A stretch of DNA of 64,000 nucleotides. Source: Candidatus Yaniella excrementavium. GTDB taxonomy: Bacteria; Actinomycetota; Actinomycetes; Actinomycetales; Micrococcaceae. Numbering within the stretch: position 1 is the first letter of the stretch; each line of letters begins with the position of its first letter. The notes beneath the pieces were generated by a model. The model saw nothing but the letters and a program-made list of their open reading frames with translations, was not told the DNA's origin and did not search any database. The position numbers were made by a program, and so were the translations under genes. The stretch covers positions 58,067-122,066 of the forward strand of contig DXCT01000085.1 in assembly GCA_019115865.1 (NCBI GenBank), given 5' to 3'. Below are positions 1-64,000 of this stretch, piece after piece.

Positions 1-615
1 CTGCCCTAAGAGCAATGAGATGTCATCGCGCAGGTCTGCGTGTTTATCAACCGGAGAAACCGGAAAGTAGCCTTTCATTGTTCGGTTTCGGTGTCCGAGG
101 TTACCGCCTTCGATTTCTTTTCCGTCATTCCAGAAAGCTTCGTCAGAATCTACGGAAGCAAACGAGCGGTTTGGCAAATGTGTCTCAAATCGCACGTCGT
201 CGAAAATGTAGAACTCTGCTTCCGCAGCGAAGATAGCGGTGTCGGCGATGCCGGTCGATGCCACGTAGTCTTCTGCGCGCTGTGCGACAGATCGAGGGTC
301 CCGGACGTAGGCTTCGCCGGTGCGGGGCGAGAGTATGGAAAACGACATGCACAGGGTTTTGTGTTTCCGGAAGGGATCTATGAAGGCAGTGCCCACATCG
401 GGAATCAGCTGCAAATCAGAGTCGGCGATACCGGCGAAGCCGGGGATAGAAGAGCCATCGAAGAGCTGCCCGACGGTGAAGAAGTCATCATCTACGGATT
501 CGGCGGGGACATTAAAATGGTGTTGGCCGCCGAGCATGTCGGTAAACCGGATATCTACAAAGACGACGTCCTCGTCCTGTATATAAGACAAAACTTCTTC
601 GGGTGAGGTGAACAT
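1..615 (-). CDS. glnA: Glutamine synthetase type I, N-terminal part (cut by window edge)
   Basis: Reading the minus strand from an ATG at 615 gives 205 codons open to the window edge, so the stop and C-terminus lie outside; the ORF track misses it for that reason. The product starts MFTSPEEVLSYIQDEDV and carries the beta-grasp N-terminus with QLFDGSSIPGF (the conserved FDGSS motif) and the active-site stretch FAAEAEFYIF. These identify ATP-dependent L-glutamate:ammonia ligase, a cytosolic dodecamer that makes glutamine. The neighbouring RDD and DUF4191 genes are the usual partners of the primary glnA (GlnA1) in Actinobacteria. The adenylylation-site region is not in view, so regulation by GlnE cannot be judged. 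Confidence 0.95.
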   Translation of the reverse strand, partial: MFTSPEEVLSYIQDEDVVFVDIRFTDMLGGQHHFNVPAESVDDDFFTVGQLFDGSSIPGFAGIADSDLQLIPDVGTAFIDPFRKHKTLCMSFSILSPRTGEAYVRDPRSVAQRAEDYVASTGIADTAIFAAEAEFYIFDDVRFETHLPNRSFASVDSDEAFWNDGKEIEGGNLGHRNRTMKGYFPVSPVDKHADLRDDISLLLGQ

Positions 616-772
616 TGTCACTCCATTCATTGTGTATAAGTTGGTTCAAGCTTAACGACTAATCGCACCACATTGAAGTTCTGAGTCCTCAGAATGCGAG
701 ATTGCGGCGCACTACACATGTTCTAAACACGCATTGCACCAGGCTCTGAGCAAAGCTATTAGGCTGGATGTG
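616..772. other. Divergent glnA / RDD intergenic region
   Basis: This is 157 bp between the glnA start and the RDD start, and it must hold promoters for both directions. I see no convincing -35/-10 pair and no clear GlnR or AmtR style palindrome, although nitrogen control of glnA would be expected. Confidence 0.4.
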
Positions 773-1183
773 ATGAGCAACGGACAAAATTCTTCCCAAC
801 AGCCACACTGGGCTGGTCAATTTCTTGGATTACCTGAATCAGGGCTCGCCTCGATGGCTTCGTACCCGCGCCGTATCGGGGCAGTATTCATCGATTGGTT
901 TTTGGCCAGTGGTGTCGGCATGATCATTGCACCAGGTAACCAGTGGGTCGTCCTGGCCATGTTCGTGTTCTTACATTTCGCCTTATTATGGCTGTTCGCC
1001 ACCACCCTTGGGAAAAGAATATTTAGAATTCAGGTGGTACAGCTTGGCGGAGCCACAATACGGTTGTATCAGGCAGCTATCCGAGCGATTTTACTGGGCT
1101 TGGTTATCCCCGTGTTGATCATTGATCGTGATGGTCGTGGCCTGCATGACAAATTGGCCGGCACCGTAGAGATTCATATGTAA
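773..1183 (+). CDS. RDD family membrane protein
   Basis: The track starts this ORF at a TTG (734), but the ATG at 773 (MSNGQNSS) gives a cleaner 136-residue protein. The RDD hallmark is visible as YPRRIGAVFIDWFLASG, followed by two hydrophobic segments and the conserved TLGKRIFRIQVV stretch, then a further hydrophobic segment near the C-terminus. The function of RDD proteins is poorly defined; some members are linked to ion or transport functions. It lies divergent from glnA and convergent with DUF4191, the standard actinobacterial neighbourhood. A regulatory link to glnA is possible but unproven. Confidence 0.85.
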   Translation: MSNGQNSSQQPHWAGQFLGLPESGLASMASYPRRIGAVFIDWFLASGVGMIIAPGNQWVVLAMFVFLHFALLWLFATTLGKRIFRIQVVQLGGATIRLYQAAIRAILLGLVIPVLIIDRDGRGLHDKLAGTVEIHM

Positions 1184-1227
1184 TCCCACGATACCGGCCA
1201 GTTGAACAGCTCAGAGGCCTCAAACAG

Positions 1228-2031
1228 TTACCGACCGCGCATAGCCTTGCGGTCTGGACGCATCCGATTGGGGTCAATCCCTTTTGGAATACCCAAATTG
1301 TTTACGGGCATGGAGGAGATCCGCTGCTCAACAGCGCGAACTTCATGACGGTTGAGCGTCTTCTTCATCCGTTTGATCGTGGATTTGACCTCATGCAACT
1401 CAACTTCGTTGGGGCCGTGGCCAACCTGAATCATGCGAATCTCGACATTGGGTAAGAACCGTTCGAGGTGTTTGCGTTGCTTCTCCGCCAGTTTCTTAGC
1501 CCGGTTATAATCGCCATCTGCAACCAAGACAACGCCAGCTTTTCCTACAGCACGGAACACCGTCTCCTGGGTTCGAGGGTTAACAGCAACTGGGTCATCT
1601 TCAACAACCCAACCGCGGCCCAGCTGCGACAGCGTCGCTCCAGCAGCACCTGGCCGCCCGTCAATTTGGGCAAAGGCTGCTTTCTCAGCCTTCTTGTTCA
1701 TAATGATGATTGCCGCGAGGAGACCAAGCGGAATAAACATCAGCGTCCACAGCACTGGTGAGCCAGTGAGCAGCCCGATGATGAAACCGATCAAGAGGGC
1801 GGCAACAAACGCACCGACCATCCACCAGACAATTGATGGATCAAACTTCCGCGTCATTTTAAAGACGTCGGCTATTTGTTTGAAGAAGCCACGCTTATTA
1901 GCCTTCTTGGCCTTCTTAGCTTCTTTTGCCTCAATTTTTTCAGTCTTACGACGGGCTTTCTGTTCAGCCTTAACGGTTTTGAGGTCCTTTTTGGGCGCTT
2001 GAGCTGCGCCGGAAGATTTTTGTTCAGCCAT
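1228..2031 (-). CDS. DUF4191 family membrane protein
   Basis: This is a 267-residue protein with a Lys/Ala-rich N-terminus (KKDLKTVKAEQKARRK and similar charged runs). Two close transmembrane segments follow at about residues 70-115 (WWMVGAFVAALLIGF and LMFIPLGLLAAIIIM), then a soluble C-terminal domain ending RPDRKAMRGR. This architecture and the location next to RDD and glnA match the DUF4191 family (Rv2219-like in mycobacteria). No enzymatic motif is visible. In most Actinobacteria lipA lies just upstream of this gene; here the upstream neighbour is instead a divergent kinase-like gene. Confidence 0.88.
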   Translation of the reverse strand: MAEQKSSGAAQAPKKDLKTVKAEQKARRKTEKIEAKEAKKAKKANKRGFFKQIADVFKMTRKFDPSIVWWMVGAFVAALLIGFIIGLLTGSPVLWTLMFIPLGLLAAIIIMNKKAEKAAFAQIDGRPGAAGATLSQLGRGWVVEDDPVAVNPRTQETVFRAVGKAGVVLVADGDYNRAKKLAEKQRKHLERFLPNVEIRMIQVGHGPNEVELHEVKSTIKRMKKTLNRHEVRAVEQRISSMPVNNLGIPKGIDPNRMRPDRKAMRGR

Positions 2032-2126
2032 GATAAACCTATTCTAGCCCTAACCCCTGTGGACAACTTAATTTGACCTTTGCATTTTCGGGCATGATAG
2101 AGCCTACCTGTCCGAGGAGATAAACA

Positions 2127-3626
2127 GTGAATTCGAGCACAGATACAGAATCGGATGTACTCAGCACCCGAATAGCAACAAAATTCGCACCGCCACTGTT
2201 GCTTGCACTGGACGACTGGCGATTAATTCGGCACCTGGGTAGCGGTTCTACGGCACATGTATGGCTTTTGCACAATGAATCTCGGTCGCAATATATTGCG
2301 TGCAAAACTCCCAAAACAGACCTGGACGAAACTATACTTTCGCAAGAAGCGCAGTTGGCTGCAAGTTTGCGCCACGAAAATTTGATTGCACCCAGCGAAA
2401 TATCGCCAGATTCAAATACTACCCGGGCCACGTTTTGGGAATTCTTGCCTGCCGGGTCGTTAGCTCATCTCGTTGCGTCGACAGGAACTCTCAGTATGGC
2501 TCAGACAGTCACAGTACTGTGGCCCATGCTTCAAGTAGCCCACTATCTGCAGGGCCAGCAAATCGTTCACGGCGATATCTCACCTTCAAACATACTGTTT
2601 GATTTGACCGGCAGACCCGTGCTTATTGATCTGGGCGCCGTCAGGGCAACAGGTCATGCTGCTACCTGGACCGGGTCGCCGGGTTTTGCAGCGCCAGAAT
2701 TACTGCACCGCTCTGGTCAACTTGAAGGATTGGGTTCTGCGGCGGATGTCTATTCACTCGGAGCGATTGGTTGGTTCTGCCTAACCGGTACGATCCCGGG
2801 GCCACCGCATGCACGGGTTCCCCTGGTCACGCTTAACCGGAACTTAGTCGCTGATGTTGTTGAGCTCTTGGAAGCGTCACTTTCGGGCGACCCGGCACGA
2901 CGTCCAAGCTTGAAGCAGCTTATGAGTGCAGTCCCGCATTGGGCGGAACCAGAACCCGTTGATTTGTTCCCAGCGGTGGGGGAAGAATACGAGTTGCTTT
3001 TGCCCACGAGGAAGCCGGAGGTTCGAACAACGCCCAAACTTCGCAGAGGAAAACAACGACAGCTACAACAAGCCAAACCAAGATCACCAGTACATGTAGC
3101 GCAGTTATCAGAACGTACTCGTCGCCGATTAGTTTTGGGATTTGCTGCTCTAACATTAGCAGGGGGAGTGGCTGCGACAGCTCTCTACGCGAAGCCGAAT
3201 CTTGAACATCTAACTTCTCAACCGCAGATTGATAAGCAAGCCGAAGCCTCACAGCAAGTTGATTTCCAGGCGGTCATCGATTCGATAGCTAAAGCGCGTA
3301 GTACAGCATGGAGCAACACCGATCCGTCGTTAAGCGCTACCTACGCGCTGCCAGATTCCGATATTTTAAGTGAAGACCGTATGTTATTGGAGTCTCTTGC
3401 TTCAGCGGGCCATAGGCTCGACGGCATACGGATGCGAGCTGTAGTTCGTGCAGTCGAGCAGACTGATGAACAGGCAAGGGTTTCTGTAGACTGGCAGATG
3501 GATGGGTATACCCAGCGGAATAGTACTGGCGATCTGGTCGAAGAATTCGAGCCAAGTTCGCGCAGCATTGACATTACGTTGCACGAAACAGCTAAAGGAT
3601 GGCGGATCGCAGAGGTAACGGCCTGA
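2127..3626 (+). CDS. Membrane-anchored serine/threonine protein kinase-like protein
   Basis: The GTG start at 2127 has a strong ribosome site (gaggaga) 6 nt upstream. Residues about 30-270 form a Hanks-type kinase fold: glycine-rich loop HLGSGSTAHVW, invariant Lys in IACKTP, catalytic loop HGDISPSN, metal-binding DLG in place of the usual DFG, and the F-helix Asp in AADVYSLGAIGW. A single transmembrane helix (LVLGFAALTLAGGVAATALY) lies at about residue 335. It is followed by roughly 145 extracellular residues with no PASTA repeats. The active-site residues look intact, so it may be catalytic; substrates are unknown. The gene stands alone between DUF4191 and the sucB operon. Confidence 0.82.
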   Translation: MNSSTDTESDVLSTRIATKFAPPLLLALDDWRLIRHLGSGSTAHVWLLHNESRSQYIACKTPKTDLDETILSQEAQLAASLRHENLIAPSEISPDSNTTRATFWEFLPAGSLAHLVASTGTLSMAQTVTVLWPMLQVAHYLQGQQIVHGDISPSNILFDLTGRPVLIDLGAVRATGHAATWTGSPGFAAPELLHRSGQLEGLGSAADVYSLGAIGWFCLTGTIPGPPHARVPLVTLNRNLVADVVELLEASLSGDPARRPSLKQLMSAVPHWAEPEPVDLFPAVGEEYELLLPTRKPEVRTTPKLRRGKQRQLQQAKPRSPVHVAQLSERTRRRLVLGFAALTLAGGVAATALYAKPNLEHLTSQPQIDKQAEASQQVDFQAVIDSIAKARSTAWSNTDPSLSATYALPDSDILSEDRMLLESLASAGHRLDGIRMRAVVRAVEQTDEQARVSVDWQMDGYTQRNSTGDLVEEFEPSSRSIDITLHETAKGWRIAEVTA

Positions 3627-3703
3627 TGTTTCGGCCGGGGCAGTGGTTCCTGGACGGTCGTGTTAACCTCGGTGCGGTTCTTCGTTAGACACTGTTGGCA
3701 AAC

Positions 3704-3737
3704 AAAAAACCGCAGAGTACGAACTCTGCGGTTTTTT
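3704..3737. terminator. Bidirectional intrinsic terminator
   Basis: A perfect 15-bp stem (CCGCAGAGT core) with a 4-nt loop is flanked by six A on one side and six T on the other. It lies between the convergent kinase-like gene and the small membrane gene and can serve both. Confidence 0.93.
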
Positions 3738-3752
3738 GCAATGGGACATCCA

Positions 3753-4118
3753 TTACATGTCGAAGCGCCAAAGTGTTGCTACGAGGGCGGCGATAATGGC
3801 GGTGCCACCCGTAGCATGTGCTAACCCCGTCGAAATCTCGTGACCTCGATTGATTTTACGACGGCCCAGCAGGGCTGTGGTAAAGACCATGAGGCCCAAG
3901 AGCAGTTTAATCGTGAGTTTGATACGTTGTGCAGGATCCCCGATACCATTCATCTCAGTCAGTCCGAAGAGGACTACTCCTGAGATGATCATGAAGATCG
4001 CACCGTACCACTGTGAGACTGTAACCGTTGGGTTTTTAAAGTTGGCTAGCCAACCTCCAACAATCGCTGCCATTGACAGGATATGGACTGCGATGAAAAT
4101 CGTAGTGACGATAGCCAT
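3753..4118 (-). CDS. Small four-helix conserved membrane protein
   Basis: The 121-residue product is almost entirely hydrophobic with about four transmembrane helices (IFIAVHILSMAAIVGGWL, YGAIFMIISGVVLFGL, LTIKLLLGLMVFTTALL, GTAIIAALVATLWRF). The ATG lies 19 nt past the sucB stop and its ribosome site (GAAAGGAAC) overlaps that stop, so it is the last gene of the sucB unit. I recognise it only as a conserved actinobacterial membrane protein and cannot assign a function. The HxxSM and GGWLxxF pattern in helix 1 is reminiscent of small putative haem or copper membrane proteins, but that is weak. Confidence 0.7.
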   Translation of the reverse strand: MAIVTTIFIAVHILSMAAIVGGWLANFKNPTVTVSQWYGAIFMIISGVVLFGLTEMNGIGDPAQRIKLTIKLLLGLMVFTTALLGRRKINRGHEISTGLAHATGGTAIIAALVATLWRFDM

Positions 4119-4137
4119 TATTCTACTGGGGTTCCTT

Positions 4138-5922
4138 TCAGAGGCCTAGCTGGCCACCGAATTCAGCGGTTTCGAGGCGGTTCTTCAGCGTGGTCATAAA
4201 TCGACCTGCGTCTGCTCCATCTACGATGCGGTGGTCGTAAGTAAGTGACAGATACATCATGTGACGGATGGCAATGGAGTCCTGGCCATCGGCGTCTGCC
4301 ATAACAACTGGACGTTTGACGATATTTCCTGGACCCAAAATCGCTACCTGTGGCTGATTGATTACCGGTGTATCAAATAGCGCACCGAATGAGCCGAGGT
4401 TAGTGATTGAGAAAGTCCCACCGGATAGTTCGTCAGGTTTGACTTGGTTATCACGAGTACGCAAGGCAACATCTGAGATAGAGGTGGCAATACCAGCAAG
4501 ATTCAGGTTACCGGCGTTTTTGATGACTGGCACCAGGAGACCGCGTTCAGTGTCTACGGCAATACCGATATCTTCGGTGTTGTGGTAGGTGATCTCTTGG
4601 GTCTCAGTGTTGTACTGAGCATTCAGAGCAGGGTGGGCGCGCAGTGCCTCAGTGGTTGCCTGGGTAATGAAAGCAAGGAATGTGAGGTTTGCCCCGTTCT
4701 CCGCTTTGAACCGTTCCTTAACTTGGTTGCGCAGGTTGACGATTCGAGTCATATCGATTTCGTGAACCTGTGTCAGTTGGGCTGAGGTATCCAGCGATTC
4801 GACCATACGATCGGCGATCACGCGACGGATACGGGAGGCCTTTTCTGTCGTACCACGCTTGGATGGATCGATTGACGAAGCTGGATCCTGTGGTGCTGGA
4901 CGTGAGGCTTGCTGTACAGCGGCAGGTGCAGCTGCGGTGGATGTCGCGCTGTCGCCACGGGATTCGTACTGTTTTGCGGCTGCAGCTGCTAGCACATCTT
5001 GCTTACGGATACGACCGCCAACACCTGTTCCGGTGACTTGGTCTAGGTCGACATCTTGTTCACGTGCTAGACGACGCACTAGCGGAGTGACGTAGCCATC
5101 ACCGCGTGGAGTTTCGTCAGGAGAACTTGGTGCTTCTTCTGCAGCTGGTTCAGGAGTTGGTGCTGGAGCGGGTTCAGGTTCAGGAGTTGGCGCAGGTTCA
5201 GGCGCTGGCTTTTCTGCGGCAGGCTTTGACTCCGAAGCTTGTTGCGCTGGTTCTGCTGCGGGGGCCTCTTCTGCTGGCGCCGAATCTGAAGAACCAACGA
5301 GCGCTAGGACCTGGCCTACCTCGATATCTTCGTCTTCCTGAACTTTGATTTCTAGTACGGTACCGGCCACCGGGGATGGGATTTCGGTGTCGACTTTGTC
5401 TGTGGAGATTTCCACGATGGGTTCGTCGACCTCGATGGTGTCGCCGACTTCTTTTAGCCAGCGGGTAACGGTACCTTCAGTAACCGATTCGCCCAGTTCT
5501 GGCAGAGTGACTTCTTGAGCGTCTGCCGATTCTGAAGCAGGCGCTTGTTCTTGGGCAGCTGGCGCTGGTGATTCAGCGGACTCTGCAGGCGCCTCATCGG
5601 AGTCTTGGCTTGCAGCGGGTTCTTCATCGGAAGACGCTTCTTGAGCAGCGGAGTCACCTGCTGAAGAATCAGCTGCAGACTCACCTTCATCGCCAATGAC
5701 CGCTAAGCCTTGGCCAACCTCGATATCTTCGTCCTCCTGAACGAGAATTTCCAGGACTGTTCCGGCGACCGGGGATGGGATTTCGGTGTCGACTTTGTCT
5801 GTGGAGATTTCCACGATGGGTTCGTCGACCTCGATGGTGTCGCCGACTTCTTTTAGCCAACGGGTAACGGTACCTTCAGTAACCGATTCGCCCAGTTCTG
5901 GCAGAGTAATGGTTTCAGACAT
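4138..5922 (-). CDS. sucB: Dihydrolipoamide acyltransferase (E2) of 2-oxoglutarate/pyruvate dehydrogenase
   Basis: The ATG at 5922 (MSETITLPELGES) is preferred over the GTG at 5961 in the track because it begins exactly at the lipoyl domain and has GAGAGG upstream; this gives 594 residues. Two lipoyl domains (lipoyl Lys in STDKVDT at about 43 and 176) are separated by an Ala/Glu/Ser-rich linker. A Pro/Ala/Glu linker follows, then a peripheral-subunit-binding domain (YVTPLVRRLAREQ) and the catalytic domain ending in the active-site HRIVDGADAGRF. The protein swings acyl groups from E1 to CoA. In Actinobacteria this E2 commonly serves the pyruvate and 2-oxoglutarate complexes together. It is downstream of lpdA (83-nt gap), so E2 and E3 are probably co-transcribed. 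Confidence 0.95.
   Translation of the reverse strand: MSETITLPELGESVTEGTVTRWLKEVGDTIEVDEPIVEISTDKVDTEIPSPVAGTVLEILVQEDEDIEVGQGLAVIGDEGESAADSSAGDSAAQEASSDEEPAASQDSDEAPAESAESPAPAAQEQAPASESADAQEVTLPELGESVTEGTVTRWLKEVGDTIEVDEPIVEISTDKVDTEIPSPVAGTVLEIKVQEDEDIEVGQVLALVGSSDSAPAEEAPAAEPAQQASESKPAAEKPAPEPAPTPEPEPAPAPTPEPAAEEAPSSPDETPRGDGYVTPLVRRLAREQDVDLDQVTGTGVGGRIRKQDVLAAAAAKQYESRGDSATSTAAAPAAVQQASRPAPQDPASSIDPSKRGTTEKASRIRRVIADRMVESLDTSAQLTQVHEIDMTRIVNLRNQVKERFKAENGANLTFLAFITQATTEALRAHPALNAQYNTETQEITYHNTEDIGIAVDTERGLLVPVIKNAGNLNLAGIATSISDVALRTRDNQVKPDELSGGTFSITNLGSFGALFDTPVINQPQVAILGPGNIVKRPVVMADADGQDSIAIRHMMYLSLTYDHRIVDGADAGRFMTTLKNRLETAEFGGQLGL
5369..5508. repeat. Near-identical lipoyl-domain DNA repeat, copy encoding domain 2
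   Basis: This 140-bp stretch matches 5768-5907 with one mismatch that I could find (g at 5461 versus a at 5860), at an offset of 399 bp (133 codons). It encodes the first two thirds of the second lipoyl domain. Confidence 0.9.
5768..5907. repeat. Near-identical lipoyl-domain DNA repeat, copy encoding domain 1
   Basis: This is the partner of the 5369-5508 repeat and encodes the first lipoyl domain of SucB. Identity at synonymous positions implies recent duplication or gene conversion. Confidence 0.9.
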
Positions 5923-6005
5923 TACGTCCGGTTTCCTCTCTATTCCTCTTCGAATGCTCACACGTTCAGTGCTTTAAGCACAGGTGGTAAAACCACCATG
6001 GTGGA

Positions 6006-7379
6006 CTAGGCGTGCAACGGGAATCCGTTGAGCATCATTGCTGCTTCACCCAGTGATTCGTTCTGTGTTGGGTGTGCATGGATGAAGTGGGCGACATCTT
6101 CTGGGTATGCTTCCCAGTTGACGATGAGCTGTGCTTCACCAATCTGTTCTGAAATTCGATCACCGATTGCGTGTACGCCGACGATTGGACCATGTTTTTG
6201 TCGAATCATCTTAACAATACCGCTTGTACCGAGGATTGTTGATTTACCGTTTCCTGCCAGGTTGTACTCGACAGTTTCAACATTATCCGCACCGAATTCT
6301 TCCTGGGCAACTGGTTCAGTCATGCCGACGGAAATAATCTCTGGGGTAGTGAAGGTCACGCCAGGGATGTTGCGGTCTTCTACCTTCAGCGGGTTGTTGC
6401 CCATGATTTCCTCGATGACGAAGTGACCGTGCTGGTAACCGCGGTGTGCTAGTTGTTTACCTTTTACGATGTCACCGATTGCGTAGATGTTGCCTACACC
6501 GGTGTGTAAGCGGTCATTGGTAGCAACGTGCGCGCCGTCCATGGGGATATTGACGTCTTCATAACCCATGTTCTCGGTATTTGGTTTCCGGCCGGTAGCG
6601 ACCAAGCAAATCTCGGCCTCATACTCCTTTCCATCAGCCAAAGTGACTTTTACCCCGTTTGAGGTTTCTTCGACTTTTTCAAAGAAGACGCCGAGGTTGG
6701 ACTTGATGCCTGCTTTACGGAAGTGGCGCGTGAGCTGTTTGATAATGGCGGGATCTTCGTTTGGAACCAGCGTGTCCAAGCCTTCGATGATAGTTACATC
6801 CATGCCATACGAATTCCAAGCAGAGGCAAACTCCGAGCCGATGACGCCGCCACCAAGAACAATCGCAGATTTTGGGGTGTAGTCCAACTGCAGTGCTTCA
6901 GTTGAGGTCAGGATCTTATCGGAAATTGTGAGGCCCATTGTGTTCGAGACAGAACCGGAGGCAAGGATGATGTGTTTACCGGTGTAAACGGTGCCATCAA
7001 CGTCGATCTGGTTCTCAGACACCAGACGACCGTTGCCCGCAATGGTAGTAATCTTGCGCATCTTCAAGAGACCCTGAAGACCTTTGAACTTGCCGTCCAC
7101 AATTTTATCTTTATATTCACGGACGGCGGCCATGTCGATCGATTCAAACGTCGCCTTGACACCGAATTTCTCAGAGGCCCGTGCTGAGTCGGCAACTTCT
7201 GCGGCATGTAAGTATGCTTTGGTCGGAATACAACCATAGTGGAGACAAACGCCGCCAAGTTTGTCCCGTTCAATGATCCCTACGGATAGTCCGTGGTGTG
7301 ATGCACGTATAGCGGCAGCATAACCGGCGGAGCCACCGCCGAGAATTAGTACGTCGAATTCTGTAGCGGTTTCAGTCAC
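6006..7379 (-). CDS. lpdA: Dihydrolipoamide dehydrogenase (E3)
   Basis: The GTG start at 7379 is preceded by GAGGAG. The 457-residue flavoprotein shows the N-terminal FAD fold (DVLILGGGSAGYAAAIRA), the redox-active disulfide in GGVCLHYGCIPTKA, a second Rossmann motif (VLGGGVIGSEFA), the FAD-binding YAIGDIVKG and the C-terminal dimer-interface active-site HAHPTQNE. It reoxidises dihydrolipoyl groups of E2 with NAD+. It lies between pepA and sucB on the same strand, as in mycobacterial and Arthrobacter gene order. The CLHYGC spelling of the disulfide motif is less common than CVNVGC but keeps both cysteines. Confidence 0.96.
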   Translation of the reverse strand: MTETATEFDVLILGGGSAGYAAAIRASHHGLSVGIIERDKLGGVCLHYGCIPTKAYLHAAEVADSARASEKFGVKATFESIDMAAVREYKDKIVDGKFKGLQGLLKMRKITTIAGNGRLVSENQIDVDGTVYTGKHIILASGSVSNTMGLTISDKILTSTEALQLDYTPKSAIVLGGGVIGSEFASAWNSYGMDVTIIEGLDTLVPNEDPAIIKQLTRHFRKAGIKSNLGVFFEKVEETSNGVKVTLADGKEYEAEICLVATGRKPNTENMGYEDVNIPMDGAHVATNDRLHTGVGNIYAIGDIVKGKQLAHRGYQHGHFVIEEIMGNNPLKVEDRNIPGVTFTTPEIISVGMTEPVAQEEFGADNVETVEYNLAGNGKSTILGTSGIVKMIRQKHGPIVGVHAIGDRISEQIGEAQLIVNWEAYPEDVAHFIHAHPTQNESLGEAAMMLNGFPLHA

Positions 7380-7610
7380 GATGGATGCTCCTCATCTTTG
7401 CGGAGGTTTGCCCCGCATTTGTCCTCGAAAATGGTTTCCAACCATGCGTCCGTTCTATCCGCTACTGCTGGAGTTACCAGATCAGTAGCTGGACACTTCC
7501 TATTAACTGTATAACTTCCTAGGGCGGATGTTCCATAACCTGCACCACGTTAACACTTAGGTCCTTTGGATCCCATCAAGAAAGCGGACATATGTGGTGT
7601 ATATTGCGAA

Positions 7611-7639
7611 ATTGGGCCGTCCTTCACGGACGGCCCAAT
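7611..7639 (-). terminator. Stem-loop downstream of pepA
   Basis: A perfect 12-bp stem (ATTGGGCCGTCC paired with its complement) with a 5-nt loop lies 17 nt past the pepA stop. The U-tract on the minus strand is weak. It probably ends pepA transcription and separates it from lpdA. Confidence 0.75.
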
Positions 7640-7655
7640 TGTCTAGTTGCTTTTC

Positions 7656-9209
7656 TTATTTCTTGGCTCTGTTGCGAACAAATTCAATGAGTGTTCGTAC
7701 CATGACTCCGGTAGCGTCTTTTCCGGTATATCCGCGTGCACCGGATTCGTTAAATGCTGGACCAGCGATATCAAGATGAGCCCAAGGCGTCTCACCCACG
7801 AAGTCACGCAAGAATGCAGCCGCACCTTGCATGCCGCCAAAACGCTCGCCGGTATTTTTCATATCTGCAACATTGGAGTCGAAACCGCCGCGAGCTTCTT
7901 CGGGAATTGGTAAATCGACGATGATCTCACCGGTGGTTGAAGCAGCGGTTGTCAGTTCCTGTCGAACGTCTTCGCGTCCCATGAGACCTGTCGTGCGAGC
8001 GCCAAGGGCAACCATGGCCGCACCGGTTAGTGTTGCGATATCTATGACGACGTCGGGGTTTTCCTCTGTTGCCGCTACCAAGGCATCAGCAAGTACAAGA
8101 CGCCCCTCTGCGTCGGTATTCATCACTTCCACGGTCTTACCGCCTCGCATGGTGATGACGTCTGAAGGTTTGATACTGGTGGCTGAGGGCATATTTTCAG
8201 CCATGGCTAACCACCCCGTGACTTGGACGTTCAATCCAAGTTCAGCAACGGCGTGGACTACTGCACCGACCGTAGCAGCACCAGCCATATCCATTTTCAT
8301 GGTTTCCATGGAGCCTGCTGGTTTCAGTGATATACCTCCACTGTCAAAGGTGATTCCTTTGCCAACCAGCGCGATATGGCCCTGGGGATTGTCGGGAGTG
8401 TAGTCGAGCTTTACTAACCGAGGCGGATTAGCTGATCCTTGTCCGACACCAAGTAGGCCTCCAAACCCGCCGTCTGCAAGCGCTTCCTCGTCGTAAATGG
8501 TCGCTTTGATCTTACTGTCTGCAACCAGTGCATCAATCTCTTCCGCGAATGTGCCAGGGAACAGATGGGAGGGGGCAGTGTTGACGAGGTCGCGTGTTAC
8601 GAAAGTTGCACGCGCTACGACTGCTGCGCTTTGTACTAGGTCATGAGCGTCGGCAATGCTGGTCACAAACTTTAGAGAGAGATTCTCGTGGTCTTCTTCG
8701 GAGTCTTCAGCTGCTTTATATCCGGAGAATGAATAGGTTCCCAGGGCTGCTCCCTCTGCCACTGCCGTGAGGTGTGCGGCACTTTCTGCTGGTAATGCAA
8801 GCGTGATATCGGTGCTAGTCGACATTTTTGCAGTAGCAGCTCCAGCAGCACGTCGTAGGGCCTCAGCAGCAATATTGCCGGGTGTGGAATCATCCAATGT
8901 CGGACTGCCCTGGGCAGGGGGTTCGGTGGAACCGAGACCGGTGAGCACAACGAGCTGAGCCTCGAACTGTGTCACTGTCCCAGGAACACGTGTGACCTCG
9001 TCTGGTTTTCCTTTAACTCCGAGTGCTTCGAGTTGGTCCTGCAGAGTAGCAACAGCGGACTCATCAAGAGCGGGGGCGACAATGACAGGTCCGTCGTCTG
9101 TGGACTGAACGCCCAGCACCAGGGCTTCGGTCTTTTCAAGCGTCGTGGTGGTTGTCAATTGAGCGGTGAATTCCGCGATGAAATCAGTGGTAGCGGCATT
9201 TTGAGCCAC
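7656..9209 (-). CDS. pepA: Leucyl aminopeptidase (M17 family)
   Basis: The GTG start at 9209 follows AAAGGACG. The 517-residue protein has a variable N-terminal domain and a C-terminal catalytic domain with the M17 metal-binding and signature motifs: VGKGITFDSGG, MKMDMAGAA and NTDAEGRLVLADAL. These bind two divalent metals that cleave N-terminal residues from peptides. It is cytosolic and probably hexameric. Its place upstream of lpdA-sucB is conserved in Actinobacteria. Some PepA proteins also bind DNA, but nothing here shows that. Confidence 0.95.
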   Translation of the reverse strand: MAQNAATTDFIAEFTAQLTTTTTLEKTEALVLGVQSTDDGPVIVAPALDESAVATLQDQLEALGVKGKPDEVTRVPGTVTQFEAQLVVLTGLGSTEPPAQGSPTLDDSTPGNIAAEALRRAAGAATAKMSTSTDITLALPAESAAHLTAVAEGAALGTYSFSGYKAAEDSEEDHENLSLKFVTSIADAHDLVQSAAVVARATFVTRDLVNTAPSHLFPGTFAEEIDALVADSKIKATIYDEEALADGGFGGLLGVGQGSANPPRLVKLDYTPDNPQGHIALVGKGITFDSGGISLKPAGSMETMKMDMAGAATVGAVVHAVAELGLNVQVTGWLAMAENMPSATSIKPSDVITMRGGKTVEVMNTDAEGRLVLADALVAATEENPDVVIDIATLTGAAMVALGARTTGLMGREDVRQELTTAASTTGEIIVDLPIPEEARGGFDSNVADMKNTGERFGGMQGAAAFLRDFVGETPWAHLDIAGPAFNESGARGYTGKDATGVMVRTLIEFVRNRAKK

Positions 9210-9370
9210 GAAATCACGTCCTTTGAGTGTTTGGCGGAATAGAATTGATTGGCTTCTCCATCATAACGATGGCGGAGAACATCGGCGAAGGAATAAGCCA
9301 AGCATGCTAAGTGTTTTGTTAACGAAGTATTTTATGCAGCTTAAGCACTAGCTGAAAGTGAGGAGCCTGC

Positions 9371-10522
9371 GTGCTCGATCCGATTGATCTGATCCGTATG
9401 TCTTCAACTGCAAAGCAACTGTTGTCGGGCACGACGTCATCTGAGCAAGCCGCTGGCGATGATCCGACCATTCACGGTCTGGATATGCTGGTAGTGTTCT
9501 CTGGATATCTTGATGCTGGCAATGTCTCAACGCAACTGGAGAATGTACTGTTGGAACGCTTGGATCACCAGCGGATAGCTACATTCGATACAGATCAACT
9601 ACTTGACTATCGTGCCCGACGCCCGCAACTACGCTTCGACGGGCGTCAATTTTTCGATTACGATGCACCGGAACTTGAACTGCATCTGTTAAAGGATCAG
9701 ATGCAGCGCCCATTTCTGTTGCTAAGTGGTCCTGAGCCTGACTATCAGTGGGATCGTTTTGTTGCTGCCCTGATGTTACTTATCGAACAATTAGACGTTG
9801 GGCTCGTGAGTTTAGTGGATGCCATACCGTTGCCGGTCCCACATACTCGTCCGCTAGGGGTAACCACACACGGCAATGCCGAAGAATTGTTGGAAGGTCT
9901 GGCGACCTGGTCTCCTAAGGGACGCATTGCTGCGGGTGTAGCTCAACTTCTGGAATTACGAGTTGCTGAAGCAGGTAGAAGAGTCAGCGGTTATACCCTC
10001 CACGTGCCGCATTATTTAGCGGATGCAACCTATCCTCAGGCTGCTGTTGCTGCTTTGGAATATGTCGGGGCAGCAATGGAGCTACTGCTGCCCAGTGAGG
10101 AATTGCGAGAGTCCGGTCGAGATGTAGAGCAGCAAATTTCGGCACAGGTACAGAACCGTCCAGAAATAGCTTCCATGTTGCACCGGTTGGAAGAACGGTT
10201 CGACGACTATGCGGAGCAATATCAAGCTCGCTCGCTCTTACTGAACCGGGATCAGGACATGCCGAATGCCGACGAGATCGGCTCAGCTGTGGAAACCTAT
10301 CTCAGTGATTATGTGCAGCAGGATGACGCGGGACTGAATCCAGAAGAGCGGGATGCTTTGGAGTACAAGGGTAAGGTGACTAAAGCGAAGCCGACCGATG
10401 CCCCCATGCGACCTTCACGTGCGGAAGTAGAACCTGGATCGATTTGGTTCATCGTTGACGAACCAAATGATGAAAATGGTGAAGGTAACGATTCCGATGG
10501 CGCAGGTCCTGACGACGAGTAA
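9371..10522 (+). CDS. PAC2 family protein
   Basis: The GTG start at 9371 lies just after GTGAGGAG. The 383-residue protein has the PAC2 pattern (HGLDMLVVFSGYLDAGNV near the N-terminus; GVTTHGNAEELLEGL in the middle) and an acidic C-terminal tail. PAC2 domains are related to the eukaryotic proteasome-assembly chaperone PSMG2. In Actinobacteria the bacterial family is common and functionally uncharacterised, and it may act in peptide or protein complex assembly. It is the first gene of a plus-strand set leading to DUF4192 and sigA. Confidence 0.85.
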   Translation: MLDPIDLIRMSSTAKQLLSGTTSSEQAAGDDPTIHGLDMLVVFSGYLDAGNVSTQLENVLLERLDHQRIATFDTDQLLDYRARRPQLRFDGRQFFDYDAPELELHLLKDQMQRPFLLLSGPEPDYQWDRFVAALMLLIEQLDVGLVSLVDAIPLPVPHTRPLGVTTHGNAEELLEGLATWSPKGRIAAGVAQLLELRVAEAGRRVSGYTLHVPHYLADATYPQAAVAALEYVGAAMELLLPSEELRESGRDVEQQISAQVQNRPEIASMLHRLEERFDDYAEQYQARSLLLNRDQDMPNADEIGSAVETYLSDYVQQDDAGLNPEERDALEYKGKVTKAKPTDAPMRPSRAEVEPGSIWFIVDEPNDENGEGNDSDGAGPDDE

Positions 10523-10619
10523 GTCATAACCCCACTCGTTTTCGTAGCCTCAATGGGGACTTATCCACAATTATTCATCTCGGGTCCCTGGAACGACAAA
10601 TGTCTTTCATGCTGGACTC

Positions 10620-11930
10620 ATGACGCAAAAGAACCAGCCTTCACATGCAAGCAATCCCCAAAACCCTGAAGAACCTCACCTCTATGTAATTCCAGGCAGT
10701 AGGAACGAACTCGAGGCTGATAATAATCGAATCGACGTCAGTTCCCCTGAAGAGGTTTTGGCGTATATCCAGTGCACTCTGGGTTTCGTCGCTAAGAATT
10801 CATTGGTTGTCGTGGCGTTTGCTGAAAGACAACTCTCAACAGTAGTTCGATGTGACCTGCCACAGCCTATTCGGCATATGTTGCGCTCCGATACACCGGA
10901 ATGTGTCACGTATATGGATTTTGGATTAACAGAATCGCAAGAACTTCAACTGATGGCCGTCGGACGCCATATTGGAGAGCTCATGGCTAGTGAATCGACA
11001 ACGACATCGTGCATAGCGCTCTACCTCTGTGATGACGTTACGATCGCTGAGCAACAAGTTTTAGCCGTGACTGGCGTTGCGAACTCTCTGATTGCCAGTC
11101 AATTTAGGCTGCAAGGAATACCAATCGACCAATCATGGTTAGTCCATGACAGCATGTTGTGGCATCTTCGCTGTGCCGCAACCACTGAATGTTTAATCCA
11201 AGGCGAAGCCGTCGGCAACCCAGAAGACACCAGGATCTTTCATGCGCTTGATCCGGCAGGGCTAACAGCTCAAGAACGGCTGCCGGCGTCTCGTAATTTA
11301 TTGTTCCCACCTGTGCCTTTAATTCCACCCGAGCATGTTGCAGACACACAGTGGTTGTTCCGTGAGCGCCCACATGTCGTACTAGATTGGCTATATTTAT
11401 GGGACAACAATGTCACTACGGGGCCCCAAATGCTTGACTCACAGCAAGTTGTTAACTTCTTAGAGTCTTTAGAACACGCACGTGTCCGAGAAGCGATACT
11501 TGCGCTGGTGTGCTTCGACTTTAACACCGCTGTTCAGGGCATGGCTGCACTGGAGAAATTTCCCTCGAGCATCACCGCTGGTGTGGATCTAGCTCCGAAT
11601 GCTCTGGATGGATTAACCGTCAAAGATTGCAGAACCGGGGGTTCTGATAGAGCACCAGATTGGCAACGGATTGCGCAACTCGAACGGTTATGCCATCAAC
11701 TTTTGCCGCTGTCCGACGCTCGGTCGGGTGGAGTGGTCGCGGGTATTTTGGTTTGGATTGAATGGGTACGCGGAAGAGGGAGCATCGCGATGACTTATGT
11801 GCGACAAGCTCGAAAGCATTTTCCAGCAGAACAGTCACTGGCCACCTTGGAAAGTTTTCTCGCGCAGGGCCGCGTGGCTGGTTGGGCTACACGGAAGGCA
11901 AGTGCATGGAGTCCCCAACACGCCGCATAA
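10620..11930 (+). CDS. DUF4192 domain-containing protein
   Basis: This is a 436-residue protein beginning at an ATG. The N-terminal SSPEEVLAYIQCTLGFVAKN followed by SLVVVAF is the typical DUF4192 opening (prediction of a division or replication-linked query, function unknown). The C-terminal third holds helix-rich regions ending in DAR..GGVVAGILVWIEWVRGRG, also typical, where small tetratricopeptide-like helices probably occur. It lies between PAC2 and sigA as in other Micrococcaceae. No catalytic motif is visible. Confidence 0.85.
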   Translation: MTQKNQPSHASNPQNPEEPHLYVIPGSRNELEADNNRIDVSSPEEVLAYIQCTLGFVAKNSLVVVAFAERQLSTVVRCDLPQPIRHMLRSDTPECVTYMDFGLTESQELQLMAVGRHIGELMASESTTTSCIALYLCDDVTIAEQQVLAVTGVANSLIASQFRLQGIPIDQSWLVHDSMLWHLRCAATTECLIQGEAVGNPEDTRIFHALDPAGLTAQERLPASRNLLFPPVPLIPPEHVADTQWLFRERPHVVLDWLYLWDNNVTTGPQMLDSQQVVNFLESLEHARVREAILALVCFDFNTAVQGMAALEKFPSSITAGVDLAPNALDGLTVKDCRTGGSDRAPDWQRIAQLERLCHQLLPLSDARSGGVVAGILVWIEWVRGRGSIAMTYVRQARKHFPAEQSLATLESFLAQGRVAGWATRKASAWSPQHAA

Positions 11931-12221
11931 GCGCAGACACCTGTCATAGACACATCGGTCGCTGTCTTATGGCATAATGTTTTGGTCTAACGGCTGTGTG
12001 GAAAAACTTGTTAAAAAGTTTTTGTCATGATGGGAACAAAACCATCTACTAGCGCGTTACACCCAATAGAGACCCTGCATCCGTGGATCTTGCAACGGTT
12101 GGACACTCGTAGTGCCCGACGGGAACAATGATTACCTAAACACGGACTTGACAGGGTCATAGGCGTGTTGATCGTGTGTGAGCTCGTTACTCATACGGCT
12201 GCCAATGAGGAAAGGACCTGA
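11931..12221. other. sigA upstream region
   Basis: This 291-bp gap contains an A/T-rich inverted repeat (AAAAACTT at 12002, AAGTTTTT at 12016) that could end DUF4192 transcripts or be part of a promoter. A good -35 hexamer TTGACA lies at 12148-12153, but the matching -10 position is poor. No open reading frame of note. Confidence 0.45.
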
Positions 12222-13472
12222 GTGACTACTACTCCAAAACAGGCGACTGCAGCAAAGGCAGCTGCTACCGAAAATGGTAAGAAGGCAACAATGGCTTCTC
12301 AAGAGTTTTCTGAAGATGAAGAGGAAGACGAGATTGTCGACGATGTGGACCTAGACGGCAAAGCCGAGGACGAAGACGTCGAGGTTGATGCTGACGGTGC
12401 TGAGGAAGAAGAAACCGTCGGAGAAGACAAAGTTGAAACCGAAATCAAAGAAACCGCAGGTCCCGAAAAGCCAGACATTGCCTCGGCTATCCGTGCTGGT
12501 GGCTTCGTTGTATCGGAGACCGAAGAAGATGCACCGCAACAGCGTGCCTTGAATGTTGTCGGAGCTACAGCCGACCCAGTCAAAGACTATCTGAAGCAAA
12601 TCGGTAAAGTAGCGCTGCTCAATGCAGCCGAAGAAGTCGATCTGGCCACTCGGATTGAAGCCGGTTTGTACGCTGAACACAAGGTTCAAGAAGAAGAATA
12701 TACCGATGTGCGTCTACGACGTGATATGCAACTAGTTATCGCAGATGGCCGTCGTGCTAAGAACCACTTGCTTGAAGCTAACCTACGTTTGGTCGTATCT
12801 CTGGCCAAGCGTTATACGGGTCGCGGCATGCTCTTCCTCGACCTGATTCAAGAGGGGAACCTCGGGTTAATCCGCGCAGTAGAGAAATTCGACTACACCA
12901 AGGGCTTTAAATTCTCCACTTATGCCACATGGTGGATTCGTCAGGCTATTACCCGTGCGATGGCCGACCAGGCTCGCACTATTCGTATTCCTGTTCACAT
13001 GGTTGAAGTAATCAATAAGTTGGCGCGTGTTCAGCGCCAGATGTTGCAGGACCTTGGACGCGAACCCACCCCCGAGGAATTGGGCACCGAGCTGGATATG
13101 ACTCCTGAAAAGGTCATTGAGGTTCAAAAATATGGGCGCGAGCCGATTTCGCTTCACACACCGCTTGGTGAAGACGGTGACTCAGAATTCGGTGATCTGA
13201 TTGAAGACTCCGAAGCTGTTGTACCGGCTGATGCAGTGGGCTTTACCCTATTGCAAGAACAGTTGCACTCGGTTTTGGATACGCTTTCCGAACGAGAAGC
13301 AGGCGTTGTGGCAATGCGTTTTGGGTTGACTGATGGTCAGCCAAAAACACTTGATGAAATTGGAAAAGTTTACGGTGTCACCCGTGAACGGATTCGTCAG
13401 ATTGAATCCAAGACTATGTCGAAGTTGCGGCACCCTTCACGCTCGCAAGTGTTGCGTGACTACCTCGAGTAA
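12222..13472 (+). CDS. sigA: Primary RNA polymerase sigma factor (sigma-70 group 1)
   Basis: The GTG start at 12222 follows GAGGAAAGGA. The first 110 residues are highly acidic ([16 protein letters not shown] and similar), as in actinobacterial SigA/HrdB region 1. Region 1.2 ([14 protein letters not shown]), region 2 ([48 protein letters not shown]), region 3 and region 4 ([20 protein letters not shown]) are complete. These bind core RNAP and the -10 and -35 elements. At 416 residues it fits the short Micrococcales form. It is followed by its own terminator. Confidence 0.97.
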
Positions 13473-13498
13473 ATCGAAGCTTGCAGAACAAGAAACTG

Positions 13499-13526
13499 AT
13501 GGAGCGGCACCATGGTGCCGCTCCAT
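13499..13526. terminator. sigA terminator (28-nt perfect palindrome plus T-run)
   Basis: A perfect palindrome (GGAGCGGCACC arms centred on CCATGG) lies 26 nt after the sigA stop and is followed by tctttt. It has no separate loop, so the hairpin must open a few central pairs. Confidence 0.85.
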
Positions 13527-13563
13527 CTTTTCGTTCGCTACAAATAGTTAGGAGCACACAGAA

Positions 13564-13606
13564 ATCCCCGGGGTAAGACTCGTTGCTTGAGGCTCACCCC
13601 GGGGAT
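13564..13606. terminator. Long inverted repeat, probable DUF7455 terminator
   Basis: Perfect 11-nt arms (ATCCCCGGGGT and ACCCCGGGGAT) flank a 21-nt loop, about 50 nt past the minus-strand DUF7455 stop. Each arm itself contains CCCCGGGG. No U-run is evident, so the role is uncertain. Confidence 0.5.
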
Positions 13607-13657
13607 AACTGTTACGGTAGCGCAGCCCGACTTGCTAAAAGCTGCACTCACCAGAAT

Positions 13658-13879
13658 CTACAGACTTGCTGCACGCTCCTGTTCAAGGCGCTGTGTTTCG
13701 TCTTGCCACACATCAGCCTGGGGACGAAGGTTTTCTTCCACCTGACGTGCGTGGTGGGCACAGAAGTACAGCTGACCACCCGAAGGTAGCACTGCACGAA
13801 CGTAAGCTTGGGCTCCGCAACGGTCGCAACGATCGGCGGCGTTGAGGGTAGGTTGCTCAAGACTAGTTGCCGTGGACAT
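13658..13879 (-). CDS. DUF7455 small zinc-ribbon-like protein
   Basis: The track gives 118 residues from 14014, but the ATG at 13879 has a near-perfect ribosome site (AGGAGG, 4 nt spacing) and starts MSTATSLEQPTL, giving 73 residues. The core RCDRCGAQAYVRAVLPSGG then FCAHHARQ supplies a CxxC and a CxHH that probably bind zinc. This is the DUF7455 family (Rv2708c-like), found near sigA in Actinobacteria. Function is unknown. The extended N-terminus in the track is non-conserved and probably 5' leader. Confidence 0.88.
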   Translation of the reverse strand: MSTATSLEQPTLNAADRCDRCGAQAYVRAVLPSGGQLYFCAHHARQVEENLRPQADVWQDETQRLEQERAASL

Positions 13880-14301
13880 TGGGCCTCCTAATTTGTGGTC
13901 CAAACTCTGTAGGTTGGTTCTTCCATCCTGACAGGTTATTCGATTCCTGTGTAGAACAACGTACCAAACATAAGAATTATGCCCGAAAGTGCTTGAGTTG
14001 CCACCGGCGAACAAAGCGTGTTCTCAACGTTGGAATACACGGTTATGTGAATATAACCAGTGGATCTATAGTGCCACTTGATCGACTATTCTCAAAGACC
14101 TGGCCTCCGCCATCCGCGCGAGGCGAAAGAAGTGGGAGCAACTTTCGGCTGGTAGTTCAAGAATGGCGAAAGTCCCAAAAAAATGACAAGAACGCATTAT
14201 TCTTACTACTAACATCCGACAGCGAGCATAGTGGTCATCCCTGCAGTTCGGGCGCAACATTGCATGTCGGCGAAAACATCCTTGAAAGGCTCAAATACTA
14301 C
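13880..14301. other. Divergent DUF7455 / parE intergenic region
   Basis: The 422-bp gap remains open in the parE frame, which explains the 846-residue track entry, but the upstream residues look non-coding (clusters of Arg/Lys/Ser without domain character). It must hold promoters for DUF7455 and parE. A small palindrome (GGTTAT-6nt-ATAACC, 14041-14058) lies mid-region and might be an operator. Confidence 0.5.
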
Positions 14302-16407
14302 GTGGTCAGACAATCCGAGTACAGTGCACGAAACCTCTCAGTCCTTGAAGGGCTTGAAGCGGTGCGTAAACGCCCGGGCATGTATATCGGGTCCACCGAC
14401 TCCCGGGGACTCATGCATTGTCTCTGGGAGATCATCGACAACTCAGTCGACGAGGCGCTTGGCGGTTACGGCCAATCGATAGACATCACCTTGTATGCTG
14501 ATGGCTCGGTTGAAGTCTCAGATAATGGCCGTGGTATTCCCATCGATATTGAACCGCGCACGGGTTTGTCAGGTGTGGAAGTTGTCTTTACCAAACTCCA
14601 TGCCGGCGGCAAATTTAGTTCTGATTCATATGCTGCAGCAGGCGGCCTGCACGGGGTAGGCGCCGCGGTCGTCAATGCACTGTCGTCACGTTTGGATGTA
14701 CAAGTAACTCGTGGCGGAAAAATATATCAACTTAGTTTCAAACGTGGCCAACCGGGACAGTTCATCGATCAGGGAAAACCCAGCGCAGATAGCACCTTCG
14801 AAGCTGTCAAGTCCGGATCAGAGGTCGATGTTGTTGGAAAAGCTAAGCGCGGTACAACTGGAACAACAGTGCGCTACTGGGCCGACACACAAATTTTTAC
14901 TCCTGATGCAACTTTTTTGTATGAAGAACTTGAACAACGTGCCCGGCAAACAGCCTTTCTCGTTCCAGGTCTGCGCATTACAGTTCGCGATGAGCGTCGA
15001 CTCACCGGAACAGCAGGAGAAAACGGTTCTCATCAAGAAGTATTCCAGTATGACGGGGGCATATCAGAATTTGTAGATCACCTGTCGCAGCTTAACCCGG
15101 TTACAGATGTATGGCGTCTGCATGGTGAAGGGAACTTCAGTGAACGCGTACCTGTCCTCGACAGCTCAGGGCAAGCTCACATGCAGGATGTTGAGCGTTC
15201 TTGTGAAGTCGATGTGGCTTTGCGCTGGGACGTCGGCTACGACACCAAAATACGAAGTTTCGTCAATATTATTGCCACCCCAAAGGGCGGATCTCACAAC
15301 ACCGGATTCGACCAAGCACTGACCAAAGTATTCCGCAAAGCCGTCGAAGCCAATGCTCGCCGTTTGAAAGCTGGAAACGATCGCGTCGAGAAAGACGACA
15401 TTCTTGCAGGCCTGACAGCAATAGTGACTGTTCGGTTGGCCGAACCACAGTTTGAAGGACAAACGAAAGAGGTGCTCGGCACCCCTGCGGCACGGCAGAT
15501 TGTTTCCAAGGTTGTTGCTGACCAGCTCACGGACATTTTGCAGTCACGTAAGCGCGCTGTGAAGCAACAGGTGGATGGACTATTAGAAAAGATCGTGGCC
15601 GAGATGAAGTCGCGCATCATGGCGCGGACGGCCAAAGAGACCCAACGTCGAAAGACCGCTTTAGAGACCTCTTCCATGCCTGCAAAATTGGCGGACTGCC
15701 GGTCGACATCGGTTGAAAATACTGAGTTATTCATTGTCGAAGGGGACTCAGCGCTGGGTACCGCGAAACTTGCGAGGTCTTCAGACTATCAAGCGTTGTT
15801 ACCCATTCGAGGGAAAATTTTGAACGTGCAGAAGGCATCAGTGGGCGAAATGCTCAGTAACGCCGAAGCCTCTGCGCTAATCCAAGTTGTTGGTGGGGGA
15901 TCAGGACGTAGTTTTGATATGGAATCGGCCCGCTATGGCAAGGTCATCTTGATGACCGACGCTGACGTCGACGGAGCCCATATTCGAACACTCCTGTTGA
16001 CCTTATTCTTTAGATATATGCGACCTATGGTAGAGGCTGGACGCGTTTATGCTGCCGTTCCGCCATTACATCGGGTTGAAGTCATCAACCCAGGTTCTAA
16101 GGCTAATGAAGTCATCTATACCTATGCTGAACACGAACTGCATGAAGTTCTAGAGCGTGTAGAAACTGAGGGTCGCAGAATTAAAGAGCCGATCCAACGA
16201 TACAAAGGTCTTGGTGAAATGGACGCGGATCAGTTGGCAGAAACAACCATGGATCCGGCTCAGCGGACACTTCGTCGGGTGAATATTGAAGAAGTGGAAA
16301 AGGCCGAAGAAATCTTTGAACTGCTCATGGGTCGTCATGTCGCACCTCGGCGAGACTTTATCATCTCGGGCGCAGAAGAACTCGACCGTCAGCAAATCGA
16401 CGCTTAG
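14302..16407 (+). CDS. parE: DNA topoisomerase IV subunit B (ParE / GyrB-like ATPase)
   Basis: The track ORF starts at 13867, but homology begins at SEYSARNLSVLEGLEAVRKR; the GTG at 14302, with GAAAGG upstream, gives 701 residues and the usual N-terminus. GHKL ATPase motifs are present (IIDNSVDEA, DNGRGIP, GGLHGVGAAVVNALS, and the QTK-type Lys in QFEGQTKEVLG). TOPRIM motifs are also present (EGDSALGTAK, LMTDADVDGAHI), as is the C-terminal RYKGLGEMDADQLAETTMDP. It pairs with ParC (29312-31843) to relax or decatenate DNA. Its stop overlaps the convergent oleD stop. Confidence 0.93.
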   Translation: MVRQSEYSARNLSVLEGLEAVRKRPGMYIGSTDSRGLMHCLWEIIDNSVDEALGGYGQSIDITLYADGSVEVSDNGRGIPIDIEPRTGLSGVEVVFTKLHAGGKFSSDSYAAAGGLHGVGAAVVNALSSRLDVQVTRGGKIYQLSFKRGQPGQFIDQGKPSADSTFEAVKSGSEVDVVGKAKRGTTGTTVRYWADTQIFTPDATFLYEELEQRARQTAFLVPGLRITVRDERRLTGTAGENGSHQEVFQYDGGISEFVDHLSQLNPVTDVWRLHGEGNFSERVPVLDSSGQAHMQDVERSCEVDVALRWDVGYDTKIRSFVNIIATPKGGSHNTGFDQALTKVFRKAVEANARRLKAGNDRVEKDDILAGLTAIVTVRLAEPQFEGQTKEVLGTPAARQIVSKVVADQLTDILQSRKRAVKQQVDGLLEKIVAEMKSRIMARTAKETQRRKTALETSSMPAKLADCRSTSVENTELFIVEGDSALGTAKLARSSDYQALLPIRGKILNVQKASVGEMLSNAEASALIQVVGGGSGRSFDMESARYGKVILMTDADVDGAHIRTLLLTLFFRYMRPMVEAGRVYAAVPPLHRVEVINPGSKANEVIYTYAEHELHEVLERVETEGRRIKEPIQRYKGLGEMDADQLAETTMDPAQRTLRRVNIEEVEKAEEIFELLMGRHVAPRRDFIISGAEELDRQQIDA

Positions 16408-17414
16408 GCCCCATAGTACTGCTGGGTCAATTGAAAGCCCTCTTCCAAAGAGATGCGGGGCTTCCACTGCAGGACTTGCTGGGTCCGACGCTGATCAAAC
16501 CAGTGCGCCGTTGACATTTGCTCAGCTAAGAAGCGCGTGATCGGCGGCTCGTCACCACGTGTTTCAGCGTCCCAGAGCGATTCGATAATGCTACCTGCGG
16601 TCTTGGCTAACCCTGAGGGAAGATCCAGGACGGGTTCTTTTGCCCCACCTGCTACGGCGATACGTCGAATCATCTCACCTATGGGGCGAGGCTGACCGTT
16701 GGTAAGGACCAGTGCCTCACCGTGAGTGGTATCGGCCGCGTGGACAGCAGTGACAATAGCTTCTACCGCATTGGCCAAAAAGAGGGTATCGACCAGCGCA
16801 GTCCCGCCATCTAACAGCGGTAATCGGTTTCGACGTGCCCGGTCGATAATACGTTCCGTCAGCTGGGTATCACCTGGTCCCCACATGAGGTGCGGGCGAA
16901 GGACAAGCACTCGAAACTCTGTTGAGTCAGCAGCAAGCGCTAAGAGCTCACCGGCGGCTTTTGTCGCTGCGTAGTTGCCGCGTGCAGTATCAGGGTCCGC
17001 AGGATCGGCATCGGCACCGATAATAGAACTACCGGAGTGCGCCACCGATGGCGAGGAAATATGTATCCAGCGTGACACTCCTGCTTCTTGTGCGGCCGTC
17101 AACATGGTGCGGGTGCCTTCAACGTTTACGTGTTCGTAGTCTTTTAGGGGCCCTGAGACGGATACCTTGGCAGCAATATGGACGACCGTGTCTATCCCTT
17201 GAACCGCACGATGGGCTGTTGCTGGATCGGTTACTGTACCTTGTATCTCGCGAACGCCCTCGAGCCCCGAGGCTGATCGTTGGAGTACTGTCACATCAGC
17301 ACCTGCATCCCGTAAAGCTTGTGCAACCCCGGAACCTAGAACACCCGACGCTCCTGTGACGAGTATGTTGTAACCGGTGAAGTCGTGTGGGACCCAGTAC
17401 ATTGAGCTAGTCAT
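16404..17414 (-). CDS. oleD: OleD, NAD(P)H-dependent 2-alkyl-3-ketoalkanoate reductase
   Basis: The ATG at 17414 (MTSSMYWVPHDF) overlaps the oleBC stop by one base (TGATG), so I prefer it to the 17459 start; this gives 336 residues. It is an extended short-chain dehydrogenase: NAD(P)-binding VTGASGVLGSGVAQAL, catalytic Ser in HISSPSVAHSG and YxxxK in NYAATKAAGE. In the Ole pathway OleD reduces the beta-keto acid made by OleA to a beta-hydroxy acid. The order oleA-oleBC-oleD on one strand supports the call over a generic 3-beta-hydroxysteroid dehydrogenase. Confidence 0.88.
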   Translation of the reverse strand: MTSSMYWVPHDFTGYNILVTGASGVLGSGVAQALRDAGADVTVLQRSASGLEGVREIQGTVTDPATAHRAVQGIDTVVHIAAKVSVSGPLKDYEHVNVEGTRTMLTAAQEAGVSRWIHISSPSVAHSGSSIIGADADPADPDTARGNYAATKAAGELLALAADSTEFRVLVLRPHLMWGPGDTQLTERIIDRARRNRLPLLDGGTALVDTLFLANAVEAIVTAVHAADTTHGEALVLTNGQPRPIGEMIRRIAVAGGAKEPVLDLPSGLAKTAGSIIESLWDAETRGDEPPITRFLAEQMSTAHWFDQRRTQQVLQWKPRISLEEGFQLTQQYYGA

Positions 17415-20224
17415 CACGGTGTGCTTGCCTTTCCTCCGGCCAGGACGTTCGTTGCCCACTGCGCAAGTAGGGAACGGTTGATTTTGGAGTTGTGCCGAAT
17501 ATCTACTGGTACTCTGTGGGTTACTAAGACAGCGGCGATGTCAATATCCGTAGCTGCCCTAACCTCATCGGTGAGATGGGTTGGTGCTAGGCCGGGTTTG
17601 ATGGAAGTGTCATGAGGTTCTATGACTGCCACGATTGCTTGTGTGCCCGTGGGTCCAACGCCAACTAAGGCTACGCGGTTGAGCGAGGAGATCCGTTGGA
17701 TATCGTCTTCTGGACCTCCGGGGCCCATGGCACCGGTCGGAGGTGTGATGATGTGTTGTGTGCGTCCTTCGATCCAGAGTCGACCCTGCTCATCAAAGTG
17801 ACCAATATCGCCTGTTCGATGCCATTGCAAACCGTCGACAGAATCGACACGGGTCTGCCGGTTAGTATCATATAGCTTGTCGTAGCCAGCCAACATGTGT
17901 GGCGTAGAAATGACGATTTCAGACAGTCTGTTGACGGCCTCGTCGCCTTCGACGAGTTGATCCGATGAGCGTCCCAGGGAATCCAGGGGCGCCATCGCGA
18001 CGCGGACCACGTCGAGAGGTTTGCCTACGCAGACGCCGCGATCAGTCCTATCGGCGATAGCGTGTTGCGTGTGATGATCGATATCTGAGACCAACAGTGA
18101 TTCTGTCATCCCGTATGGGGAATGAAATTCGGCGTTGGGTATGAGTTCCAACACCTCATCCATGAGGGGAACTGGTACGGGAGCACCCGCGGACAGCAAC
18201 ATTGAGATCTGCTCGAGGGCCCCGCGTTGTGTTGTGGTGAGTTCATGCGCTGTGTCCACAACGTTGCGCAGTGCGGCGGGGGAGGCAAAGACCATGGTGG
18301 CATCACCTGCTATAGCGGCCTGGGCCAGAGCCGTGGCAGTTAGTGTTGCAGGTTTGGTCACTGACATATTCGGAGTCACTGACGTGGCACCGATAGCTGG
18401 CCCGAGTAGTGCAAATGGCGCGAAGCCCGCTAGTAAACTGGATCCCGGGGCAACGTTGAGAGTGTGTTGGAGACGCTGAGTCAGCGCGGAAAGTTTCCGG
18501 TGGGTATATCGCACGCCCTTGGCAGGGCCTGTAGATCCCGAGGTGAACAGAATTGCAGCATCGTCTGCCGGGGCAGGATCAGGATGTTGTGCTGTTGAGC
18601 GGTATTTTTGACCGGCATAAGCTGATGCAAAACCGTACATCGACCCGCTGAGTCCAAGGACTTTGGTGGCGAGGGGGTCCATGGTTTTTACGCTCAGTCG
18701 TTTGCCCGGGAGATTTCCGATCCGAGCAAGAGAAAGTCCCGGTGTCTGACCAATAATCCATTGTGGTGCAGCAGATTTGATAGCGCGTGTCATGCCGTCG
18801 ACACCCAGACCAGCATCAGTGACGACTGCGACACCACCGACACGAAGCACAGCATAGAGGGCAGCGGTGAGATCTCTTCCAGGCTCGACCAACATGGATA
18901 CCCGGTCGCCCGGACGCATCCCAGCTTCTCTGAGACCTACAGCCATCGCATCAACCATCGACGATAGCTTGGCCCAGGTTACTTCGAACGGTTTGCCGTT
19001 GGCATCTTTGATGGTCATATCGACCATGGCCTTCGTCGTTGAATCGGACCACTGATCGAGAAAACTCCAGAGCGGAGAATATTGGCCTACCGCCTCGGAG
19101 CCTCGGACAGCAGCAGGGTCAGGGGTTGGTCTGGTGTCTCCATCAAGTTGTTGACGTATCCAACCGAACAGGGGCACAGAAATATCCCGGTCTTCGGCTA
19201 GTAGGTGACCAGCGGTGTTATACCGGTGGATCTCAACGTTGTCGAGTCGATGCAATAAATCGTGCTGATAGCGATCGAGGAAAACCGGGTCTTTGGCGCC
19301 CCATAGTAACAGGGTGGGCTTGTCGGTGGAGGCGAGCTGGTCGGCTACTTCTTGCAGTGTGGCATGCGAGCGATGACTATCAGTGGCTGGAATGTCCGCC
19401 ACAAAACCGCCGATTCCACCGCGCTCTGCGTGTCCACGGTAGGGCGCTTTATAGGCAGCTTTGATGGGTCCTGACAGTCCGGGATGTCCCAGAGCCAAGG
19501 TGGTGTCTAGGAAAGCGGGAGTCATGACAGTGGAGCCAGCTAGGACTGGACCAGCGAGGGCAGCTTGTAATGGTGCAGGGATTGCATCGGACTTATTATG
19601 CCAGACAGCTGTGTTGAGTGAGATCATGCCGGTCGGGTCAATTTTAGAACCGGCTGACCGCAGTTCTGCATTTGTCGCCCAGGCAAGTGAAATAATACCG
19701 CCCCAATCATGACCAAGGCTAAAGACTGGAACCTGAGTGGTATCGCTGATGAGTTCGTCGACGATCGCGTCGAGATCATAAACCCGTTGGGACAAGGTTC
19801 GATACGAAGTAGTGCTTGCAGTCGTGGAGGGCAGGCCTGAATGTCCGAGTCGCTCAGAGAAGCCCATGTCGAGTTGATCTGGAGCAATGACCCGGATAAC
19901 TGGTGCTTTGCCGGCACCTGGGCCCAGATCCACATTCCCTTGCGCGGCATCGATGCCTGCCTGGGCAATATGGCGCCATAAATAGGACCAGGTTGGGTTG
20001 CCATGGACAGCGATGACGATCGCATCGACGTCGTTGGGACCAACGCCGAGATCGTTTAGGGCTGGTCCCGTATCGAGCACGTGAAATTCGCGGACACCAT
20101 CACACGTGGTGGTTTCAATGATTCGAGACCACCGAGAATCCCAGCCCGGCAGCTGTTGCGGATCAAGTACTGAATGTGGGGTTTGCGCGGGCTTAGGGGA
20201 AATCATGGGGGAGGGGGTCACCAC
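17414..20224 (-). CDS. oleBC: OleBC fusion: beta-lactone decarboxylase plus beta-lactone synthetase
   Basis: The GTG start overlaps the oleA stop (GTGGTGA), implying translational coupling. Residues about 1-370 are an alpha/beta hydrolase of the haloalkane-dehalogenase type: oxyanion HGNPTWSYLW, Asp nucleophile in SLGHDWGG and acidic LLWGAKDP. Residues about 380-936 are an adenylate-forming enzyme with the P-loop LFTSGSTGPAKGVRYTH and the ATP-binding HRTGDIGHF. OleC activates the beta-hydroxy acid and closes a beta-lactone; OleB removes CO2 to leave a cis-olefin. Fused OleBC is known in actinobacteria such as Micrococcus. The linker holds no obvious domain. Confidence 0.9.
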   Translation of the reverse strand: MVTPSPMISPKPAQTPHSVLDPQQLPGWDSRWSRIIETTTCDGVREFHVLDTGPALNDLGVGPNDVDAIVIAVHGNPTWSYLWRHIAQAGIDAAQGNVDLGPGAGKAPVIRVIAPDQLDMGFSERLGHSGLPSTTASTTSYRTLSQRVYDLDAIVDELISDTTQVPVFSLGHDWGGIISLAWATNAELRSAGSKIDPTGMISLNTAVWHNKSDAIPAPLQAALAGPVLAGSTVMTPAFLDTTLALGHPGLSGPIKAAYKAPYRGHAERGGIGGFVADIPATDSHRSHATLQEVADQLASTDKPTLLLWGAKDPVFLDRYQHDLLHRLDNVEIHRYNTAGHLLAEDRDISVPLFGWIRQQLDGDTRPTPDPAAVRGSEAVGQYSPLWSFLDQWSDSTTKAMVDMTIKDANGKPFEVTWAKLSSMVDAMAVGLREAGMRPGDRVSMLVEPGRDLTAALYAVLRVGGVAVVTDAGLGVDGMTRAIKSAAPQWIIGQTPGLSLARIGNLPGKRLSVKTMDPLATKVLGLSGSMYGFASAYAGQKYRSTAQHPDPAPADDAAILFTSGSTGPAKGVRYTHRKLSALTQRLQHTLNVAPGSSLLAGFAPFALLGPAIGATSVTPNMSVTKPATLTATALAQAAIAGDATMVFASPAALRNVVDTAHELTTTQRGALEQISMLLSAGAPVPVPLMDEVLELIPNAEFHSPYGMTESLLVSDIDHHTQHAIADRTDRGVCVGKPLDVVRVAMAPLDSLGRSSDQLVEGDEAVNRLSEIVISTPHMLAGYDKLYDTNRQTRVDSVDGLQWHRTGDIGHFDEQGRLWIEGRTQHIITPPTGAMGPGGPEDDIQRISSLNRVALVGVGPTGTQAIVAVIEPHDTSIKPGLAPTHLTDEVRAATDIDIAAVLVTHRVPVDIRHNSKINRSLLAQWATNVLAGGKASTP

Positions 20225-21240
20225 TCTATTTCTAACATTGCAACATTGAGACCAGATCCCACACCCATCGTGAGGACCCGATCGCCTACTTCAAGAGAAC
20301 CAAGTTCACGCGCGAGCGTGATGGGAAGGGCCGCTGGCCCAATATTACCTAGCGAAGGAAACGTTGTGGGGATCTTTTTACTGTCGATCCCGGCGGATTT
20401 GATAATTGCATCGGTATGCATCTGCGATACCTGGTGGGTGATGTAACGGTCCATGTTTTGCCAGTTCCAGTCCGCAGGGGTGTCATTCCAGGCGTCCATG
20501 ACAAGGGCTAGACCGTGTTCAAGTAGGGCACCTGAATCGGTAATCATGCCGTTATGTCCACCCTGACATAACTGGTGGTGTTGGGTGCCTGCTCGTGTGA
20601 CGCCCCGAAGGATGCGGTGGCCTTCGGGATGCTGATCCGCGCGTCCCAAGACAGCTGCTGCAGCACCGGAACCGAGGGTGAGTGAGGCGAACTGCTCCAT
20701 GAAATTATCACGCGTGGTCTTGTCGGAATGCAGGTTGCGCAGGGTGGCTTCCTGCACCTGCTTGGCATCTTCTCCTGCCACAACAACGGCATAGTCGATT
20801 TGTCCGGCATCAAGAAGAGTTGAAGCAAGGTCCATGCCGTTGACGAAACCAAGGCAGGCGTTTGTGATATCAAAGTTCGTAGCTTTGGGAGATAAGCCCA
20901 TGGAATCGTGAATCTGAACGGAAACGGCGGGTTCTAATTCTGTTCGAGTAACCGATGTGTTGATCAGCAAACCTACGGCATCGGGGGCAATGCCCGCTTC
21001 CGCCAAGGCTTTGACTCCCGCTTGGGCGGCTCCAGCAACATAGTCCTGGGGAGTCTCCCACATGCGTCGAGCGTGTACACCGGCTACGCGTTCTAGGAGT
21101 CGCTTGGGGAGTCGTAGACGCTTGAGCACGGTAGCGAGACGGTCATCGAGCATATCGGAAGTGACTTCCACCGGAGCGGTCACTTCTACCACAGAAAGTA
21201 ATGCCGCGTTGTGGTGAATTGAAACCGCATTAGAACTCAC
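20218..21240 (-). CDS. oleA: OleA, thiolase-fold acyl-CoA condensing enzyme
   Basis: I choose the GTG at 21240 (MSSNAVSIHHNA, 340 residues) over the TTG at 21273 because it fits family length and has AGGAATGGA upstream. The thiolase fold is clear: catalytic Cys in DITNACLGFVNGMD, His in YITHQVSQMH, Asn in FPSLGNIGPAALP, and the EPA Glu in RTELEPAVS that distinguishes OleA from FabH. OleA performs non-decarboxylative Claisen condensation of two fatty acyl-CoAs, the first step to C25-C31 internal alkenes. It is the first gene of the operon, so control of olefin output probably acts here. Confidence 0.9.
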   Translation of the reverse strand: MSSNAVSIHHNAALLSVVEVTAPVEVTSDMLDDRLATVLKRLRLPKRLLERVAGVHARRMWETPQDYVAGAAQAGVKALAEAGIAPDAVGLLINTSVTRTELEPAVSVQIHDSMGLSPKATNFDITNACLGFVNGMDLASTLLDAGQIDYAVVVAGEDAKQVQEATLRNLHSDKTTRDNFMEQFASLTLGSGAAAAVLGRADQHPEGHRILRGVTRAGTQHHQLCQGGHNGMITDSGALLEHGLALVMDAWNDTPADWNWQNMDRYITHQVSQMHTDAIIKSAGIDSKKIPTTFPSLGNIGPAALPITLARELGSLEVGDRVLTMGVGSGLNVAMLEIEW

Positions 21241-21411
21241 GTTGGATTGTCCATTCCTGTTTATTCCGTTCAAAATTGGTAGCTAAAGCACCAACTTTTT
21301 GACTTGTCATAACTTACCAGCCTAGCGCGGATTGTAGCGCCATGCGATTTACGTGTGGGGCCTATCCTTGCAGCTTAGTTTTTCAAACGAGGAAGACATC
21401 CAGTGGTTTAT

Positions 21412-22383
21412 CTACAACAGGCTCACGGCCGCAGGCACTGTTATCAGCAGCCCGGCCGAGAGTATGACCAGGCTAACTCTACATGAGTCCAATGGTGTGT
21501 CTGGCGCTATGAGGCATCTGAGGCGCCGTGTAGCAACGGCAGTATATTGTGATTCTGCGCCCGAACGGGAATGTACAGTATCGGCGGCTGGATCGGCCAG
21601 GGTATGTGCCAGGGCGGCTTTGAGATCGCTGTGGTCGTGATCAGATAACGCAGCATCATCGGCCATGATCTCGGTCAGTTCGGTGACTTCATTGATTGCA
21701 GCACGGGTTGCAGGAAACCACGGTGCTGCTTTGTGCCACGCTTGAAACGCCAAACGTAACAGGTCGTGGCGTTGGGTCAGATGCGCTGACTCGTGAGCCA
21801 GGACAGCGGCGAGTTGTTTTGCCGATAATTCATCGAGTAGCCCCCGGGATACCACGGTTAGGGGCTGACTCATGGCGGGGAGACAATACGCCAACGGGTG
21901 TTCTACGGGCAGCACGCGTGTGTTGATGGCCGGTCGTGCTGCGTCTACGAGTTGGTGATCATGGTCTCCGAGGGAGGCAGACAAAACTTCGACGAATTCA
22001 CGGTGTTTCTTCCGCTGGCTAAACGTTGTATAGGTCGTGTGTATTAGTACTAGGGCAAGGTGTCCGAATATTATGCAGCCAAGTGTGACCGCGGCTAAGC
22101 CAAGAGGCGCCCACCGGTCATCCGCAAAGACCGCGTCTATGCTGCCAGCTTGCATGACGTGCCAGAGTTCTATGCTGGCACTGAGTATTCCGTTGCCGAA
22201 TGGTTGCAGCCCCCAGGTCAGTGGTGCGGTGACAAGGGCCAAACCGCCGCTGATACCAATGGCTTGCCACAGAATCAGTGCTGCACGGGGAGCTCGTGAT
22301 GGCCACTTGGCTTTTTGTAGCCACAGGGGGACCGGCCATGCGAGAAGGATGGCTAGGCATGCGAGAAGATAGGGGGTCAGCAT
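21412..22383 (-). CDS. M56 family (BlaR-like) membrane metalloprotease
   Basis: The 323-residue protein has a hydrophobic N-terminus (MLTPYLLACLAILLAWPVPLWL) and further helices to about residue 120. The zinc site HESAHLTQRHD follows, with a downstream Glu in EVTELTEIMADDAALS, and the last helix is near the C-terminus. It lacks the penicillin-binding sensor domain of true BlaR1/MecR1. Such proteins lie next to BlaI regulators across Actinobacteria and are thought to cleave the repressor on a signal. The gene starts 21 nt after the BlaI stop, so the two form one unit. The inducing signal is not evident. Confidence 0.85.
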   Translation of the reverse strand: MLTPYLLACLAILLAWPVPLWLQKAKWPSRAPRAALILWQAIGISGGLALVTAPLTWGLQPFGNGILSASIELWHVMQAGSIDAVFADDRWAPLGLAAVTLGCIIFGHLALVLIHTTYTTFSQRKKHREFVEVLSASLGDHDHQLVDAARPAINTRVLPVEHPLAYCLPAMSQPLTVVSRGLLDELSAKQLAAVLAHESAHLTQRHDLLRLAFQAWHKAAPWFPATRAAINEVTELTEIMADDAALSDHDHSDLKAALAHTLADPAADTVHSRSGAESQYTAVATRRLRCLIAPDTPLDSCRVSLVILSAGLLITVPAAVSLL

Positions 22384-22404
22384 GCGCCTCCAAGTATTGT
22401 ATGG

Positions 22405-22824
22405 CTAGCTGTCGCGGGATTGTAAAAGATTGCGAACGCGCCGGGCGTCGGAGGGTTCAATGCCACCGATGAAGCGAGCGAGTACGGCGTGTTTGTCAAC
22501 GGCTGAACCTAACACATCGTTTAAGAGCTGAACAGTGTGTTCCTCGCGGCTGGTTGCGGCGCTGAATTCGTGAGGACGGCGCGAGGAATCCTTGGTGACG
22601 AACCCTTTCTTACTGAGCCGACCGAGGACAGTAAGTACCGTGGTGATAGCTGGCTGGTTGTCTTGGCGTTGTGCCAGCGCATCGCGTACTTCGTTGGCGG
22701 TGAGCGACTCTGTGGAATCCCACAGTAAGTTCATAATCGCTTGTTCCAGTTCGCCCAATGAGGCCCCTTCGTAAATTCCTGTATTGAGTCCGGTGTGAGT
22801 GCAAGGTGTTTCGCTCAGTGTCAT
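22405..22824 (-). CDS. BlaI/MecI/CopY family transcriptional repressor
   Basis: The track begins at a TTG (22863) inside the likely promoter. The ATGs at 22842 and 22824 are better, and I use 22824 (MTLSETPC; about 139 residues), though this is not certain. The winged-helix domain is clear (SLGELEQAIMNLLW, LTANEVRDAL, TTVLTVLGRLSKKGFV), followed by the dimerisation helices and a C-terminal SDARRVRNLLQ. BlaI-type dimers bind inverted repeats with a TACA/TGTA core and are inactivated by proteolysis. Two matching repeats lie just upstream, between this gene and divergent cydA. It probably represses itself and may repress cydA. Confidence 0.88.
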   Translation of the reverse strand: MTLSETPCTHTGLNTGIYEGASLGELEQAIMNLLWDSTESLTANEVRDALAQRQDNQPAITTVLTVLGRLSKKGFVTKDSSRRPHEFSAATSREEHTVQLLNDVLGSAVDKHAVLARFIGGIEPSDARRVRNLLQSRDS

Positions 22825-22863
22825 GACCTTGAGACTCAACATACTAACGCAACAACAGTACAA

Positions 22864-22882
22864 TTTCTACAATGCGTAGAAA
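22864..22882. promoter_or_regulatory. Putative BlaI operator 1
   Basis: A perfect inverted repeat, TTTCTAC-5nt-GTAGAAA, lies next to the BlaI start. The TCTACA...GTAGA form fits the TACA/TGTA-type BlaI operator. Autoregulation is the likely role. Confidence 0.75.
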
Positions 22883-22908
22883 CATTCCAGGTGATCTCGG
22901 AATCTCGA

Positions 22909-22927
22909 TTTCTACATTGTGTAGAAG
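22909..22927. promoter_or_regulatory. Putative BlaI operator 2, overlapping the cydA -35 box
   Basis: TTTCTAC-5nt-GTAGAAG repeats operator 1 with one arm change, centred 45 bp away. It covers TCTACA (22911-22916), which lies 17 nt upstream of TATTAT (22934-22939), a plausible cydA -10. Binding here should block cydA transcription. Confidence 0.7.
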
Positions 22928-22939
22928 TGTGGTTATTAT
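22911..22939 (+). promoter_or_regulatory. Predicted cydA promoter
   Basis: TCTACA (-35, 4/6 match) and TATTAT (-10, 5/6 match) are spaced 17 nt apart. The leader to the cydA ATG is about 125 nt. Confidence 0.5.
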
Positions 22940-23068
22940 GACCCCTAGAGGTTGGTTGACAACCTGCCGCTGAGGTTCCAGCCGGTTCTATGCGCCGGTG
23001 AGTTAACCGTAGCGGGATTCTTTAGAGTTTCGAGCGTCGGCATTTATGCCGGTGGGAGAGGGGCCCAA

Positions 23069-24646
23069 ATGGATCCTCTTGAGGTAGCCCGGTGGCAGTT
23101 CGGTATAACGACTGTTTACCATTTCCTGATGGTGCCACTAACCATTGGCTTGGGCATTGTCTTAGTCGCGATGCAAACTGCATGGCATAGGACGGGCAAA
23201 GAACAATACCTGCGGATGACGAAGTTCTGGGGCAAAATCTTCATGATTAACTTCATCATGGGGGTTGCTACCGGGCTGGTCCAGGAATTCCAATTTGGTA
23301 TGGCATGGAGTGAATACTCACGTTTTGTTGGTGACGTATTTGGTGCCCCACTGGCCATGGAAGCTCTCATCGCATTCTTTTTGGAATCTGTCTTTATCGG
23401 CATCTGGGTATTCGGATGGGGACGAGTTCGTCCAAGAGTCCACCTTGCCGTGTTGTGGCTTGCTGTAGCAGGTTCCGTTGTCTCTGCATATTTCATCTTG
23501 GCCGCCAATGCTTTTATGCAGCACCCGGTTGGCGTGGAATATGTTGATGGCCGTGCCCAGATGGTAGATTTCTGGGCCGTCATGACGAACCCAACGTTAC
23601 TGATTCATTTCCCCCACACGATTTTTGGTGCACTTGCAGTCGCTGGCTCAATGCTGTTAGGGATCGGGTGGTACCACCTTTGGAAACGCCGTAAAGAAGG
23701 AATCGATACGGTGGATGACAATGGTTATGTCGTCGTTGGGTCGACCGGGTCTAAAGCCCGCGATGAGGTTGACTATAAAGGCTGGCGTTCATCGTTCCGC
23801 TGGGGCGGTTGGATCGCGATTGTCGCATTCTTGGGTACTGCGTTTACCGGCCATACGCAGGCACAGATGATGATCCATCAGCAGCCGCTAAAAATGGCTG
23901 CAGCCGAGGCAGCTTGCCACGATGGCACAGGCTTCTCGGTACTGTCGGTTGCAAGCCGCGATGGCGACGGCGCAACGACCTGTAACGACGTTGTTGGCGT
24001 GTTTGAGATACCTGGCCTGCTATCTTTCCTGGCGCATAATGATTTCACCACACCGGTTGAAGGCGTCAACACATTGATCCCGCAGTATGAGGAAGCTTAC
24101 GGTACTCACCTGCCGGATGATCCTCGATATGGCGAGCGCGCCGGTTCTGAAATCGAGTATCTGCCGATTATGGAGGTCACCTACTGGGGCTTCCGCCTGA
24201 TGATTACCTTCGGTGGCATCGCTGCTGTAGCAGCTGCATTGGGGTTATGGATTGGGCGAAAAGGCACGGTCCCACAGGATACGACTCTTATGAACATGGC
24301 GTGGCTATCCATCCTGGCCCCGTTTGCGGCCAACTCGGCAGGATGGGTCTTTACCGAGATGGGGCGTCAGCCCTTCACTGTGGCGCCAAATCCGGATCCG
24401 ACGGGTGTTGATCAAGTCTGGCAATTCACGGCAGCGGCCGTGTCGCCAGGAGTGACCGGACAAGAGATTATATTTTCTCTTATTGCGCTGACCTTGATTT
24501 ACGCATTGTTGTTAGTCGTTGAAGTCGTGTTGTTAGTCCGCTATACCAAGGGCGGGCACCCGGCAGGCATGCCCGAACTCTTGGCGGATGAAGAACAGGA
24601 TGATGACAATACGCCCTCGTCCGACGTGTTGTCTTTCGCATACTAG
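23069..24646 (+). CDS. cydA: Cytochrome bd ubiquinol/menaquinol oxidase subunit I
   Basis: The track starts at 22952, but the ATG at 23069 (MDPLEVARWQFGITT) begins at the conserved first helix and follows GGGAGAGG; 525 residues. It carries the haem-ligand His in TTVYHFLMVPLTIG, the EFQFGMAWSEYSRFVGD quinone/haem stretch, the FGAPLAMEALIAFFLES helix and GRQPFTV. The Q-loop is short. CydA reduces O2 to water using quinol with high oxygen affinity and does not pump protons. It is first in cydA-cydB-cydDC and divergent from the BlaI gene. Confidence 0.96.
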   Translation: MDPLEVARWQFGITTVYHFLMVPLTIGLGIVLVAMQTAWHRTGKEQYLRMTKFWGKIFMINFIMGVATGLVQEFQFGMAWSEYSRFVGDVFGAPLAMEALIAFFLESVFIGIWVFGWGRVRPRVHLAVLWLAVAGSVVSAYFILAANAFMQHPVGVEYVDGRAQMVDFWAVMTNPTLLIHFPHTIFGALAVAGSMLLGIGWYHLWKRRKEGIDTVDDNGYVVVGSTGSKARDEVDYKGWRSSFRWGGWIAIVAFLGTAFTGHTQAQMMIHQQPLKMAAAEAACHDGTGFSVLSVASRDGDGATTCNDVVGVFEIPGLLSFLAHNDFTTPVEGVNTLIPQYEEAYGTHLPDDPRYGERAGSEIEYLPIMEVTYWGFRLMITFGGIAAVAAALGLWIGRKGTVPQDTTLMNMAWLSILAPFAANSAGWVFTEMGRQPFTVAPNPDPTGVDQVWQFTAAAVSPGVTGQEIIFSLIALTLIYALLLVVEVVLLVRYTKGGHPAGMPELLADEEQDDDNTPSSDVLSFAY

Positions 24647-24681
24647 TGCGGCCCAGGCAACGAAGAGAAAGGTAAATCACC

Positions 24682-25701
24682 ATGGATGTTCTTCCAACGT
24701 TGTGGTTCATCCTCATCGCGGTGTTATGGATCGGATATCTGGTCCTCGACGGTTTCGATTTGGGCGTCGGCATGTTGATGAAGGGTTGGGCCAAAAACGA
24801 ATCTCAGCGACGCGTTCTGCTGAACTCAATCGGCCCCGTCTGGGACGGCAACGAGGTCTGGTTAGTGACTGCCGCAGGGGCAACGTTTGCTGCATTTCCG
24901 CATTGGTATGCTTCGATGTTTGCGGGATTATATATTCCGTTGACCCTTGCGTTGCTGGCACTGATTCTGCGCGCGGTATCAATTGAGTACCGCGGAAAAT
25001 CGCATAGTCAGACCGCACGTAACCTCTGGACATGGGCCATGGCAGGCGGTTCATTTGTCGCAGCTTTTATGATCGGTGCGATGTTGGCCCTGACGACCAC
25101 AGGCTTACCCCTGAATGAATATGGAGATCGTGTCGGCGGGCCGTTTGCCTGGTTCAATAGTTGGGCTGTCCTTGGCGGATTAGCAGTCGTTGGTATTTCT
25201 CTTGCCCAAGGCTGGGCCTTCTTGACACTGAAAACTCTGGGTGCGCCACGAGCCGCAGGCAATCGACAGCTTCGACGCTACTTACCGCTGTATTTCTTAC
25301 CGGCTGCCATCTGGGCGATCATGGTCGTACTGCGATATCCAAAGGTCTCCGCGTGGATCATGCTAACCATTGCAGCCCTGGGATTGATCGCTGCGTGGAC
25401 GGCGTCGGGCCGTGCCAAAGAAGGGCTGACCTTCACCGGCATGGTCGTATTCATCGTCTTCGGGGTTGGAGCAATATTTACAGCACTGTTCCCCAATGTT
25501 TTACCTTCAACGATCAATGAAGCATACAACCTTACCGTGGCAACAGCATCGTCGTCGGACTATACCTTGACAATCATGGCGATTGTCACCGCGATTTTCT
25601 TCCCGATGGTTCTGGCATATAGCGTGTGGAGCTACTGGATGTTCCGCCAACGACTCGGGGAACAGCACATTCCTGAGTCTGTTGTGGTGACCCCGGTTTG
25701 A
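24682..25701 (+). CDS. cydB: Cytochrome bd oxidase subunit II
   Basis: The 339-residue protein starts at an ATG 35 nt after cydA with GAAAGG upstream. It opens with LPTLWFILIAVLWIGYLVLDGFDLGVGML, the characteristic CydB first helix, then NSIGPVWDGNEVWL, and has eight to nine predicted helices. It supports haem d/b595 in CydA. Its stop overlaps the cydDC start by four bases (TTGA). The C-terminal QRLGEQHIPES tail is soluble. Confidence 0.96.
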   Translation: MDVLPTLWFILIAVLWIGYLVLDGFDLGVGMLMKGWAKNESQRRVLLNSIGPVWDGNEVWLVTAAGATFAAFPHWYASMFAGLYIPLTLALLALILRAVSIEYRGKSHSQTARNLWTWAMAGGSFVAAFMIGAMLALTTTGLPLNEYGDRVGGPFAWFNSWAVLGGLAVVGISLAQGWAFLTLKTLGAPRAAGNRQLRRYLPLYFLPAAIWAIMVVLRYPKVSAWIMLTIAALGLIAAWTASGRAKEGLTFTGMVVFIVFGVGAIFTALFPNVLPSTINEAYNLTVATASSSDYTLTIMAIVTAIFFPMVLAYSVWSYWMFRQRLGEQHIPESVVVTPV

Positions 25702-28700
25702 TACCGGAGCTCCCATCATCCCAGGCAGGACGCCGGGCACTTATTGGGCTCGGCGTCTTAGCCCTGTTCAAACTTGTCGGCTGGATCCTTATCGCCGTCT
25801 CGTTGGCACGAGGCATCGCACAGCTGGCGGCAGCATTACCAGCCTCGGATGCCGCACAACTGCTGCAACTACTCTTCGATTCGCCGCGTACAGCACCCGG
25901 CCTGATCGACACGCTGGTCGAATTCACGATGAGTACAGACTTCATGGTGACTCTGGGACTCGGGTTCGGCGGTGCCGTCTTACGCGGCCTGGCTGAATGG
26001 GGCCAGCAAGTCCTGGCTACCCGGGCAGCACTGGGAGAAAAAGAACATCTGCGACACCAACTGGTGCGTCACCGGCTTGCCGCAGCAGGGGCTCATACAG
26101 ATCGTGCCGGCGAAGACACCATCTTGGCTTCGCAAGGCCTTGACGGACTTGACGATTACTACACAGACTTTTTGCCCGCTTTGGTGTCCGCGTTGGTTAT
26201 CCCATTGGGCCTAGGGATCTGGATTTTGATTCATGACTGGTTGAGTGCTGCAGTGTTGCTGGCAACCATTCCGTTGATACCGCTTTTCATGATCCTCATT
26301 GGTCGGTATACGGAACACCGTGTAGAAGAAGCAGCCACCGGGTTGCATAAACTCTCGCACCACCTCTTAGAACTTGCTCGGGGTTTGCCCGTACTAGTGG
26401 GCCTACGACGTGCCGGGATGCAACGTCAAGCGCTACAGCAAGTCTCCGAGACGTATCAGCGCACCACCATGAACACCCTGAAGGCTGCTTTCATGTCCGG
26501 CCTGGCACTCGAACTGTTGGCATCGTTATCGGTGGCCATTATTGCCGTGGTCATCGGCGTTCGATTAGTCAACGGTTCTATGGACCTCTATCCAGGCATT
26601 ATGGTGCTGACACTAGCGGCTGAAGTGTACCTGCCGTTTCGGAACATCGGTTCAGCATTCCACGCTTCAGAAGACGGCGTAGAGGCGCTGAAACGTGCAA
26701 AAGCACACATAAACCAACCCATCCCAGACTCCATGGCAACAGTACTTGATGTTGACGCCGCTGACTCCACAGCGATTGAACTAGCACAAGTCAGCATCTC
26801 TTATAAGGCGCTCGAAGAAATACCCCAGAAGACTTCTACGGGGCCGGACTATTTGACCCCACAACAATTTTCAGCAGCACAACAAGCAGCCCGGGGCCAG
26901 TCGGTAGACAGTGATGACGGCTACCTGCCACAGTATGCCGTTGAGATACTAGACCCCGTCGTCACGAACATGAATTTACGTCTCGAGCCGGGGCAATATA
27001 CGGTCCTGGGAGGTGCATCCGGGACCGGGAAATCAACCCTGTTAGCAGCGATGGCTGGACTGCTAACAGTAGCCGAAGCGACCTTCGAAGGCTCCGTCCG
27101 CGGCTTAGTCTCCAAACCGACGACCTATCTTAGCCAACACCCAGTATTTGCATCACAGACCGTAGGCCAAGAATTAGCCATGGTCGCCCAGGGGACGAGT
27201 GCAGAGCATACCAAGCAGCACAGTGCTGTGCACATTGCCGAGCTCACCAGTACCGCGCTTGTCCACGCCGGCCTGCCGGAGACACACTCTTGGTACATTG
27301 ATGATCTTTCCCCGGGGGAGCGACGTCGTCTCGGCTTTGCTCGAGTGCTCATGCGATTACTGACAGCTAGTGCCCATGAAATGACCCGACAACCCTGGCT
27401 GGTGATACTGGATGAACCAACGGCCCATCTAGATCACACATCGGCAAGCCTGATACGCCAAGGGCTGCGCAAGCTGGCTGACGGCGTACTGCCAAACGGA
27501 CAACAACTTAACGTGATCCTCCTGGTCGCCTCACACGATCAGCTCGTTCACGCAGCAGCAGACCAGTTGCTCGGTAATGTCGTAGTGGCAGATGCCCCCA
27601 TCTGCGACGCTGAGCCGGTCGAACCCACTGCGACGGCCCCACCTTGGCAACAACAGCCAGTTACCGCGCACCCCACCCGACGGGTTCGCCTGCGTGATTG
27701 GTTACACTACTTACCCGTGAATAACGGGAAGTTTTTAGCCGGCATTGCTTGGGCTACAGCAGCGTTTCTGGCAGCAGCCCTACTGTCGGCACTATCTGGT
27801 TGGCTCATAGTGCAAGCAGCCTATGAGCCGCCCATCTTATATTTACTGGCAGTTATTGTTGGGGTGCGGTTCTTTGGCACCGGCCGTGCGGTCTTCCGGT
27901 ACGCCGAGCGGGTCACGGTCCATGACGCAGTATTGTCGTGGGCTAACCGTATCCGACTACGTGTCTGGGATGCACTGGGTTCACACGCCGTAGAATGGAA
28001 CCGGCTCACACGCTCAGGTGGGGCACTTTCGGTCCTGATATCAGACGTTGATCAACTGCGTGACGCTGTCCCCCGAGTGATCGTCCCCATTCCAGCGGCG
28101 CTCATCACCTGGGCACTGGCTACCGGCATCGTAGCCTACATGGCCCCGGGGTCATGGTGGCCTGCTGTCGTAGCCGGGGTAGCAGCGTTTATTCTTGTCC
28201 CGATCATTGTCCGGTTCGTTGAGGCACGTACGACCACGGCGCTTGCAGACCATCGCACAAGACTCGTGACCGCTACCTCCAGACTCTTCACCGCAGCGGG
28301 TGACATGGCAGCTAACGGCATGACGCATCGCGCCACCGACGACTTCGCTGCAATGGACACCCAAAACACCATCCCGTTGAAACGCAATGCCTTGGCCGCA
28401 GGGCTCGGCGATGGCCTGACGTCGTTGATCGCCGGTTGGGCGGCTGTCCAGACGCTGTGGGTAGCTATCGCCAACGGCATCTCAGCGCCCAACACCGCCC
28501 TGGTCGTGATGCTTATGCTTGCCATGGCCGAACCTTTCGGACGATTTAGCGAAGCTATGAAAGAAGCGCGCACGTTACATCACCAGCTTGGCAAACTGCT
28601 GCCGATGCTTGAACAAGTGGATGACCCTAGCAAGCAATGGGTGTCGCTGGAACAAACCAATGACTCTGGAATCGAGCGCATCAATCTAGACAACATCACG

Positions 28701-29306
28701 GTGTCCTATGGCAGTAATGGCCCTGAAGTTCTTGAAGGGTTGTCGATGCAGGCATTAAAAGGTGATTTTGTGGTGGTCGTCGGCCCTTCAGGGTCTGGAA
28801 AATCGACGCTTTTGGCAGTGCTACAGGGCTTTTTAGAACCCCAATACGGCACTTATACGCTCACGGGTGCCCAACGTAGCCCACACCAAGCGTTGCAACA
28901 CGTGGCCTGGTGCCCACAGGAAGCTTATCTTTTTGACTCCACACTGCGTTCCAATCTGGCCCTAGCTCGTGATCCGTCGCAACGGCCCACCGACGCCGAA
29001 CTTCACAACGTGTTGCAAACCGTTGGTCTTGGTGACTGGGTGGCCACGGCACCGCAGGGCCTTGACACTCGACTGGGTCCCTCGGGACATTTTATTTCGG
29101 GAGGACAACGCCAGCGTGTTGCCGTTGCCCGAGCCATCCTGGCAGACGCTCACGTTGTACTCCTGGATGAACCCACAGCACATCTGGGTGCCGACGAAGC
29201 AGCCGAGCTCATCGGGGATCTTAAGGCAGCACTTGCAGACAAGATCACCATTATGGTGACTCACGATCAGCGTTTCGTGGAAGCGGGAACGGCGGTGCAG
29301 TTATAG
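25698..29306 (+). CDS. cydDC: CydDC fusion: ABC exporter for cysteine/glutathione, cytochrome bd assembly
   Basis: The TTG start overlaps the cydB stop. The 1202-residue protein is two complete ABC half-transporters in one chain. Half 1 has a membrane domain (about 1-340) and a nucleotide-binding domain (Walker A GGASGTGKST, signature LSPGERRRLGFARV, H-loop VASHDQ). Half 2 has a membrane domain (about 670-960) and a second nucleotide-binding domain (Walker A GPSGSGKST, signature ISGGQRQRVAVARA, H-loop VTHDQ). The first signature motif is a degenerate form of LSGGQ. CydDC exports thiols to keep the periplasm or outer side reducing and is needed for cytochrome bd maturation. The fused form is usual in actinobacteria. 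Confidence 0.94.
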   Translation: MIPELPSSQAGRRALIGLGVLALFKLVGWILIAVSLARGIAQLAAALPASDAAQLLQLLFDSPRTAPGLIDTLVEFTMSTDFMVTLGLGFGGAVLRGLAEWGQQVLATRAALGEKEHLRHQLVRHRLAAAGAHTDRAGEDTILASQGLDGLDDYYTDFLPALVSALVIPLGLGIWILIHDWLSAAVLLATIPLIPLFMILIGRYTEHRVEEAATGLHKLSHHLLELARGLPVLVGLRRAGMQRQALQQVSETYQRTTMNTLKAAFMSGLALELLASLSVAIIAVVIGVRLVNGSMDLYPGIMVLTLAAEVYLPFRNIGSAFHASEDGVEALKRAKAHINQPIPDSMATVLDVDAADSTAIELAQVSISYKALEEIPQKTSTGPDYLTPQQFSAAQQAARGQSVDSDDGYLPQYAVEILDPVVTNMNLRLEPGQYTVLGGASGTGKSTLLAAMAGLLTVAEATFEGSVRGLVSKPTTYLSQHPVFASQTVGQELAMVAQGTSAEHTKQHSAVHIAELTSTALVHAGLPETHSWYIDDLSPGERRRLGFARVLMRLLTASAHEMTRQPWLVILDEPTAHLDHTSASLIRQGLRKLADGVLPNGQQLNVILLVASHDQLVHAAADQLLGNVVVADAPICDAEPVEPTATAPPWQQQPVTAHPTRRVRLRDWLHYLPVNNGKFLAGIAWATAAFLAAALLSALSGWLIVQAAYEPPILYLLAVIVGVRFFGTGRAVFRYAERVTVHDAVLSWANRIRLRVWDALGSHAVEWNRLTRSGGALSVLISDVDQLRDAVPRVIVPIPAALITWALATGIVAYMAPGSWWPAVVAGVAAFILVPIIVRFVEARTTTALADHRTRLVTATSRLFTAAGDMAANGMTHRATDDFAAMDTQNTIPLKRNALAAGLGDGLTSLIAGWAAVQTLWVAIANGISAPNTALVVMLMLAMAEPFGRFSEAMKEARTLHHQLGKLLPMLEQVDDPSKQWVSLEQTNDSGIERINLDNITVSYGSNGPEVLEGLSMQALKGDFVVVVGPSGSGKSTLLAVLQGFLEPQYGTYTLTGAQRSPHQALQHVAWCPQEAYLFDSTLRSNLALARDPSQRPTDAELHNVLQTVGLGDWVATAPQGLDTRLGPSGHFISGGQRQRVAVARAILADAHVVLLDEPTAHLGADEAAELIGDLKAALADKITIMVTHDQRFVEAGTAVQL

Positions 29307-29311
29307 GGCTA

Positions 29312-31843
29312 CTAGTTTTCGGTAGTCACGTCCTCATCGGAGGCTGGTGACGCGCCGGTCCCAAGAACACCAACGGCAGAGTCCAGCATGATGCCTGAAG
29401 CATCACGCTCCGAATATTCTTGCGGTAGTACACGTCCGACCCCACCGAGGGTCGAAGCCAACGGATTCCGCCCCGCCCAAGCAAGTGCCAAACCGACCTC
29501 GCCTCGCAACAGGCGATGGGCACGAATTCCCTGCGTGTTGCGTCCCTTGGGCGCAAATTCGACTAACTTCGTGAGTTTTGCACTCGCAGTGGCCTCGAGC
29601 ATGTCGTCGTCGGTCGCGGTAATCGTAACCACTAGGGCATCTTCCACGTCGACGGCGGGAGCAACGGTAAAGGACAGTACGTGGTCGCCAGCAACGAGTT
29701 TCATACCGGCGATACCACTACCGGCGCGACCTTGCGGGCGGACCAACTCGGCGGCAAAGCGCAATAGTTGACCAGAGCCAGAAATAAATATCAACTGGTC
29801 ATCACCATTGGCGGCTACAGAAGCCCCTACAACTTTGTCATCGCCTTTGAGCGTGATGGCCTCGAATTCGTCTTGATTCAGGGGCCAGTCATCGTACCGA
29901 ACCCGCTTCACTACACCATCACGAGTGCCCAGTGCCAAAACCTGATTTAACGGCACGAGTGCAACGATTCTTTCGCCTCGTTGTAGTGTCACAAAATCAG
30001 TGGCTTTGACTCCATCGGCCAGCGTAGGTGTGGCAGTAGGTTGCTCTAATGCTGGCAGCTCAACCGTATTGATTCGAATCAGCCGGCCGGTATCAGTTAA
30101 GGCACCGACCTCACCTCGAGCAGTGGTTGCTACCACCGACGTATATACATCGTGCCGACGCCGGCGCCCTTCGGCGGTTATCGGTGTGCGATCCTTGGTG
30201 CGCAGTAACCGTCCGGAAGCAGATAATACCGCCCAGCATGGATCATCTGGTACCAACAGGGCTGAAGCAGCAGCCGCTTGTTCGGTCTTGGTGGATGATG
30301 CAGTTATTGCCGGTGCGAGCTCTTCGGATTTCACCAGTTTGGTGCGGCGCTCGTCACCAAACTGTTCGGCAACTTCAGCCAGCTCGTTGGAAACCGTTTC
30401 ACGGAGTTTCGCATCAGAATTGAGGATGGCCTCCAGCTCTTCGATTGCGGCGACGAGATCATCTCGTTCGGTCTCAAGATCTAAACGGGAGAACTTTGTC
30501 AGCTGGCGTAGACGGAGTTCCAAAATGTGGTTGGCCTGCACCTCGGTGAGATCAAATACCAGCATCAGGCGTTGTCGAGCTGCAGCGGCGTCGTCAGAAG
30601 TCCGAATGATTTCGATGACTTCGTCGATATCGACGAGCGCCAGCAGGAGACCCTCGACAAGGTGCAGACGATCTTGACGTTTGTGCAGGCGGTGGGCGGT
30701 ACGACGACGCACAACGGTTAGCCGGTGATCGATGTAAACGCCCAGGAGGTCCTTCAGCCCCAGAGTTTGTGGCTGGCCATCAACCAGTGCCACATTATTG
30801 ATACTGAAGTTTTCTTCCAGCGGTGTGTGCTTATACAACTGGGCTAGAACTGCCTGTGGGTTGAAGCCAGATTTCAATTCAATGACTAACTTCAGACCGT
30901 GGTGCCGGTCGGTAAGGTCCATAACATCGGCGATCCCGGTGACCTTTTTGTTATTTACCGCGGTTTTTAGCCGATCGATGACCCGTTCTGGCCCGACACC
31001 GTAGGGCAGCTCACTGACGACGAGACCCGTGCGGCGGGCTGAAACCTGTTGGACATCAACGGTAGCCCGCATAGTGAACCGGCCTCGTCCGGTTTCATAG
31101 GCTTCTTTGATGCCGTCGAGACCAACGATACGGGCACCCGAAGGAAGATCGGGGCCGGGGACAAACTTCATGAGAGCCTTGGTCTCGGCTTCGGGTTCCT
31201 CTAGCAAATGACGTGCGGCAGCAATGACCTCACCCAGGTTGTGCGGTGCCATATTGGTAGCCATGCCGACCGCAATGCCAGCTGCACCGTTGACCAACAG
31301 GTTGGGAAACGCAGCGGGCAAGACGGAGGGTTGCTGCATTTGATTGTCATAGTTTGGTTCGAAGTCGACCGTATCTTCGTTGAGGTGGGCGGTCATAGCC
31401 ACGGCAGCCTGGGACATGCGCGCTTCGGTATAACGTGAAGCCGCGGGACCATCATCGACGGAACCAAAGTTTCCGTGTCCATCAACTAGCGGTAAGCGTA
31501 AGTTGAAGTCTTGTGCCAGACGGACCATGGCGTCATAGATAGCAGAGTCGCCGTGCGGGTGGAGTTTACCCATGACTTCACCAACGACGCGGGCGGACTT
31601 CACATGACCCTTATCCGGGGTGAGCCCCATCTGGTCCATCATGTACAGGATTCTTCGCTGGACCGGCTTCAGACCGTCACGTGCGTCCGGTAGCGCCCGG
31701 GTGTAAATCACCGAATAGGCGTACTCCAAGAAGGAATGTTCCATCTCAGAAGCGACATCAATGTCGACAATGTTCTGGTCTTCAAGCGGTACAAGTGCAG
31801 TACTAGCCTTTGCTGAAGACCTTTGGTTTGAACGTTTTGACAT
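29312..31843 (-). CDS. parC: DNA topoisomerase IV subunit A (ParC / GyrA-like)
   Basis: The 843-residue protein opens with the breakage-reunion domain: [28 protein letters not shown], the quinolone-determining region [20 protein letters not shown] and the catalytic Tyr in [14 protein letters not shown]-terminal beta-pinwheel domain follows ([22 protein letters not shown]). The GyrA-box is not obvious, favouring ParC-type. The Ser in GDSAIYD is the wild-type, drug-sensitive residue. It is 13 kb from parE with the ole and cyd loci between. Its stop lies 5 nt from the convergent cydDC stop, leaving no room for a terminator. Confidence 0.93.
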
Positions 31844-31898
31844 CTGACCTTTCCTGTCACGTGGTTCCCACGGCCTGATTGTGGCTTAAGATAATTAT

Positions 31899-34649
31899 AT
31901 GGCTGAACAGAAAACCAAACGCCCATATCCGGCCCACTGGGAAGCCGATGTGCTGTTACGCGACGGCGCTACAGCTCGACTGCGCCCGGTTTCTCCAGAT
32001 GATGCCGATGCACTGCAAAAAATGCACGAGGGTCAATCCCAGGATTCTATCTACTTTCGCTATTTTACGTATAAGTCCCAGCTTTCAGCTAAAGAGCTAG
32101 AGCGTTTTACCGTAGTGGATTACGTCGACCGGGTCGCTTTTGTCATTATCTTGGGCGATGAACTGATGGGCATCGGTCGGTACGACCGATTAGACGACGC
32201 CACCGAAGCCGAAGTCGCTTTCAACATAGCAGATGCTCACCACGGTCGCGGTCTGACCTCAATTTTTATGGAACATCTAGCAGCCGCTGCTAAGGAAAAT
32301 GGGATCCGTACATTTACCGCCGAGGTCCTGCCAGAAAATCGTAGAATGCTGTCGGTGTTTCAGGCTGCAGGTTTCGAAACCTCCCGATCCTTTGAAGACG
32401 GTGTAGTTGTTGTTGAATTCCCGATTGACCCTACAGCGCGGGTCCGAGCTGTTATGGAATCTCGTGAGCACCGTGCAGAGGCTCAGTCGGTGGCTGAACT
32501 GTTGCGTCCAGAATCCATTGCGGTCATTGGTGCGTCGCGGCAGTGGGGATCGATCGGATTTGCACTTCTTGAGAACATTATCGAAGGCGGCTACACGGGC
32601 CCCGTGTATGGAATCAATAAGGACGCCCTTGAAATTGCCGGGATGATTTCGCGTGCTTCGCTTGCTGAAGTGCCTCAAGATATTGACTTGGCAATTATCG
32701 CTGTGCCATATGACCAAATTCGCTCCGTCGTTCAGGATTGTGCTGACCACGGTGTCAAAGGCCTCATCATCGTCACAGAGGGGTTCAGAGGCGAAGAAGG
32801 TCTCGCCGAGCAGCGTCGCCTGGTGCAAGTTGCTCGCCGTCATGGCATGCGAGTTATTGGTCCTGCCTCAGCAGGTATAATCAACACCGACCCGGGCATA
32901 AGTCTCAACGCATCGGTCTCACCGACCATGCCACGTCACGGTTCGATTGGCTTGTTTTCACAGTCTGCTCCGATCGGTGCCATGCTGTTTACCGCTGCAC
33001 AGCAGCGGGGGATTGGTGTCTCCTCGATGATCAATGCGGGTAATCGTGCCGATGTATCCGGCAACGATGCCATGCAGTATTTGGAAGACGATCCCAGTAC
33101 CAGTGCCGTAGGCCTGTATCTGGAATCCTTCGGTAATCCGCGTAAATTCTCGCGTATTGTACGACGTTTGGCGCGTAAGAAGCCCGTAGTTGTGTCCCGA
33201 TCACATGGTATGGGCCGACGCATTCCACCGGGTCACTCCACGAGAACCACCGAAGCACCCCGCGGCACGGTCCCCTCGATGTTGCGACAAGCTGGCGCGA
33301 TTGAGACGGACAGCTATACCGAGCTCATTGATATTTTGCAGGTGCTAGCTTGCCAACCAGTCCCTGCAGGTCCACGACTCACGGTTATTGGCAACGCACC
33401 GGCTATTAACCGGCTCACTGTTGAAAACGCTCGAAGTGCTGGACTTGAGATTGTCGATGTTCAAGATATTGCCATCTTGGATGCTGCACATTCGGTGGAT
33501 CAGGCCGTTGAGACATTGACAAAGAGCATCCGAGAAGCTCTGGAGGCTGGACAGACCGATGCAATCATAGTCTTGGTGCAACCCAGCATGTATCAGTCTG
33601 ACGGTGACGCCAGGCGGATTGCGCAAGCTATTAATGATGCCTGTGGAGACACTGATGTGAGCATTATGGCATCATTCACCGCCGTACTGGAACAAAACTT
33701 TAGTCCCACAACCATTATTGGTGACGGCAAACTTCGAGACCAACTCACTGTGGAGCTCGACGACCAAACCAGTAGTCCAAGGCAGTACGGGTTACCGCTG
33801 TTCTCATCTGCCGAACGTGCTGTTGCGGTGTTATCGGAACTGGTGAGATACCGTGCTTGGCGGGATGCCGAGCACGGTATCGCGGTGGAGTATGAGGATA
33901 TCGATCGATATCAGGCCGAAGAACTCGTGACGGCATGGACTGAAGAAGCCTCGGGGACCGAATTGTTGAAGCTGTCCCGGGCTCAAACGGATGAATTACT
34001 AGGTTGTTATGGAATTCGTGTCCTGCCATCGCGACGTTTCCAAAGTACCGATCAAGCTCTGGAATATGCTCAAGAATTTGGTTACCCTGTCGCGCTGAAA
34101 GCCGATAACTCCATCTTGCGGCATCGCCTTGATTTAGGGGGAGTGCGACTGAATATCGAAAGTCCCGAAGCCTTGCGTGCCAACATAGAATCGATGCGCG
34201 AAGTCTTAGCTCCTTATGGGGCGCCGTCAATCGAAGTTCAGGCAATGGCACCCCCGGGCCAAGGTTGTATCGTCGCTGCTGTGGAAGACCCGCTTGTTGG
34301 TCCGGTCCTGTCCTTTGGCATCTCAGGTGACGCCGTAGAACTCTTGGACGACTGGGTGCATGTGGTGCCACCATTGTCAGATCATGATTTAGAGCGACTC
34401 CTTCGCACACCGCAGGCATCCGCTAAACTCTTTGGTTACGGTGATATCCCGGCTGTCGATACCGAAGGTATCAAAGACTTGCTTGCCCGTGTATCGCAGC
34501 TGAAGGATGATTTGCCACAGGTTGCACGGTTGCGGTTCAACCCGCTGCTCGCTGCGCCGGGTGCCATCACCGTGTTGAAAGCAGAAATATACATTGCAAA
34601 TGCTGCGATACGTACTGACTCAGCGCGCCGTGCGTTGTTGATTCACTAA
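31899..34649 (+). CDS. GNAT acetyltransferase fused to ADP-forming acyl-CoA synthetase-like protein (Pat-type)
   Basis: The ATG at 31899 gives 916 residues. Residues about 1-190 are a GNAT domain (ATEAEVAFNIADAHHGRGLTS is the acetyl-CoA-binding motif; FTAEVLPENRRMLSVFQAAGF is the second GNAT motif). About 200-650 are CoA-binding and ligase domains (LRPESIAVIGASRQWGSIG, GLFSQSAPIGAM). About 690-916 is an ATP-grasp-like domain (GYPVALKADN). This resembles protein lysine acetyltransferases such as Pat, which control acetyl-CoA synthetase, but with the acetyltransferase domain at the N-terminus. It is divergent from parC. Direct targets are unknown. Confidence 0.85.
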   Translation: MAEQKTKRPYPAHWEADVLLRDGATARLRPVSPDDADALQKMHEGQSQDSIYFRYFTYKSQLSAKELERFTVVDYVDRVAFVIILGDELMGIGRYDRLDDATEAEVAFNIADAHHGRGLTSIFMEHLAAAAKENGIRTFTAEVLPENRRMLSVFQAAGFETSRSFEDGVVVVEFPIDPTARVRAVMESREHRAEAQSVAELLRPESIAVIGASRQWGSIGFALLENIIEGGYTGPVYGINKDALEIAGMISRASLAEVPQDIDLAIIAVPYDQIRSVVQDCADHGVKGLIIVTEGFRGEEGLAEQRRLVQVARRHGMRVIGPASAGIINTDPGISLNASVSPTMPRHGSIGLFSQSAPIGAMLFTAAQQRGIGVSSMINAGNRADVSGNDAMQYLEDDPSTSAVGLYLESFGNPRKFSRIVRRLARKKPVVVSRSHGMGRRIPPGHSTRTTEAPRGTVPSMLRQAGAIETDSYTELIDILQVLACQPVPAGPRLTVIGNAPAINRLTVENARSAGLEIVDVQDIAILDAAHSVDQAVETLTKSIREALEAGQTDAIIVLVQPSMYQSDGDARRIAQAINDACGDTDVSIMASFTAVLEQNFSPTTIIGDGKLRDQLTVELDDQTSSPRQYGLPLFSSAERAVAVLSELVRYRAWRDAEHGIAVEYEDIDRYQAEELVTAWTEEASGTELLKLSRAQTDELLGCYGIRVLPSRRFQSTDQALEYAQEFGYPVALKADNSILRHRLDLGGVRLNIESPEALRANIESMREVLAPYGAPSIEVQAMAPPGQGCIVAAVEDPLVGPVLSFGISGDAVELLDDWVHVVPPLSDHDLERLLRTPQASAKLFGYGDIPAVDTEGIKDLLARVSQLKDDLPQVARLRFNPLLAAPGAITVLKAEIYIANAAIRTDSARRALLIH

Positions 34650-34673
34650 GAATAAAGGACGAATAACATTAAT

Positions 34674-35255
34674 ATGCCAAACCCCGTACTGCCAGCCGAA
34701 CTGGCGCTCGATATTGAACGTGCAGGGTTTTACCCACAGCTGGTCGCCGATGTCATGGGACAGCAGTTGGGTGAGCGTGAAATTTTGTCGCATTACGTGC
34801 ACGTTGAAACACACTTCGGATACGACGACTTACACCGTCATATCACCGTGTTGGTATTAGGCGAAGGTAATGTCTTGGCTGCCTTGCACCTCAATGATCT
34901 GCAAGATGAGCCGCAAAGTGCAGCACGGGCTTCGGTAGCTACCGAAATCGTGCCATTGTCAAAAATTGATTCGTGTGTTGTCACCACTGGTTACGATGCG
35001 CCGCAACACTATCAGCCAGGTCAGGAGCCATCGGAGGTCACACTGGTACTGAGCTGGGCGGGTGGAGCGCGAATGGAATTTCTGCCCAATCTTTGTGATG
35101 ATCCTGAATGCGACGCCGACCACGGCTATCTGGCCACCCGCATCGCTGAAGACCTCGTCTTGCGTATTGCTGGTAAAGCAGATGGTCAGCGCGCCGTCGA
35201 CAAAGCATTGGCGTTTAGCCGAAAGCTCCGTGACGCAATCTTAGAGAATGCGTAG
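34674..35255 (+). CDS. DUF5998 family protein
   Basis: The 193-residue ORF starts MPNPVLPAELALDIERAG, and the middle HVETHFGYDDLHRHITVLVL and LSWAGGARMEFLPNLCDDPEC are features I recognise from DUF5998 of Micrococcales. No catalytic motif is clear. It lies 24 nt after the GNAT fusion. Its stop codon overlaps the GTG of the next gene by one base, so the two are probably co-translated. Function unknown. Confidence 0.75.
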   Translation: MPNPVLPAELALDIERAGFYPQLVADVMGQQLGEREILSHYVHVETHFGYDDLHRHITVLVLGEGNVLAALHLNDLQDEPQSAARASVATEIVPLSKIDSCVVTTGYDAPQHYQPGQEPSEVTLVLSWAGGARMEFLPNLCDDPECDADHGYLATRIAEDLVLRIAGKADGQRAVDKALAFSRKLRDAILENA

Positions 35256-36424
35256 TGACGATGTCTTTACCTACCGGTTATCCCAAGCACCGCAACCTCA
35301 CACATGTTTTTCCATCATTAGCTGCAAGTTTGGGCGCAAACTTGCAGAACACTCTTCGGCTACCTGAAGCCCGGTCGGCGATACTGTTGCTCATTGATGG
35401 TCTTGGACTCGAACAGTTAGAGCAGTATGCAGCGCACGCACCATTTCTGCGCGGGAAGATGAAACAGCAAACGACATCTCAGACCGAGATGTCATCGGTA
35501 TATCCTTCAACCACCGCAGCCGGTTTGTCCTCGTTAGGTACCGGCCTGGGCCCCGGGGAACACGGTCTCATCGGCTATGACGTCTATGACCCGCAGCGAC
35601 AAGTTGTTATTAATCAATTGGGCGGCTGGGACGAACGAACTGACCCGGTAGCTTGGCAACCGAAGCCTACCGTGTTTGACACGCTTAACGCTCAACGTGA
35701 GGCAGGCGACCACAGGATTGAACCGATCACCGTTTCGCTGCCAGCATTCGAAGAGTCTGCACTGACACGAGCTGCGCTACGCGGTCCACGTTTCGTTGGA
35801 GAAGGCGATCTGACAAAACGCTTTCAGCAGGCAGCCTATGAAGCGCAGCGTGCCGGAGCGCTGATCTACCTTTACGTCAATGAACTCGATAAAGCCGGGC
35901 ATGCAACGGGTCCAGGGTCAGTACAGTGGTTAGAAGTCCTGGAAGAACTCGACTCCAATATGCGACGGTTGAGCAGAAAACTTTCCCCGGATGTCCTTGC
36001 CGCTGTGACCGGGGACCATGGAATGATCGAGGTTAAGCAAGAAGATCGTATTGATTTCTCCGTTCATGGCGAGTTGATTGAACACATCGCACATTCGGCG
36101 GGAGAGCCTCGCATGGTGCAGCTGCACTATGCGACGAACACCACCCCGGATCAAAGAGCGGCGACCAAGCATGCATGGCACCAACACTTTGGTGATCGTG
36201 CCTGGATTGCAACCCGTGATGAGGCGGTTGCAGCCGGTTGGTTTGGCAACGTCGCAGATCACGTACGACCGCGGATCGGGGATCTCATTATCACGGGCCA
36301 CGAGCCTATCGCGTTATACGATGGGCGCCGTGCTGCGCCACACAGTTTTGACATGGTCGGACACCACGGGGCGCCAACGCCCGCCGAAGTACGCGTCCCT
36401 TGGGTTGTATTCAACTCCCAGTAG
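35255..36424 (+). CDS. Alkaline-phosphatase superfamily phosphodiesterase/nucleotide pyrophosphatase
   Basis: The GTG at 35255 overlaps the previous stop; an ATG at 35261 is a near alternative. The 389-residue protein has AILLLIDGLGLEQL (metal-binding Asp), the nucleophile Thr in SVYPSTTAAGLSSLGTG, the metal site YVNELDKAGHATGPGS, TGDHGMI and the late His in VGHHG. This is the type I phosphodiesterase / nucleotide pyrophosphatase fold, which hydrolyses phosphodiester or pyrophosphate bonds with two metals. No signal peptide is seen. Substrate not predicted. Confidence 0.88.
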   Translation: MTMSLPTGYPKHRNLTHVFPSLAASLGANLQNTLRLPEARSAILLLIDGLGLEQLEQYAAHAPFLRGKMKQQTTSQTEMSSVYPSTTAAGLSSLGTGLGPGEHGLIGYDVYDPQRQVVINQLGGWDERTDPVAWQPKPTVFDTLNAQREAGDHRIEPITVSLPAFEESALTRAALRGPRFVGEGDLTKRFQQAAYEAQRAGALIYLYVNELDKAGHATGPGSVQWLEVLEELDSNMRRLSRKLSPDVLAAVTGDHGMIEVKQEDRIDFSVHGELIEHIAHSAGEPRMVQLHYATNTTPDQRAATKHAWHQHFGDRAWIATRDEAVAAGWFGNVADHVRPRIGDLIITGHEPIALYDGRRAAPHSFDMVGHHGAPTPAEVRVPWVVFNSQ

Positions 36425-36447
36425 TAGCGCCCAAGGATTAGATGTGC

Positions 36448-37695
36448 TTAGGAATCTTTGCGCGTACCGAAGATAATCTCGTCCCAGCTTGGCACCGTGG
36501 GGCGGCGTCGAGGACGGCTAGGTTGTTCCGATTTTTTGAGTGCTTCGGCAGTCTCGTCATCCGCCATATCCTCAAATGCGTCAGTCTGACCTTCGAGCTG
36601 TTGGCCGGCACCTATGTGACCATGTGATTCTGGCTCACCATCGACTTCGCCGGCGACCACTTCCTGACCATCCCAATCGGTCGGATCATCGGCGTCAGTG
36701 TCAGACCAGGCAACTTCGTACTCCGTGGTCCATTCAGCTTCATCTTCCTCGAGCTCATGGGCCGGTGTATCGTCTTGTGAGACGACGAGTTTGGGGCGCA
36801 AGGTAGTGGTGGGTTCTTCATCACGGGTGATCATCGCGGCCAATTCGTCGTCCGCTTCCTCATCGACACCTAAACGCTGGCCGCGTCGAGCGTGCAGAAC
36901 GTCTAGGAGCTCTTCATGCGTTTCATTACCGGTATAGGGGTGGGGTTTCTGCGAGCTAGCATCTGACTCGAGATCGAAAGGGGTGTCTGAAACGGTCGAC
37001 AGTCGACTTCGGGTAGAAGTGGATGAAACGGGGGAATCGGCAGGGCCGAATTCGCTGAGAACTTGAGCCCAACGATTCGAGTTCTCTAAATGCTGAGACT
37101 GTAATTTATAGGACCATAACGCGGGCGGTGGGTCGCCGATCGCGGAATCGCCCAAACCTTCAACGGAGAAGTTGGCTGAGATCGTCCAGAGGGGCGAATC
37201 TGCTTCACGCCAAGCATCCCATTGCACCGATTCTGGGTTGAGTCCCATGGCTTGCAGGCGGTGATTTACCATTTCGCCCAGTAATGCTGGTTCATCTCCG
37301 AAAACTGCCTCATAAGCATGGTTACCTAACTGGGGGGCTGCCACCTCAAGCTCTTGGGCTTGTCGTGCGATCCAATCACGTTCGGCAACGATCGGAGTGG
37401 CGTATACCTCGAGACGGTCGCGGTCCATATCGTACTGAGCAGCAAGTTCGTCGACGGTGGTGCCGGCACGCAGCATCGCCTGGATCTCCCGTGGCGAGAG
37501 CTCAGCCGCGGCCTCATCGGCCGCAGCAGCTGAAGGACGTCCTATGGGACGTGTTGCAGCGTTGCGTAACGCGTCATTAATCGGCAAATAGAACTCTTCA
37601 CCATCGCTAGTTGACAGGACAAGCTCGTCGCCGTTGTCGGCGACCCCCACTAAGCGAAGCCGACGAGCCGAATCGTGCGTGATAGATGAACCCAT
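36448..37695 (-). CDS. sepH: Septation protein SepH (DUF3071)
   Basis: The 415-residue protein has the N-terminal DUF3071 domain (ARRLRLVGVADNGDELVLSTSDG, then ELSPREIQAMLRAGTTVDELAAQY, a helix-turn-helix, then DRDRLEVYATPIVAERDWIA). A long acidic, probably disordered C-terminus follows, ending in a basic tail (PSRPRRRPTVPSWDEIIFGTRKDS). SepH is an actinobacterial cell-division protein that promotes FtsZ assembly. The Trp-containing end is typical of Micrococcales homologues. It is transcribed alone on the minus strand, divergent from DUF4193. Confidence 0.92.
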   Translation of the reverse strand: MGSSITHDSARRLRLVGVADNGDELVLSTSDGEEFYLPINDALRNAATRPIGRPSAAAADEAAAELSPREIQAMLRAGTTVDELAAQYDMDRDRLEVYATPIVAERDWIARQAQELEVAAPQLGNHAYEAVFGDEPALLGEMVNHRLQAMGLNPESVQWDAWREADSPLWTISANFSVEGLGDSAIGDPPPALWSYKLQSQHLENSNRWAQVLSEFGPADSPVSSTSTRSRLSTVSDTPFDLESDASSQKPHPYTGNETHEELLDVLHARRGQRLGVDEEADDELAAMITRDEEPTTTLRPKLVVSQDDTPAHELEEDEAEWTTEYEVAWSDTDADDPTDWDGQEVVAGEVDGEPESHGHIGAGQQLEGQTDAFEDMADDETAEALKKSEQPSRPRRRPTVPSWDEIIFGTRKDS

Positions 37696-37993
37696 GCAAG
37701 GCCTCCGAACGTATACTACTTCTTTGTGAACTCTGCCATGAAAGCCTCAAGATTGCATGGAATTTGCCCGGTGTGGCGCACTATTTCGCAGTCAGTTGAG
37801 ACACATCTTGGAAAGCGCAATTTTTCGACTTGCAATGTTGGCGTCAATAAGGTTAGATCACCTCGAAAACGTTGAGTCAGAATCTGCCCAAGGTGAATCT
37901 GACTCATAGATGTCAAGTGACGTGATAAAACGTAGAGCACATCTGAACCACAGCATCAAGACATGATGTGACCACCTACCGAATGCGAGATTC
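37696..37993. other. sepH / DUF4193 divergent intergenic region
   Basis: The 298-bp gap has promoters for both directions. It contains a perfect 9-bp inverted repeat (TGAGTCAGA at 37873-37881, TCTGACTCA at 37898-37906; 16-nt spacer), which could be an operator or a hairpin. The short minus-strand ORF listed at 37716-37940 shows no coding character. Confidence 0.45.
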
Positions 37994-38293
37994 ATGGCTA
38001 CGGATTACGATGCCCCCCGCAAGAACGATGACGAGCTTCGCGAGGACTCCATCGAGGAACTCAAAAATCGTCGGACTGATACTCAGTCGGCCGTTGTAGA
38101 CGAGGATGAAGCGGAAGCTGCAGAGGGTTTTGAGCTCCCTGGCGCCGACCTTTCCGATGAGGAACTGCAAGTTACAGTTCTTCCTGCACAGTCGGATGAG
38201 TTCACCTGCGCCTCTTGCTTCCTGGTGCGGCACCGTTCCCAGGTCGCTCTAGAAGAAGACGGCATGCTCTACTGCACTGATTGCGAGGGCTAA
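37994..38293 (+). CDS. DUF4193 family protein (zinc-ribbon)
   Basis: The 99-residue acidic protein begins MATDYDAPRKNDDELREDSIEEL and ends with a two-pair cysteine cluster (CASCFLVRH, then YCTDCEG) that should bind one zinc. It matches the DUF4193 family (Rv2699c-like), nearly universal in Actinobacteria and essential or important in some. Function is unknown, perhaps an RNAP- or ribosome-associated role. Its position beside dut and DUF3093 is conserved. Confidence 0.9.
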   Translation: MATDYDAPRKNDDELREDSIEELKNRRTDTQSAVVDEDEAEAAEGFELPGADLSDEELQVTVLPAQSDEFTCASCFLVRHRSQVALEEDGMLYCTDCEG

Positions 38294-38328
38294 TGCGCTG
38301 CGTCGCATAAGCGATCAAAGCAAACAAC

Positions 38329-38364
38329 AAAGGGGCTCTACCGTGTACACACGGTTGCCCCTTT
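38329..38364. terminator. Bidirectional terminator between DUF4193 and DUF3093
   Basis: A two-tier stem (AAGGGGC/GCCCCTT and ACCGTGT/ACACGGT) with a small bulge is followed by ttattttaag. It lies between convergent genes. Confidence 0.82.
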
Positions 38365-38381
38365 GCTTATTTTAAGTCGGC

Positions 38382-38996
38382 CTACGCGCCAGACTCGTGT
38401 TTTTTATCTTGTTGTGTTTTGTGTGAGTCTTGCTCGGCTTCTAACTGCTGGCGTTCAGCATCGATCAGCCACTGTGGGACGTCTTCGTCGTGGTGTTGAT
38501 CATGATCTTCGCTGGTGAACATAGAACCTTTGAGCAGACTGGTGAACTCTTCGGGCCGATTCGTTGAAGTCAGCCAATATGGGGTGCGGTCCTGCTTGTC
38601 TTCAATTTGAATACGCACGACAGGCTTCACCCAGCTACGCAGGTGAAGGTAAGCCAAACCATGCAGCTTGGGTCCGCGTTGCTGAAAAGCATCATCTCCG
38701 CGGTAGCCGGTTACCTTTCCGATATACTTTCGATCGATAGTCGCTCGACCCACCTGCACATGGGTTGTGCTGACACTGATATCGGTTATGGTTGACAGCA
38801 ATATAAAGGCCGCGACAGCTGCCACAACTAGTCCGGAGCCAATGCCCCAGCCGGTGCCAAAGGGTGCCAGAGTCAACCAGCCAATCCCGCCGGCTAACAG
38901 CACCATCAACCACATTGGCCATGTGGGCCGTAACTTCTCGTGATAAATGATCGGGGATCCGCCCGGTCCAATTGGCTTCTGCGCATTTTCAGTCAT
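38382..38996 (-). CDS. DUF3093 family membrane protein
   Basis: The 204-residue protein has two adjacent transmembrane helices (PMWLMVLLAGGIGWLTLAP and GIGSGLVVAAVAAFILLS) at about residues 30-75. A beta-rich domain follows (VQVGRATIDRKYIGKVTGY, then KPVVRIQIED), with a charged tail rich in His/Gln. It matches the Rv2698-like DUF3093 family. Usually next to dut, it lies here divergent from dut. Function unknown. Confidence 0.87.
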   Translation of the reverse strand: MTENAQKPIGPGGSPIIYHEKLRPTWPMWLMVLLAGGIGWLTLAPFGTGWGIGSGLVVAAVAAFILLSTITDISVSTTHVQVGRATIDRKYIGKVTGYRGDDAFQQRGPKLHGLAYLHLRSWVKPVVRIQIEDKQDRTPYWLTSTNRPEEFTSLLKGSMFTSEDHDQHHDEDVPQWLIDAERQQLEAEQDSHKTQQDKKHESGA

Positions 38997-39109
38997 GCTC
39001 TTTAGTTTACAGCCCCGGTTGAAGCTGCCACCATTTTGGGCAATAGTGGCTCATGGTGACTAGACTATGACCCGTTAGCACTGATACAGACCCCGGGAGC
39101 GTGCGCTAC

Positions 39110-39598
39110 ATGACAGCCATACCGTCAGACCATGAACATTCACGACATCAGCTCCGTATTGAGTTGAAAATGTTAGATGACGGTATCGCGCCACCTCAAT
39201 ATGCTCTACCCGGTGATGCCGGCGCCGATCTCAGCGCGACTATCGACGTGTCATTAGCTCCAGGAGAACGCCAACTTGTTCCCACCGGTATTGCGATGGC
39301 CATTCCAGAGGGGTTTGCTGGTTTTATCCATCCTCGTTCTGGCTTAGCTGTCAGAACAGGACTTAGTGTGGTCAATGCTCCAGGAACCATAGACGCCGGG
39401 TATCGTGGCGAAATTAAAGTTCCGCTCATCAATCTTGATCCCAGCGAGACGATTCACTTAGCGCGCGGCGAGCGTATCGCGCAGTTAGTCCTGCAACCCG
39501 TTTACCAGGCTGAATTTACCGTGGTGGATGAACTGCCAGACTCTGTTCGCAAGGATGCTGGTTTCGGTTCCACCGGGGGTTTTGTAGCAGGCCCTTAG
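39110..39598 (+). CDS. dut: dUTP diphosphatase
   Basis: The ATG at 39110 is preferred over GTG at 39101 because GGGAG sits 10 nt upstream; 162 residues. All five trimeric dUTPase motifs are visible: [52 protein letters not shown] and the C-terminal GFGSTGG. It hydrolyses dUTP to dUMP and PPi, limiting uracil in DNA and supplying dTMP synthesis. It is first in a plus-strand set with DUF3710 and DUF3159. Confidence 0.97.
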
Positions 39599-39641
39599 CC
39601 TGCACTACGGTCCTACTGACTTAAGAGGAGAGTTTTTCACG

Positions 39642-40352
39642 ATGCTTTTTGGACGCAATAGAAATGTGCAAGCTGAAACCGTCGTTCTGCCGGAGCATTT
39701 GCGTGATCCAGAAGATGCACCTGCCGCTGATGAACGCCCATCAGGTCCCTTTGATATTTCTGAGGTCGAGACCCGTGACTTCAGCAAAGGGTATATGGAC
39801 CTCGGAGCAGTAAAAGTTCCAATGCGCAAGAAAGTCTCTTACCGGCTTGAGCAGGAACAAGCCAAACAGAAAGTTTTTGCTGTCTCTGCAGTACACGATA
39901 ATTCGACTCTTCAAATTCAAGCGTTTGCGGCACCACATTCTGGCGGACAGTGGAACGAGATTCGCCAAGAGATGTTTGATCAAAATAAGTCAGCCAAAGG
40001 TGCCAAAGTCACCACTGAAGACGGAGAATTCGGTAAGGAACTTTTGATTCGAATACCAGCAGAGCTACCTGATGGTCGCAAAGGGGAAAGAATTGCTCGA
40101 TTCCTCGGTATTGACGGGCCACGTTGGATGATCAGGGCAATGATCATGGGCAAAGCGGCCCTGAATCAGGATCAAGCCGCGATTCTTTTTGATATCTTGA
40201 AAAATACCGTGGTCGATCGGGGAGACCAACCGTTACCAGCTCGGCAAATGTTGGAGCTTACACCGCCAGAAAACGTTCAAGCTGCGATGCGCGAGGCAGC
40301 AGCCCGTCGCCGCCAAGAGGCCAAAGCCAAACAACAAGCCCAACGAAACTAG
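39642..40352 (+). CDS. DUF3710 family protein
   Basis: The 236-residue protein begins at an ATG after AAGAGGAGAG. The pattern GPFDISEVETRDFSKGYMDLGAVKVP, then VHDNSTLQIQAFAAPHSGGQWNEIRQEM, and the GPRWMIRAMIMG core are DUF3710 hallmarks (Rv2696c-like). The C-terminus is Ala/Gln/Lys-rich. No enzymatic motif. It lies 43 nt after dut and is probably cotranscribed. Confidence 0.9.
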   Translation: MLFGRNRNVQAETVVLPEHLRDPEDAPAADERPSGPFDISEVETRDFSKGYMDLGAVKVPMRKKVSYRLEQEQAKQKVFAVSAVHDNSTLQIQAFAAPHSGGQWNEIRQEMFDQNKSAKGAKVTTEDGEFGKELLIRIPAELPDGRKGERIARFLGIDGPRWMIRAMIMGKAALNQDQAAILFDILKNTVVDRGDQPLPARQMLELTPPENVQAAMREAAARRRQEAKAKQQAQRN

Positions 40353-40404
40353 GAATTGGTTCGAGAACCCTTTCGTACTGAACAAGTCGGAAACGAGCAC
40401 ACTA

Positions 40405-41151
40405 TTGACTCACGCTGATCAGCAGCCAGACGACAAAGACCAGCTTAAGCAAGTTGCGCAACGTCTTGCCGGAAACACCTCGATAACCTCTTCTGGAGGC
40501 TTGGACCTCATGGCTTCCGTTGGCGGCTTGCGGGGTATGGCCGAGGCGATCGTACCCGCCCTCGTGTTTTTGGTGACCTTCGTTGTCACTTCTGATATCT
40601 GGACATCTGCAATCTGGGCTGTGGGGCTTGCGGCTCTAGCGAGCGTGTTGCGACTTATACAACGCCAACCCCTGACCCAAGCCTTAGCCGGAGTCCTCGG
40701 CGTTGGGGTTTCGGCAGCAGTCGCGTTACTTCAAGATGACGCCCGTGGCTACTACGTCATAGGTTTTTACGTGTCGGCAGCTTATGGGCTGGCGTTTGCG
40801 ATTTCCATGGTCCTCAAATGGCCAATCATGGGTTTGATCTATGGCTGGATCCGTGGTGAAGGGCTGGGGTGGCAAAAAGATTTTGTTCGGCGACGAAAAT
40901 ATCAAATTGCTACGGTTCTTATGGTGCTGGTCTTTGCGTCACGACTTATTGTGCAATTGCCAATGTACTGGGCAGATGATGTCGTGGCATTGGGGACTGC
41001 TCGTCTCGTAATGGGGGTGCCACTGTACGCGCTTGTTTTGTGGTTTGGGTGGTTGGTCTCGCGTCCGACAGCTGTGGGTAGTGCCCAGCCAAATACTGAT
41101 CGTGACGATGGCGAGGCAGAACCAGGGCGGGGCACGGAACCAGGAGTATGA
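40405..41151 (+). CDS. DUF3159 family membrane protein
   Basis: The TTG start at 40405 gives 248 residues. Six to seven hydrophobic segments are seen (AIVPALVFLVTFVVTSDIWTSAIW, ALAGVLGVGVSAAVALLQDDARGYYVIGFYVSAAYGLAFAISM, and others), with DARGYYVIGF as a family motif (Rv2693c-like). An OB-fold gene normally between DUF3710 and this gene in mycobacteria is absent. Its C-terminus is soluble and Gly/Glu-rich. Confidence 0.85.
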   Translation: MTHADQQPDDKDQLKQVAQRLAGNTSITSSGGLDLMASVGGLRGMAEAIVPALVFLVTFVVTSDIWTSAIWAVGLAALASVLRLIQRQPLTQALAGVLGVGVSAAVALLQDDARGYYVIGFYVSAAYGLAFAISMVLKWPIMGLIYGWIRGEGLGWQKDFVRRRKYQIATVLMVLVFASRLIVQLPMYWADDVVALGTARLVMGVPLYALVLWFGWLVSRPTAVGSAQPNTDRDDGEAEPGRGTEPGV

Positions 41152-41296
41152 CCCTTCAAGACACAGTGATACATCACACACGAGTGCGGGATACTATGGT
41201 GGTCAAGACATTGATAACTGAATTAGACGTGAAAATCGGTTTGCCGAGATTCACAGCAGTACAACACTCACATCACAATTTGAAGCAGGCCGATCA

Positions 41297-42775
41297 ATGA
41301 CAAGCACAGGTTCACAAACTGCTGCGCATCTGGCAGCCCATGACAAAGATGCTGGCGAGATTCTCACTCTTGAAGTAGGGGCCATGGCCCACGGAGGGCA
41401 TTGCGTCGCACGCCACGACGGTCGTGTCATCTTCGTACGACATGCAATTCCAGGTGAAATCGTCAACGCAGCCGTTACCTCTGGGGGAGAGGACGCAAGG
41501 TTCTGGCGCGCTGATACAGTATCGGTCGTCCGGCCGTCAGAGTTTCGTCGATCCCACCAGTGGAAGCTCGCGGACTCTATTCGGGCCCATGCCTCCGGAC
41601 GCTACCCGGTAGGTGGGGCAGAATATGGGCACATCACCTTAGAGCACCAGCGTCGACTCAAAGCTCAGGTGTTTCGCGACACGATGACTCGCATTGGAAA
41701 GCTCAATGTTGAGGCTCAAGTTGTAGGTATAGCTGAAGATGAGCCAACAGGTCTGCATTGGCGCACCCGCAACGCTTTTGCTGTCACATCGACAGGTCGT
41801 CTGGCAATGAACGTGCATCGTTCCGCCACTGTAGTGCCGGTTCGCAACATTCCATTGGGGGTGCGTCAGCTTGATGCGCTTCAGCTTTGGGACATTGATT
41901 TCACCGGTGCAGGCCGTGTCGAAGTCGCAACTCCAGCTCATGGAGAAGAAGTGCTCGTTGTGATCTTTCCGCTGGAGTCCATCGTTGCCGATAAAAAACT
42001 TCTTGAGCAGCACATCGCGCAGTGGCGTAAACGGATGATTCATCTGCCGTCTAAAGTTTCGGTCGTTGTTGGATTGCGCTCTAAACAGTTTGGTCCCCTC
42101 GAGCTCGTACGGCTGCGCGGCCGGACGTGGGTGAGTGAACTTGTAGAGACTGAAACATACGGTACTCACCGGTTCCGCATCTCTGGAGACGGGTTCTGGC
42201 AGGTACACCGTGACGCACCTGCAACGCTTGTTAATGCAGTGATGGATGCTCTTGATGCGCAGCAGGGTCAGGTGGTCGCAGACCTCTACGGTGGTGCCGG
42301 GCTCTTTTCGAAGTTCATTGCAGACGGCGTTGGAGAAAATGGCGTGGTGTTGTCTGTGGAGGCTTCGTCAGGAGCCTCACGAGACGCACGAAAAAATTTA
42401 CACGACAAGAAACAGGCATTTGTGATCAATGGGCTCACAGATCGCATTATTGGGTCTTGGTTGCAACGTCCCGATGCACCGATCGAAAAGGGCGGTCTAG
42501 ACGATCGACAAGTCGATGCCGTTGTACTTGATCCACCGCGTTCCGGCGCGGGACGTGCCACGATTACTCGGATTCATCAGTTAGCGGCTGAAAAAATCGT
42601 ATACGTCTCCTGCGACCCTGCATCGTTTGCTCGTGACACCAAATGGTTAGTTGAGCATGGCTGGGAAATTGCGGACAGTACTATTTACGACCTGTTCCCA
42701 GATACCTTTCACATGGAAACGGTTACGACCTTCCGACCCTCTGCCGCGCTGAGACAATCACGCACTGACAGCTGA
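41297..42775 (+). CDS. TRAM-domain SAM-dependent RNA (uracil-5) methyltransferase, RlmD/TrmA-like
   Basis: The ATG at 41297 gives 492 residues. The N-terminal TRAM domain is GEILTLEVGAMAHGGHCVAR. The C-terminal class I methyltransferase has DLYGGAGLFSKF (SAM), LDPPRSGAGRATITRI and the nucleophile Cys in YVSCDPASFARD. It should methylate C5 of a uridine in rRNA or tRNA. The four cysteines that bind an iron-sulfur cluster in E. coli RlmD are not seen; the region reads RYPVGGAEYGHITLEHQ. The target base cannot be deduced. It is followed by acnA. Confidence 0.9.
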   Translation: MTSTGSQTAAHLAAHDKDAGEILTLEVGAMAHGGHCVARHDGRVIFVRHAIPGEIVNAAVTSGGEDARFWRADTVSVVRPSEFRRSHQWKLADSIRAHASGRYPVGGAEYGHITLEHQRRLKAQVFRDTMTRIGKLNVEAQVVGIAEDEPTGLHWRTRNAFAVTSTGRLAMNVHRSATVVPVRNIPLGVRQLDALQLWDIDFTGAGRVEVATPAHGEEVLVVIFPLESIVADKKLLEQHIAQWRKRMIHLPSKVSVVVGLRSKQFGPLELVRLRGRTWVSELVETETYGTHRFRISGDGFWQVHRDAPATLVNAVMDALDAQQGQVVADLYGGAGLFSKFIADGVGENGVVLSVEASSGASRDARKNLHDKKQAFVINGLTDRIIGSWLQRPDAPIEKGGLDDRQVDAVVLDPPRSGAGRATITRIHQLAAEKIVYVSCDPASFARDTKWLVEHGWEIADSTIYDLFPDTFHMETVTTFRPSAALRQSRTDS

Positions 42776-42936
42776 ATCGCGTTAGAATAAAGGCAACACC
42801 GTCCTCGCATGCGATGAATCGGGCTGGGCGGTTCGCACCGGCAATACCCTGATGTGTCACCTGCATGCGTAGAGGGTCAGCGCTACCACAGGACAATTGA
42901 ATCGCCCTGATACGGGCGGGAAAAGAGGAGTCCACT

Positions 42937-45642
42937 GTGACTACAGTAGATAGCTTCGGTTCCAAAGGCGTCTTGAACGTCGATGGTGCTGAGTACGAAA
43001 TTTTTCGACTCAACAAAGTCGAAGGTTCGCAGAAACTTCCCTACTCACTGAAAATTCTGCTAGAAAACCTGCTTCGCACTGAAGACGGTAAAAATATCAC
43101 CAAGGATCAAATCCAGGCCCTAGCCAGCTGGGACCCATCGGCAGACCCAAGCACTGAAATCCAGTTCACGCCGGCCCGAGTCCTGATGCAGGACTTCACC
43201 GGTGTACCCTGTGTTGTTGACTTGGCCACCATGCGCGAAGCCATCACCGATCTGGGTGGAGATCCAACCCTGGTGAACCCGTTGGCCCCGGCCGAACTGG
43301 TGATCGACCACTCGGTTCAGATCGACCACTTTGGTACCCCAGATGCCGTTGAGCGAAACGTTGAAATTGAATATCAACGTAACGGTGAGCGCTACCAGTT
43401 CTTGCGGTGGGGACAGACCGCCTTTGACGACTTCAAAGTGGTCCCTCCTGGCATGGGTATCGTCCACCAAGTCAATATCGAATACCTTGCACGCACCGTT
43501 ATGACTCGCGAAGTCGATGGTGTACTGCGCGCCTACCCAGACACCTGTGTTGGTACTGACTCCCACACCACCATGGTTAATGGCCTGGGCGTACTGGGCT
43601 GGGGTGTAGGCGGTATTGAAGCTGAAGCAGCAATGCTTGGCCAGCCTGTATCGATGCTTGTACCCCGCGTGGTTGGTTTCAAGCTGACCGGCGAAATTCC
43701 AGCCGGTGCTACCGCAACCGACGTCGTACTGACTATTACCGAAATGCTGCGCGAACACGGTGCCGTTGGCAAGTTTGTGGAATTCTACGGTGAAGGTGTT
43801 GGTTCAGTACCACTGGCTAACCGTGCGACCATTGGTAACATGTCGCCAGAATTCGGCTCGACTGCGGCAATGTTCCCGATTGATGAAGTTACCTTGGATT
43901 ACCTGCGTCTGACCGGTCGTTCCGAAGAGAACATCAAACTGGTGGAAGCCTATGCCAAGGAACAAGGCATGTGGCATGACCCGTCCAACGAAGTCAGCTA
44001 CTCCGAATATATGGAACTCGATCTCTCAACGGTCGTTCCGTCAATTTCAGGTCCACGTCGCCCACAGGATCGTATCGTTCTCGACGATTCCAAGGAACAG
44101 TTCCGTAAGGACATCCATGACTTTGCAGACGCCGATGAAGTTGGTGTCGGACGTCCATCTCGCACCGCAGATGTTGCACTCAGCAATGGTGATGAATTTG
44201 AACTCGATCACGGTAAAGTAGCGATCGCTTCGATCACCTCGTGCACCAATACCTCCAACCCATCGGTCATGATGGCTGCTGCTGTCCTGGCACGCAATGC
44301 CGTAGAGCGAGGTCTGACATCGAAACCATGGGTCAAGACCTCCGTGGCACCAGGCTCACGTGTTGTGACCGAATACTATGAGAAATCGGGTCTCATCCCA
44401 CACCTAGAAGAGCTTGGATTCTCCATCGTCGGTTACGGCTGCACCACCTGTATCGGTAACTCCGGTCCACTAGCACCAGAGATCTCCCAGGCCGTCAACG
44501 ATAACGACTTGGCAGTCACCTCGGTTCTGTCCGGTAACCGTAACTTCGAAGGTCGTATCAATCCAGATGTCAAGATGAACTACTTGGCGTCCCCACCTCT
44601 GGTGGTTGCCTACGCACTAGCCGGTACCATGGACTTCGACTTCGAAAACGAGCCGTTGGGACAGGACAGTGAAGGAAATGACGTCTTCCTGGCTGAACTG
44701 TGGCCAGACCCAACCGAAGTTCAGCAGATCATTGATCGCTCGATCGATACTGACATGTTCAACGAAGAGTACTCCACGATCTTTGACGGTGACAACCGCT
44801 GGCAAGAACTTGATACGCCAGAAGGCAAGACCTTTGCATGGGATCCAGAGTCAACCTATGTGCGGAAACCGCCCTACTTTGAAGGCATGACCCTCGAACC
44901 AGCACCAGTTGAAGATGTTACTGGTGCAAGGGTCCTGCTCAAACTCGGTGATTCGGTAACTACCGACCACATCTCACCTGCAGGGGCGTTCAAATCTGAC
45001 ACTCCAGCAGGCCGGTACCTTATTGAAAACGGTGTGGCACGTAAGGACTTCAACTCCTACGGATCCCGCCGCGGTAACCACGAAGTCATGATTCGCGGGA
45101 CATTTGCAAACATCCGTATCCGCAACCAGATGTTGGACGGTGTTGAAGGTGGTTTCACCCGTGACTTCACTCAAGAGGGCGGACCACAGGCATACGTCTA
45201 CGACGCCGCTATGAACTACCAGGAAGCTAATGTTCCATTGGTCGTGCTCGGGGGCAAGGAATATGGTTCCGGCTCGTCACGTGACTGGGCAGCCAAAGGC
45301 ACAGCGCTGCTGGGTGTGAAAGCAGTCATCACTGAATCATTCGAACGTATTCACCGCTCAAACCTGATCGGTATGGGTGTCCTACCGTTGGAATTCCCAG
45401 CGGGCGAGTCGGCAGATTCACTGGGACTGACCGGTACAGAAACCTTCGATATCGCTGGTATCACCGAACTCAACAACGGTGCGACTCCAGAGACCGTCCA
45501 CGTCACTGCAACCAGTGAAGATGGCAACAAAGTCGAATTTGATGCAAAGGTTCGCATCGATACCCCAGGTGAAGCAGACTACTACCGCAACGGTGGCATC
45601 CTGCAGTTCGTACTTCGCCAAATGGCAACAAAGAACGACTAG
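42937..45642 (+). CDS. acnA: Aconitate hydratase A
   Basis: The GTG at 42937 has AGAGGAG upstream; 901 residues. Fe-S ligands and active-site residues are visible: [28 protein letters not shown] (first Cys), [14 protein letters not shown] (two further Cys), [12 protein letters not shown] and the C-terminal swivel domain with [13 protein letters not shown]. It converts citrate to isocitrate in the TCA cycle and, as the IRP1-like family, may bind mRNA when iron is short. It is followed by a strong terminator. A short hairpin (GCCC-6nt-GGGC, 42904-42917) precedes the ribosome site. Confidence 0.97.
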
Positions 45643-45684
45643 GGTTCCTACGACGAACATAGTGTCAACAATCTGACACCCGGA

Positions 45685-45715
45685 TGGCCCGAAACCTAAA
45701 GTAGGTTTCGGGCCA
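45685..45715 (+). terminator. acnA terminator
   Basis: A stem of 12 bp (GGCCCGAAACC paired with GGTTTCGGGCC plus the flanking T/A pair), loop about 7 nt, then tctcttt. Strong rho-independent signal. Confidence 0.9.
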
Positions 45716-45788
45716 TCTCTTTCCCCCCATCTGGGGCGAGGACTGTAGAATTTCGTTAGACCATCTAGCCCACGACCCAAGGACCACA

Positions 45789-46292
45789 GTGACAATAGTT
45801 CGCATGTACCTTCACCCCGCTGACTCCAAGCGCCCAACGCACTATCGAGAAGCTTGGTGGGAAGAAGAATCAAAAGAGTTCGTGCTGCACTACGGCAAAG
45901 TGGGAGAGCTCGGAACAACGAAGGTTGAATCCATTTCCAACCCGAATGAAGCAGCATCCTTGCTAGCGTCCTTCCGCGAACAAAGTCAGAACGACAACTA
46001 CGTCGACGTCGAACAGATCGTACAAGAAGACTGCACGGTGACGATCAAGCAAAAGGGCAAAGATCCAACGCGGGTGGAACGCACGAACGCGGAAAAGTTT
46101 CTTCAAGAATATACGGCACTACTTGCTTGGCGTGGTATTGGATCAGTGCAGGATTGGGAAGCAGTACCCGGGCAAGGAAAATTCGTGTTCGACGTTCGTG
46201 CGGTTCATAGCAATAAGGCTATGAAACTCGCTTCACAAGCAATACAGAAGACCGATATTCGTGCAGACCGCCTCATGACACGGGGGCAGTAG
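45789..46292 (+). CDS. WGR-domain-like protein
   Basis: The GTG start gives 167 residues. The N-terminal half (YREAWWEEESKEFVLHYGKVGELGTTK) resembles the WGR fold, here with YGKVGELG at the motif position. The C-terminal half looks mixed alpha/beta without a domain I recognise. WGR domains occur in PARP-like and DNA-repair proteins and bind nucleic acid; a stand-alone WGR protein has no assigned role. It starts about 70 nt after the acnA terminator, and its stop is 2 nt from the aldo/keto reductase start, so they are probably one operon. Confidence 0.6.
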   Translation: MTIVRMYLHPADSKRPTHYREAWWEEESKEFVLHYGKVGELGTTKVESISNPNEAASLLASFREQSQNDNYVDVEQIVQEDCTVTIKQKGKDPTRVERTNAEKFLQEYTALLAWRGIGSVQDWEAVPGQGKFVFDVRAVHSNKAMKLASQAIQKTDIRADRLMTRGQ

Positions 46293-46294
46293 CC

Positions 46295-47269
46295 ATGCAG
46301 TTTCGACGTGTTGGTGATTCAGGCCTAGTGGTCTCCGCGATCGGTTTTGGGTGCAATAATCTGGGGCGCCCCAACTCTCCAACAGCGGAAATTGCCTCGG
46401 CGGTACACGTTGTTCGAGCTGCCGTTGATGCGGGGATAACCTTCTTCGACACCGCGGATACATATGGGAAAACGCCCGGCCAATCCGAGCAATACCTTGG
46501 CGAAGCGTTAAAACCAGTGCGCGAGCAAGTGATCCTAGGAACCAAATTTGGCATGGATATGCAAGGTACTAACGGCGCGGATTTCGGTGCTCGAGGTTCG
46601 AGACGTTACATCGTGACGGCGGTAGAAGCCTCGTTGCGTCGACTGGATACCGACTACATAGATCTGTTGCAATACCATACCCCGGATCCTCTGACTCCAA
46701 TTGAAGAGACCCTGGCTGCGTTAGACCAACTGATTACTGATGGCAAGGTGCGCTATATTGGACACTCGAATATGGCCGGGTGGCAAATAGCTCAAGCCCA
46801 CTATGTAGCCAAAGAACTCGGTCGAGAACGCTTTATCTCAGCACAAAATCACTACAATCTTATGGACCGTCGTGCAGAACTCGAGGTTCTTCCGGCAGCA
46901 CGGACTTTCGGAATGGGCGTCTTTCCATACTTTCCGCTCAACAACGGCCTACTCACCGGAAAATATCGCCCGGATGCAGCACCGAAAGGGGCACGACTCT
47001 CGTATGTGCGTCAGCATATGGTCACCGATGCTAATTGGGATCAGCTGATGCAGTACTCAAATTTTGCTCGTGAACGTGGAATCAGTGAGGTTGAGGCGTC
47101 GTTTGGCTGGCTTGCGGCTCAGCATCCCGTTGCATCCGTGATTGCCGGAGCGACAAGTGTGGAGCAAGTACAGCAAAATGCAAGGGCACTAGAGTATCAG
47201 ATGACTGCACAAGATTTGGCTGTTCTCGATGATATCTTCCCTGCTCCCGACAGGGTGGCCCTCTACTAA
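46295..47269 (+). CDS. Aldo/keto reductase
   Basis: The ATG at 46295 gives 324 residues, a TIM-barrel oxidoreductase. The catalytic tetrad is present: Asp and Tyr in FFDTADTYGK, Lys in LGTKFGMD and His in LLQYHTPDP. NADPH-binding residues are in the C-terminal VIAGATSVEQVQQNA. It is close to the AKR group near the K+ channel beta-subunit and YghZ-like enzymes that reduce aldehydes. Substrate not predicted. It is cotranscribed with the WGR-like gene. Confidence 0.92.
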   Translation: MQFRRVGDSGLVVSAIGFGCNNLGRPNSPTAEIASAVHVVRAAVDAGITFFDTADTYGKTPGQSEQYLGEALKPVREQVILGTKFGMDMQGTNGADFGARGSRRYIVTAVEASLRRLDTDYIDLLQYHTPDPLTPIEETLAALDQLITDGKVRYIGHSNMAGWQIAQAHYVAKELGRERFISAQNHYNLMDRRAELEVLPAARTFGMGVFPYFPLNNGLLTGKYRPDAAPKGARLSYVRQHMVTDANWDQLMQYSNFARERGISEVEASFGWLAAQHPVASVIAGATSVEQVQQNARALEYQMTAQDLAVLDDIFPAPDRVALY

Positions 47270-47364
47270 GGTCGCCGATTAGGTTCAACAAACCAGCCAA
47301 AATATCCGTTGTGTTGATCAGCCGAAAGTAGAGAGAAATCATTCAGAGTATTATAGATATCGCC

Positions 47365-47643
47365 GTGACCCTGGGCGCGATCGCACTGGTCGGCTTCATG
47401 GCGTGGTCGTTGTGGAGCCTGACACGGTCACCGTTGAACCCAGTCCAACGCCTCTGGTGGGTATTAGCTGTCCTGATCTTGCCGGGCATTGGTTCGCTTG
47501 CATGGTGGTGGTGGATTCGGCGTCATTATCCGCGACGCAAGGCACAAGATCCCGATTGGGACCCTTCGGTGAGTAAGTCCACACGTGCACAACAGGGCCG
47601 TCCGCGACCTAGCCGGGCTCGGTACAAACAGGTCGAAGAGTAG
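47365..47643 (+). CDS. PLDc_N-type small membrane protein
   Basis: The GTG at 47365 gives 92 residues, with two helices (IALVGFMAWSLWSL and LWWVLAVLILPGIGSLAWWWWI) and a basic C-terminal tail. It resembles the PLDc_N domain found alone or before cardiolipin synthase domains. No ribosome site precedes the GTG. Upstream in frame, an ATT at 47341 lies 7 nt after GAGAG and would add IQSIIDIA, giving a better first helix; the frame opens after a TAG at 47329. Function unknown. Confidence 0.65.
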   Translation: MTLGAIALVGFMAWSLWSLTRSPLNPVQRLWWVLAVLILPGIGSLAWWWWIRRHYPRRKAQDPDWDPSVSKSTRAQQGRPRPSRARYKQVEE

Positions 47644-47656
47644 CAACGCAGGGTGA

Positions 47657-48094
47657 CTACTTCGGTTCGACCTTAACGAGAATCCAGCCACCTTCTATCG
47701 AAGTATGGTGTTTGGTGAGCGGCAATTGAGCCGGTCCAGCGATAACCTCACCGGTTGTCTTGTCGAACTTCGATGAGTGACAGGGGCATGTAAAGGCTTC
47801 TTTTGGGTCATCGCTTGCTCCAACAATGCAACCCTGGTGTGTACATATCGCTGAATACGCTCGTACGATTTCGTTGGACTCTCGATATATGAGGACTTGA
47901 TTGCGTCCCACCGCTTGCTGTCGTGCGGTCCCAACGGGCAACTCAGCTAATTCAAGCGCTTGAGTGAATTCGCCCCCTGAAAACGTTTCTTGTTCGGGGC
48001 CACTTGTACACGCCCCTAGTGTCACGGCTGCTGTAGCGATGCCGCTTGCTGCAAGGAATGTACGTCTTGAGGGGGTAGATTGACAGCAACTCAT
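47657..48094 (-). CDS. Rieske [2Fe-2S] protein with Tat/lipoprotein signal
   Basis: The ATG at 48094 gives 145 residues. The N-terminus SRRTFLAASGIATAAVTLGAC has the twin-arginine motif and a lipobox-like LGAC. The Rieske cluster motifs CTHQGC and CPCHSS follow with the expected Cys-His spacing. The protein should be exported folded and tethered to the membrane. It is a small stand-alone Rieske, not the QcrA subunit, which is longer with helices. It lies 11 nt after RNase D. Redox partner unknown. Confidence 0.88.
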   Translation of the reverse strand: MSCCQSTPSRRTFLAASGIATAAVTLGACTSGPEQETFSGGEFTQALELAELPVGTARQQAVGRNQVLIYRESNEIVRAYSAICTHQGCIVGASDDPKEAFTCPCHSSKFDKTTGEVIAGPAQLPLTKHHTSIEGGWILVKVEPK

Positions 48095-48105
48095 AAGGCA
48101 GACAT

Positions 48106-49401
48106 CTATTTTTCTAGGGGATCTGGGTCAAGTATTGCAACGGTGATGACAGCCGAAGTCGCTTGTATCTGCCACGCCCGAGCTCCCAAATCGCAAAGCC
48201 GACGTTCAACGGATTCAGGCGTAATAGGTTCAGGCGGACGCCAGCAGATCTCCCGTAAGGTTTCGGGGAGTAACAGATTTTCCAAGGGCATTTTCTGTTC
48301 TGCAGCGACTCGGGACAGCCGGTTACGGCAGGTTTGCAGCCGGCGCGCGGCCAGCGGCTCCTTATCACGCCAGGCCTTGACGGCTGGTGGTGATTGGGAG
48401 GACGCTCTCATCGGTGGGACTTTATCCGGGTCCTGGGCAATTTTGATGCCGTCTTGAATCGCTTGCAACCAGCGTCGGGCGTCACGAGACGCGGCCTTGC
48501 GACGCATTCGTGGAATTTTCATGAGCTGAGGAACGGTGCGGGGTTTTGCCTTTGCCACAGCGACCAGCGAGCGGTCATTAAGAACTTTTCCCGGAGGAAG
48601 ATCACGGGACCTGGCTAGTCTTTCACGGGTGGTCCACAGAGATTTTACAATCGCTAGTGTCCGCCGATCGGTGATCTCATGGATGCCGGAAGTGCGTCTC
48701 CACGGATCTTTGCGAGGCGGTTTGTGCGGTCTAGTCAGTAATGAGTTGAACTCTTCGTAGGCGATTTCAAGCTTGTGGGCCGCTTCCAGTTCATGAATGA
48801 TGACTTGGCGCAGCTCGTGCAGGAGTTCAACATCCAGTGCTGCGTAGTTCCGCATATCCTCTGGCAGTGGGCGAACAGACCAATCCGCAGCGGAGTGTTC
48901 TTTAGCCAAGGTGATGTTGAGTTTGTGCTCAAGTAAAGCGGATAAGCTCACCTTGTGATATCCGAGAAGACGCCCCGCTAGCTCTGTGTCAAAGAGGCGG
49001 TCGGGCCAGAGACCGGCCTGTCGTAGCGAAGGTAGATCTTGGATGGCAGCATGCAGAATCCATTCAACACCCTTGAGTGCTTGCTGAATTGGTTCCAGGC
49101 TCTCTAAAGATTCTGGGTCTAGCAGCCATATCGTCTCGTCTTGACGTTTGAGCTGAATGAGGAAAGCACGTTGTCCGTACCGGTAGCCGCTTGCTCGTTC
49201 GGTATCTACCGCTACCGGACCGGTACCTGCGCGAAGCTTTTTGGCAACGTGCTGCAGCTGCGCTTGAGTATCTACGATTGGCGGAATCCCACCGACGGGG
49301 TGTTCTATGAGTGTCGGCTCGTTGTCACGATCTTGAGGTTCTTGCCGGGCCTTATCGGGCGGATCGTCAAAACCATCTGCGGTGAGATGCGCGCTAGAAA
49401 T
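48106..49401 (-). CDS. rnd: Ribonuclease D-like 3'-5' exonuclease with HRDC domain
   Basis: The track runs to a TTG at 49488, but that overlaps DUF3000 by 85 nt and has no ribosome site. An in-frame ATT at 49401 lies 5 nt after AAGGAAG, just past the DUF3000 stop, with no other ATG/GTG/TTG nearby, so I use it (431 residues) with caution. The DEDD exonuclease motifs are VAVDTERASG, LFDTELAGRLLGYH and YAALDVELLHEL. An HRDC domain (ARSRDLPPGKVLNDRSLVAVAK) follows. It trims 3' ends of stable RNA. Confidence 0.88.
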   Translation of the reverse strand: MSSAHLTADGFDDPPDKARQEPQDRDNEPTLIEHPVGGIPPIVDTQAQLQHVAKKLRAGTGPVAVDTERASGYRYGQRAFLIQLKRQDETIWLLDPESLESLEPIQQALKGVEWILHAAIQDLPSLRQAGLWPDRLFDTELAGRLLGYHKVSLSALLEHKLNITLAKEHSAADWSVRPLPEDMRNYAALDVELLHELRQVIIHELEAAHKLEIAYEEFNSLLTRPHKPPRKDPWRRTSGIHEITDRRTLAIVKSLWTTRERLARSRDLPPGKVLNDRSLVAVAKAKPRTVPQLMKIPRMRRKAASRDARRWLQAIQDGIKIAQDPDKVPPMRASSQSPPAVKAWRDKEPLAARRLQTCRNRLSRVAAEQKMPLENLLLPETLREICWRPPEPITPESVERRLCDLGARAWQIQATSAVITVAILDPDPLEK

Positions 49402-49403
49402 CG

Positions 49404-49997
49404 TTACTTCCTTCGAATTGGACTCAGTGGGATCACACCCTCTGAGACGGGTGGCAAACCGGCGAACGTGCACACCATATCGGTCCAAGCTGTCAAATGT
49501 CTATTTAAATTTTCGCCGGTGGGCGTCCATGAGGCTCGCAGTTCAAGGTCGGTGATCTCGGTTTGTTGGTCGAGCATGCCGAACCCTTTAGACAGAACTC
49601 TAGTGGCTGTGCCACCTGGTTGCCGGTACGTGGCGGAAGCCTCGTCGAGTGATTCTAGAATCCAGGTCCAAGCGACATCGGTGAGGAGGGGATCTTCTCC
49701 AAGGTCTGTCTCCACGCTGGTGCGAATATAGGTGACGATTCGAAAATTGCCGTCCCAAACATCAGAATGCCGATTGTCATACAGCAAAATGAAACGTCCT
49801 ACAGCATGCGCTTCGCCGTCATCGTCTGCGACTTCGGCGGCCATGGCGACTGCGTAGGGAGCGAGTTTGGAGGGAGCGGGAATTTCCACAATGTCAACCT
49901 CAGCACGCGTGTTCGCTTGTCGCAGCTCATCGAGGGCGACTCGGAAAGTCCGCGGTGCATCGTGTAGCGCTTGCTCATGGGCTTCTTGTGGATTCAC
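49404..49997 (-). CDS. DUF3000 family protein
   Basis: The 197-residue protein contains TFRVALDELRQANTRAEVDIVEIPAPSKL, LAPYAVAMAAEVADDD and RFILLYD as recognised DUF3000 features. It is the usual neighbour upstream of RNase D in Micrococcales. Its TAA lies just before the RNase D gene and the last codons double as the ribosome site (AAGGAAG). Function unknown. Confidence 0.88.
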   Translation of the reverse strand: MNPQEAHEQALHDAPRTFRVALDELRQANTRAEVDIVEIPAPSKLAPYAVAMAAEVADDDGEAHAVGRFILLYDNRHSDVWDGNFRIVTYIRTSVETDLGEDPLLTDVAWTWILESLDEASATYRQPGGTATRVLSKGFGMLDQQTEITDLELRASWTPTGENLNRHLTAWTDMVCTFAGLPPVSEGVIPLSPIRRK

Positions 49998-50066
49998 ACT
50001 CCCAGGTTAAACCCGTACTTGAAGGATTCTGTGGCGGCGCGCCGCATGAAAACCAGGAGCTGACTC

Positions 50067-50519
50067 TTATGAAGTTTTTGTCAAGCTCAAGCTGAGCGAA
50101 TTGAGGCAATAGCGCAGGTCAGTTGGAGTGTCAAAGCCTTCGCCGGTAAAGACGTGACCGAGGTGAGATTCGCAGTTTGTACACAGTACTTCGACTCGTG
50201 TCATCCCCAGGGAGGTGTCTTCGACGTAGGTAATTTTCTCGTTGTCCATGGGAGCGTAAAACGACGGCCAACCGCAACGGGCATCGAATTTCGTGTCGGA
50301 CTCAAAGAGCTCTTCACCACAGGCTCGGCAAGAGTACGTTCCGTGGTCGACGGTGTCCCAATATTCTCCAGTATATGGACGCTCCGTACCTGCTTGACGA
50401 AGAACTTGGAAAGCTTCCGGACTGAGCCGTGCTTGCCATTGCTGATCTGAAAACGACTGGGCTTCTTCACGAGACAGTCGCGGAGTAGCATCGGCGGAAT
50501 AATCTGAAGATGTAGTCAT
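50067..50519 (-). CDS. msrB: Peptide-methionine (R)-S-oxide reductase
   Basis: The 150-residue protein has the zinc cysteine pairs in YSCRACGEELFES and VEVLCTNCESHLGHVF and the core FDARCGWPSFYAP. The catalytic Cys lies in RYCLNSLSL. It reduces methionine-R-sulfoxide in proteins, with thioredoxin as reductant. Length and motifs are standard. Confidence 0.95.
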   Translation of the reverse strand: MTTSSDYSADATPRLSREEAQSFSDQQWQARLSPEAFQVLRQAGTERPYTGEYWDTVDHGTYSCRACGEELFESDTKFDARCGWPSFYAPMDNEKITYVEDTSLGMTRVEVLCTNCESHLGHVFTGEGFDTPTDLRYCLNSLSLSLTKTS

Positions 50520-50649
50520 AGAGACAATGTATCGTGGACAAAAGTGTCGTGGCTAGAGATTTGCCTGATTGCAAAAAGCGTTACATCCCGTGGCGCAGGC
50601 TGTGACAGAGATACTAGCGAAATGTGTACGTACAGGTGACAATGTAGTC

Positions 50650-51951
50650 ATGGGTGATAGCAACCTTCGCAATATTCTTCGACAGCCGCCTCGCGGCCCA
50701 AAGCATCAGCCGGCCAAACGAACCGTACGTTGGTCTGCTGTGGGAGCAATCACTGGTGCTCTGGCAGGGACGGCGCTTGCTGTCATTCCGACGTTGGCTT
50801 CTATTTTCGCTCGCACAGTCGTGACACCAGACCCGAAGCCAACAGAAGACGTACAGCTATACAACTACTGGCCGACTTGTGGCCCAACCGGCCAGGATCT
50901 GGTCGAATTATCGGTTACGTCGCAGACGACCGTTCGTGGACAATATGCTCTGGTGTTCGATGAGGGCAGTGGTGTCGCGCGTATCGGTGAAATCACAGAT
51001 ATAGACTGGAAACGCGGTACTGTAACGCGAATTGTTGAAGAGGTATACAGCGGGGACCTCGCCCAAACAGTTCGTGGCAGATGGGCGGGCTTTGTGTGGC
51101 CGACTCCCAAAGAAGCCGGTTACGAATTTCGCGATGTCCAGATTCCGGTTGATGATGGTTTAGCCCCGGCTTGGCTTATTGAGCCAAAGCGTTCAACACA
51201 GCATTCCAATACTTGGCTGATCACCGTTCATGGTCGAGGATCCAAACGTAATGAGGGGCTTCGCATGATGCGCGTCGCCGAGCGCATGGGAATGCCCGGA
51301 TTGTTGGTCTCGTATCGAAATGACGGTGACGCACCGGATGCCAGAGACCGGAAATTTGGGCTTGGGGCTACGGAGTGGCCGGATATTGAGGCCGCAATCC
51401 TGTATGCATTGAACCATGGAGCAACGTCTGTCGTACTGGGAGGTTTTTCGATGGGCGGGGCTGTGAGCCTGCAAGTCGTGCACCGATCGGCGTTATCCAG
51501 CTTTGTCCGTGGGCTTATTTTGGTGGGGCCGGTCATTGACTGGATGGATGTCCTGCGACATCAAGCGCAGATCAATAAACTGCCGCACATTGCCGGCAAA
51601 TTGGGTAGCTGGCTGATCGAGTCACCGTGGGGCAAGACCATCACAGGCTTAGCCTCACCAGTCGATCTACGACGATTAGACTGGGTGACGCGTTCCGATG
51701 ACATCACCCATCCGATCCTAATTTTGCACTCCGAGAGCGATGACTTTGTGCCGATTGGTCCTTCTGCGCAGCTCGCTGCGAAGAATCGCAAATTGGTCAG
51801 TTTGGTTCGTTTTCAACAGGCCCGTCACACACGGGAGTGGAACGTGGACCCTGAGCGGTTCGACTCCGCAATGCTGACCTGGTTACACGTTTTGTTGACT
51901 GGTCCTCAGCAGTCGAGATTAAGCCTGTCCAGCCCAAAGACTGCTGATTAG
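50650..51951 (+). CDS. Membrane-anchored alpha/beta hydrolase
   Basis: The track begins at a TTG (50569), but the ATG at 50650 (MGDSNLRNILRQPP) with AGGTGACA upstream is preferred; 433 residues. One transmembrane segment (SAVGAITGALAGTALAVIPTLASIFA) lies at about residue 30. The hydrolase domain has the nucleophile elbow GGFSMGGAVSLQ, acidic LHSESDDFVP and His in ARHTREWNVD. The active site probably faces outward. It resembles serine-aminopeptidase-type (S33 / DUF1749-like) hydrolases; substrate unknown. Confidence 0.82.
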   Translation: MGDSNLRNILRQPPRGPKHQPAKRTVRWSAVGAITGALAGTALAVIPTLASIFARTVVTPDPKPTEDVQLYNYWPTCGPTGQDLVELSVTSQTTVRGQYALVFDEGSGVARIGEITDIDWKRGTVTRIVEEVYSGDLAQTVRGRWAGFVWPTPKEAGYEFRDVQIPVDDGLAPAWLIEPKRSTQHSNTWLITVHGRGSKRNEGLRMMRVAERMGMPGLLVSYRNDGDAPDARDRKFGLGATEWPDIEAAILYALNHGATSVVLGGFSMGGAVSLQVVHRSALSSFVRGLILVGPVIDWMDVLRHQAQINKLPHIAGKLGSWLIESPWGKTITGLASPVDLRRLDWVTRSDDITHPILILHSESDDFVPIGPSAQLAAKNRKLVSLVRFQQARHTREWNVDPERFDSAMLTWLHVLLTGPQQSRLSLSSPKTAD

Positions 51952-51963
51952 TCAGCATGCATC

Positions 51964-51969
51964 TATAAT
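51964..51969 (+). promoter_or_regulatory. Perfect -10 box upstream of yebC
   Basis: TATAAT lies 60 nt before the yebC GTG. The -35 position (CTGCTG, 17 nt upstream) is a weak match. A short hairpin (CCCGTG/CACGGG, 51995-52012) sits just before the ribosome site. Confidence 0.5.
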
Positions 51970-52028
51970 AGGGGCAGCCAGTTTTCCCAGATTGCCCGTG
52001 GCTGAACACGGGAGAGGAGTTCTCTACA

Positions 52029-52790
52029 GTGGCAGGTCACTCAAAATGGCACACAACGCGACATAAGAAAGCAGCGCTGGATGCCAAGCGTGCCAAAATG
52101 TATGCCAACCACATTAAGGCAATTGAAGTCGCCGCACGTGCCGGTGGCGCGGATCTTGAAGGTAACCCGGGATTAGAAGTCGCAGTTACCAAAGCCAAGA
52201 AGCAATCAGTGCCCAATGACAATATTGACCGTGCCATTAAACGTGGTGCTGGACTCACCGGCGAAGTTATTGACTATGCCGAAATTATGTATGAAGTCCG
52301 CGGCCCCGAAGGCTCGGCGTTGTTAGTGGAATGTTTGACAGATAATCGTAACCGCGCGGCGTCGGAGGTGCGGGCAACGGTCACTCGAAATGGTGGCTTT
52401 ATGGCAGATCCAGGTTCGGTCGCCTTCATGTTCCAACGCAGGGGAGTCGTTCGCGTACCTGCTGAGGACCATTCTGAGGACGACATCATGATGGCAGTCA
52501 TTGAAGCGGGCGCGGATGAGATTCTGCGTTCCGGTACGGCATTTGAGATCATCTCTGATCCCTCAGATATCCAAGCCGTTGCGAAGGCGTTAGACGAGGC
52601 GGAAATTTCCTACGAATCGGATGATGTCGAGTTTTTTGCAGATATGAAAGTCGAGCTCGATGCAAAATCCGCACAAGCTTTCATCGAGCTTTGGGATGCA
52701 GTAGAAGAGCTCGACGATGTACAAAACGTTTACGCCAACGTCGAGATTACCGCTGAGGTTCTTGAAGAGCTCTCGGCACAGGACGCATAA
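52029..52790 (+). CDS. yebC: YebC/PmpR family (TACO1-like) protein
   Basis: The GTG start follows AGAGGAG; 253 residues. The N-terminus [23 protein letters not shown] is the family signature, with [13 protein letters not shown] and [14 protein letters not shown] typical of the middle. The C-terminus has the acidic [13 protein letters not shown]. Members act as transcription regulators or translation activators that relieve ribosome stalling. It starts the set leading to ruvCAB. Confidence 0.95.
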
Positions 52791-53435
52791 GTGATAAATA
52801 CAGGTCACCGTTCTCAGTCGGTGAGCCAACTTCGTGTTTGCGCAGTCGACCCCGGGTTAACGCGATGTGGGATCGCAGTCGTTGATATTGCAGCCAACCG
52901 TAAAGCCCAACTCGTGGATGTCGTGGTCGTTGGAAGTCCAGGGACAGACCCCATCGGTCAACGCCTTTCGGTGATCGATACGAGCATGGATAGCTGGTTA
53001 GACAAGTACCAACCAGATCACTTAGCGGTCGAACGGATGTTCGCTCAAAATAATACGCCTACGATCATTGGCACCGCGCAAGCTTCCGGAGTGGCTATAG
53101 CCGCCGGCGCGAGGCGTAATGTCCCGACGGCGCTACTGACGCCCTCAGAAGTCAAAGCTGCTGTCACTGGCTCAGGCACAGCTGATAAACAACAGGTCAC
53201 AGCAATGGTCATGCGTATCCTAGGCTTGCAAAGCGCACCGAAACCTGCCGACGCCGCCGACGCCATCGCAATCGCCATTGCACATGCATGGCGAGGTGGT
53301 CTCTTTGGTCGAGGTCTCGATACCGGTAAGCTGACCAGCCGTAGCGCGGCCTCAAAATTTTCCAGTGCACGTCCGGAAGCCAATCTGACCCCAGCACAAA
53401 AACTCTGGCTGGCGGCAGAACGACGCGCTAAATAA
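52791..53435 (+). CDS. ruvC: Holliday junction resolvase RuvC
   Basis: The GTG directly follows the yebC stop; an internal GTG at 52821 is also possible. 214 residues. Acidic catalytic residues are in AVDPGLTRCG, LAVERMFAQNNT and DAADAIAIAIAH, matching the RNase H-like resolvase site. It cleaves Holliday junctions in the RuvABC complex. The longer C-terminus is typical of actinobacterial RuvC. Confidence 0.95.
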   Translation: MINTGHRSQSVSQLRVCAVDPGLTRCGIAVVDIAANRKAQLVDVVVVGSPGTDPIGQRLSVIDTSMDSWLDKYQPDHLAVERMFAQNNTPTIIGTAQASGVAIAAGARRNVPTALLTPSEVKAAVTGSGTADKQQVTAMVMRILGLQSAPKPADAADAIAIAIAHAWRGGLFGRGLDTGKLTSRSAASKFSSARPEANLTPAQKLWLAAERRAK

Positions 53436-53518
53436 GAGAATTTCGTGGGCATTGATACGGTTATCCCACTTGGGTTCACACTGATGTGATGGCTATATCG
53501 CCATCAGAGGGAGCATGC

Positions 53519-54148
53519 ATGATCTCGTCGCTAACTGGAGAAATTCAACACATCACTGCCGATAGCGCTGTCATCGCTGTCGGTGGGGTCGGCTATCACT
53601 TTTCAGCAAGTCCAAACACGCTTACCATGTTGCGGACCGGCCAAGACGCGACCATACAAACGCGGTTACTGATTCGAGACGATAATCCGGTCTTGTATGG
53701 TTTCAGCACGGCCGATGAGCGTGAGATTTTCGACGTCATGATGAGCGTTTCAGGTATCGGGCCGCGCATTGCGCTAGCAGTGCTCTCGGTATTTAATCCC
53801 GATGAGGTTCGACAGTATATCGACCAGCAGGATGATAAGGCCTTTACCAATGTGCCGGGTATCGGCCCAAAATCAGCTCGACGCATTATTCTTGAACTCT
53901 CTGGAAAGCTTGTTCCCCGTGAAGAAGCCGAGACTGCCACGAAATCGTCTCGAAGTGGGGAGCCCATTTGGAAAGAGCAAGTCCACCAAGCATTAATTGG
54001 ACTTGGTTGGAAAGAAAAAGACGCCACGAGAGGTATCGAGCAAGCGCTAGAAGCTGACCGTGAACTTGCAACATCAGAAGACATTTCGGCGGCATTGCGA
54101 GCAACACTTCGCAACCTCGGTGAAGGACAGACAAGGCAGCGACTTTAA
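53519..54148 (+). CDS. ruvA: Holliday junction branch-migration subunit RuvA
   Basis: The ATG at 53519 (MISSLTGEIQHI) with GAGGGAG five nt upstream is preferred to the GTG at 53486; 209 residues. Domain I is MISSLTGEIQ and GGVGYHFSASPNTLT, domain II has the HhH motifs VSGIGPRIALAVL and VPGIGPKSARRIILEL, and domain III is the C-terminal AAA-contact helices (VHQALIGLGWKEKDA). It binds the junction as a tetramer and recruits RuvB. Confidence 0.95.
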   Translation: MISSLTGEIQHITADSAVIAVGGVGYHFSASPNTLTMLRTGQDATIQTRLLIRDDNPVLYGFSTADEREIFDVMMSVSGIGPRIALAVLSVFNPDEVRQYIDQQDDKAFTNVPGIGPKSARRIILELSGKLVPREEAETATKSSRSGEPIWKEQVHQALIGLGWKEKDATRGIEQALEADRELATSEDISAALRATLRNLGEGQTRQRL

Positions 54149-54151
54149 GAT

Positions 54152-55324
54152 ATGACTGAATCCGCATTTCCATCGAATTCCGATGACGACCGTATCGTTG
54201 CAAGTAGCGCAGTGAATGAAGAGCGCGAAGTCGAAGCTGCGCTGCGACCCAAAAACCTCGCAGACTTCGTCGGCCAACATCGCGTTCGAAACCAGCTCTC
54301 TCTTGTTCTGGAAGCAGCCAAACTTCGCGGTGCAACTGCCGACCACATTTTACTGTCAGGTCCACCTGGTCTGGGAAAAACCACACTGTCGATGATCGTC
54401 GCAGAAGAAATGGGCGCCCCCTTGCGTATTTCGTCTGGGCCAGCAATCCAGCACTCCGGAGATTTAGCGGCCATTTTGTCGTCTTTGACCGAGGGTGAGG
54501 TGCTCTTTTTAGATGAGATTCACCGAATGTCACGTCCAGCAGAAGAAATGCTCTATATGGCAATGGAGGACTTTCGGGTAGACATTGTCGTCGGAAAGGG
54601 AGCAGGGGCGACTTCGATTCCACTTGAGCTTCCGCCGTTCACCATTGTTGGAGCCACGACCAGAGCAGGCCTGCTACCAGGACCATTACGTGATCGCTTC
54701 GGTTTTACGGGGCATCTTGACTTCTACTCAAATGAGGAACTTGAACTTGTACTGCGACGCTCAGCTGCCATGCTCGACATGCGGTTGAACAGTGCGGCAT
54801 TTACTGAGATCGCATCGCGCTCTCGGGGAACTCCAAGGATCGCAAATCGTCTGCTGCGCCGGGTACGAGACTGGGCGTTGGTCAGTAAGCTCTATGATGT
54901 CGATGAACAGGCTGCAGCTGCAGCACTCGATATGTATGAAGTTGATTCTCGTGGGTTGGATCGGTTGGACCGCGCGGTACTCGATGCACTGTGTACAAAA
55001 TTCCATGGGGGACCGGTTGGCTTATCTACCCTTGCGATAGTGGTGGGAGAAGAAGTCGAGACAGTTGAAACTGTGGCGGAACCATACTTAGTTCGGGAGG
55101 GCCTTTTGGGCAGGACCCCTCGTGGTCGTATCGCTATGCCAGCAGCCTGGGAACATCTGGGTCTTACGCCACCGGAGGATTCAACGACCAAGGGTTTATG
55201 GTCATTGATGGAGGACGGCGCTCAGGGGCAAAACGACACTGCCTCCAGACTTAAAGATCCTTCCGCTGATGCGGTTCAAGGCAACGCGGACGATATCTTG
55301 TTTACCGACGACGGAGAAGCCTGA
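54152..55324 (+). CDS. ruvB: Holliday junction branch-migration ATPase RuvB
   Basis: The ATG at 54152, three nt after the ruvA stop, gives 390 residues. It has [12 protein letters not shown], Walker [12 protein letters not shown], Walker [10 protein letters not shown], sensor [20 protein letters not shown] and the winged-helix end [14 protein letters not shown]. It drives branch migration as a hexameric ring. The C-terminal extension beyond the usual end is acidic and about 45 residues. Confidence 0.96.
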
Positions 55325-55495
55325 TTCACAAACTGTGTTCTGATGCGAAGCCAATGGTCACCGAATTCACGCTATTTGAGTGTGCGCATTAGGATAAGCT
55401 GAGACATTATATGCAGAGTGCCGGACTTCCGGCCCATTTTCTCGTGGACGCTGCCCAGTGTCCGAGTATAACGATAAGATAGTTGGTAGACGTTT

Positions 55496-55957
55496 ATGAC
55501 TTATAATCCCGAAATAGCCACGATTATTGCGCAGGCTGGGGGCGGTGAACAAGGCGGCTCCAGCATGTTTATGCTCATCATGTTGGCAGTATTGGGCCTG
55601 TTGTTCTTCATGATGATTCGCCGCAGCCGCAAAACGATGAAGAAGCAACAGGAGCAGCGTGCTTCTATGGAACCGGGCATGGACGTGATGACTACATTCG
55701 GTCTCTACGGCACGGTTGTTGATGTGAACCATGACGACAATAAAGCCACGCTTGAACTGTCACCAGGCCAGTATGCAACCATCCATCTGCAGGCTGTCGG
55801 CCAAGTGATTGAAGAACCCACCGACGATGCGCTACCAGAATCTGACATCACGGTTGATGACGTTCCAGATTACCCTGAGCAGCCTTCCACCGAAACGCTA
55901 GATAACGAATACGGATCAGAATACAAAAACGATCCACGCGATGATCGAGACCGTTAA
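55496..55957 (+). CDS. yajC: Preprotein translocase accessory protein YajC
   Basis: The ATG at 55496 gives 153 residues. A single transmembrane helix (SMFMLIMLAVLGLLFFMMIRR) is followed by the conserved KQQEQRASMEPGMDVMTTFGLYGTVV domain and an acidic tail. YajC associates with SecDF. It is the first of yajC-secD-secF. The 171-nt gap after ruvB should hold its promoter. Confidence 0.93.
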   Translation: MTYNPEIATIIAQAGGGEQGGSSMFMLIMLAVLGLLFFMMIRRSRKTMKKQQEQRASMEPGMDVMTTFGLYGTVVDVNHDDNKATLELSPGQYATIHLQAVGQVIEEPTDDALPESDITVDDVPDYPEQPSTETLDNEYGSEYKNDPRDDRDR

Positions 55958-56004
55958 CTTACTTCCGTATTCAATACAACCAAGCAATCGAAGGCCCCTG
56001 ACCT

Positions 56005-57744
56005 ATGGCGTCTAAGACCCCTCAATCCCGCGCCCGGCGATCGCTGGCGTGGTTAACTGCGATTCTCGTTGGCCTAGGAATCATCCTGGGAATCGGTATT
56101 GCAACCAATAATTCCAACGGTGTGCCATTGTTGGCGCTGGATCTCGAGGGCGGTACCCAAATGGTATTGTCCCCAGAAACTTCTACCGGCGAGGCCGTCA
56201 CATCGGACCAGATGAGCCAAGCTGTCGAAATTATTCGTCAACGTGTCGATGGATCTGGTGTTTCTGAAGCGGAAATTAATACCCAGGGCGACAATAATGT
56301 CGTGGTATCGATGCCTGGTTCTCCAGACGAACAAACACGCGAACTTATTCAAGCTTCGGCGAATATGGAGTTTCGCTCGGTGATTACTTCTGGTTCGTTT
56401 ACAGCAGTTCCGGAAGAAGAGCGTACTGACGTATCAGACATTCCAGAACCTGATGCAGAACCCGAACACGGTTCTGATCCCAATTGGATTACACCAGAGC
56501 TCTACCAAGAATTTCAGAGTACCGATTGCACGGCATCCGATGCTCAACAGATCCGTGAGAATCTGCCTGCGGATGAAGCCATCGTCGCGTGTGACTTTGA
56601 CACAGGTTCTAAATACATTTTGGGACCATTAGAAATTTCTGGTGATCAGATTGATTCTGCAGATCACGGAATGTCTCAGACACCTACCGGTGTTTCTGCT
56701 AGTTCATGGGTTGTTAACATTGCCTTTGAAGACGAAGGTGCAGAAAGCTTTCGTGAAGTTACCCAGCGTCTGACAGGTATGAACCCGCCACAAAATCAGT
56801 TCGCGATTTTGTTAGATGGGCAGATCGTATCCGCCCCCGCTTCACAAGCTGTGATTACAGACGGGCGGGCTCAGATTTCTGGGGATTTCGATGAAGAAGG
56901 AGCTGCGCAACTGGCTGAGCAGCTCGAGTACGGTGCACTCCCGATTTCGTTTGAAGTGGAGTCGGAACAGCAGATTTCGGCCACTTTGGGTCAAGACCAG
57001 CTGTTCTGGGGTCTGGTTGCCGGACTCATCGGATTGGGTCTGGTCGCGATTTACCAGTTCTTCCAATACCGGGCCTTGGGCTTGGTCACGTTGTCATCGA
57101 TCGTCATTATGGGCTTACTGACGTATCTGTCAATCGTCTTACTTGGTTGGTCGGATAATTACCGGCTTTCGCTGGCAGGTATCGCAGGAATTATTGTCTC
57201 GATCGGTCTTACGGCAGACTCGTTCATTGTCTACTTTGAACGAATCAAAGATGAAATGCGTAACGGCCGACCTTTCGAGTCAGCGGTGAACTATGGCTGG
57301 GATCGAGCGAAACGAACAATTACTGTCTCGAAGCTCGTAAACGTTTTGGCCGCGGTGGTTTTGTACTTCGTAGCGGTCGGAAACGTCCGCGGATTCGCAT
57401 TCACCCTGGGGCTTACCTCCATAGCGGACCTTATCGTGGTGTTCTTATTTACGCACCCGGTCATGAAGTTACTGGCCACCACTAAATTTTTCGCTAGCGG
57501 GCATCCGATGTCGGGCATGGACCCTTCGCTGCTTGGGCAGAAGCCGCTGTACCAAGGTGCTGGGCGTGTTCGCGAATTCCGTTCAGATGACGCTGTCGCG
57601 CCAACGCGTGGGAAGAAGAACACTAGGTCTAGCAAGGAAGCTCAGAAGCGGCAAACTATTGCAGAACGACGTGCCGCCGAGAGAACTGAAGCATTGCAAA
57701 CAACAAGAGCATCCGACGATAAGCCTGTACAGGAGGACTCATGA
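56005..57744 (+). CDS. secD: Protein translocase subunit SecD
   Basis: The ATG at 56005 gives 579 residues. It has six helices: the first (LTAILVGLGIILGIGIATNN), then a periplasmic-side P1 domain (VEIIRQRVDGSGVSEAEI, ISGDFDEEGAAQLAEQLEYGALP), then five C-terminal helices with GLTADSFIVYFERIKDEMRNG. The P1 domain is enlarged by an acidic stretch (RTDVSDIPEPDAEPEH). The C-terminal tail is Arg/Lys-rich and soluble. It pulls exported proteins across the membrane using the proton gradient. The last codons overlap secF by 4 nt (ATGA). Confidence 0.96.
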   Translation: MASKTPQSRARRSLAWLTAILVGLGIILGIGIATNNSNGVPLLALDLEGGTQMVLSPETSTGEAVTSDQMSQAVEIIRQRVDGSGVSEAEINTQGDNNVVVSMPGSPDEQTRELIQASANMEFRSVITSGSFTAVPEEERTDVSDIPEPDAEPEHGSDPNWITPELYQEFQSTDCTASDAQQIRENLPADEAIVACDFDTGSKYILGPLEISGDQIDSADHGMSQTPTGVSASSWVVNIAFEDEGAESFREVTQRLTGMNPPQNQFAILLDGQIVSAPASQAVITDGRAQISGDFDEEGAAQLAEQLEYGALPISFEVESEQQISATLGQDQLFWGLVAGLIGLGLVAIYQFFQYRALGLVTLSSIVIMGLLTYLSIVLLGWSDNYRLSLAGIAGIIVSIGLTADSFIVYFERIKDEMRNGRPFESAVNYGWDRAKRTITVSKLVNVLAAVVLYFVAVGNVRGFAFTLGLTSIADLIVVFLFTHPVMKLLATTKFFASGHPMSGMDPSLLGQKPLYQGAGRVREFRSDDAVAPTRGKKNTRSSKEAQKRQTIAERRAAERTEALQTTRASDDKPVQEDS

Positions 57745-58766
57745 GTCGCTTAGCAACTTGGGGTAATGAACTGTACACGGGCAAAAAGTCCTATCCGTTC
57801 GTACAAAAGTGGAAGACTTGGTTTACGGTCGCGCTGATCTTACTGGCCGTAGCTGCCGGCATCACTGCCTTGCGCGGTGGCTTCAATATGGGCATCGATT
57901 TTCGTGGCGGCTCGGAATTTACCGTCTCAGGTGTAGAAAACACAGATCCAGCTATTGGTGAAGAGGCCGTTTCTGAAGTCATCCCGGAATCCGAAGCAAC
58001 AGCTACGAATATTGCTGGTGGCACTATTCGAGTTCAGACAACAGAGCTGTCCGATGAACAGACTCTTGAAGTTGCCCAGAATCTGCAACAGGGATACGAG
58101 GTCACCGCTGAAGAGGTGACGTCCAACTTCGTTGGTCCAACCTGGGGGCAAGCTGTATCCGAACAGATGTTTTTCGGTCTGATCGTGTTCCTGGTACTGG
58201 TTGCCTTGTATCTTGCTCTATATTTCCGAACATGGAAGATGTCTGCTGCAGCGATTATCGGCTTGCTGTACGTTGTGATTTTGACGGTAGGTATATACGG
58301 GGCTGTTGGTTTCGAAGTGACCCCTCCTGCCATTATCGGCTTCCTTCTCATTCTGTCGTATTCGCTTTATGACACCGTCGTGGTCTTCGACAAAATACGT
58401 GAGAATACCCAGAATCTAGCGGAGGATCGACAGAGAACGTTTGATGAGCTTGTGAACTTAGCTGTCAACCAAACGTTGGTTCGTTCAATCACCACGTCCA
58501 TTGTAGGTATATTACCGGTAGGATCGATTCTGTTTATTGGTGCGGGACTGCTAGGAGCCGGCACGCTGCGTGATATTTCGCTTTCCATCTTTGTAGGTAT
58601 CATTGTCGGAACTGTCGCCACCTTGTTTATTCAGGCACCGCTGTTTGCGCTGTTGCGGAGAAACGACGACGAGATGAAGTCTCGGGACGAACGAATTTTG
58701 CGTCGTCGGAGCTTTGAAACAGATGAAGAGAATGACAATGACACGGAAACTGCTGCGTCGCAATAA
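57741..58766 (+). CDS. secF: Protein translocase subunit SecF
   Basis: The ATG overlaps the secD stop, giving 341 residues. Helix 1 (FTVALILLAVAAGITALRGGFNMGIDFRGG) leads into GGSEFTV. The conserved FFGLIVFLVLVALYLALYF, VTPPAIIGFLLILSYSLYDTVVVFDKIREN and SLSIFVGIIVGTVATLF follow. It partners SecD and YajC. A terminator follows 20 nt later. Confidence 0.96.
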   Translation: MSRLATWGNELYTGKKSYPFVQKWKTWFTVALILLAVAAGITALRGGFNMGIDFRGGSEFTVSGVENTDPAIGEEAVSEVIPESEATATNIAGGTIRVQTTELSDEQTLEVAQNLQQGYEVTAEEVTSNFVGPTWGQAVSEQMFFGLIVFLVLVALYLALYFRTWKMSAAAIIGLLYVVILTVGIYGAVGFEVTPPAIIGFLLILSYSLYDTVVVFDKIRENTQNLAEDRQRTFDELVNLAVNQTLVRSITTSIVGILPVGSILFIGAGLLGAGTLRDISLSIFVGIIVGTVATLFIQAPLFALLRRNDDEMKSRDERILRRRSFETDEENDNDTETAASQ

Positions 58767-58786
58767 GCCGTAGTAGTGGAATATAT

Positions 58787-58827
58787 GCGCTGTCCTGTAA
58801 TCTTGAATCCAAGTTGCAGGGCAGCGC
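58787..58827 (+). terminator. secF terminator
   Basis: Arms GCGCTGTCCTGTAA and TTGCAGGGCAGCGC pair with two mismatched or wobble positions around a 13-nt loop, followed by TTTATTT. It closes the yajC-secDF unit. Confidence 0.8.
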
Positions 58828-58933
58828 TTTATTTCATATAAATGCTTGAACGTTGCTGGGAATTAGTGGAAACGTGAAGCACGAAGTAAGCTAAGTCTCT
58901 CAAGAAGTATCCAATACAAAAAGGGGAGAAAAC

Positions 58934-61201
58934 GTGGCTTCATCTCACGGCAGCCAGGCAGGCTCTGATGCCCTAGTGCCTGCACGTGGTTTTGGCCGGT
59001 TTTCTCGTCTTGCCGGTCGTGGTTACTCACCGTTATTGGAACCGCTGATACGGACATTGAAAGTCCGTCAGCCAAAAGACGATATTGGCCCCATTATACG
59101 AGCCTTTAACGTGGCCAATTATCATCACCGCGAGCAATACCGCAAGTCCGGCGATCCTTACATTACGCATCCGGTAGCTGTGGCCACGATCCTTGCGGAA
59201 CTGGGACTTACCGGCGAAACCCTAATCGCTGCACTTCTTCACGACACTGTTGAAGATACGGAATATACACTTGAACAGCTGGAAACTGATTTTGGCCCCG
59301 ATGTGACTCTCTTGGTGGACGGGGTCACAAAACTTGATCGTGTTAAATTTGGTGCGGCCGCCGAAGCTGAGACAGTCCGAAAAATGATCATCGCTATGGC
59401 CAAGGACGTTCGTGTCCTGATGATCAAGCTCGCTGACCGACTGCATAATGCTCGAACATGGCGTTATGTTGCGCCAGAATCTTCAGCGCGCAAGGCGAAA
59501 GAGACGCTTGAGATATATGCTGCCCTCGCGCACAGGCTAGGTTTGAACACCATAAAGTGGGAGCTTGAGGATCTATCCTTCGCTGCTTTGACGCCAAAGG
59601 TCTATACCGAGATAGTGCGGTTAGTCGGTGAGCGGACTCCGCAACGTCAAAAGATCGTAGCAAACTTGACCGAGCAGGTAGATAAGGAGCTGCGCTCTTC
59701 AAAAATTCGTGCCACTGTCACTGGGCGCCCGAAGCATTACTACTCCATTTATCAAAAAATGCAGGAGCAGGACAAAGAGTTTAACGAAATCTATGACCTG
59801 CTCGGGATTCGTGTTTTGGTGGAGTCAGTACGTGACTGCTATGCGGTACTGGGAGCGCTTCATTCAAGGTGGTCGCCGATACCCGGCCGGTTCAAAGATT
59901 ACATCGCAATGCCCAAATTCAATATGTACCAGTCATTGCATACCACGGTGATCGGGCCTGGCGGAAAGCGGATCGAGATCCAGATTCGCACTCACGAAAT
60001 GCATCATCGAGCTGAATATGGTGTAGCTGCTCACTGGGCCTATAAACGCGCCGGAACAGCAGACGCAGAAACCCCTGGCTGGCTGAAGACGGTACTGGAT
60101 TGGCAACAAGACGCTTCTGACCCCAATGATTTTCTCGATTCGTTACGGACCGAGATTGGTTCAGCAGAGGTGTACGTGTTTACTCCTAAAGGCGAGATCA
60201 AGGCCCTGCCCTCTGGCTCTACGCCAGTAGATTTCGCGTATAGTGTGCACACACAAGTGGGCCATCGAACAGTTGGTGCCCGGGTGAACGGCCGTCTCGT
60301 ACCGCTGAATACAGTGCTGAACCACGGCGATTCCGTAGAAGTATTCACCGATAAGGATGAGAGTGCTGGACCGTCTCAGGATTGGTTAGGCTTTGTCAGG
60401 TCGGGGCGTGCCCGTAATAGGATCAGGCACTGGTTCTCTAAGGAGCGCCGGGATGAGGTTATCGAACGCGGAAAAGAGCTCCTGACGAAAGAGGCTCGTA
60501 AACATACGCTTTCTCTGCAGCAGATGTTGAGCACCGACACGCTCACAAAAGTTGCTAGCGGTCTGAACTACGAAGATATTCAGGGTCTTTACGCGGGAAT
60601 TGGCGAGGGATCCGTCTCCTTGCAAAACGTTCTGCAGAGAATTGAAAACATCCTTGTACCAGAACCACATAAGGATGAACCCGAACCTGACACGGTATCG
60701 ATCCCTACTATCCCGCAACCTTCTCGTCACGCGGATTCGGGGGTAGTGGTTCCTGGTGCAGGCGATGTACTTGCCAAACTGGCACGATGCTGTGCCCCTG
60801 TTCCGCCAGATCATATCGTGGGTTTTGTCACGAGAGGGTCGGGGATTTCAGTTCATCGAAAAGACTGTCCTAATGTGGTGCACACTCCGGAGGCGGATCG
60901 CCTTATTGAAGTGGAATGGGCGCCGACTTCAGAGGCAGCATTTACCGTAGACATCCTCGTTTTGGCCCTTGACCGAAAACAGTTGCTCTCCGACCTGACC
61001 GTTGTACTCGCAGAGCATCATGTGAATATTCTCTCGGCAAACGTCAAAACGCGACGCGACCGGGTGGCGGAAACAAGCTTCGTTTTCGAGATGGGCGATA
61101 CTGGACACTTGCAACACTTGATGAATACGGTGCGGCAAGTAGATGGTGTATACGATGTTTACCGTCGATCGGATAGGAAGAAAACTTCGTCTACAAACTA
61201 G
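58934..61201 (+). CDS. rel: Bifunctional (p)ppGpp synthetase/hydrolase
   Basis: The GTG at 58934 follows AAGGGGAGAA; 755 residues. The hydrolase HD domain is intact (LIAALLHDTVEDTEYT; later KLADRLHNARTW). The synthetase domain has GRPKHYYSIYQKM and FKDYIAMPKFNMYQSLHT. TGS (VYVFTPKGEIKALPSGSTPVDFAY) and a C-terminal ACT domain follow. It makes and degrades the stringent-response alarmone at the ribosome. Its TAG overlaps the convergent neighbour's stop (shared CTAG). The usual apt gene upstream is missing. Confidence 0.96.
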   Translation: MASSHGSQAGSDALVPARGFGRFSRLAGRGYSPLLEPLIRTLKVRQPKDDIGPIIRAFNVANYHHREQYRKSGDPYITHPVAVATILAELGLTGETLIAALLHDTVEDTEYTLEQLETDFGPDVTLLVDGVTKLDRVKFGAAAEAETVRKMIIAMAKDVRVLMIKLADRLHNARTWRYVAPESSARKAKETLEIYAALAHRLGLNTIKWELEDLSFAALTPKVYTEIVRLVGERTPQRQKIVANLTEQVDKELRSSKIRATVTGRPKHYYSIYQKMQEQDKEFNEIYDLLGIRVLVESVRDCYAVLGALHSRWSPIPGRFKDYIAMPKFNMYQSLHTTVIGPGGKRIEIQIRTHEMHHRAEYGVAAHWAYKRAGTADAETPGWLKTVLDWQQDASDPNDFLDSLRTEIGSAEVYVFTPKGEIKALPSGSTPVDFAYSVHTQVGHRTVGARVNGRLVPLNTVLNHGDSVEVFTDKDESAGPSQDWLGFVRSGRARNRIRHWFSKERRDEVIERGKELLTKEARKHTLSLQQMLSTDTLTKVASGLNYEDIQGLYAGIGEGSVSLQNVLQRIENILVPEPHKDEPEPDTVSIPTIPQPSRHADSGVVVPGAGDVLAKLARCCAPVPPDHIVGFVTRGSGISVHRKDCPNVVHTPEADRLIEVEWAPTSEAAFTVDILVLALDRKQLLSDLTVVLAEHHVNILSANVKTRRDRVAETSFVFEMGDTGHLQHLMNTVRQVDGVYDVYRRSDRKKTSSTN

Positions 61202-61824
61202 TCTTGCGGGCTAGCCACCAAAGCATTGGATTCAGAGACCAGCTGATCTAAACGCTGTATGGCTTGATCCATACCGGGGAAGTGACGTTTGTGATGAAAA
61301 CGTTGCTGAAGATCAGACACATCTAGCAGGCAAGCGAGTTCTTTTGCACAGTCGTAGTGTCGAGCAGTGCGACCGCCGCGCAAGAGATCTTCTACAGTTA
61401 ATTCTGGGCTTGTGACAACTGTGCCACCGATGACGAGAAGATCCTTATCGACAATATCGCTACGTTGCAGATAGTCGATGTTTCGAAACGCCGTTGGGAT
61501 GATCTTTGAGCGGGACCGGGTTCCTTGGTAATTGGCAGTAGACGCTTCAAACATTTCAGGTGCCTGCCCACCAAGGTGAATCCAAGCTGCCGTCAGCATC
61601 GTTGCGGTCCAGTCACCGTCGACCAGCCGTTCACCTGCTAAACGGACGGCCTTGGCGCGTTGCGCAGGGGTATCGGGCGTCGTGACGTCAACATAATACG
61701 GTCCGAATTGTGGTCGTAGCAGCCCGTGGTAAGTCATCGCGGAAAGTTCTGAGGGTGAGAACGGATCGTACGGGACATAAAGGTCGTAATGGTTGGTGAT
61801 TGAATCAAGTGCGAGAAAAACCAT
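61198..61824 (-). CDS. AbiEi-like (type IV antitoxin family) orphan protein
   Basis: The ATG at 61824 gives 208 residues. The pattern ATMLTAAWIHLGGQAPEMFEA, then RSDIVDKDLLVIGGTVVTSPELTVEDLLRGG, resembles the C-terminal part of the AbiEi family, where VTSPERTLxDL is conserved. No AbiEii nucleotidyltransferase gene lies next to it, and no winged-helix N-terminus is obvious. It is conserved at this site in Micrococcales to my recollection. It converges on rel and is followed on the left by overlap at its stop. Function uncertain. Confidence 0.55.
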   Translation of the reverse strand: MVFLALDSITNHYDLYVPYDPFSPSELSAMTYHGLLRPQFGPYYVDVTTPDTPAQRAKAVRLAGERLVDGDWTATMLTAAWIHLGGQAPEMFEASTANYQGTRSRSKIIPTAFRNIDYLQRSDIVDKDLLVIGGTVVTSPELTVEDLLRGGRTARHYDCAKELACLLDVSDLQQRFHHKRHFPGMDQAIQRLDQLVSESNALVASPQD

Positions 61825-61843
61825 AGAACCATGATGGCAAAGA

Positions 61844-61878
61844 ACAGCCCCAGCCGAAGGCGTGTCGGCTGGGGCTGT
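61844..61878 (-). terminator. DUF349 terminator
   Basis: A perfect 14-bp stem (ACAGCCCCAGCCGA and its complement) with a 7-nt loop, 40 nt beyond the DUF349 stop. It also lies just upstream of the AbiEi-like start. Confidence 0.85.
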
Positions 61879-61918
61879 GGATAACTATTTCGCAATGCCT
61901 ATGCGTTCAGCCTTTGCA

Positions 61919-63280
61919 TTATTCACTGGCTGCCTGCACAACCTGCAACCACTGACGACGTGCTTCGAGAGCTTCTTTAGCTGAATTGACCTTCTGCTGA
62001 TCTCCTGCCCGTTCGGCATCCGCGAGATCCTTCTCCAATTGAGCAATTGCATCTTCTAGCTGCGCTTGAGCGGAGTTAGTACGTGCCTTCGTTTCCGGGT
62101 CACTGCGACGCCAATGCTCTTCTTCGAGTTCTGCTAAAGCGCGTTCAAATTTATCGATCTCAGCTTCCATGCGGCTGATGTCCTTGCGGGGAACCCGACC
62201 GGCCGCTTCCCAACGTGTACGGAGATCTTTCATAACGGTGCGCGCTGTATCGATGTCTTTGAACGGCAGCTGCTGCTGGGCTTCTGCAAGGAGTTGTTCC
62301 TTGGTCGCAAGGTTTGCTTCATACTCTCGGTCCACCTCGGCGTTGGCCGCATCGCGAGCATTGAAGAAGACATCTTGTGCACCGCGGAAACGAGCCCAGA
62401 GAGCATCGTCTTCTTTGCGTGAGGCACGAGGGGATTGTTTCCACTCGTTCATCAGATCCCGATACTTCAGCGTTGTTGGGCCCCACTCGGTGGAGTGTTG
62501 CAGAGCTTCGGCACGAGTGATCAGATCTTCTTTGACCTTCTTGGCTTCAGCGTTGCGGGCATCTAACTGTGAGAAAAACGCTCGGCGATTTTTTTCGAAG
62601 GTATTACGGGCAGATCGGAAACGTTTCCACAAAGCATCTTCCGTCGCACGCGGCAGACGGGGACCAGCTTTTTGAACGGTGCGCCACTGGTCAAACAGTT
62701 CGCGCATCTTCGCTGTGGACTGTTTCCACTGGGTCTTCGCTGGATCTTGGGCCGAGATCTCCTCGGCCCGTACAACGATTTCTTCACGGGCGCTTTGTTG
62801 TTCAGCAAGTGCTTTTTCCCGCTGCGCTTGCTGCTCAGCCTGCCGTTCGATGAGAGCGTTACGCAGTGTCTCCGATTGCTCACGAAGGTTGGCCATATTG
62901 CCCACCATTTGGCGTTGGCCGATGGCCTCGTCAATCTGAGCGAGCGTCTTTTCGAGTTCTTTATTGGCCGCATCCGTGTCCAGACGCTGTTTGAGCAACA
63001 ACAGCTGTGTCATAACATCGTCATATTTTCGGACAAAGTAGGCCAGAGCGTCATCTTTGGACGCCTCTGGGACCTGGCCGACTTCAATTTTTTCACCGCC
63101 ATCAAGGAGAGTCACAACACCGTCCTCCGAAATTTCAGCAAATTGCTGAGCTTCCGTAAGATTCGAAGTATATGCCGGAGCCGGTGCAACCGGGGCCGCT
63201 GGCGCTACCTTGGCAGGTGTTACAGAGCTTGGTTTTGGAGCCGCCGGTTTTGGGGCGTCGGGCTGTTGGCTAGGTGTCAC
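61919..63280 (-). CDS. DUF349 domain-containing protein
   Basis: The GTG at 63280 gives 453 residues. A Pro/Ala-rich N-terminus (about 1-35) precedes the repeated DUF349 helices, each with a WR.. or W(K/R)xxP-type core (TAKMRELFDQWRTVQKAGPRLPRATEDALWKRFR; TLKYRDLMNEWKQSPRASRKEDDALW; VMKDLRTRWEAAGRVPRKDISR). The rest is highly charged coiled coil. DUF349 repeats occur in a few families, some linked to RNA-binding or cell-wall/virulence regulation. Function unknown. Divergent from hisS. Confidence 0.92.
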   Translation of the reverse strand: MTPSQQPDAPKPAAPKPSSVTPAKVAPAAPVAPAPAYTSNLTEAQQFAEISEDGVVTLLDGGEKIEVGQVPEASKDDALAYFVRKYDDVMTQLLLLKQRLDTDAANKELEKTLAQIDEAIGQRQMVGNMANLREQSETLRNALIERQAEQQAQREKALAEQQSAREEIVVRAEEISAQDPAKTQWKQSTAKMRELFDQWRTVQKAGPRLPRATEDALWKRFRSARNTFEKNRRAFFSQLDARNAEAKKVKEDLITRAEALQHSTEWGPTTLKYRDLMNEWKQSPRASRKEDDALWARFRGAQDVFFNARDAANAEVDREYEANLATKEQLLAEAQQQLPFKDIDTARTVMKDLRTRWEAAGRVPRKDISRMEAEIDKFERALAELEEEHWRRSDPETKARTNSAQAQLEDAIAQLEKDLADAERAGDQQKVNSAKEALEARRQWLQVVQAASE

Positions 63281-63451
63281 CGCTAAATACTTTCTTCTTA
63301 GGTGGAGATCCCGTCAGCCATCGGAGGACTGTTCTGAGATGGTCACTGTTAGCTTACGGGAAACGCATACAATGGCAGAGTACTTTAAAAAGCAGGCACG
63401 AAAGCGCTCATTGCAGGGTAGACGTGCTTAACCCTTGGAGAATATACCGAC

Positions 63452-64000
63452 ATGTCCCGTAAGACTTCATTATCTGGATTTCACGAATGGTTGCCGCAAG
63501 AGCGTCTCGTCGAACTCCATGTGCTCAATACACTTGCAGAAGTCTTCGAACTCCATGGATTTTCTAGTATCGAAACTCGCGCGGTTGAGTCACTGGGGAC
63601 GCTGCTGCGAAAAGGCGAAATTGATAAAGAGGTGTACACCGTGTCTCGCATCCACGAGACTGATGCACCGGATCCAAATGACACCTCTCGATTGGCCTTG
63701 CACTTCGATCTGACAGTGCCCTTTGCACGGTATGTGACGGAGAACGCCGGTCATCTTACGTTCCCGTTTCGCCGTTATCAGATACAAAAAGTATGGCGCG
63801 GAGAACGCCCGCAAGAAGGCCGCGCCCGGGAGTTTACCCAGGCCGATATTGATGTAGTCGGTGACGGTACGCTTGATTTCCGACACGATATTGACGTTGC
63901 GTTAGTAATGTCCGAGGCATTGTCCAAATTACCGATTGGGCAGTTCGTCATTCGGATCAACAACCGCAAGCTCGCTGAAGGTTTCTATCAGGGTATTGGG
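63452..64000 (+). CDS. hisS: Histidine--tRNA ligase, N-terminal part (cut by window edge)
   Basis: The ATG at 63452 opens 183 codons to the window edge. The class II motif 1 region (TLLRKGEIDKEVYTV, ALHFDLTVPFARYV) and motif 2 with HisRS-specific RRYQIQKVWRGERPQEGRAREF are present. It charges tRNA-His. The ribosome site is TTGGAGAA. A -10-like TACAAT lies at 63368-63373. C-terminus outside the window. Confidence 0.95.
   Translation, partial: MSRKTSLSGFHEWLPQERLVELHVLNTLAEVFELHGFSSIETRAVESLGTLLRKGEIDKEVYTVSRIHETDAPDPNDTSRLALHFDLTVPFARYVTENAGHLTFPFRRYQIQKVWRGERPQEGRAREFTQADIDVVGDGTLDFRHDIDVALVMSEALSKLPIGQFVIRINNRKLAEGFYQGIG

Follow-up and report, generated by a model that had tools for sequence, protein, structure and literature searches.

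Organization of the blaI-cydA Locus

The stretch of DNA that was analyzed (64,000 nucleotides of contig DXCT01000085.1 from Candidatus Yaniella excrementavium, hereafter the window) contained a gene for a BlaI-type repressor that is divergent from the cytochrome bd genes, an adjoining gene for a membrane protease, and two palindromes in the intergenic region. The genes, the operator sites, their conservation and co-occurrence with BlaI, and the genes behind them were read directly from the sequence. The features of the locus, with positions in the window, are the following:

21412..22383, minus strand: gene for a BlaR1-like membrane zinc protease (323 aa; HESAH at residues 197-201; PLAYC with Cys167)
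22405..22863, minus strand: BlaI-type repressor gene (PF03965, E 1.3e-19; longest frame 152 aa)
22865..22881, no strand: putative operator 1, blaI-proximal, TTCTACAATGCGTAGAA, kept in relatives
22910..22926, no strand: putative operator 2, cydA-proximal, TTCTACATTGTGTAGAA, overlapping the predicted cydA -35 box
22911..22939, plus strand: predicted cydA promoter (-35 TCTACA, 17 bp, -10 TATTAT; consensus scan)
23070..24646, plus strand: cydA, cytochrome bd subunit I (ATG at 23070; PF01654, E 7e-147)
24682..25701, plus strand: cydB, cytochrome bd subunit II (PF02322, E 3.2e-91; TIGR00203)
25698..29306, plus strand: fused cydD-cydC ABC exporter of 1202 aa (TIGR02857 and TIGR02868 above cut-off in one frame)

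The genome encodes a heme-copper oxidase besides cytochrome bd. Adjoining the protease gene, positions 16404-21273 of the window harbored a likely olefin-synthesis cluster, named by sequence reading only, with an OleA-like KAS III, a 936-aa hydrolase/AMP-ligase fusion, and an OleD-like reductase; the OleA-like gene still adjoins the protease gene in the closest relatives.

Palindromes and the cydA Promoter

The starts of the two palindromes (22865-22881 and 22910-22926) are separated by 45 bp; both lie between blaI and the divergent cydABDC genes, and the first extends to a perfect repeat with 7-bp arms, TTTCTACAATGCGTAGAAA (22864-22882). Two inverted repeats had been noted at this position in the preliminary description, and both are present; when the 247-bp intergenic region was dinucleotide-shuffled 2000 times, no matched pair of palindromes arose, whereas a single perfect palindrome with 7-bp arms appeared in 139 of the 2000 shuffles and is not extremely rare. 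Only four exact TTCTACRNNNYGTAGAA sites were found genome-wide, two of them in the blaI-cydA gap. The second palindrome had also been proposed to cover the cydA -35 box, which agrees with the consensus scan, as the predicted -35 hexamer TCTACA (22911-22916) is located inside it and is followed by a -10 hexamer, TATTAT, at 22934-22939. A TANNAT -10 hexamer was in register downstream of the operator in 7 of the 8 close relatives aligned.

Just past the predicted -10 hexamer, a further inverted repeat, AGGTTG-N5-CAACCT, occurs at 22949-22966, and in close relatives its bases change while the pairing is kept. As a general feature of the cydA leader, this hairpin was rejected; perfect 6-bp repeats were found in 6 of 37 loci as against approximately 6% of shuffles, and the hairpin is therefore at most a clade feature.

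The BlaI-Type Repressor and Its Protease Partner

The repressor scored 71.1 bits against the BlaI/MecI/CopY family profile (PF03965; cut-off 22.6). Its nearest solved relative was M. tuberculosis BlaI (Rv1846c), 2g9w (E 6.1e-26), with S. aureus BlaI far behind (5e-6). Because the homologues in alignment A1 start about 30 residues after the start of the longest frame, the true BlaI start is probably internal, for example at the ATG at 22842 or 22824. In S. aureus, BlaR1 triggers the cleavage of BlaI at N101-F102. The Phe aligned with F102 was invariant in alignment A1 and in further loci (profile alignment), which is consistent with release of BlaI via cleavage, and the C-terminal Cys-X-Cys of the CopY subfamily was absent from the BlaI proteins of alignment A1. 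Instead of the canonical TACA-N2-TGTA operator, the sites have TACR-N3-YGTA inside TTCTAC-N5-GTAGAA; the half-sites are the same as those of the BlaI family but are spaced one base wider (compare PMC7253601).

The protease has four hydrophobic segments (residues 2-20, 34-52, 96-114, and 298-316), with the protease part between the third and the fourth, and its HExxH motif (HESAH) in a four-helix membrane protein is that of BlaR1 and MecR1. A C-terminal penicillin-binding sensor domain was absent, as the 323-aa protein ends past the fourth predicted helix. Its score against Pfam M56 was 23.7 bits, below the cut-off of 31; M48 scored above its own cut-off, and an M56 match at E<0.01 was obtained in 23 of 30 orthologues. 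S. aureus BlaR1 entries took the first five places among the PDB fold matches of an AlphaFold2 model (mean pLDDT 87.8); the best E value was 9e-4 at a probability of 1.00, and the global TM-scores were low, at 0.35-0.38. The four helices, the end after the last helix, and BlaR1 as the top fold make BlaR1-like membrane zinc protease without a sensor the best name. The protein had previously been described as an M56 protease without a β-lactam sensor; the sensor is indeed missing and the closest fold is that of BlaR1, but the M56 assignment itself stayed below the Pfam cut-off. Furthermore, Cys167, which is part of a PxAYCxP segment some 30 residues N-terminal to HExxH, was invariant in all orthologues examined, including the Nesterenkonia proteins, and a cysteine of this type was missing from the protease paralogue of the same genome. 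We hypothesize a redox or metal role for Cys167.

The same genome harbored a second BlaI/protease pair (locus L001, genome G000, contig C77, 6816-7142), in which BlaI is about 33% identical to the cyd-linked BlaI, the protease is without the AYC cysteine, and TACTA-type repeats (TTACTATATAGGGTAGTAA) are located upstream.

Conservation of the Linkage and the Operator

Judged by the names of GTDB genomes, the window falls into the Yaniella/Enteractinococcus group of the Micrococcaceae. Among 80 named loci of relatives, the protease gene adjoined blaI in 78 and a divergent cydA was present at blaI in 58, while the operator was exact in 65 and had at most one mismatch in 78. The palindromes and the blaI-protease-cydA linkage, whose conservation the preliminary description had left to be checked, are therefore kept in relatives. 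The operator arms were kept and the central bases varied freely, a pattern as expected of an operator.

Across 121 genomes of the family, the exact motif was found at 357 sites (summed table), compared with 10 for a reversed control pattern. At least one exact site was present in 108 of the 109 genomes with a BlaI match and in none of the 12 without it (Fisher p ~1e-15, a value weakened by the relatedness of the genomes and by the restriction of BlaI losses to only three genera). A clear cydA match was retained in 7 of the 12 BlaI-less genomes and a fragment in an eighth; as these genomes mostly keep cydA yet contain no sites, site loss goes with loss of the repressor and not with loss of the oxidase. 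Two upstream operators were also found where cydA lies apart from blaI, in G042 and G067 (genus g13, probably Nesterenkonia) and likewise in G004 and G035, and g13 genomes without cydA retained blaI and other operator sites. The conserved position, the absence from BlaI-less genomes, and the presence at unlinked cydA support the earlier proposal that the palindromes are probably operators of BlaI.

Some genomes depart from this pattern. G091 contained a BlaI match but lacked an exact site. In genus g12, four genomes (G011, G041, G066, and G089) had one exact site each, and their only BlaI match was distant (about 33-35% identity). A record titled Sporosarcina beigongshangi (L218) carried an Arthrobacter-like version of the locus, which is probably due to contamination or a wrong label.

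Other Genes Preceded by the Operator

Outside the blaI-cydA gap, 78 loci with 81 sites were assigned to genes by a simple gene-calling script. Of these sites, 72 lay upstream of 18 gene families, and 66 of the 72 belonged to 12 families with two or more occurrences. Each of the six families with a single occurrence was defined by the neighbor of its own site, so that only the twelve recurrent families provide independent support. The most frequent targets were HemQ (23 loci) and flavohemoglobin (14 loci). Pyridoxamine-oxidase-like proteins, TlpA/ResA-like proteins, and cydA away from blaI were found four times each (the last as 4 sites in 2 loci), a truncated hemoglobin, a His-rich membrane protein, and a SufR-like protein three times each, and a 131-aa membrane protein, CopC, isocitrate lyase, and SdhC twice each. 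The six families seen once included HemA, AtpI, and SucC. HemQ, Hmp, CopC, HemA, ICL, PNPOx, TlpA, and SufR were named by Pfam or NCBIfam, whereas the truncated hemoglobin, SdhC, SucC, AtpI, and PCuAC were named by sequence reading, without a profile match. None of the assigned sites preceded a β-lactamase or a penicillin-binding protein.

In this genome, the other two exact sites are located upstream of HemQ and of the His-rich membrane protein; the gene for the latter is followed, at the end of the contig, by one whose product is probably a copper chaperone of the PCuAC type. Near matches to the motif precede two small membrane proteins, relatives of which have exact sites elsewhere.

Sites before genes for heme synthesis, copper handling, globins, cytochrome c maturation, and the TCA cycle give the appearance of a respiration-biogenesis regulon. 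The pair had initially been interpreted as a terminal-oxidase switch rather than a β-lactam resistance system. The operators at cydA and the lack of a β-lactamase target agree with this, but the many other targets make it too narrow, and from its persistence in genomes without cydA the system looks like more than a terminal-oxidase switch.

Three membrane-protein families located behind operators had no Pfam or NCBIfam match (L121 2493-3197, L007 1540-1899, and L013 1581-1976). Of these, the His-rich membrane protein is encoded beside copper genes and may represent a new kind of protein for handling copper. At L091, a gene for an Rrf2/NsrR-like regulator adjoins a flavohemoglobin gene that carries a BlaI-type operator, which suggests double control.

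Proposed Function and Alternative Explanations

A sensor-less pair beside the bd oxidase, together with sites at oxidase, heme, copper, and NO genes, indicates that the system most likely aids the cell when normal respiration fails. BlaI as a repressor and the palindromes as its operators are well supported by the comparative sequence evidence, and we regard a repressor-operator-protease system that acts on a respiratory regulon as quite probable. In the proposed mechanism, a dimeric BlaI-type repressor would bind TTCTACR-N3-YGTAGAA palindromes, and BlaI on both local sites would shut the blaI-protease operon and the divergent cydABDC operon, since the arrangement of the sites implies repression of both; the cydA-proximal operator, lying over the -35 box, would block it. 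The activated sensor-less protease would cut BlaI, probably before the invariant Phe aligned with S. aureus N101-F102, and this would derepress a heme/respiration regulon that includes cytochrome bd, HemQ, copper-handling proteins, globins, and others. We infer both repression and cleavage, and the release of BlaI by proteolysis is likely.

The targets would replace, rebuild, or protect the heme-copper (aa3) branch of respiration, and failure of this branch, whether through copper shortage, NO, cyanide, or low oxygen, would therefore be the likeliest trigger. We infer this signal from a set of targets that comprises an oxidase independent of copper together with genes for heme synthesis, copper handling, the maturation of cytochrome c, and NO detoxification. 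The iron-sulfur, TCA, and small membrane protein targets fail to converge on one signal, and the chances that failing heme-copper respiration is the specific signal are about even.

Another explanation is that BlaI controls the regulon but senses a ligand itself (metal, heme, or redox), as CopY does, with the protease not acting as the main switch. In its favor, CopY is a member of the same superfamily, and genes for copper handling are part of the regulon. However, a protease adjoining blaI in 78 of 80 loci, an invariant Phe at the cleavage position, and the lack of a C-terminal Cys-X-Cys in alignment A1 make this improbable, and on the last of these grounds CopY-type direct sensing of copper by BlaI was rejected. 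Still less credible is an ordinary β-lactam-resistance BlaI/BlaR pair located beside cydA by chance, with the palindromes serving blaI autoregulation and a β-lactamase elsewhere. BlaI and the protease do resemble resistance pairs, and blaC is repressed by M. tuberculosis BlaI (PMC5473688). However, the protease has no sensor domain, no assigned site precedes a β-lactamase or penicillin-binding protein, and operators accompany cydA even where it is unlinked from blaI. Regulation of a β-lactamase-like protein encoded on contig C14 of this genome was also considered and rejected, as that contig has no site among those listed. Rex controls cyd genes in Streptomyces and is encoded in this genome, but the notion that the palindromes belong to Rex or another respiratory regulator, with BlaI a functionless neighbor, is very improbable, since no Rex-like site was found near cydA, the palindromes are missing from BlaI-less genomes, most of which keep cydA, and TAC/GTA half-sites are those of the BlaI family.

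Relation to Known Systems

The closest characterized relative of the respiratory BlaI/protease system proposed here is the BlaI (Rv1846c)/BlaR (Rv1845c) pair of M. tuberculosis, which also has a sensor-less BlaR and cytochrome bd among its reported targets. Binding of M. tuberculosis BlaI to the promoters of cytochrome bd and ATP synthase has been reported (PMC5473688, citing Sala 2009; PMC12565901). BlaI binds and represses Rv1303, the leader gene of the atp operon (PMC12565901), and the way in which the sensor-less BlaR responds to β-lactams is described as unknown (PMC5473688). Operators at cydA, atpI, hemQ, and other genes in the genomes studied here would support respiratory control of the M. 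tuberculosis type. The present system differs from that of M. tuberculosis in the divergent orientation of blaI and cydA, in its TTCTAC-N5-GTAGAA operator, and in having hemQ, hmp, and copper genes among its candidate targets, none of which was found to be a β-lactamase. The BlaI/BlaR1 and MecI/MecR1 systems of S. aureus share the repressor family, the topology and fold of the protease, the two operators, and the Phe at the cleavage position, but here the penicillin-binding sensor is missing, the sequences are distant, the half-sites are one base further apart, and the targets are respiratory and not resistance genes. The copper-export repressors CopY and CopR also belong to PF03965 and recognize TAC/GTA-type half-sites (PMC7253601 gives RNYKACANNYGTMRNY); they differ from the system described here, which has no C-terminal Cys-X-Cys, no adjacent copper exporter, and a protease partner.

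In a sigC mutant of M. tuberculosis under copper limitation, cydABCD, atp, and icl rise together, a response that was not ascribed to BlaI/BlaR in that work (PMC7924339); in the genomes studied here, operators precede genes with these functions. Among open-licence PMC papers, none was found that describes the operator or the regulon for actinobacteria. The system is made of known parts and would serve a different and broader regulatory purpose. Its conserved operator and coherent heme, copper, and oxidase targets in harmless relatives offer a concrete and testable answer to the question of what the sensor-less BlaR of mycobacteria responds to, and would also reveal the way in which two oxidase branches are coordinated in many actinobacteria. 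Cytochrome bd contributes to the tolerance of drugs that hit respiration, such as clofazimine in M. abscessus (PMC8765290), and its on-switch is therefore of practical interest. The ancestral job of BlaI/BlaR in actinobacteria may have been to watch the respiratory chain, with the sensor-less protease directly reading the heme-copper branch, perhaps via Cys167, and cutting BlaI to turn on cytochrome bd, heme synthesis, copper handling, and NO defense, and with β-lactamase control in mycobacteria as a later addition; we put this combined scenario forward tentatively and lean somewhat against it as a whole.

Distribution among Other Actinomycetes

A survey of 198 class-level genomes revealed blaI-protease-cyd linkage with an operator in families f4 and f21, both with the TTCTAC form, and in f30, where the form was TACTAC-N5-GTAGTA. 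An operator was located before cydA in f20 and f38 and before a separate cydDC in f4, and sites preceded CopC, Hmp, TlpA-like, and 119-aa membrane proteins in f21 or f20. At two BlaI-protease loci of family f7 that look mycobacterial, the AYC motif of the protease was also present and the exact motif upstream of blaI was absent. Four f21 loci (L247, L253, L255, and L257) had operators beside a cydA only about 26-32% identical to the CydA of this genome, which suggests that a bd-type oxidase of divergent sequence is controlled in the same way.
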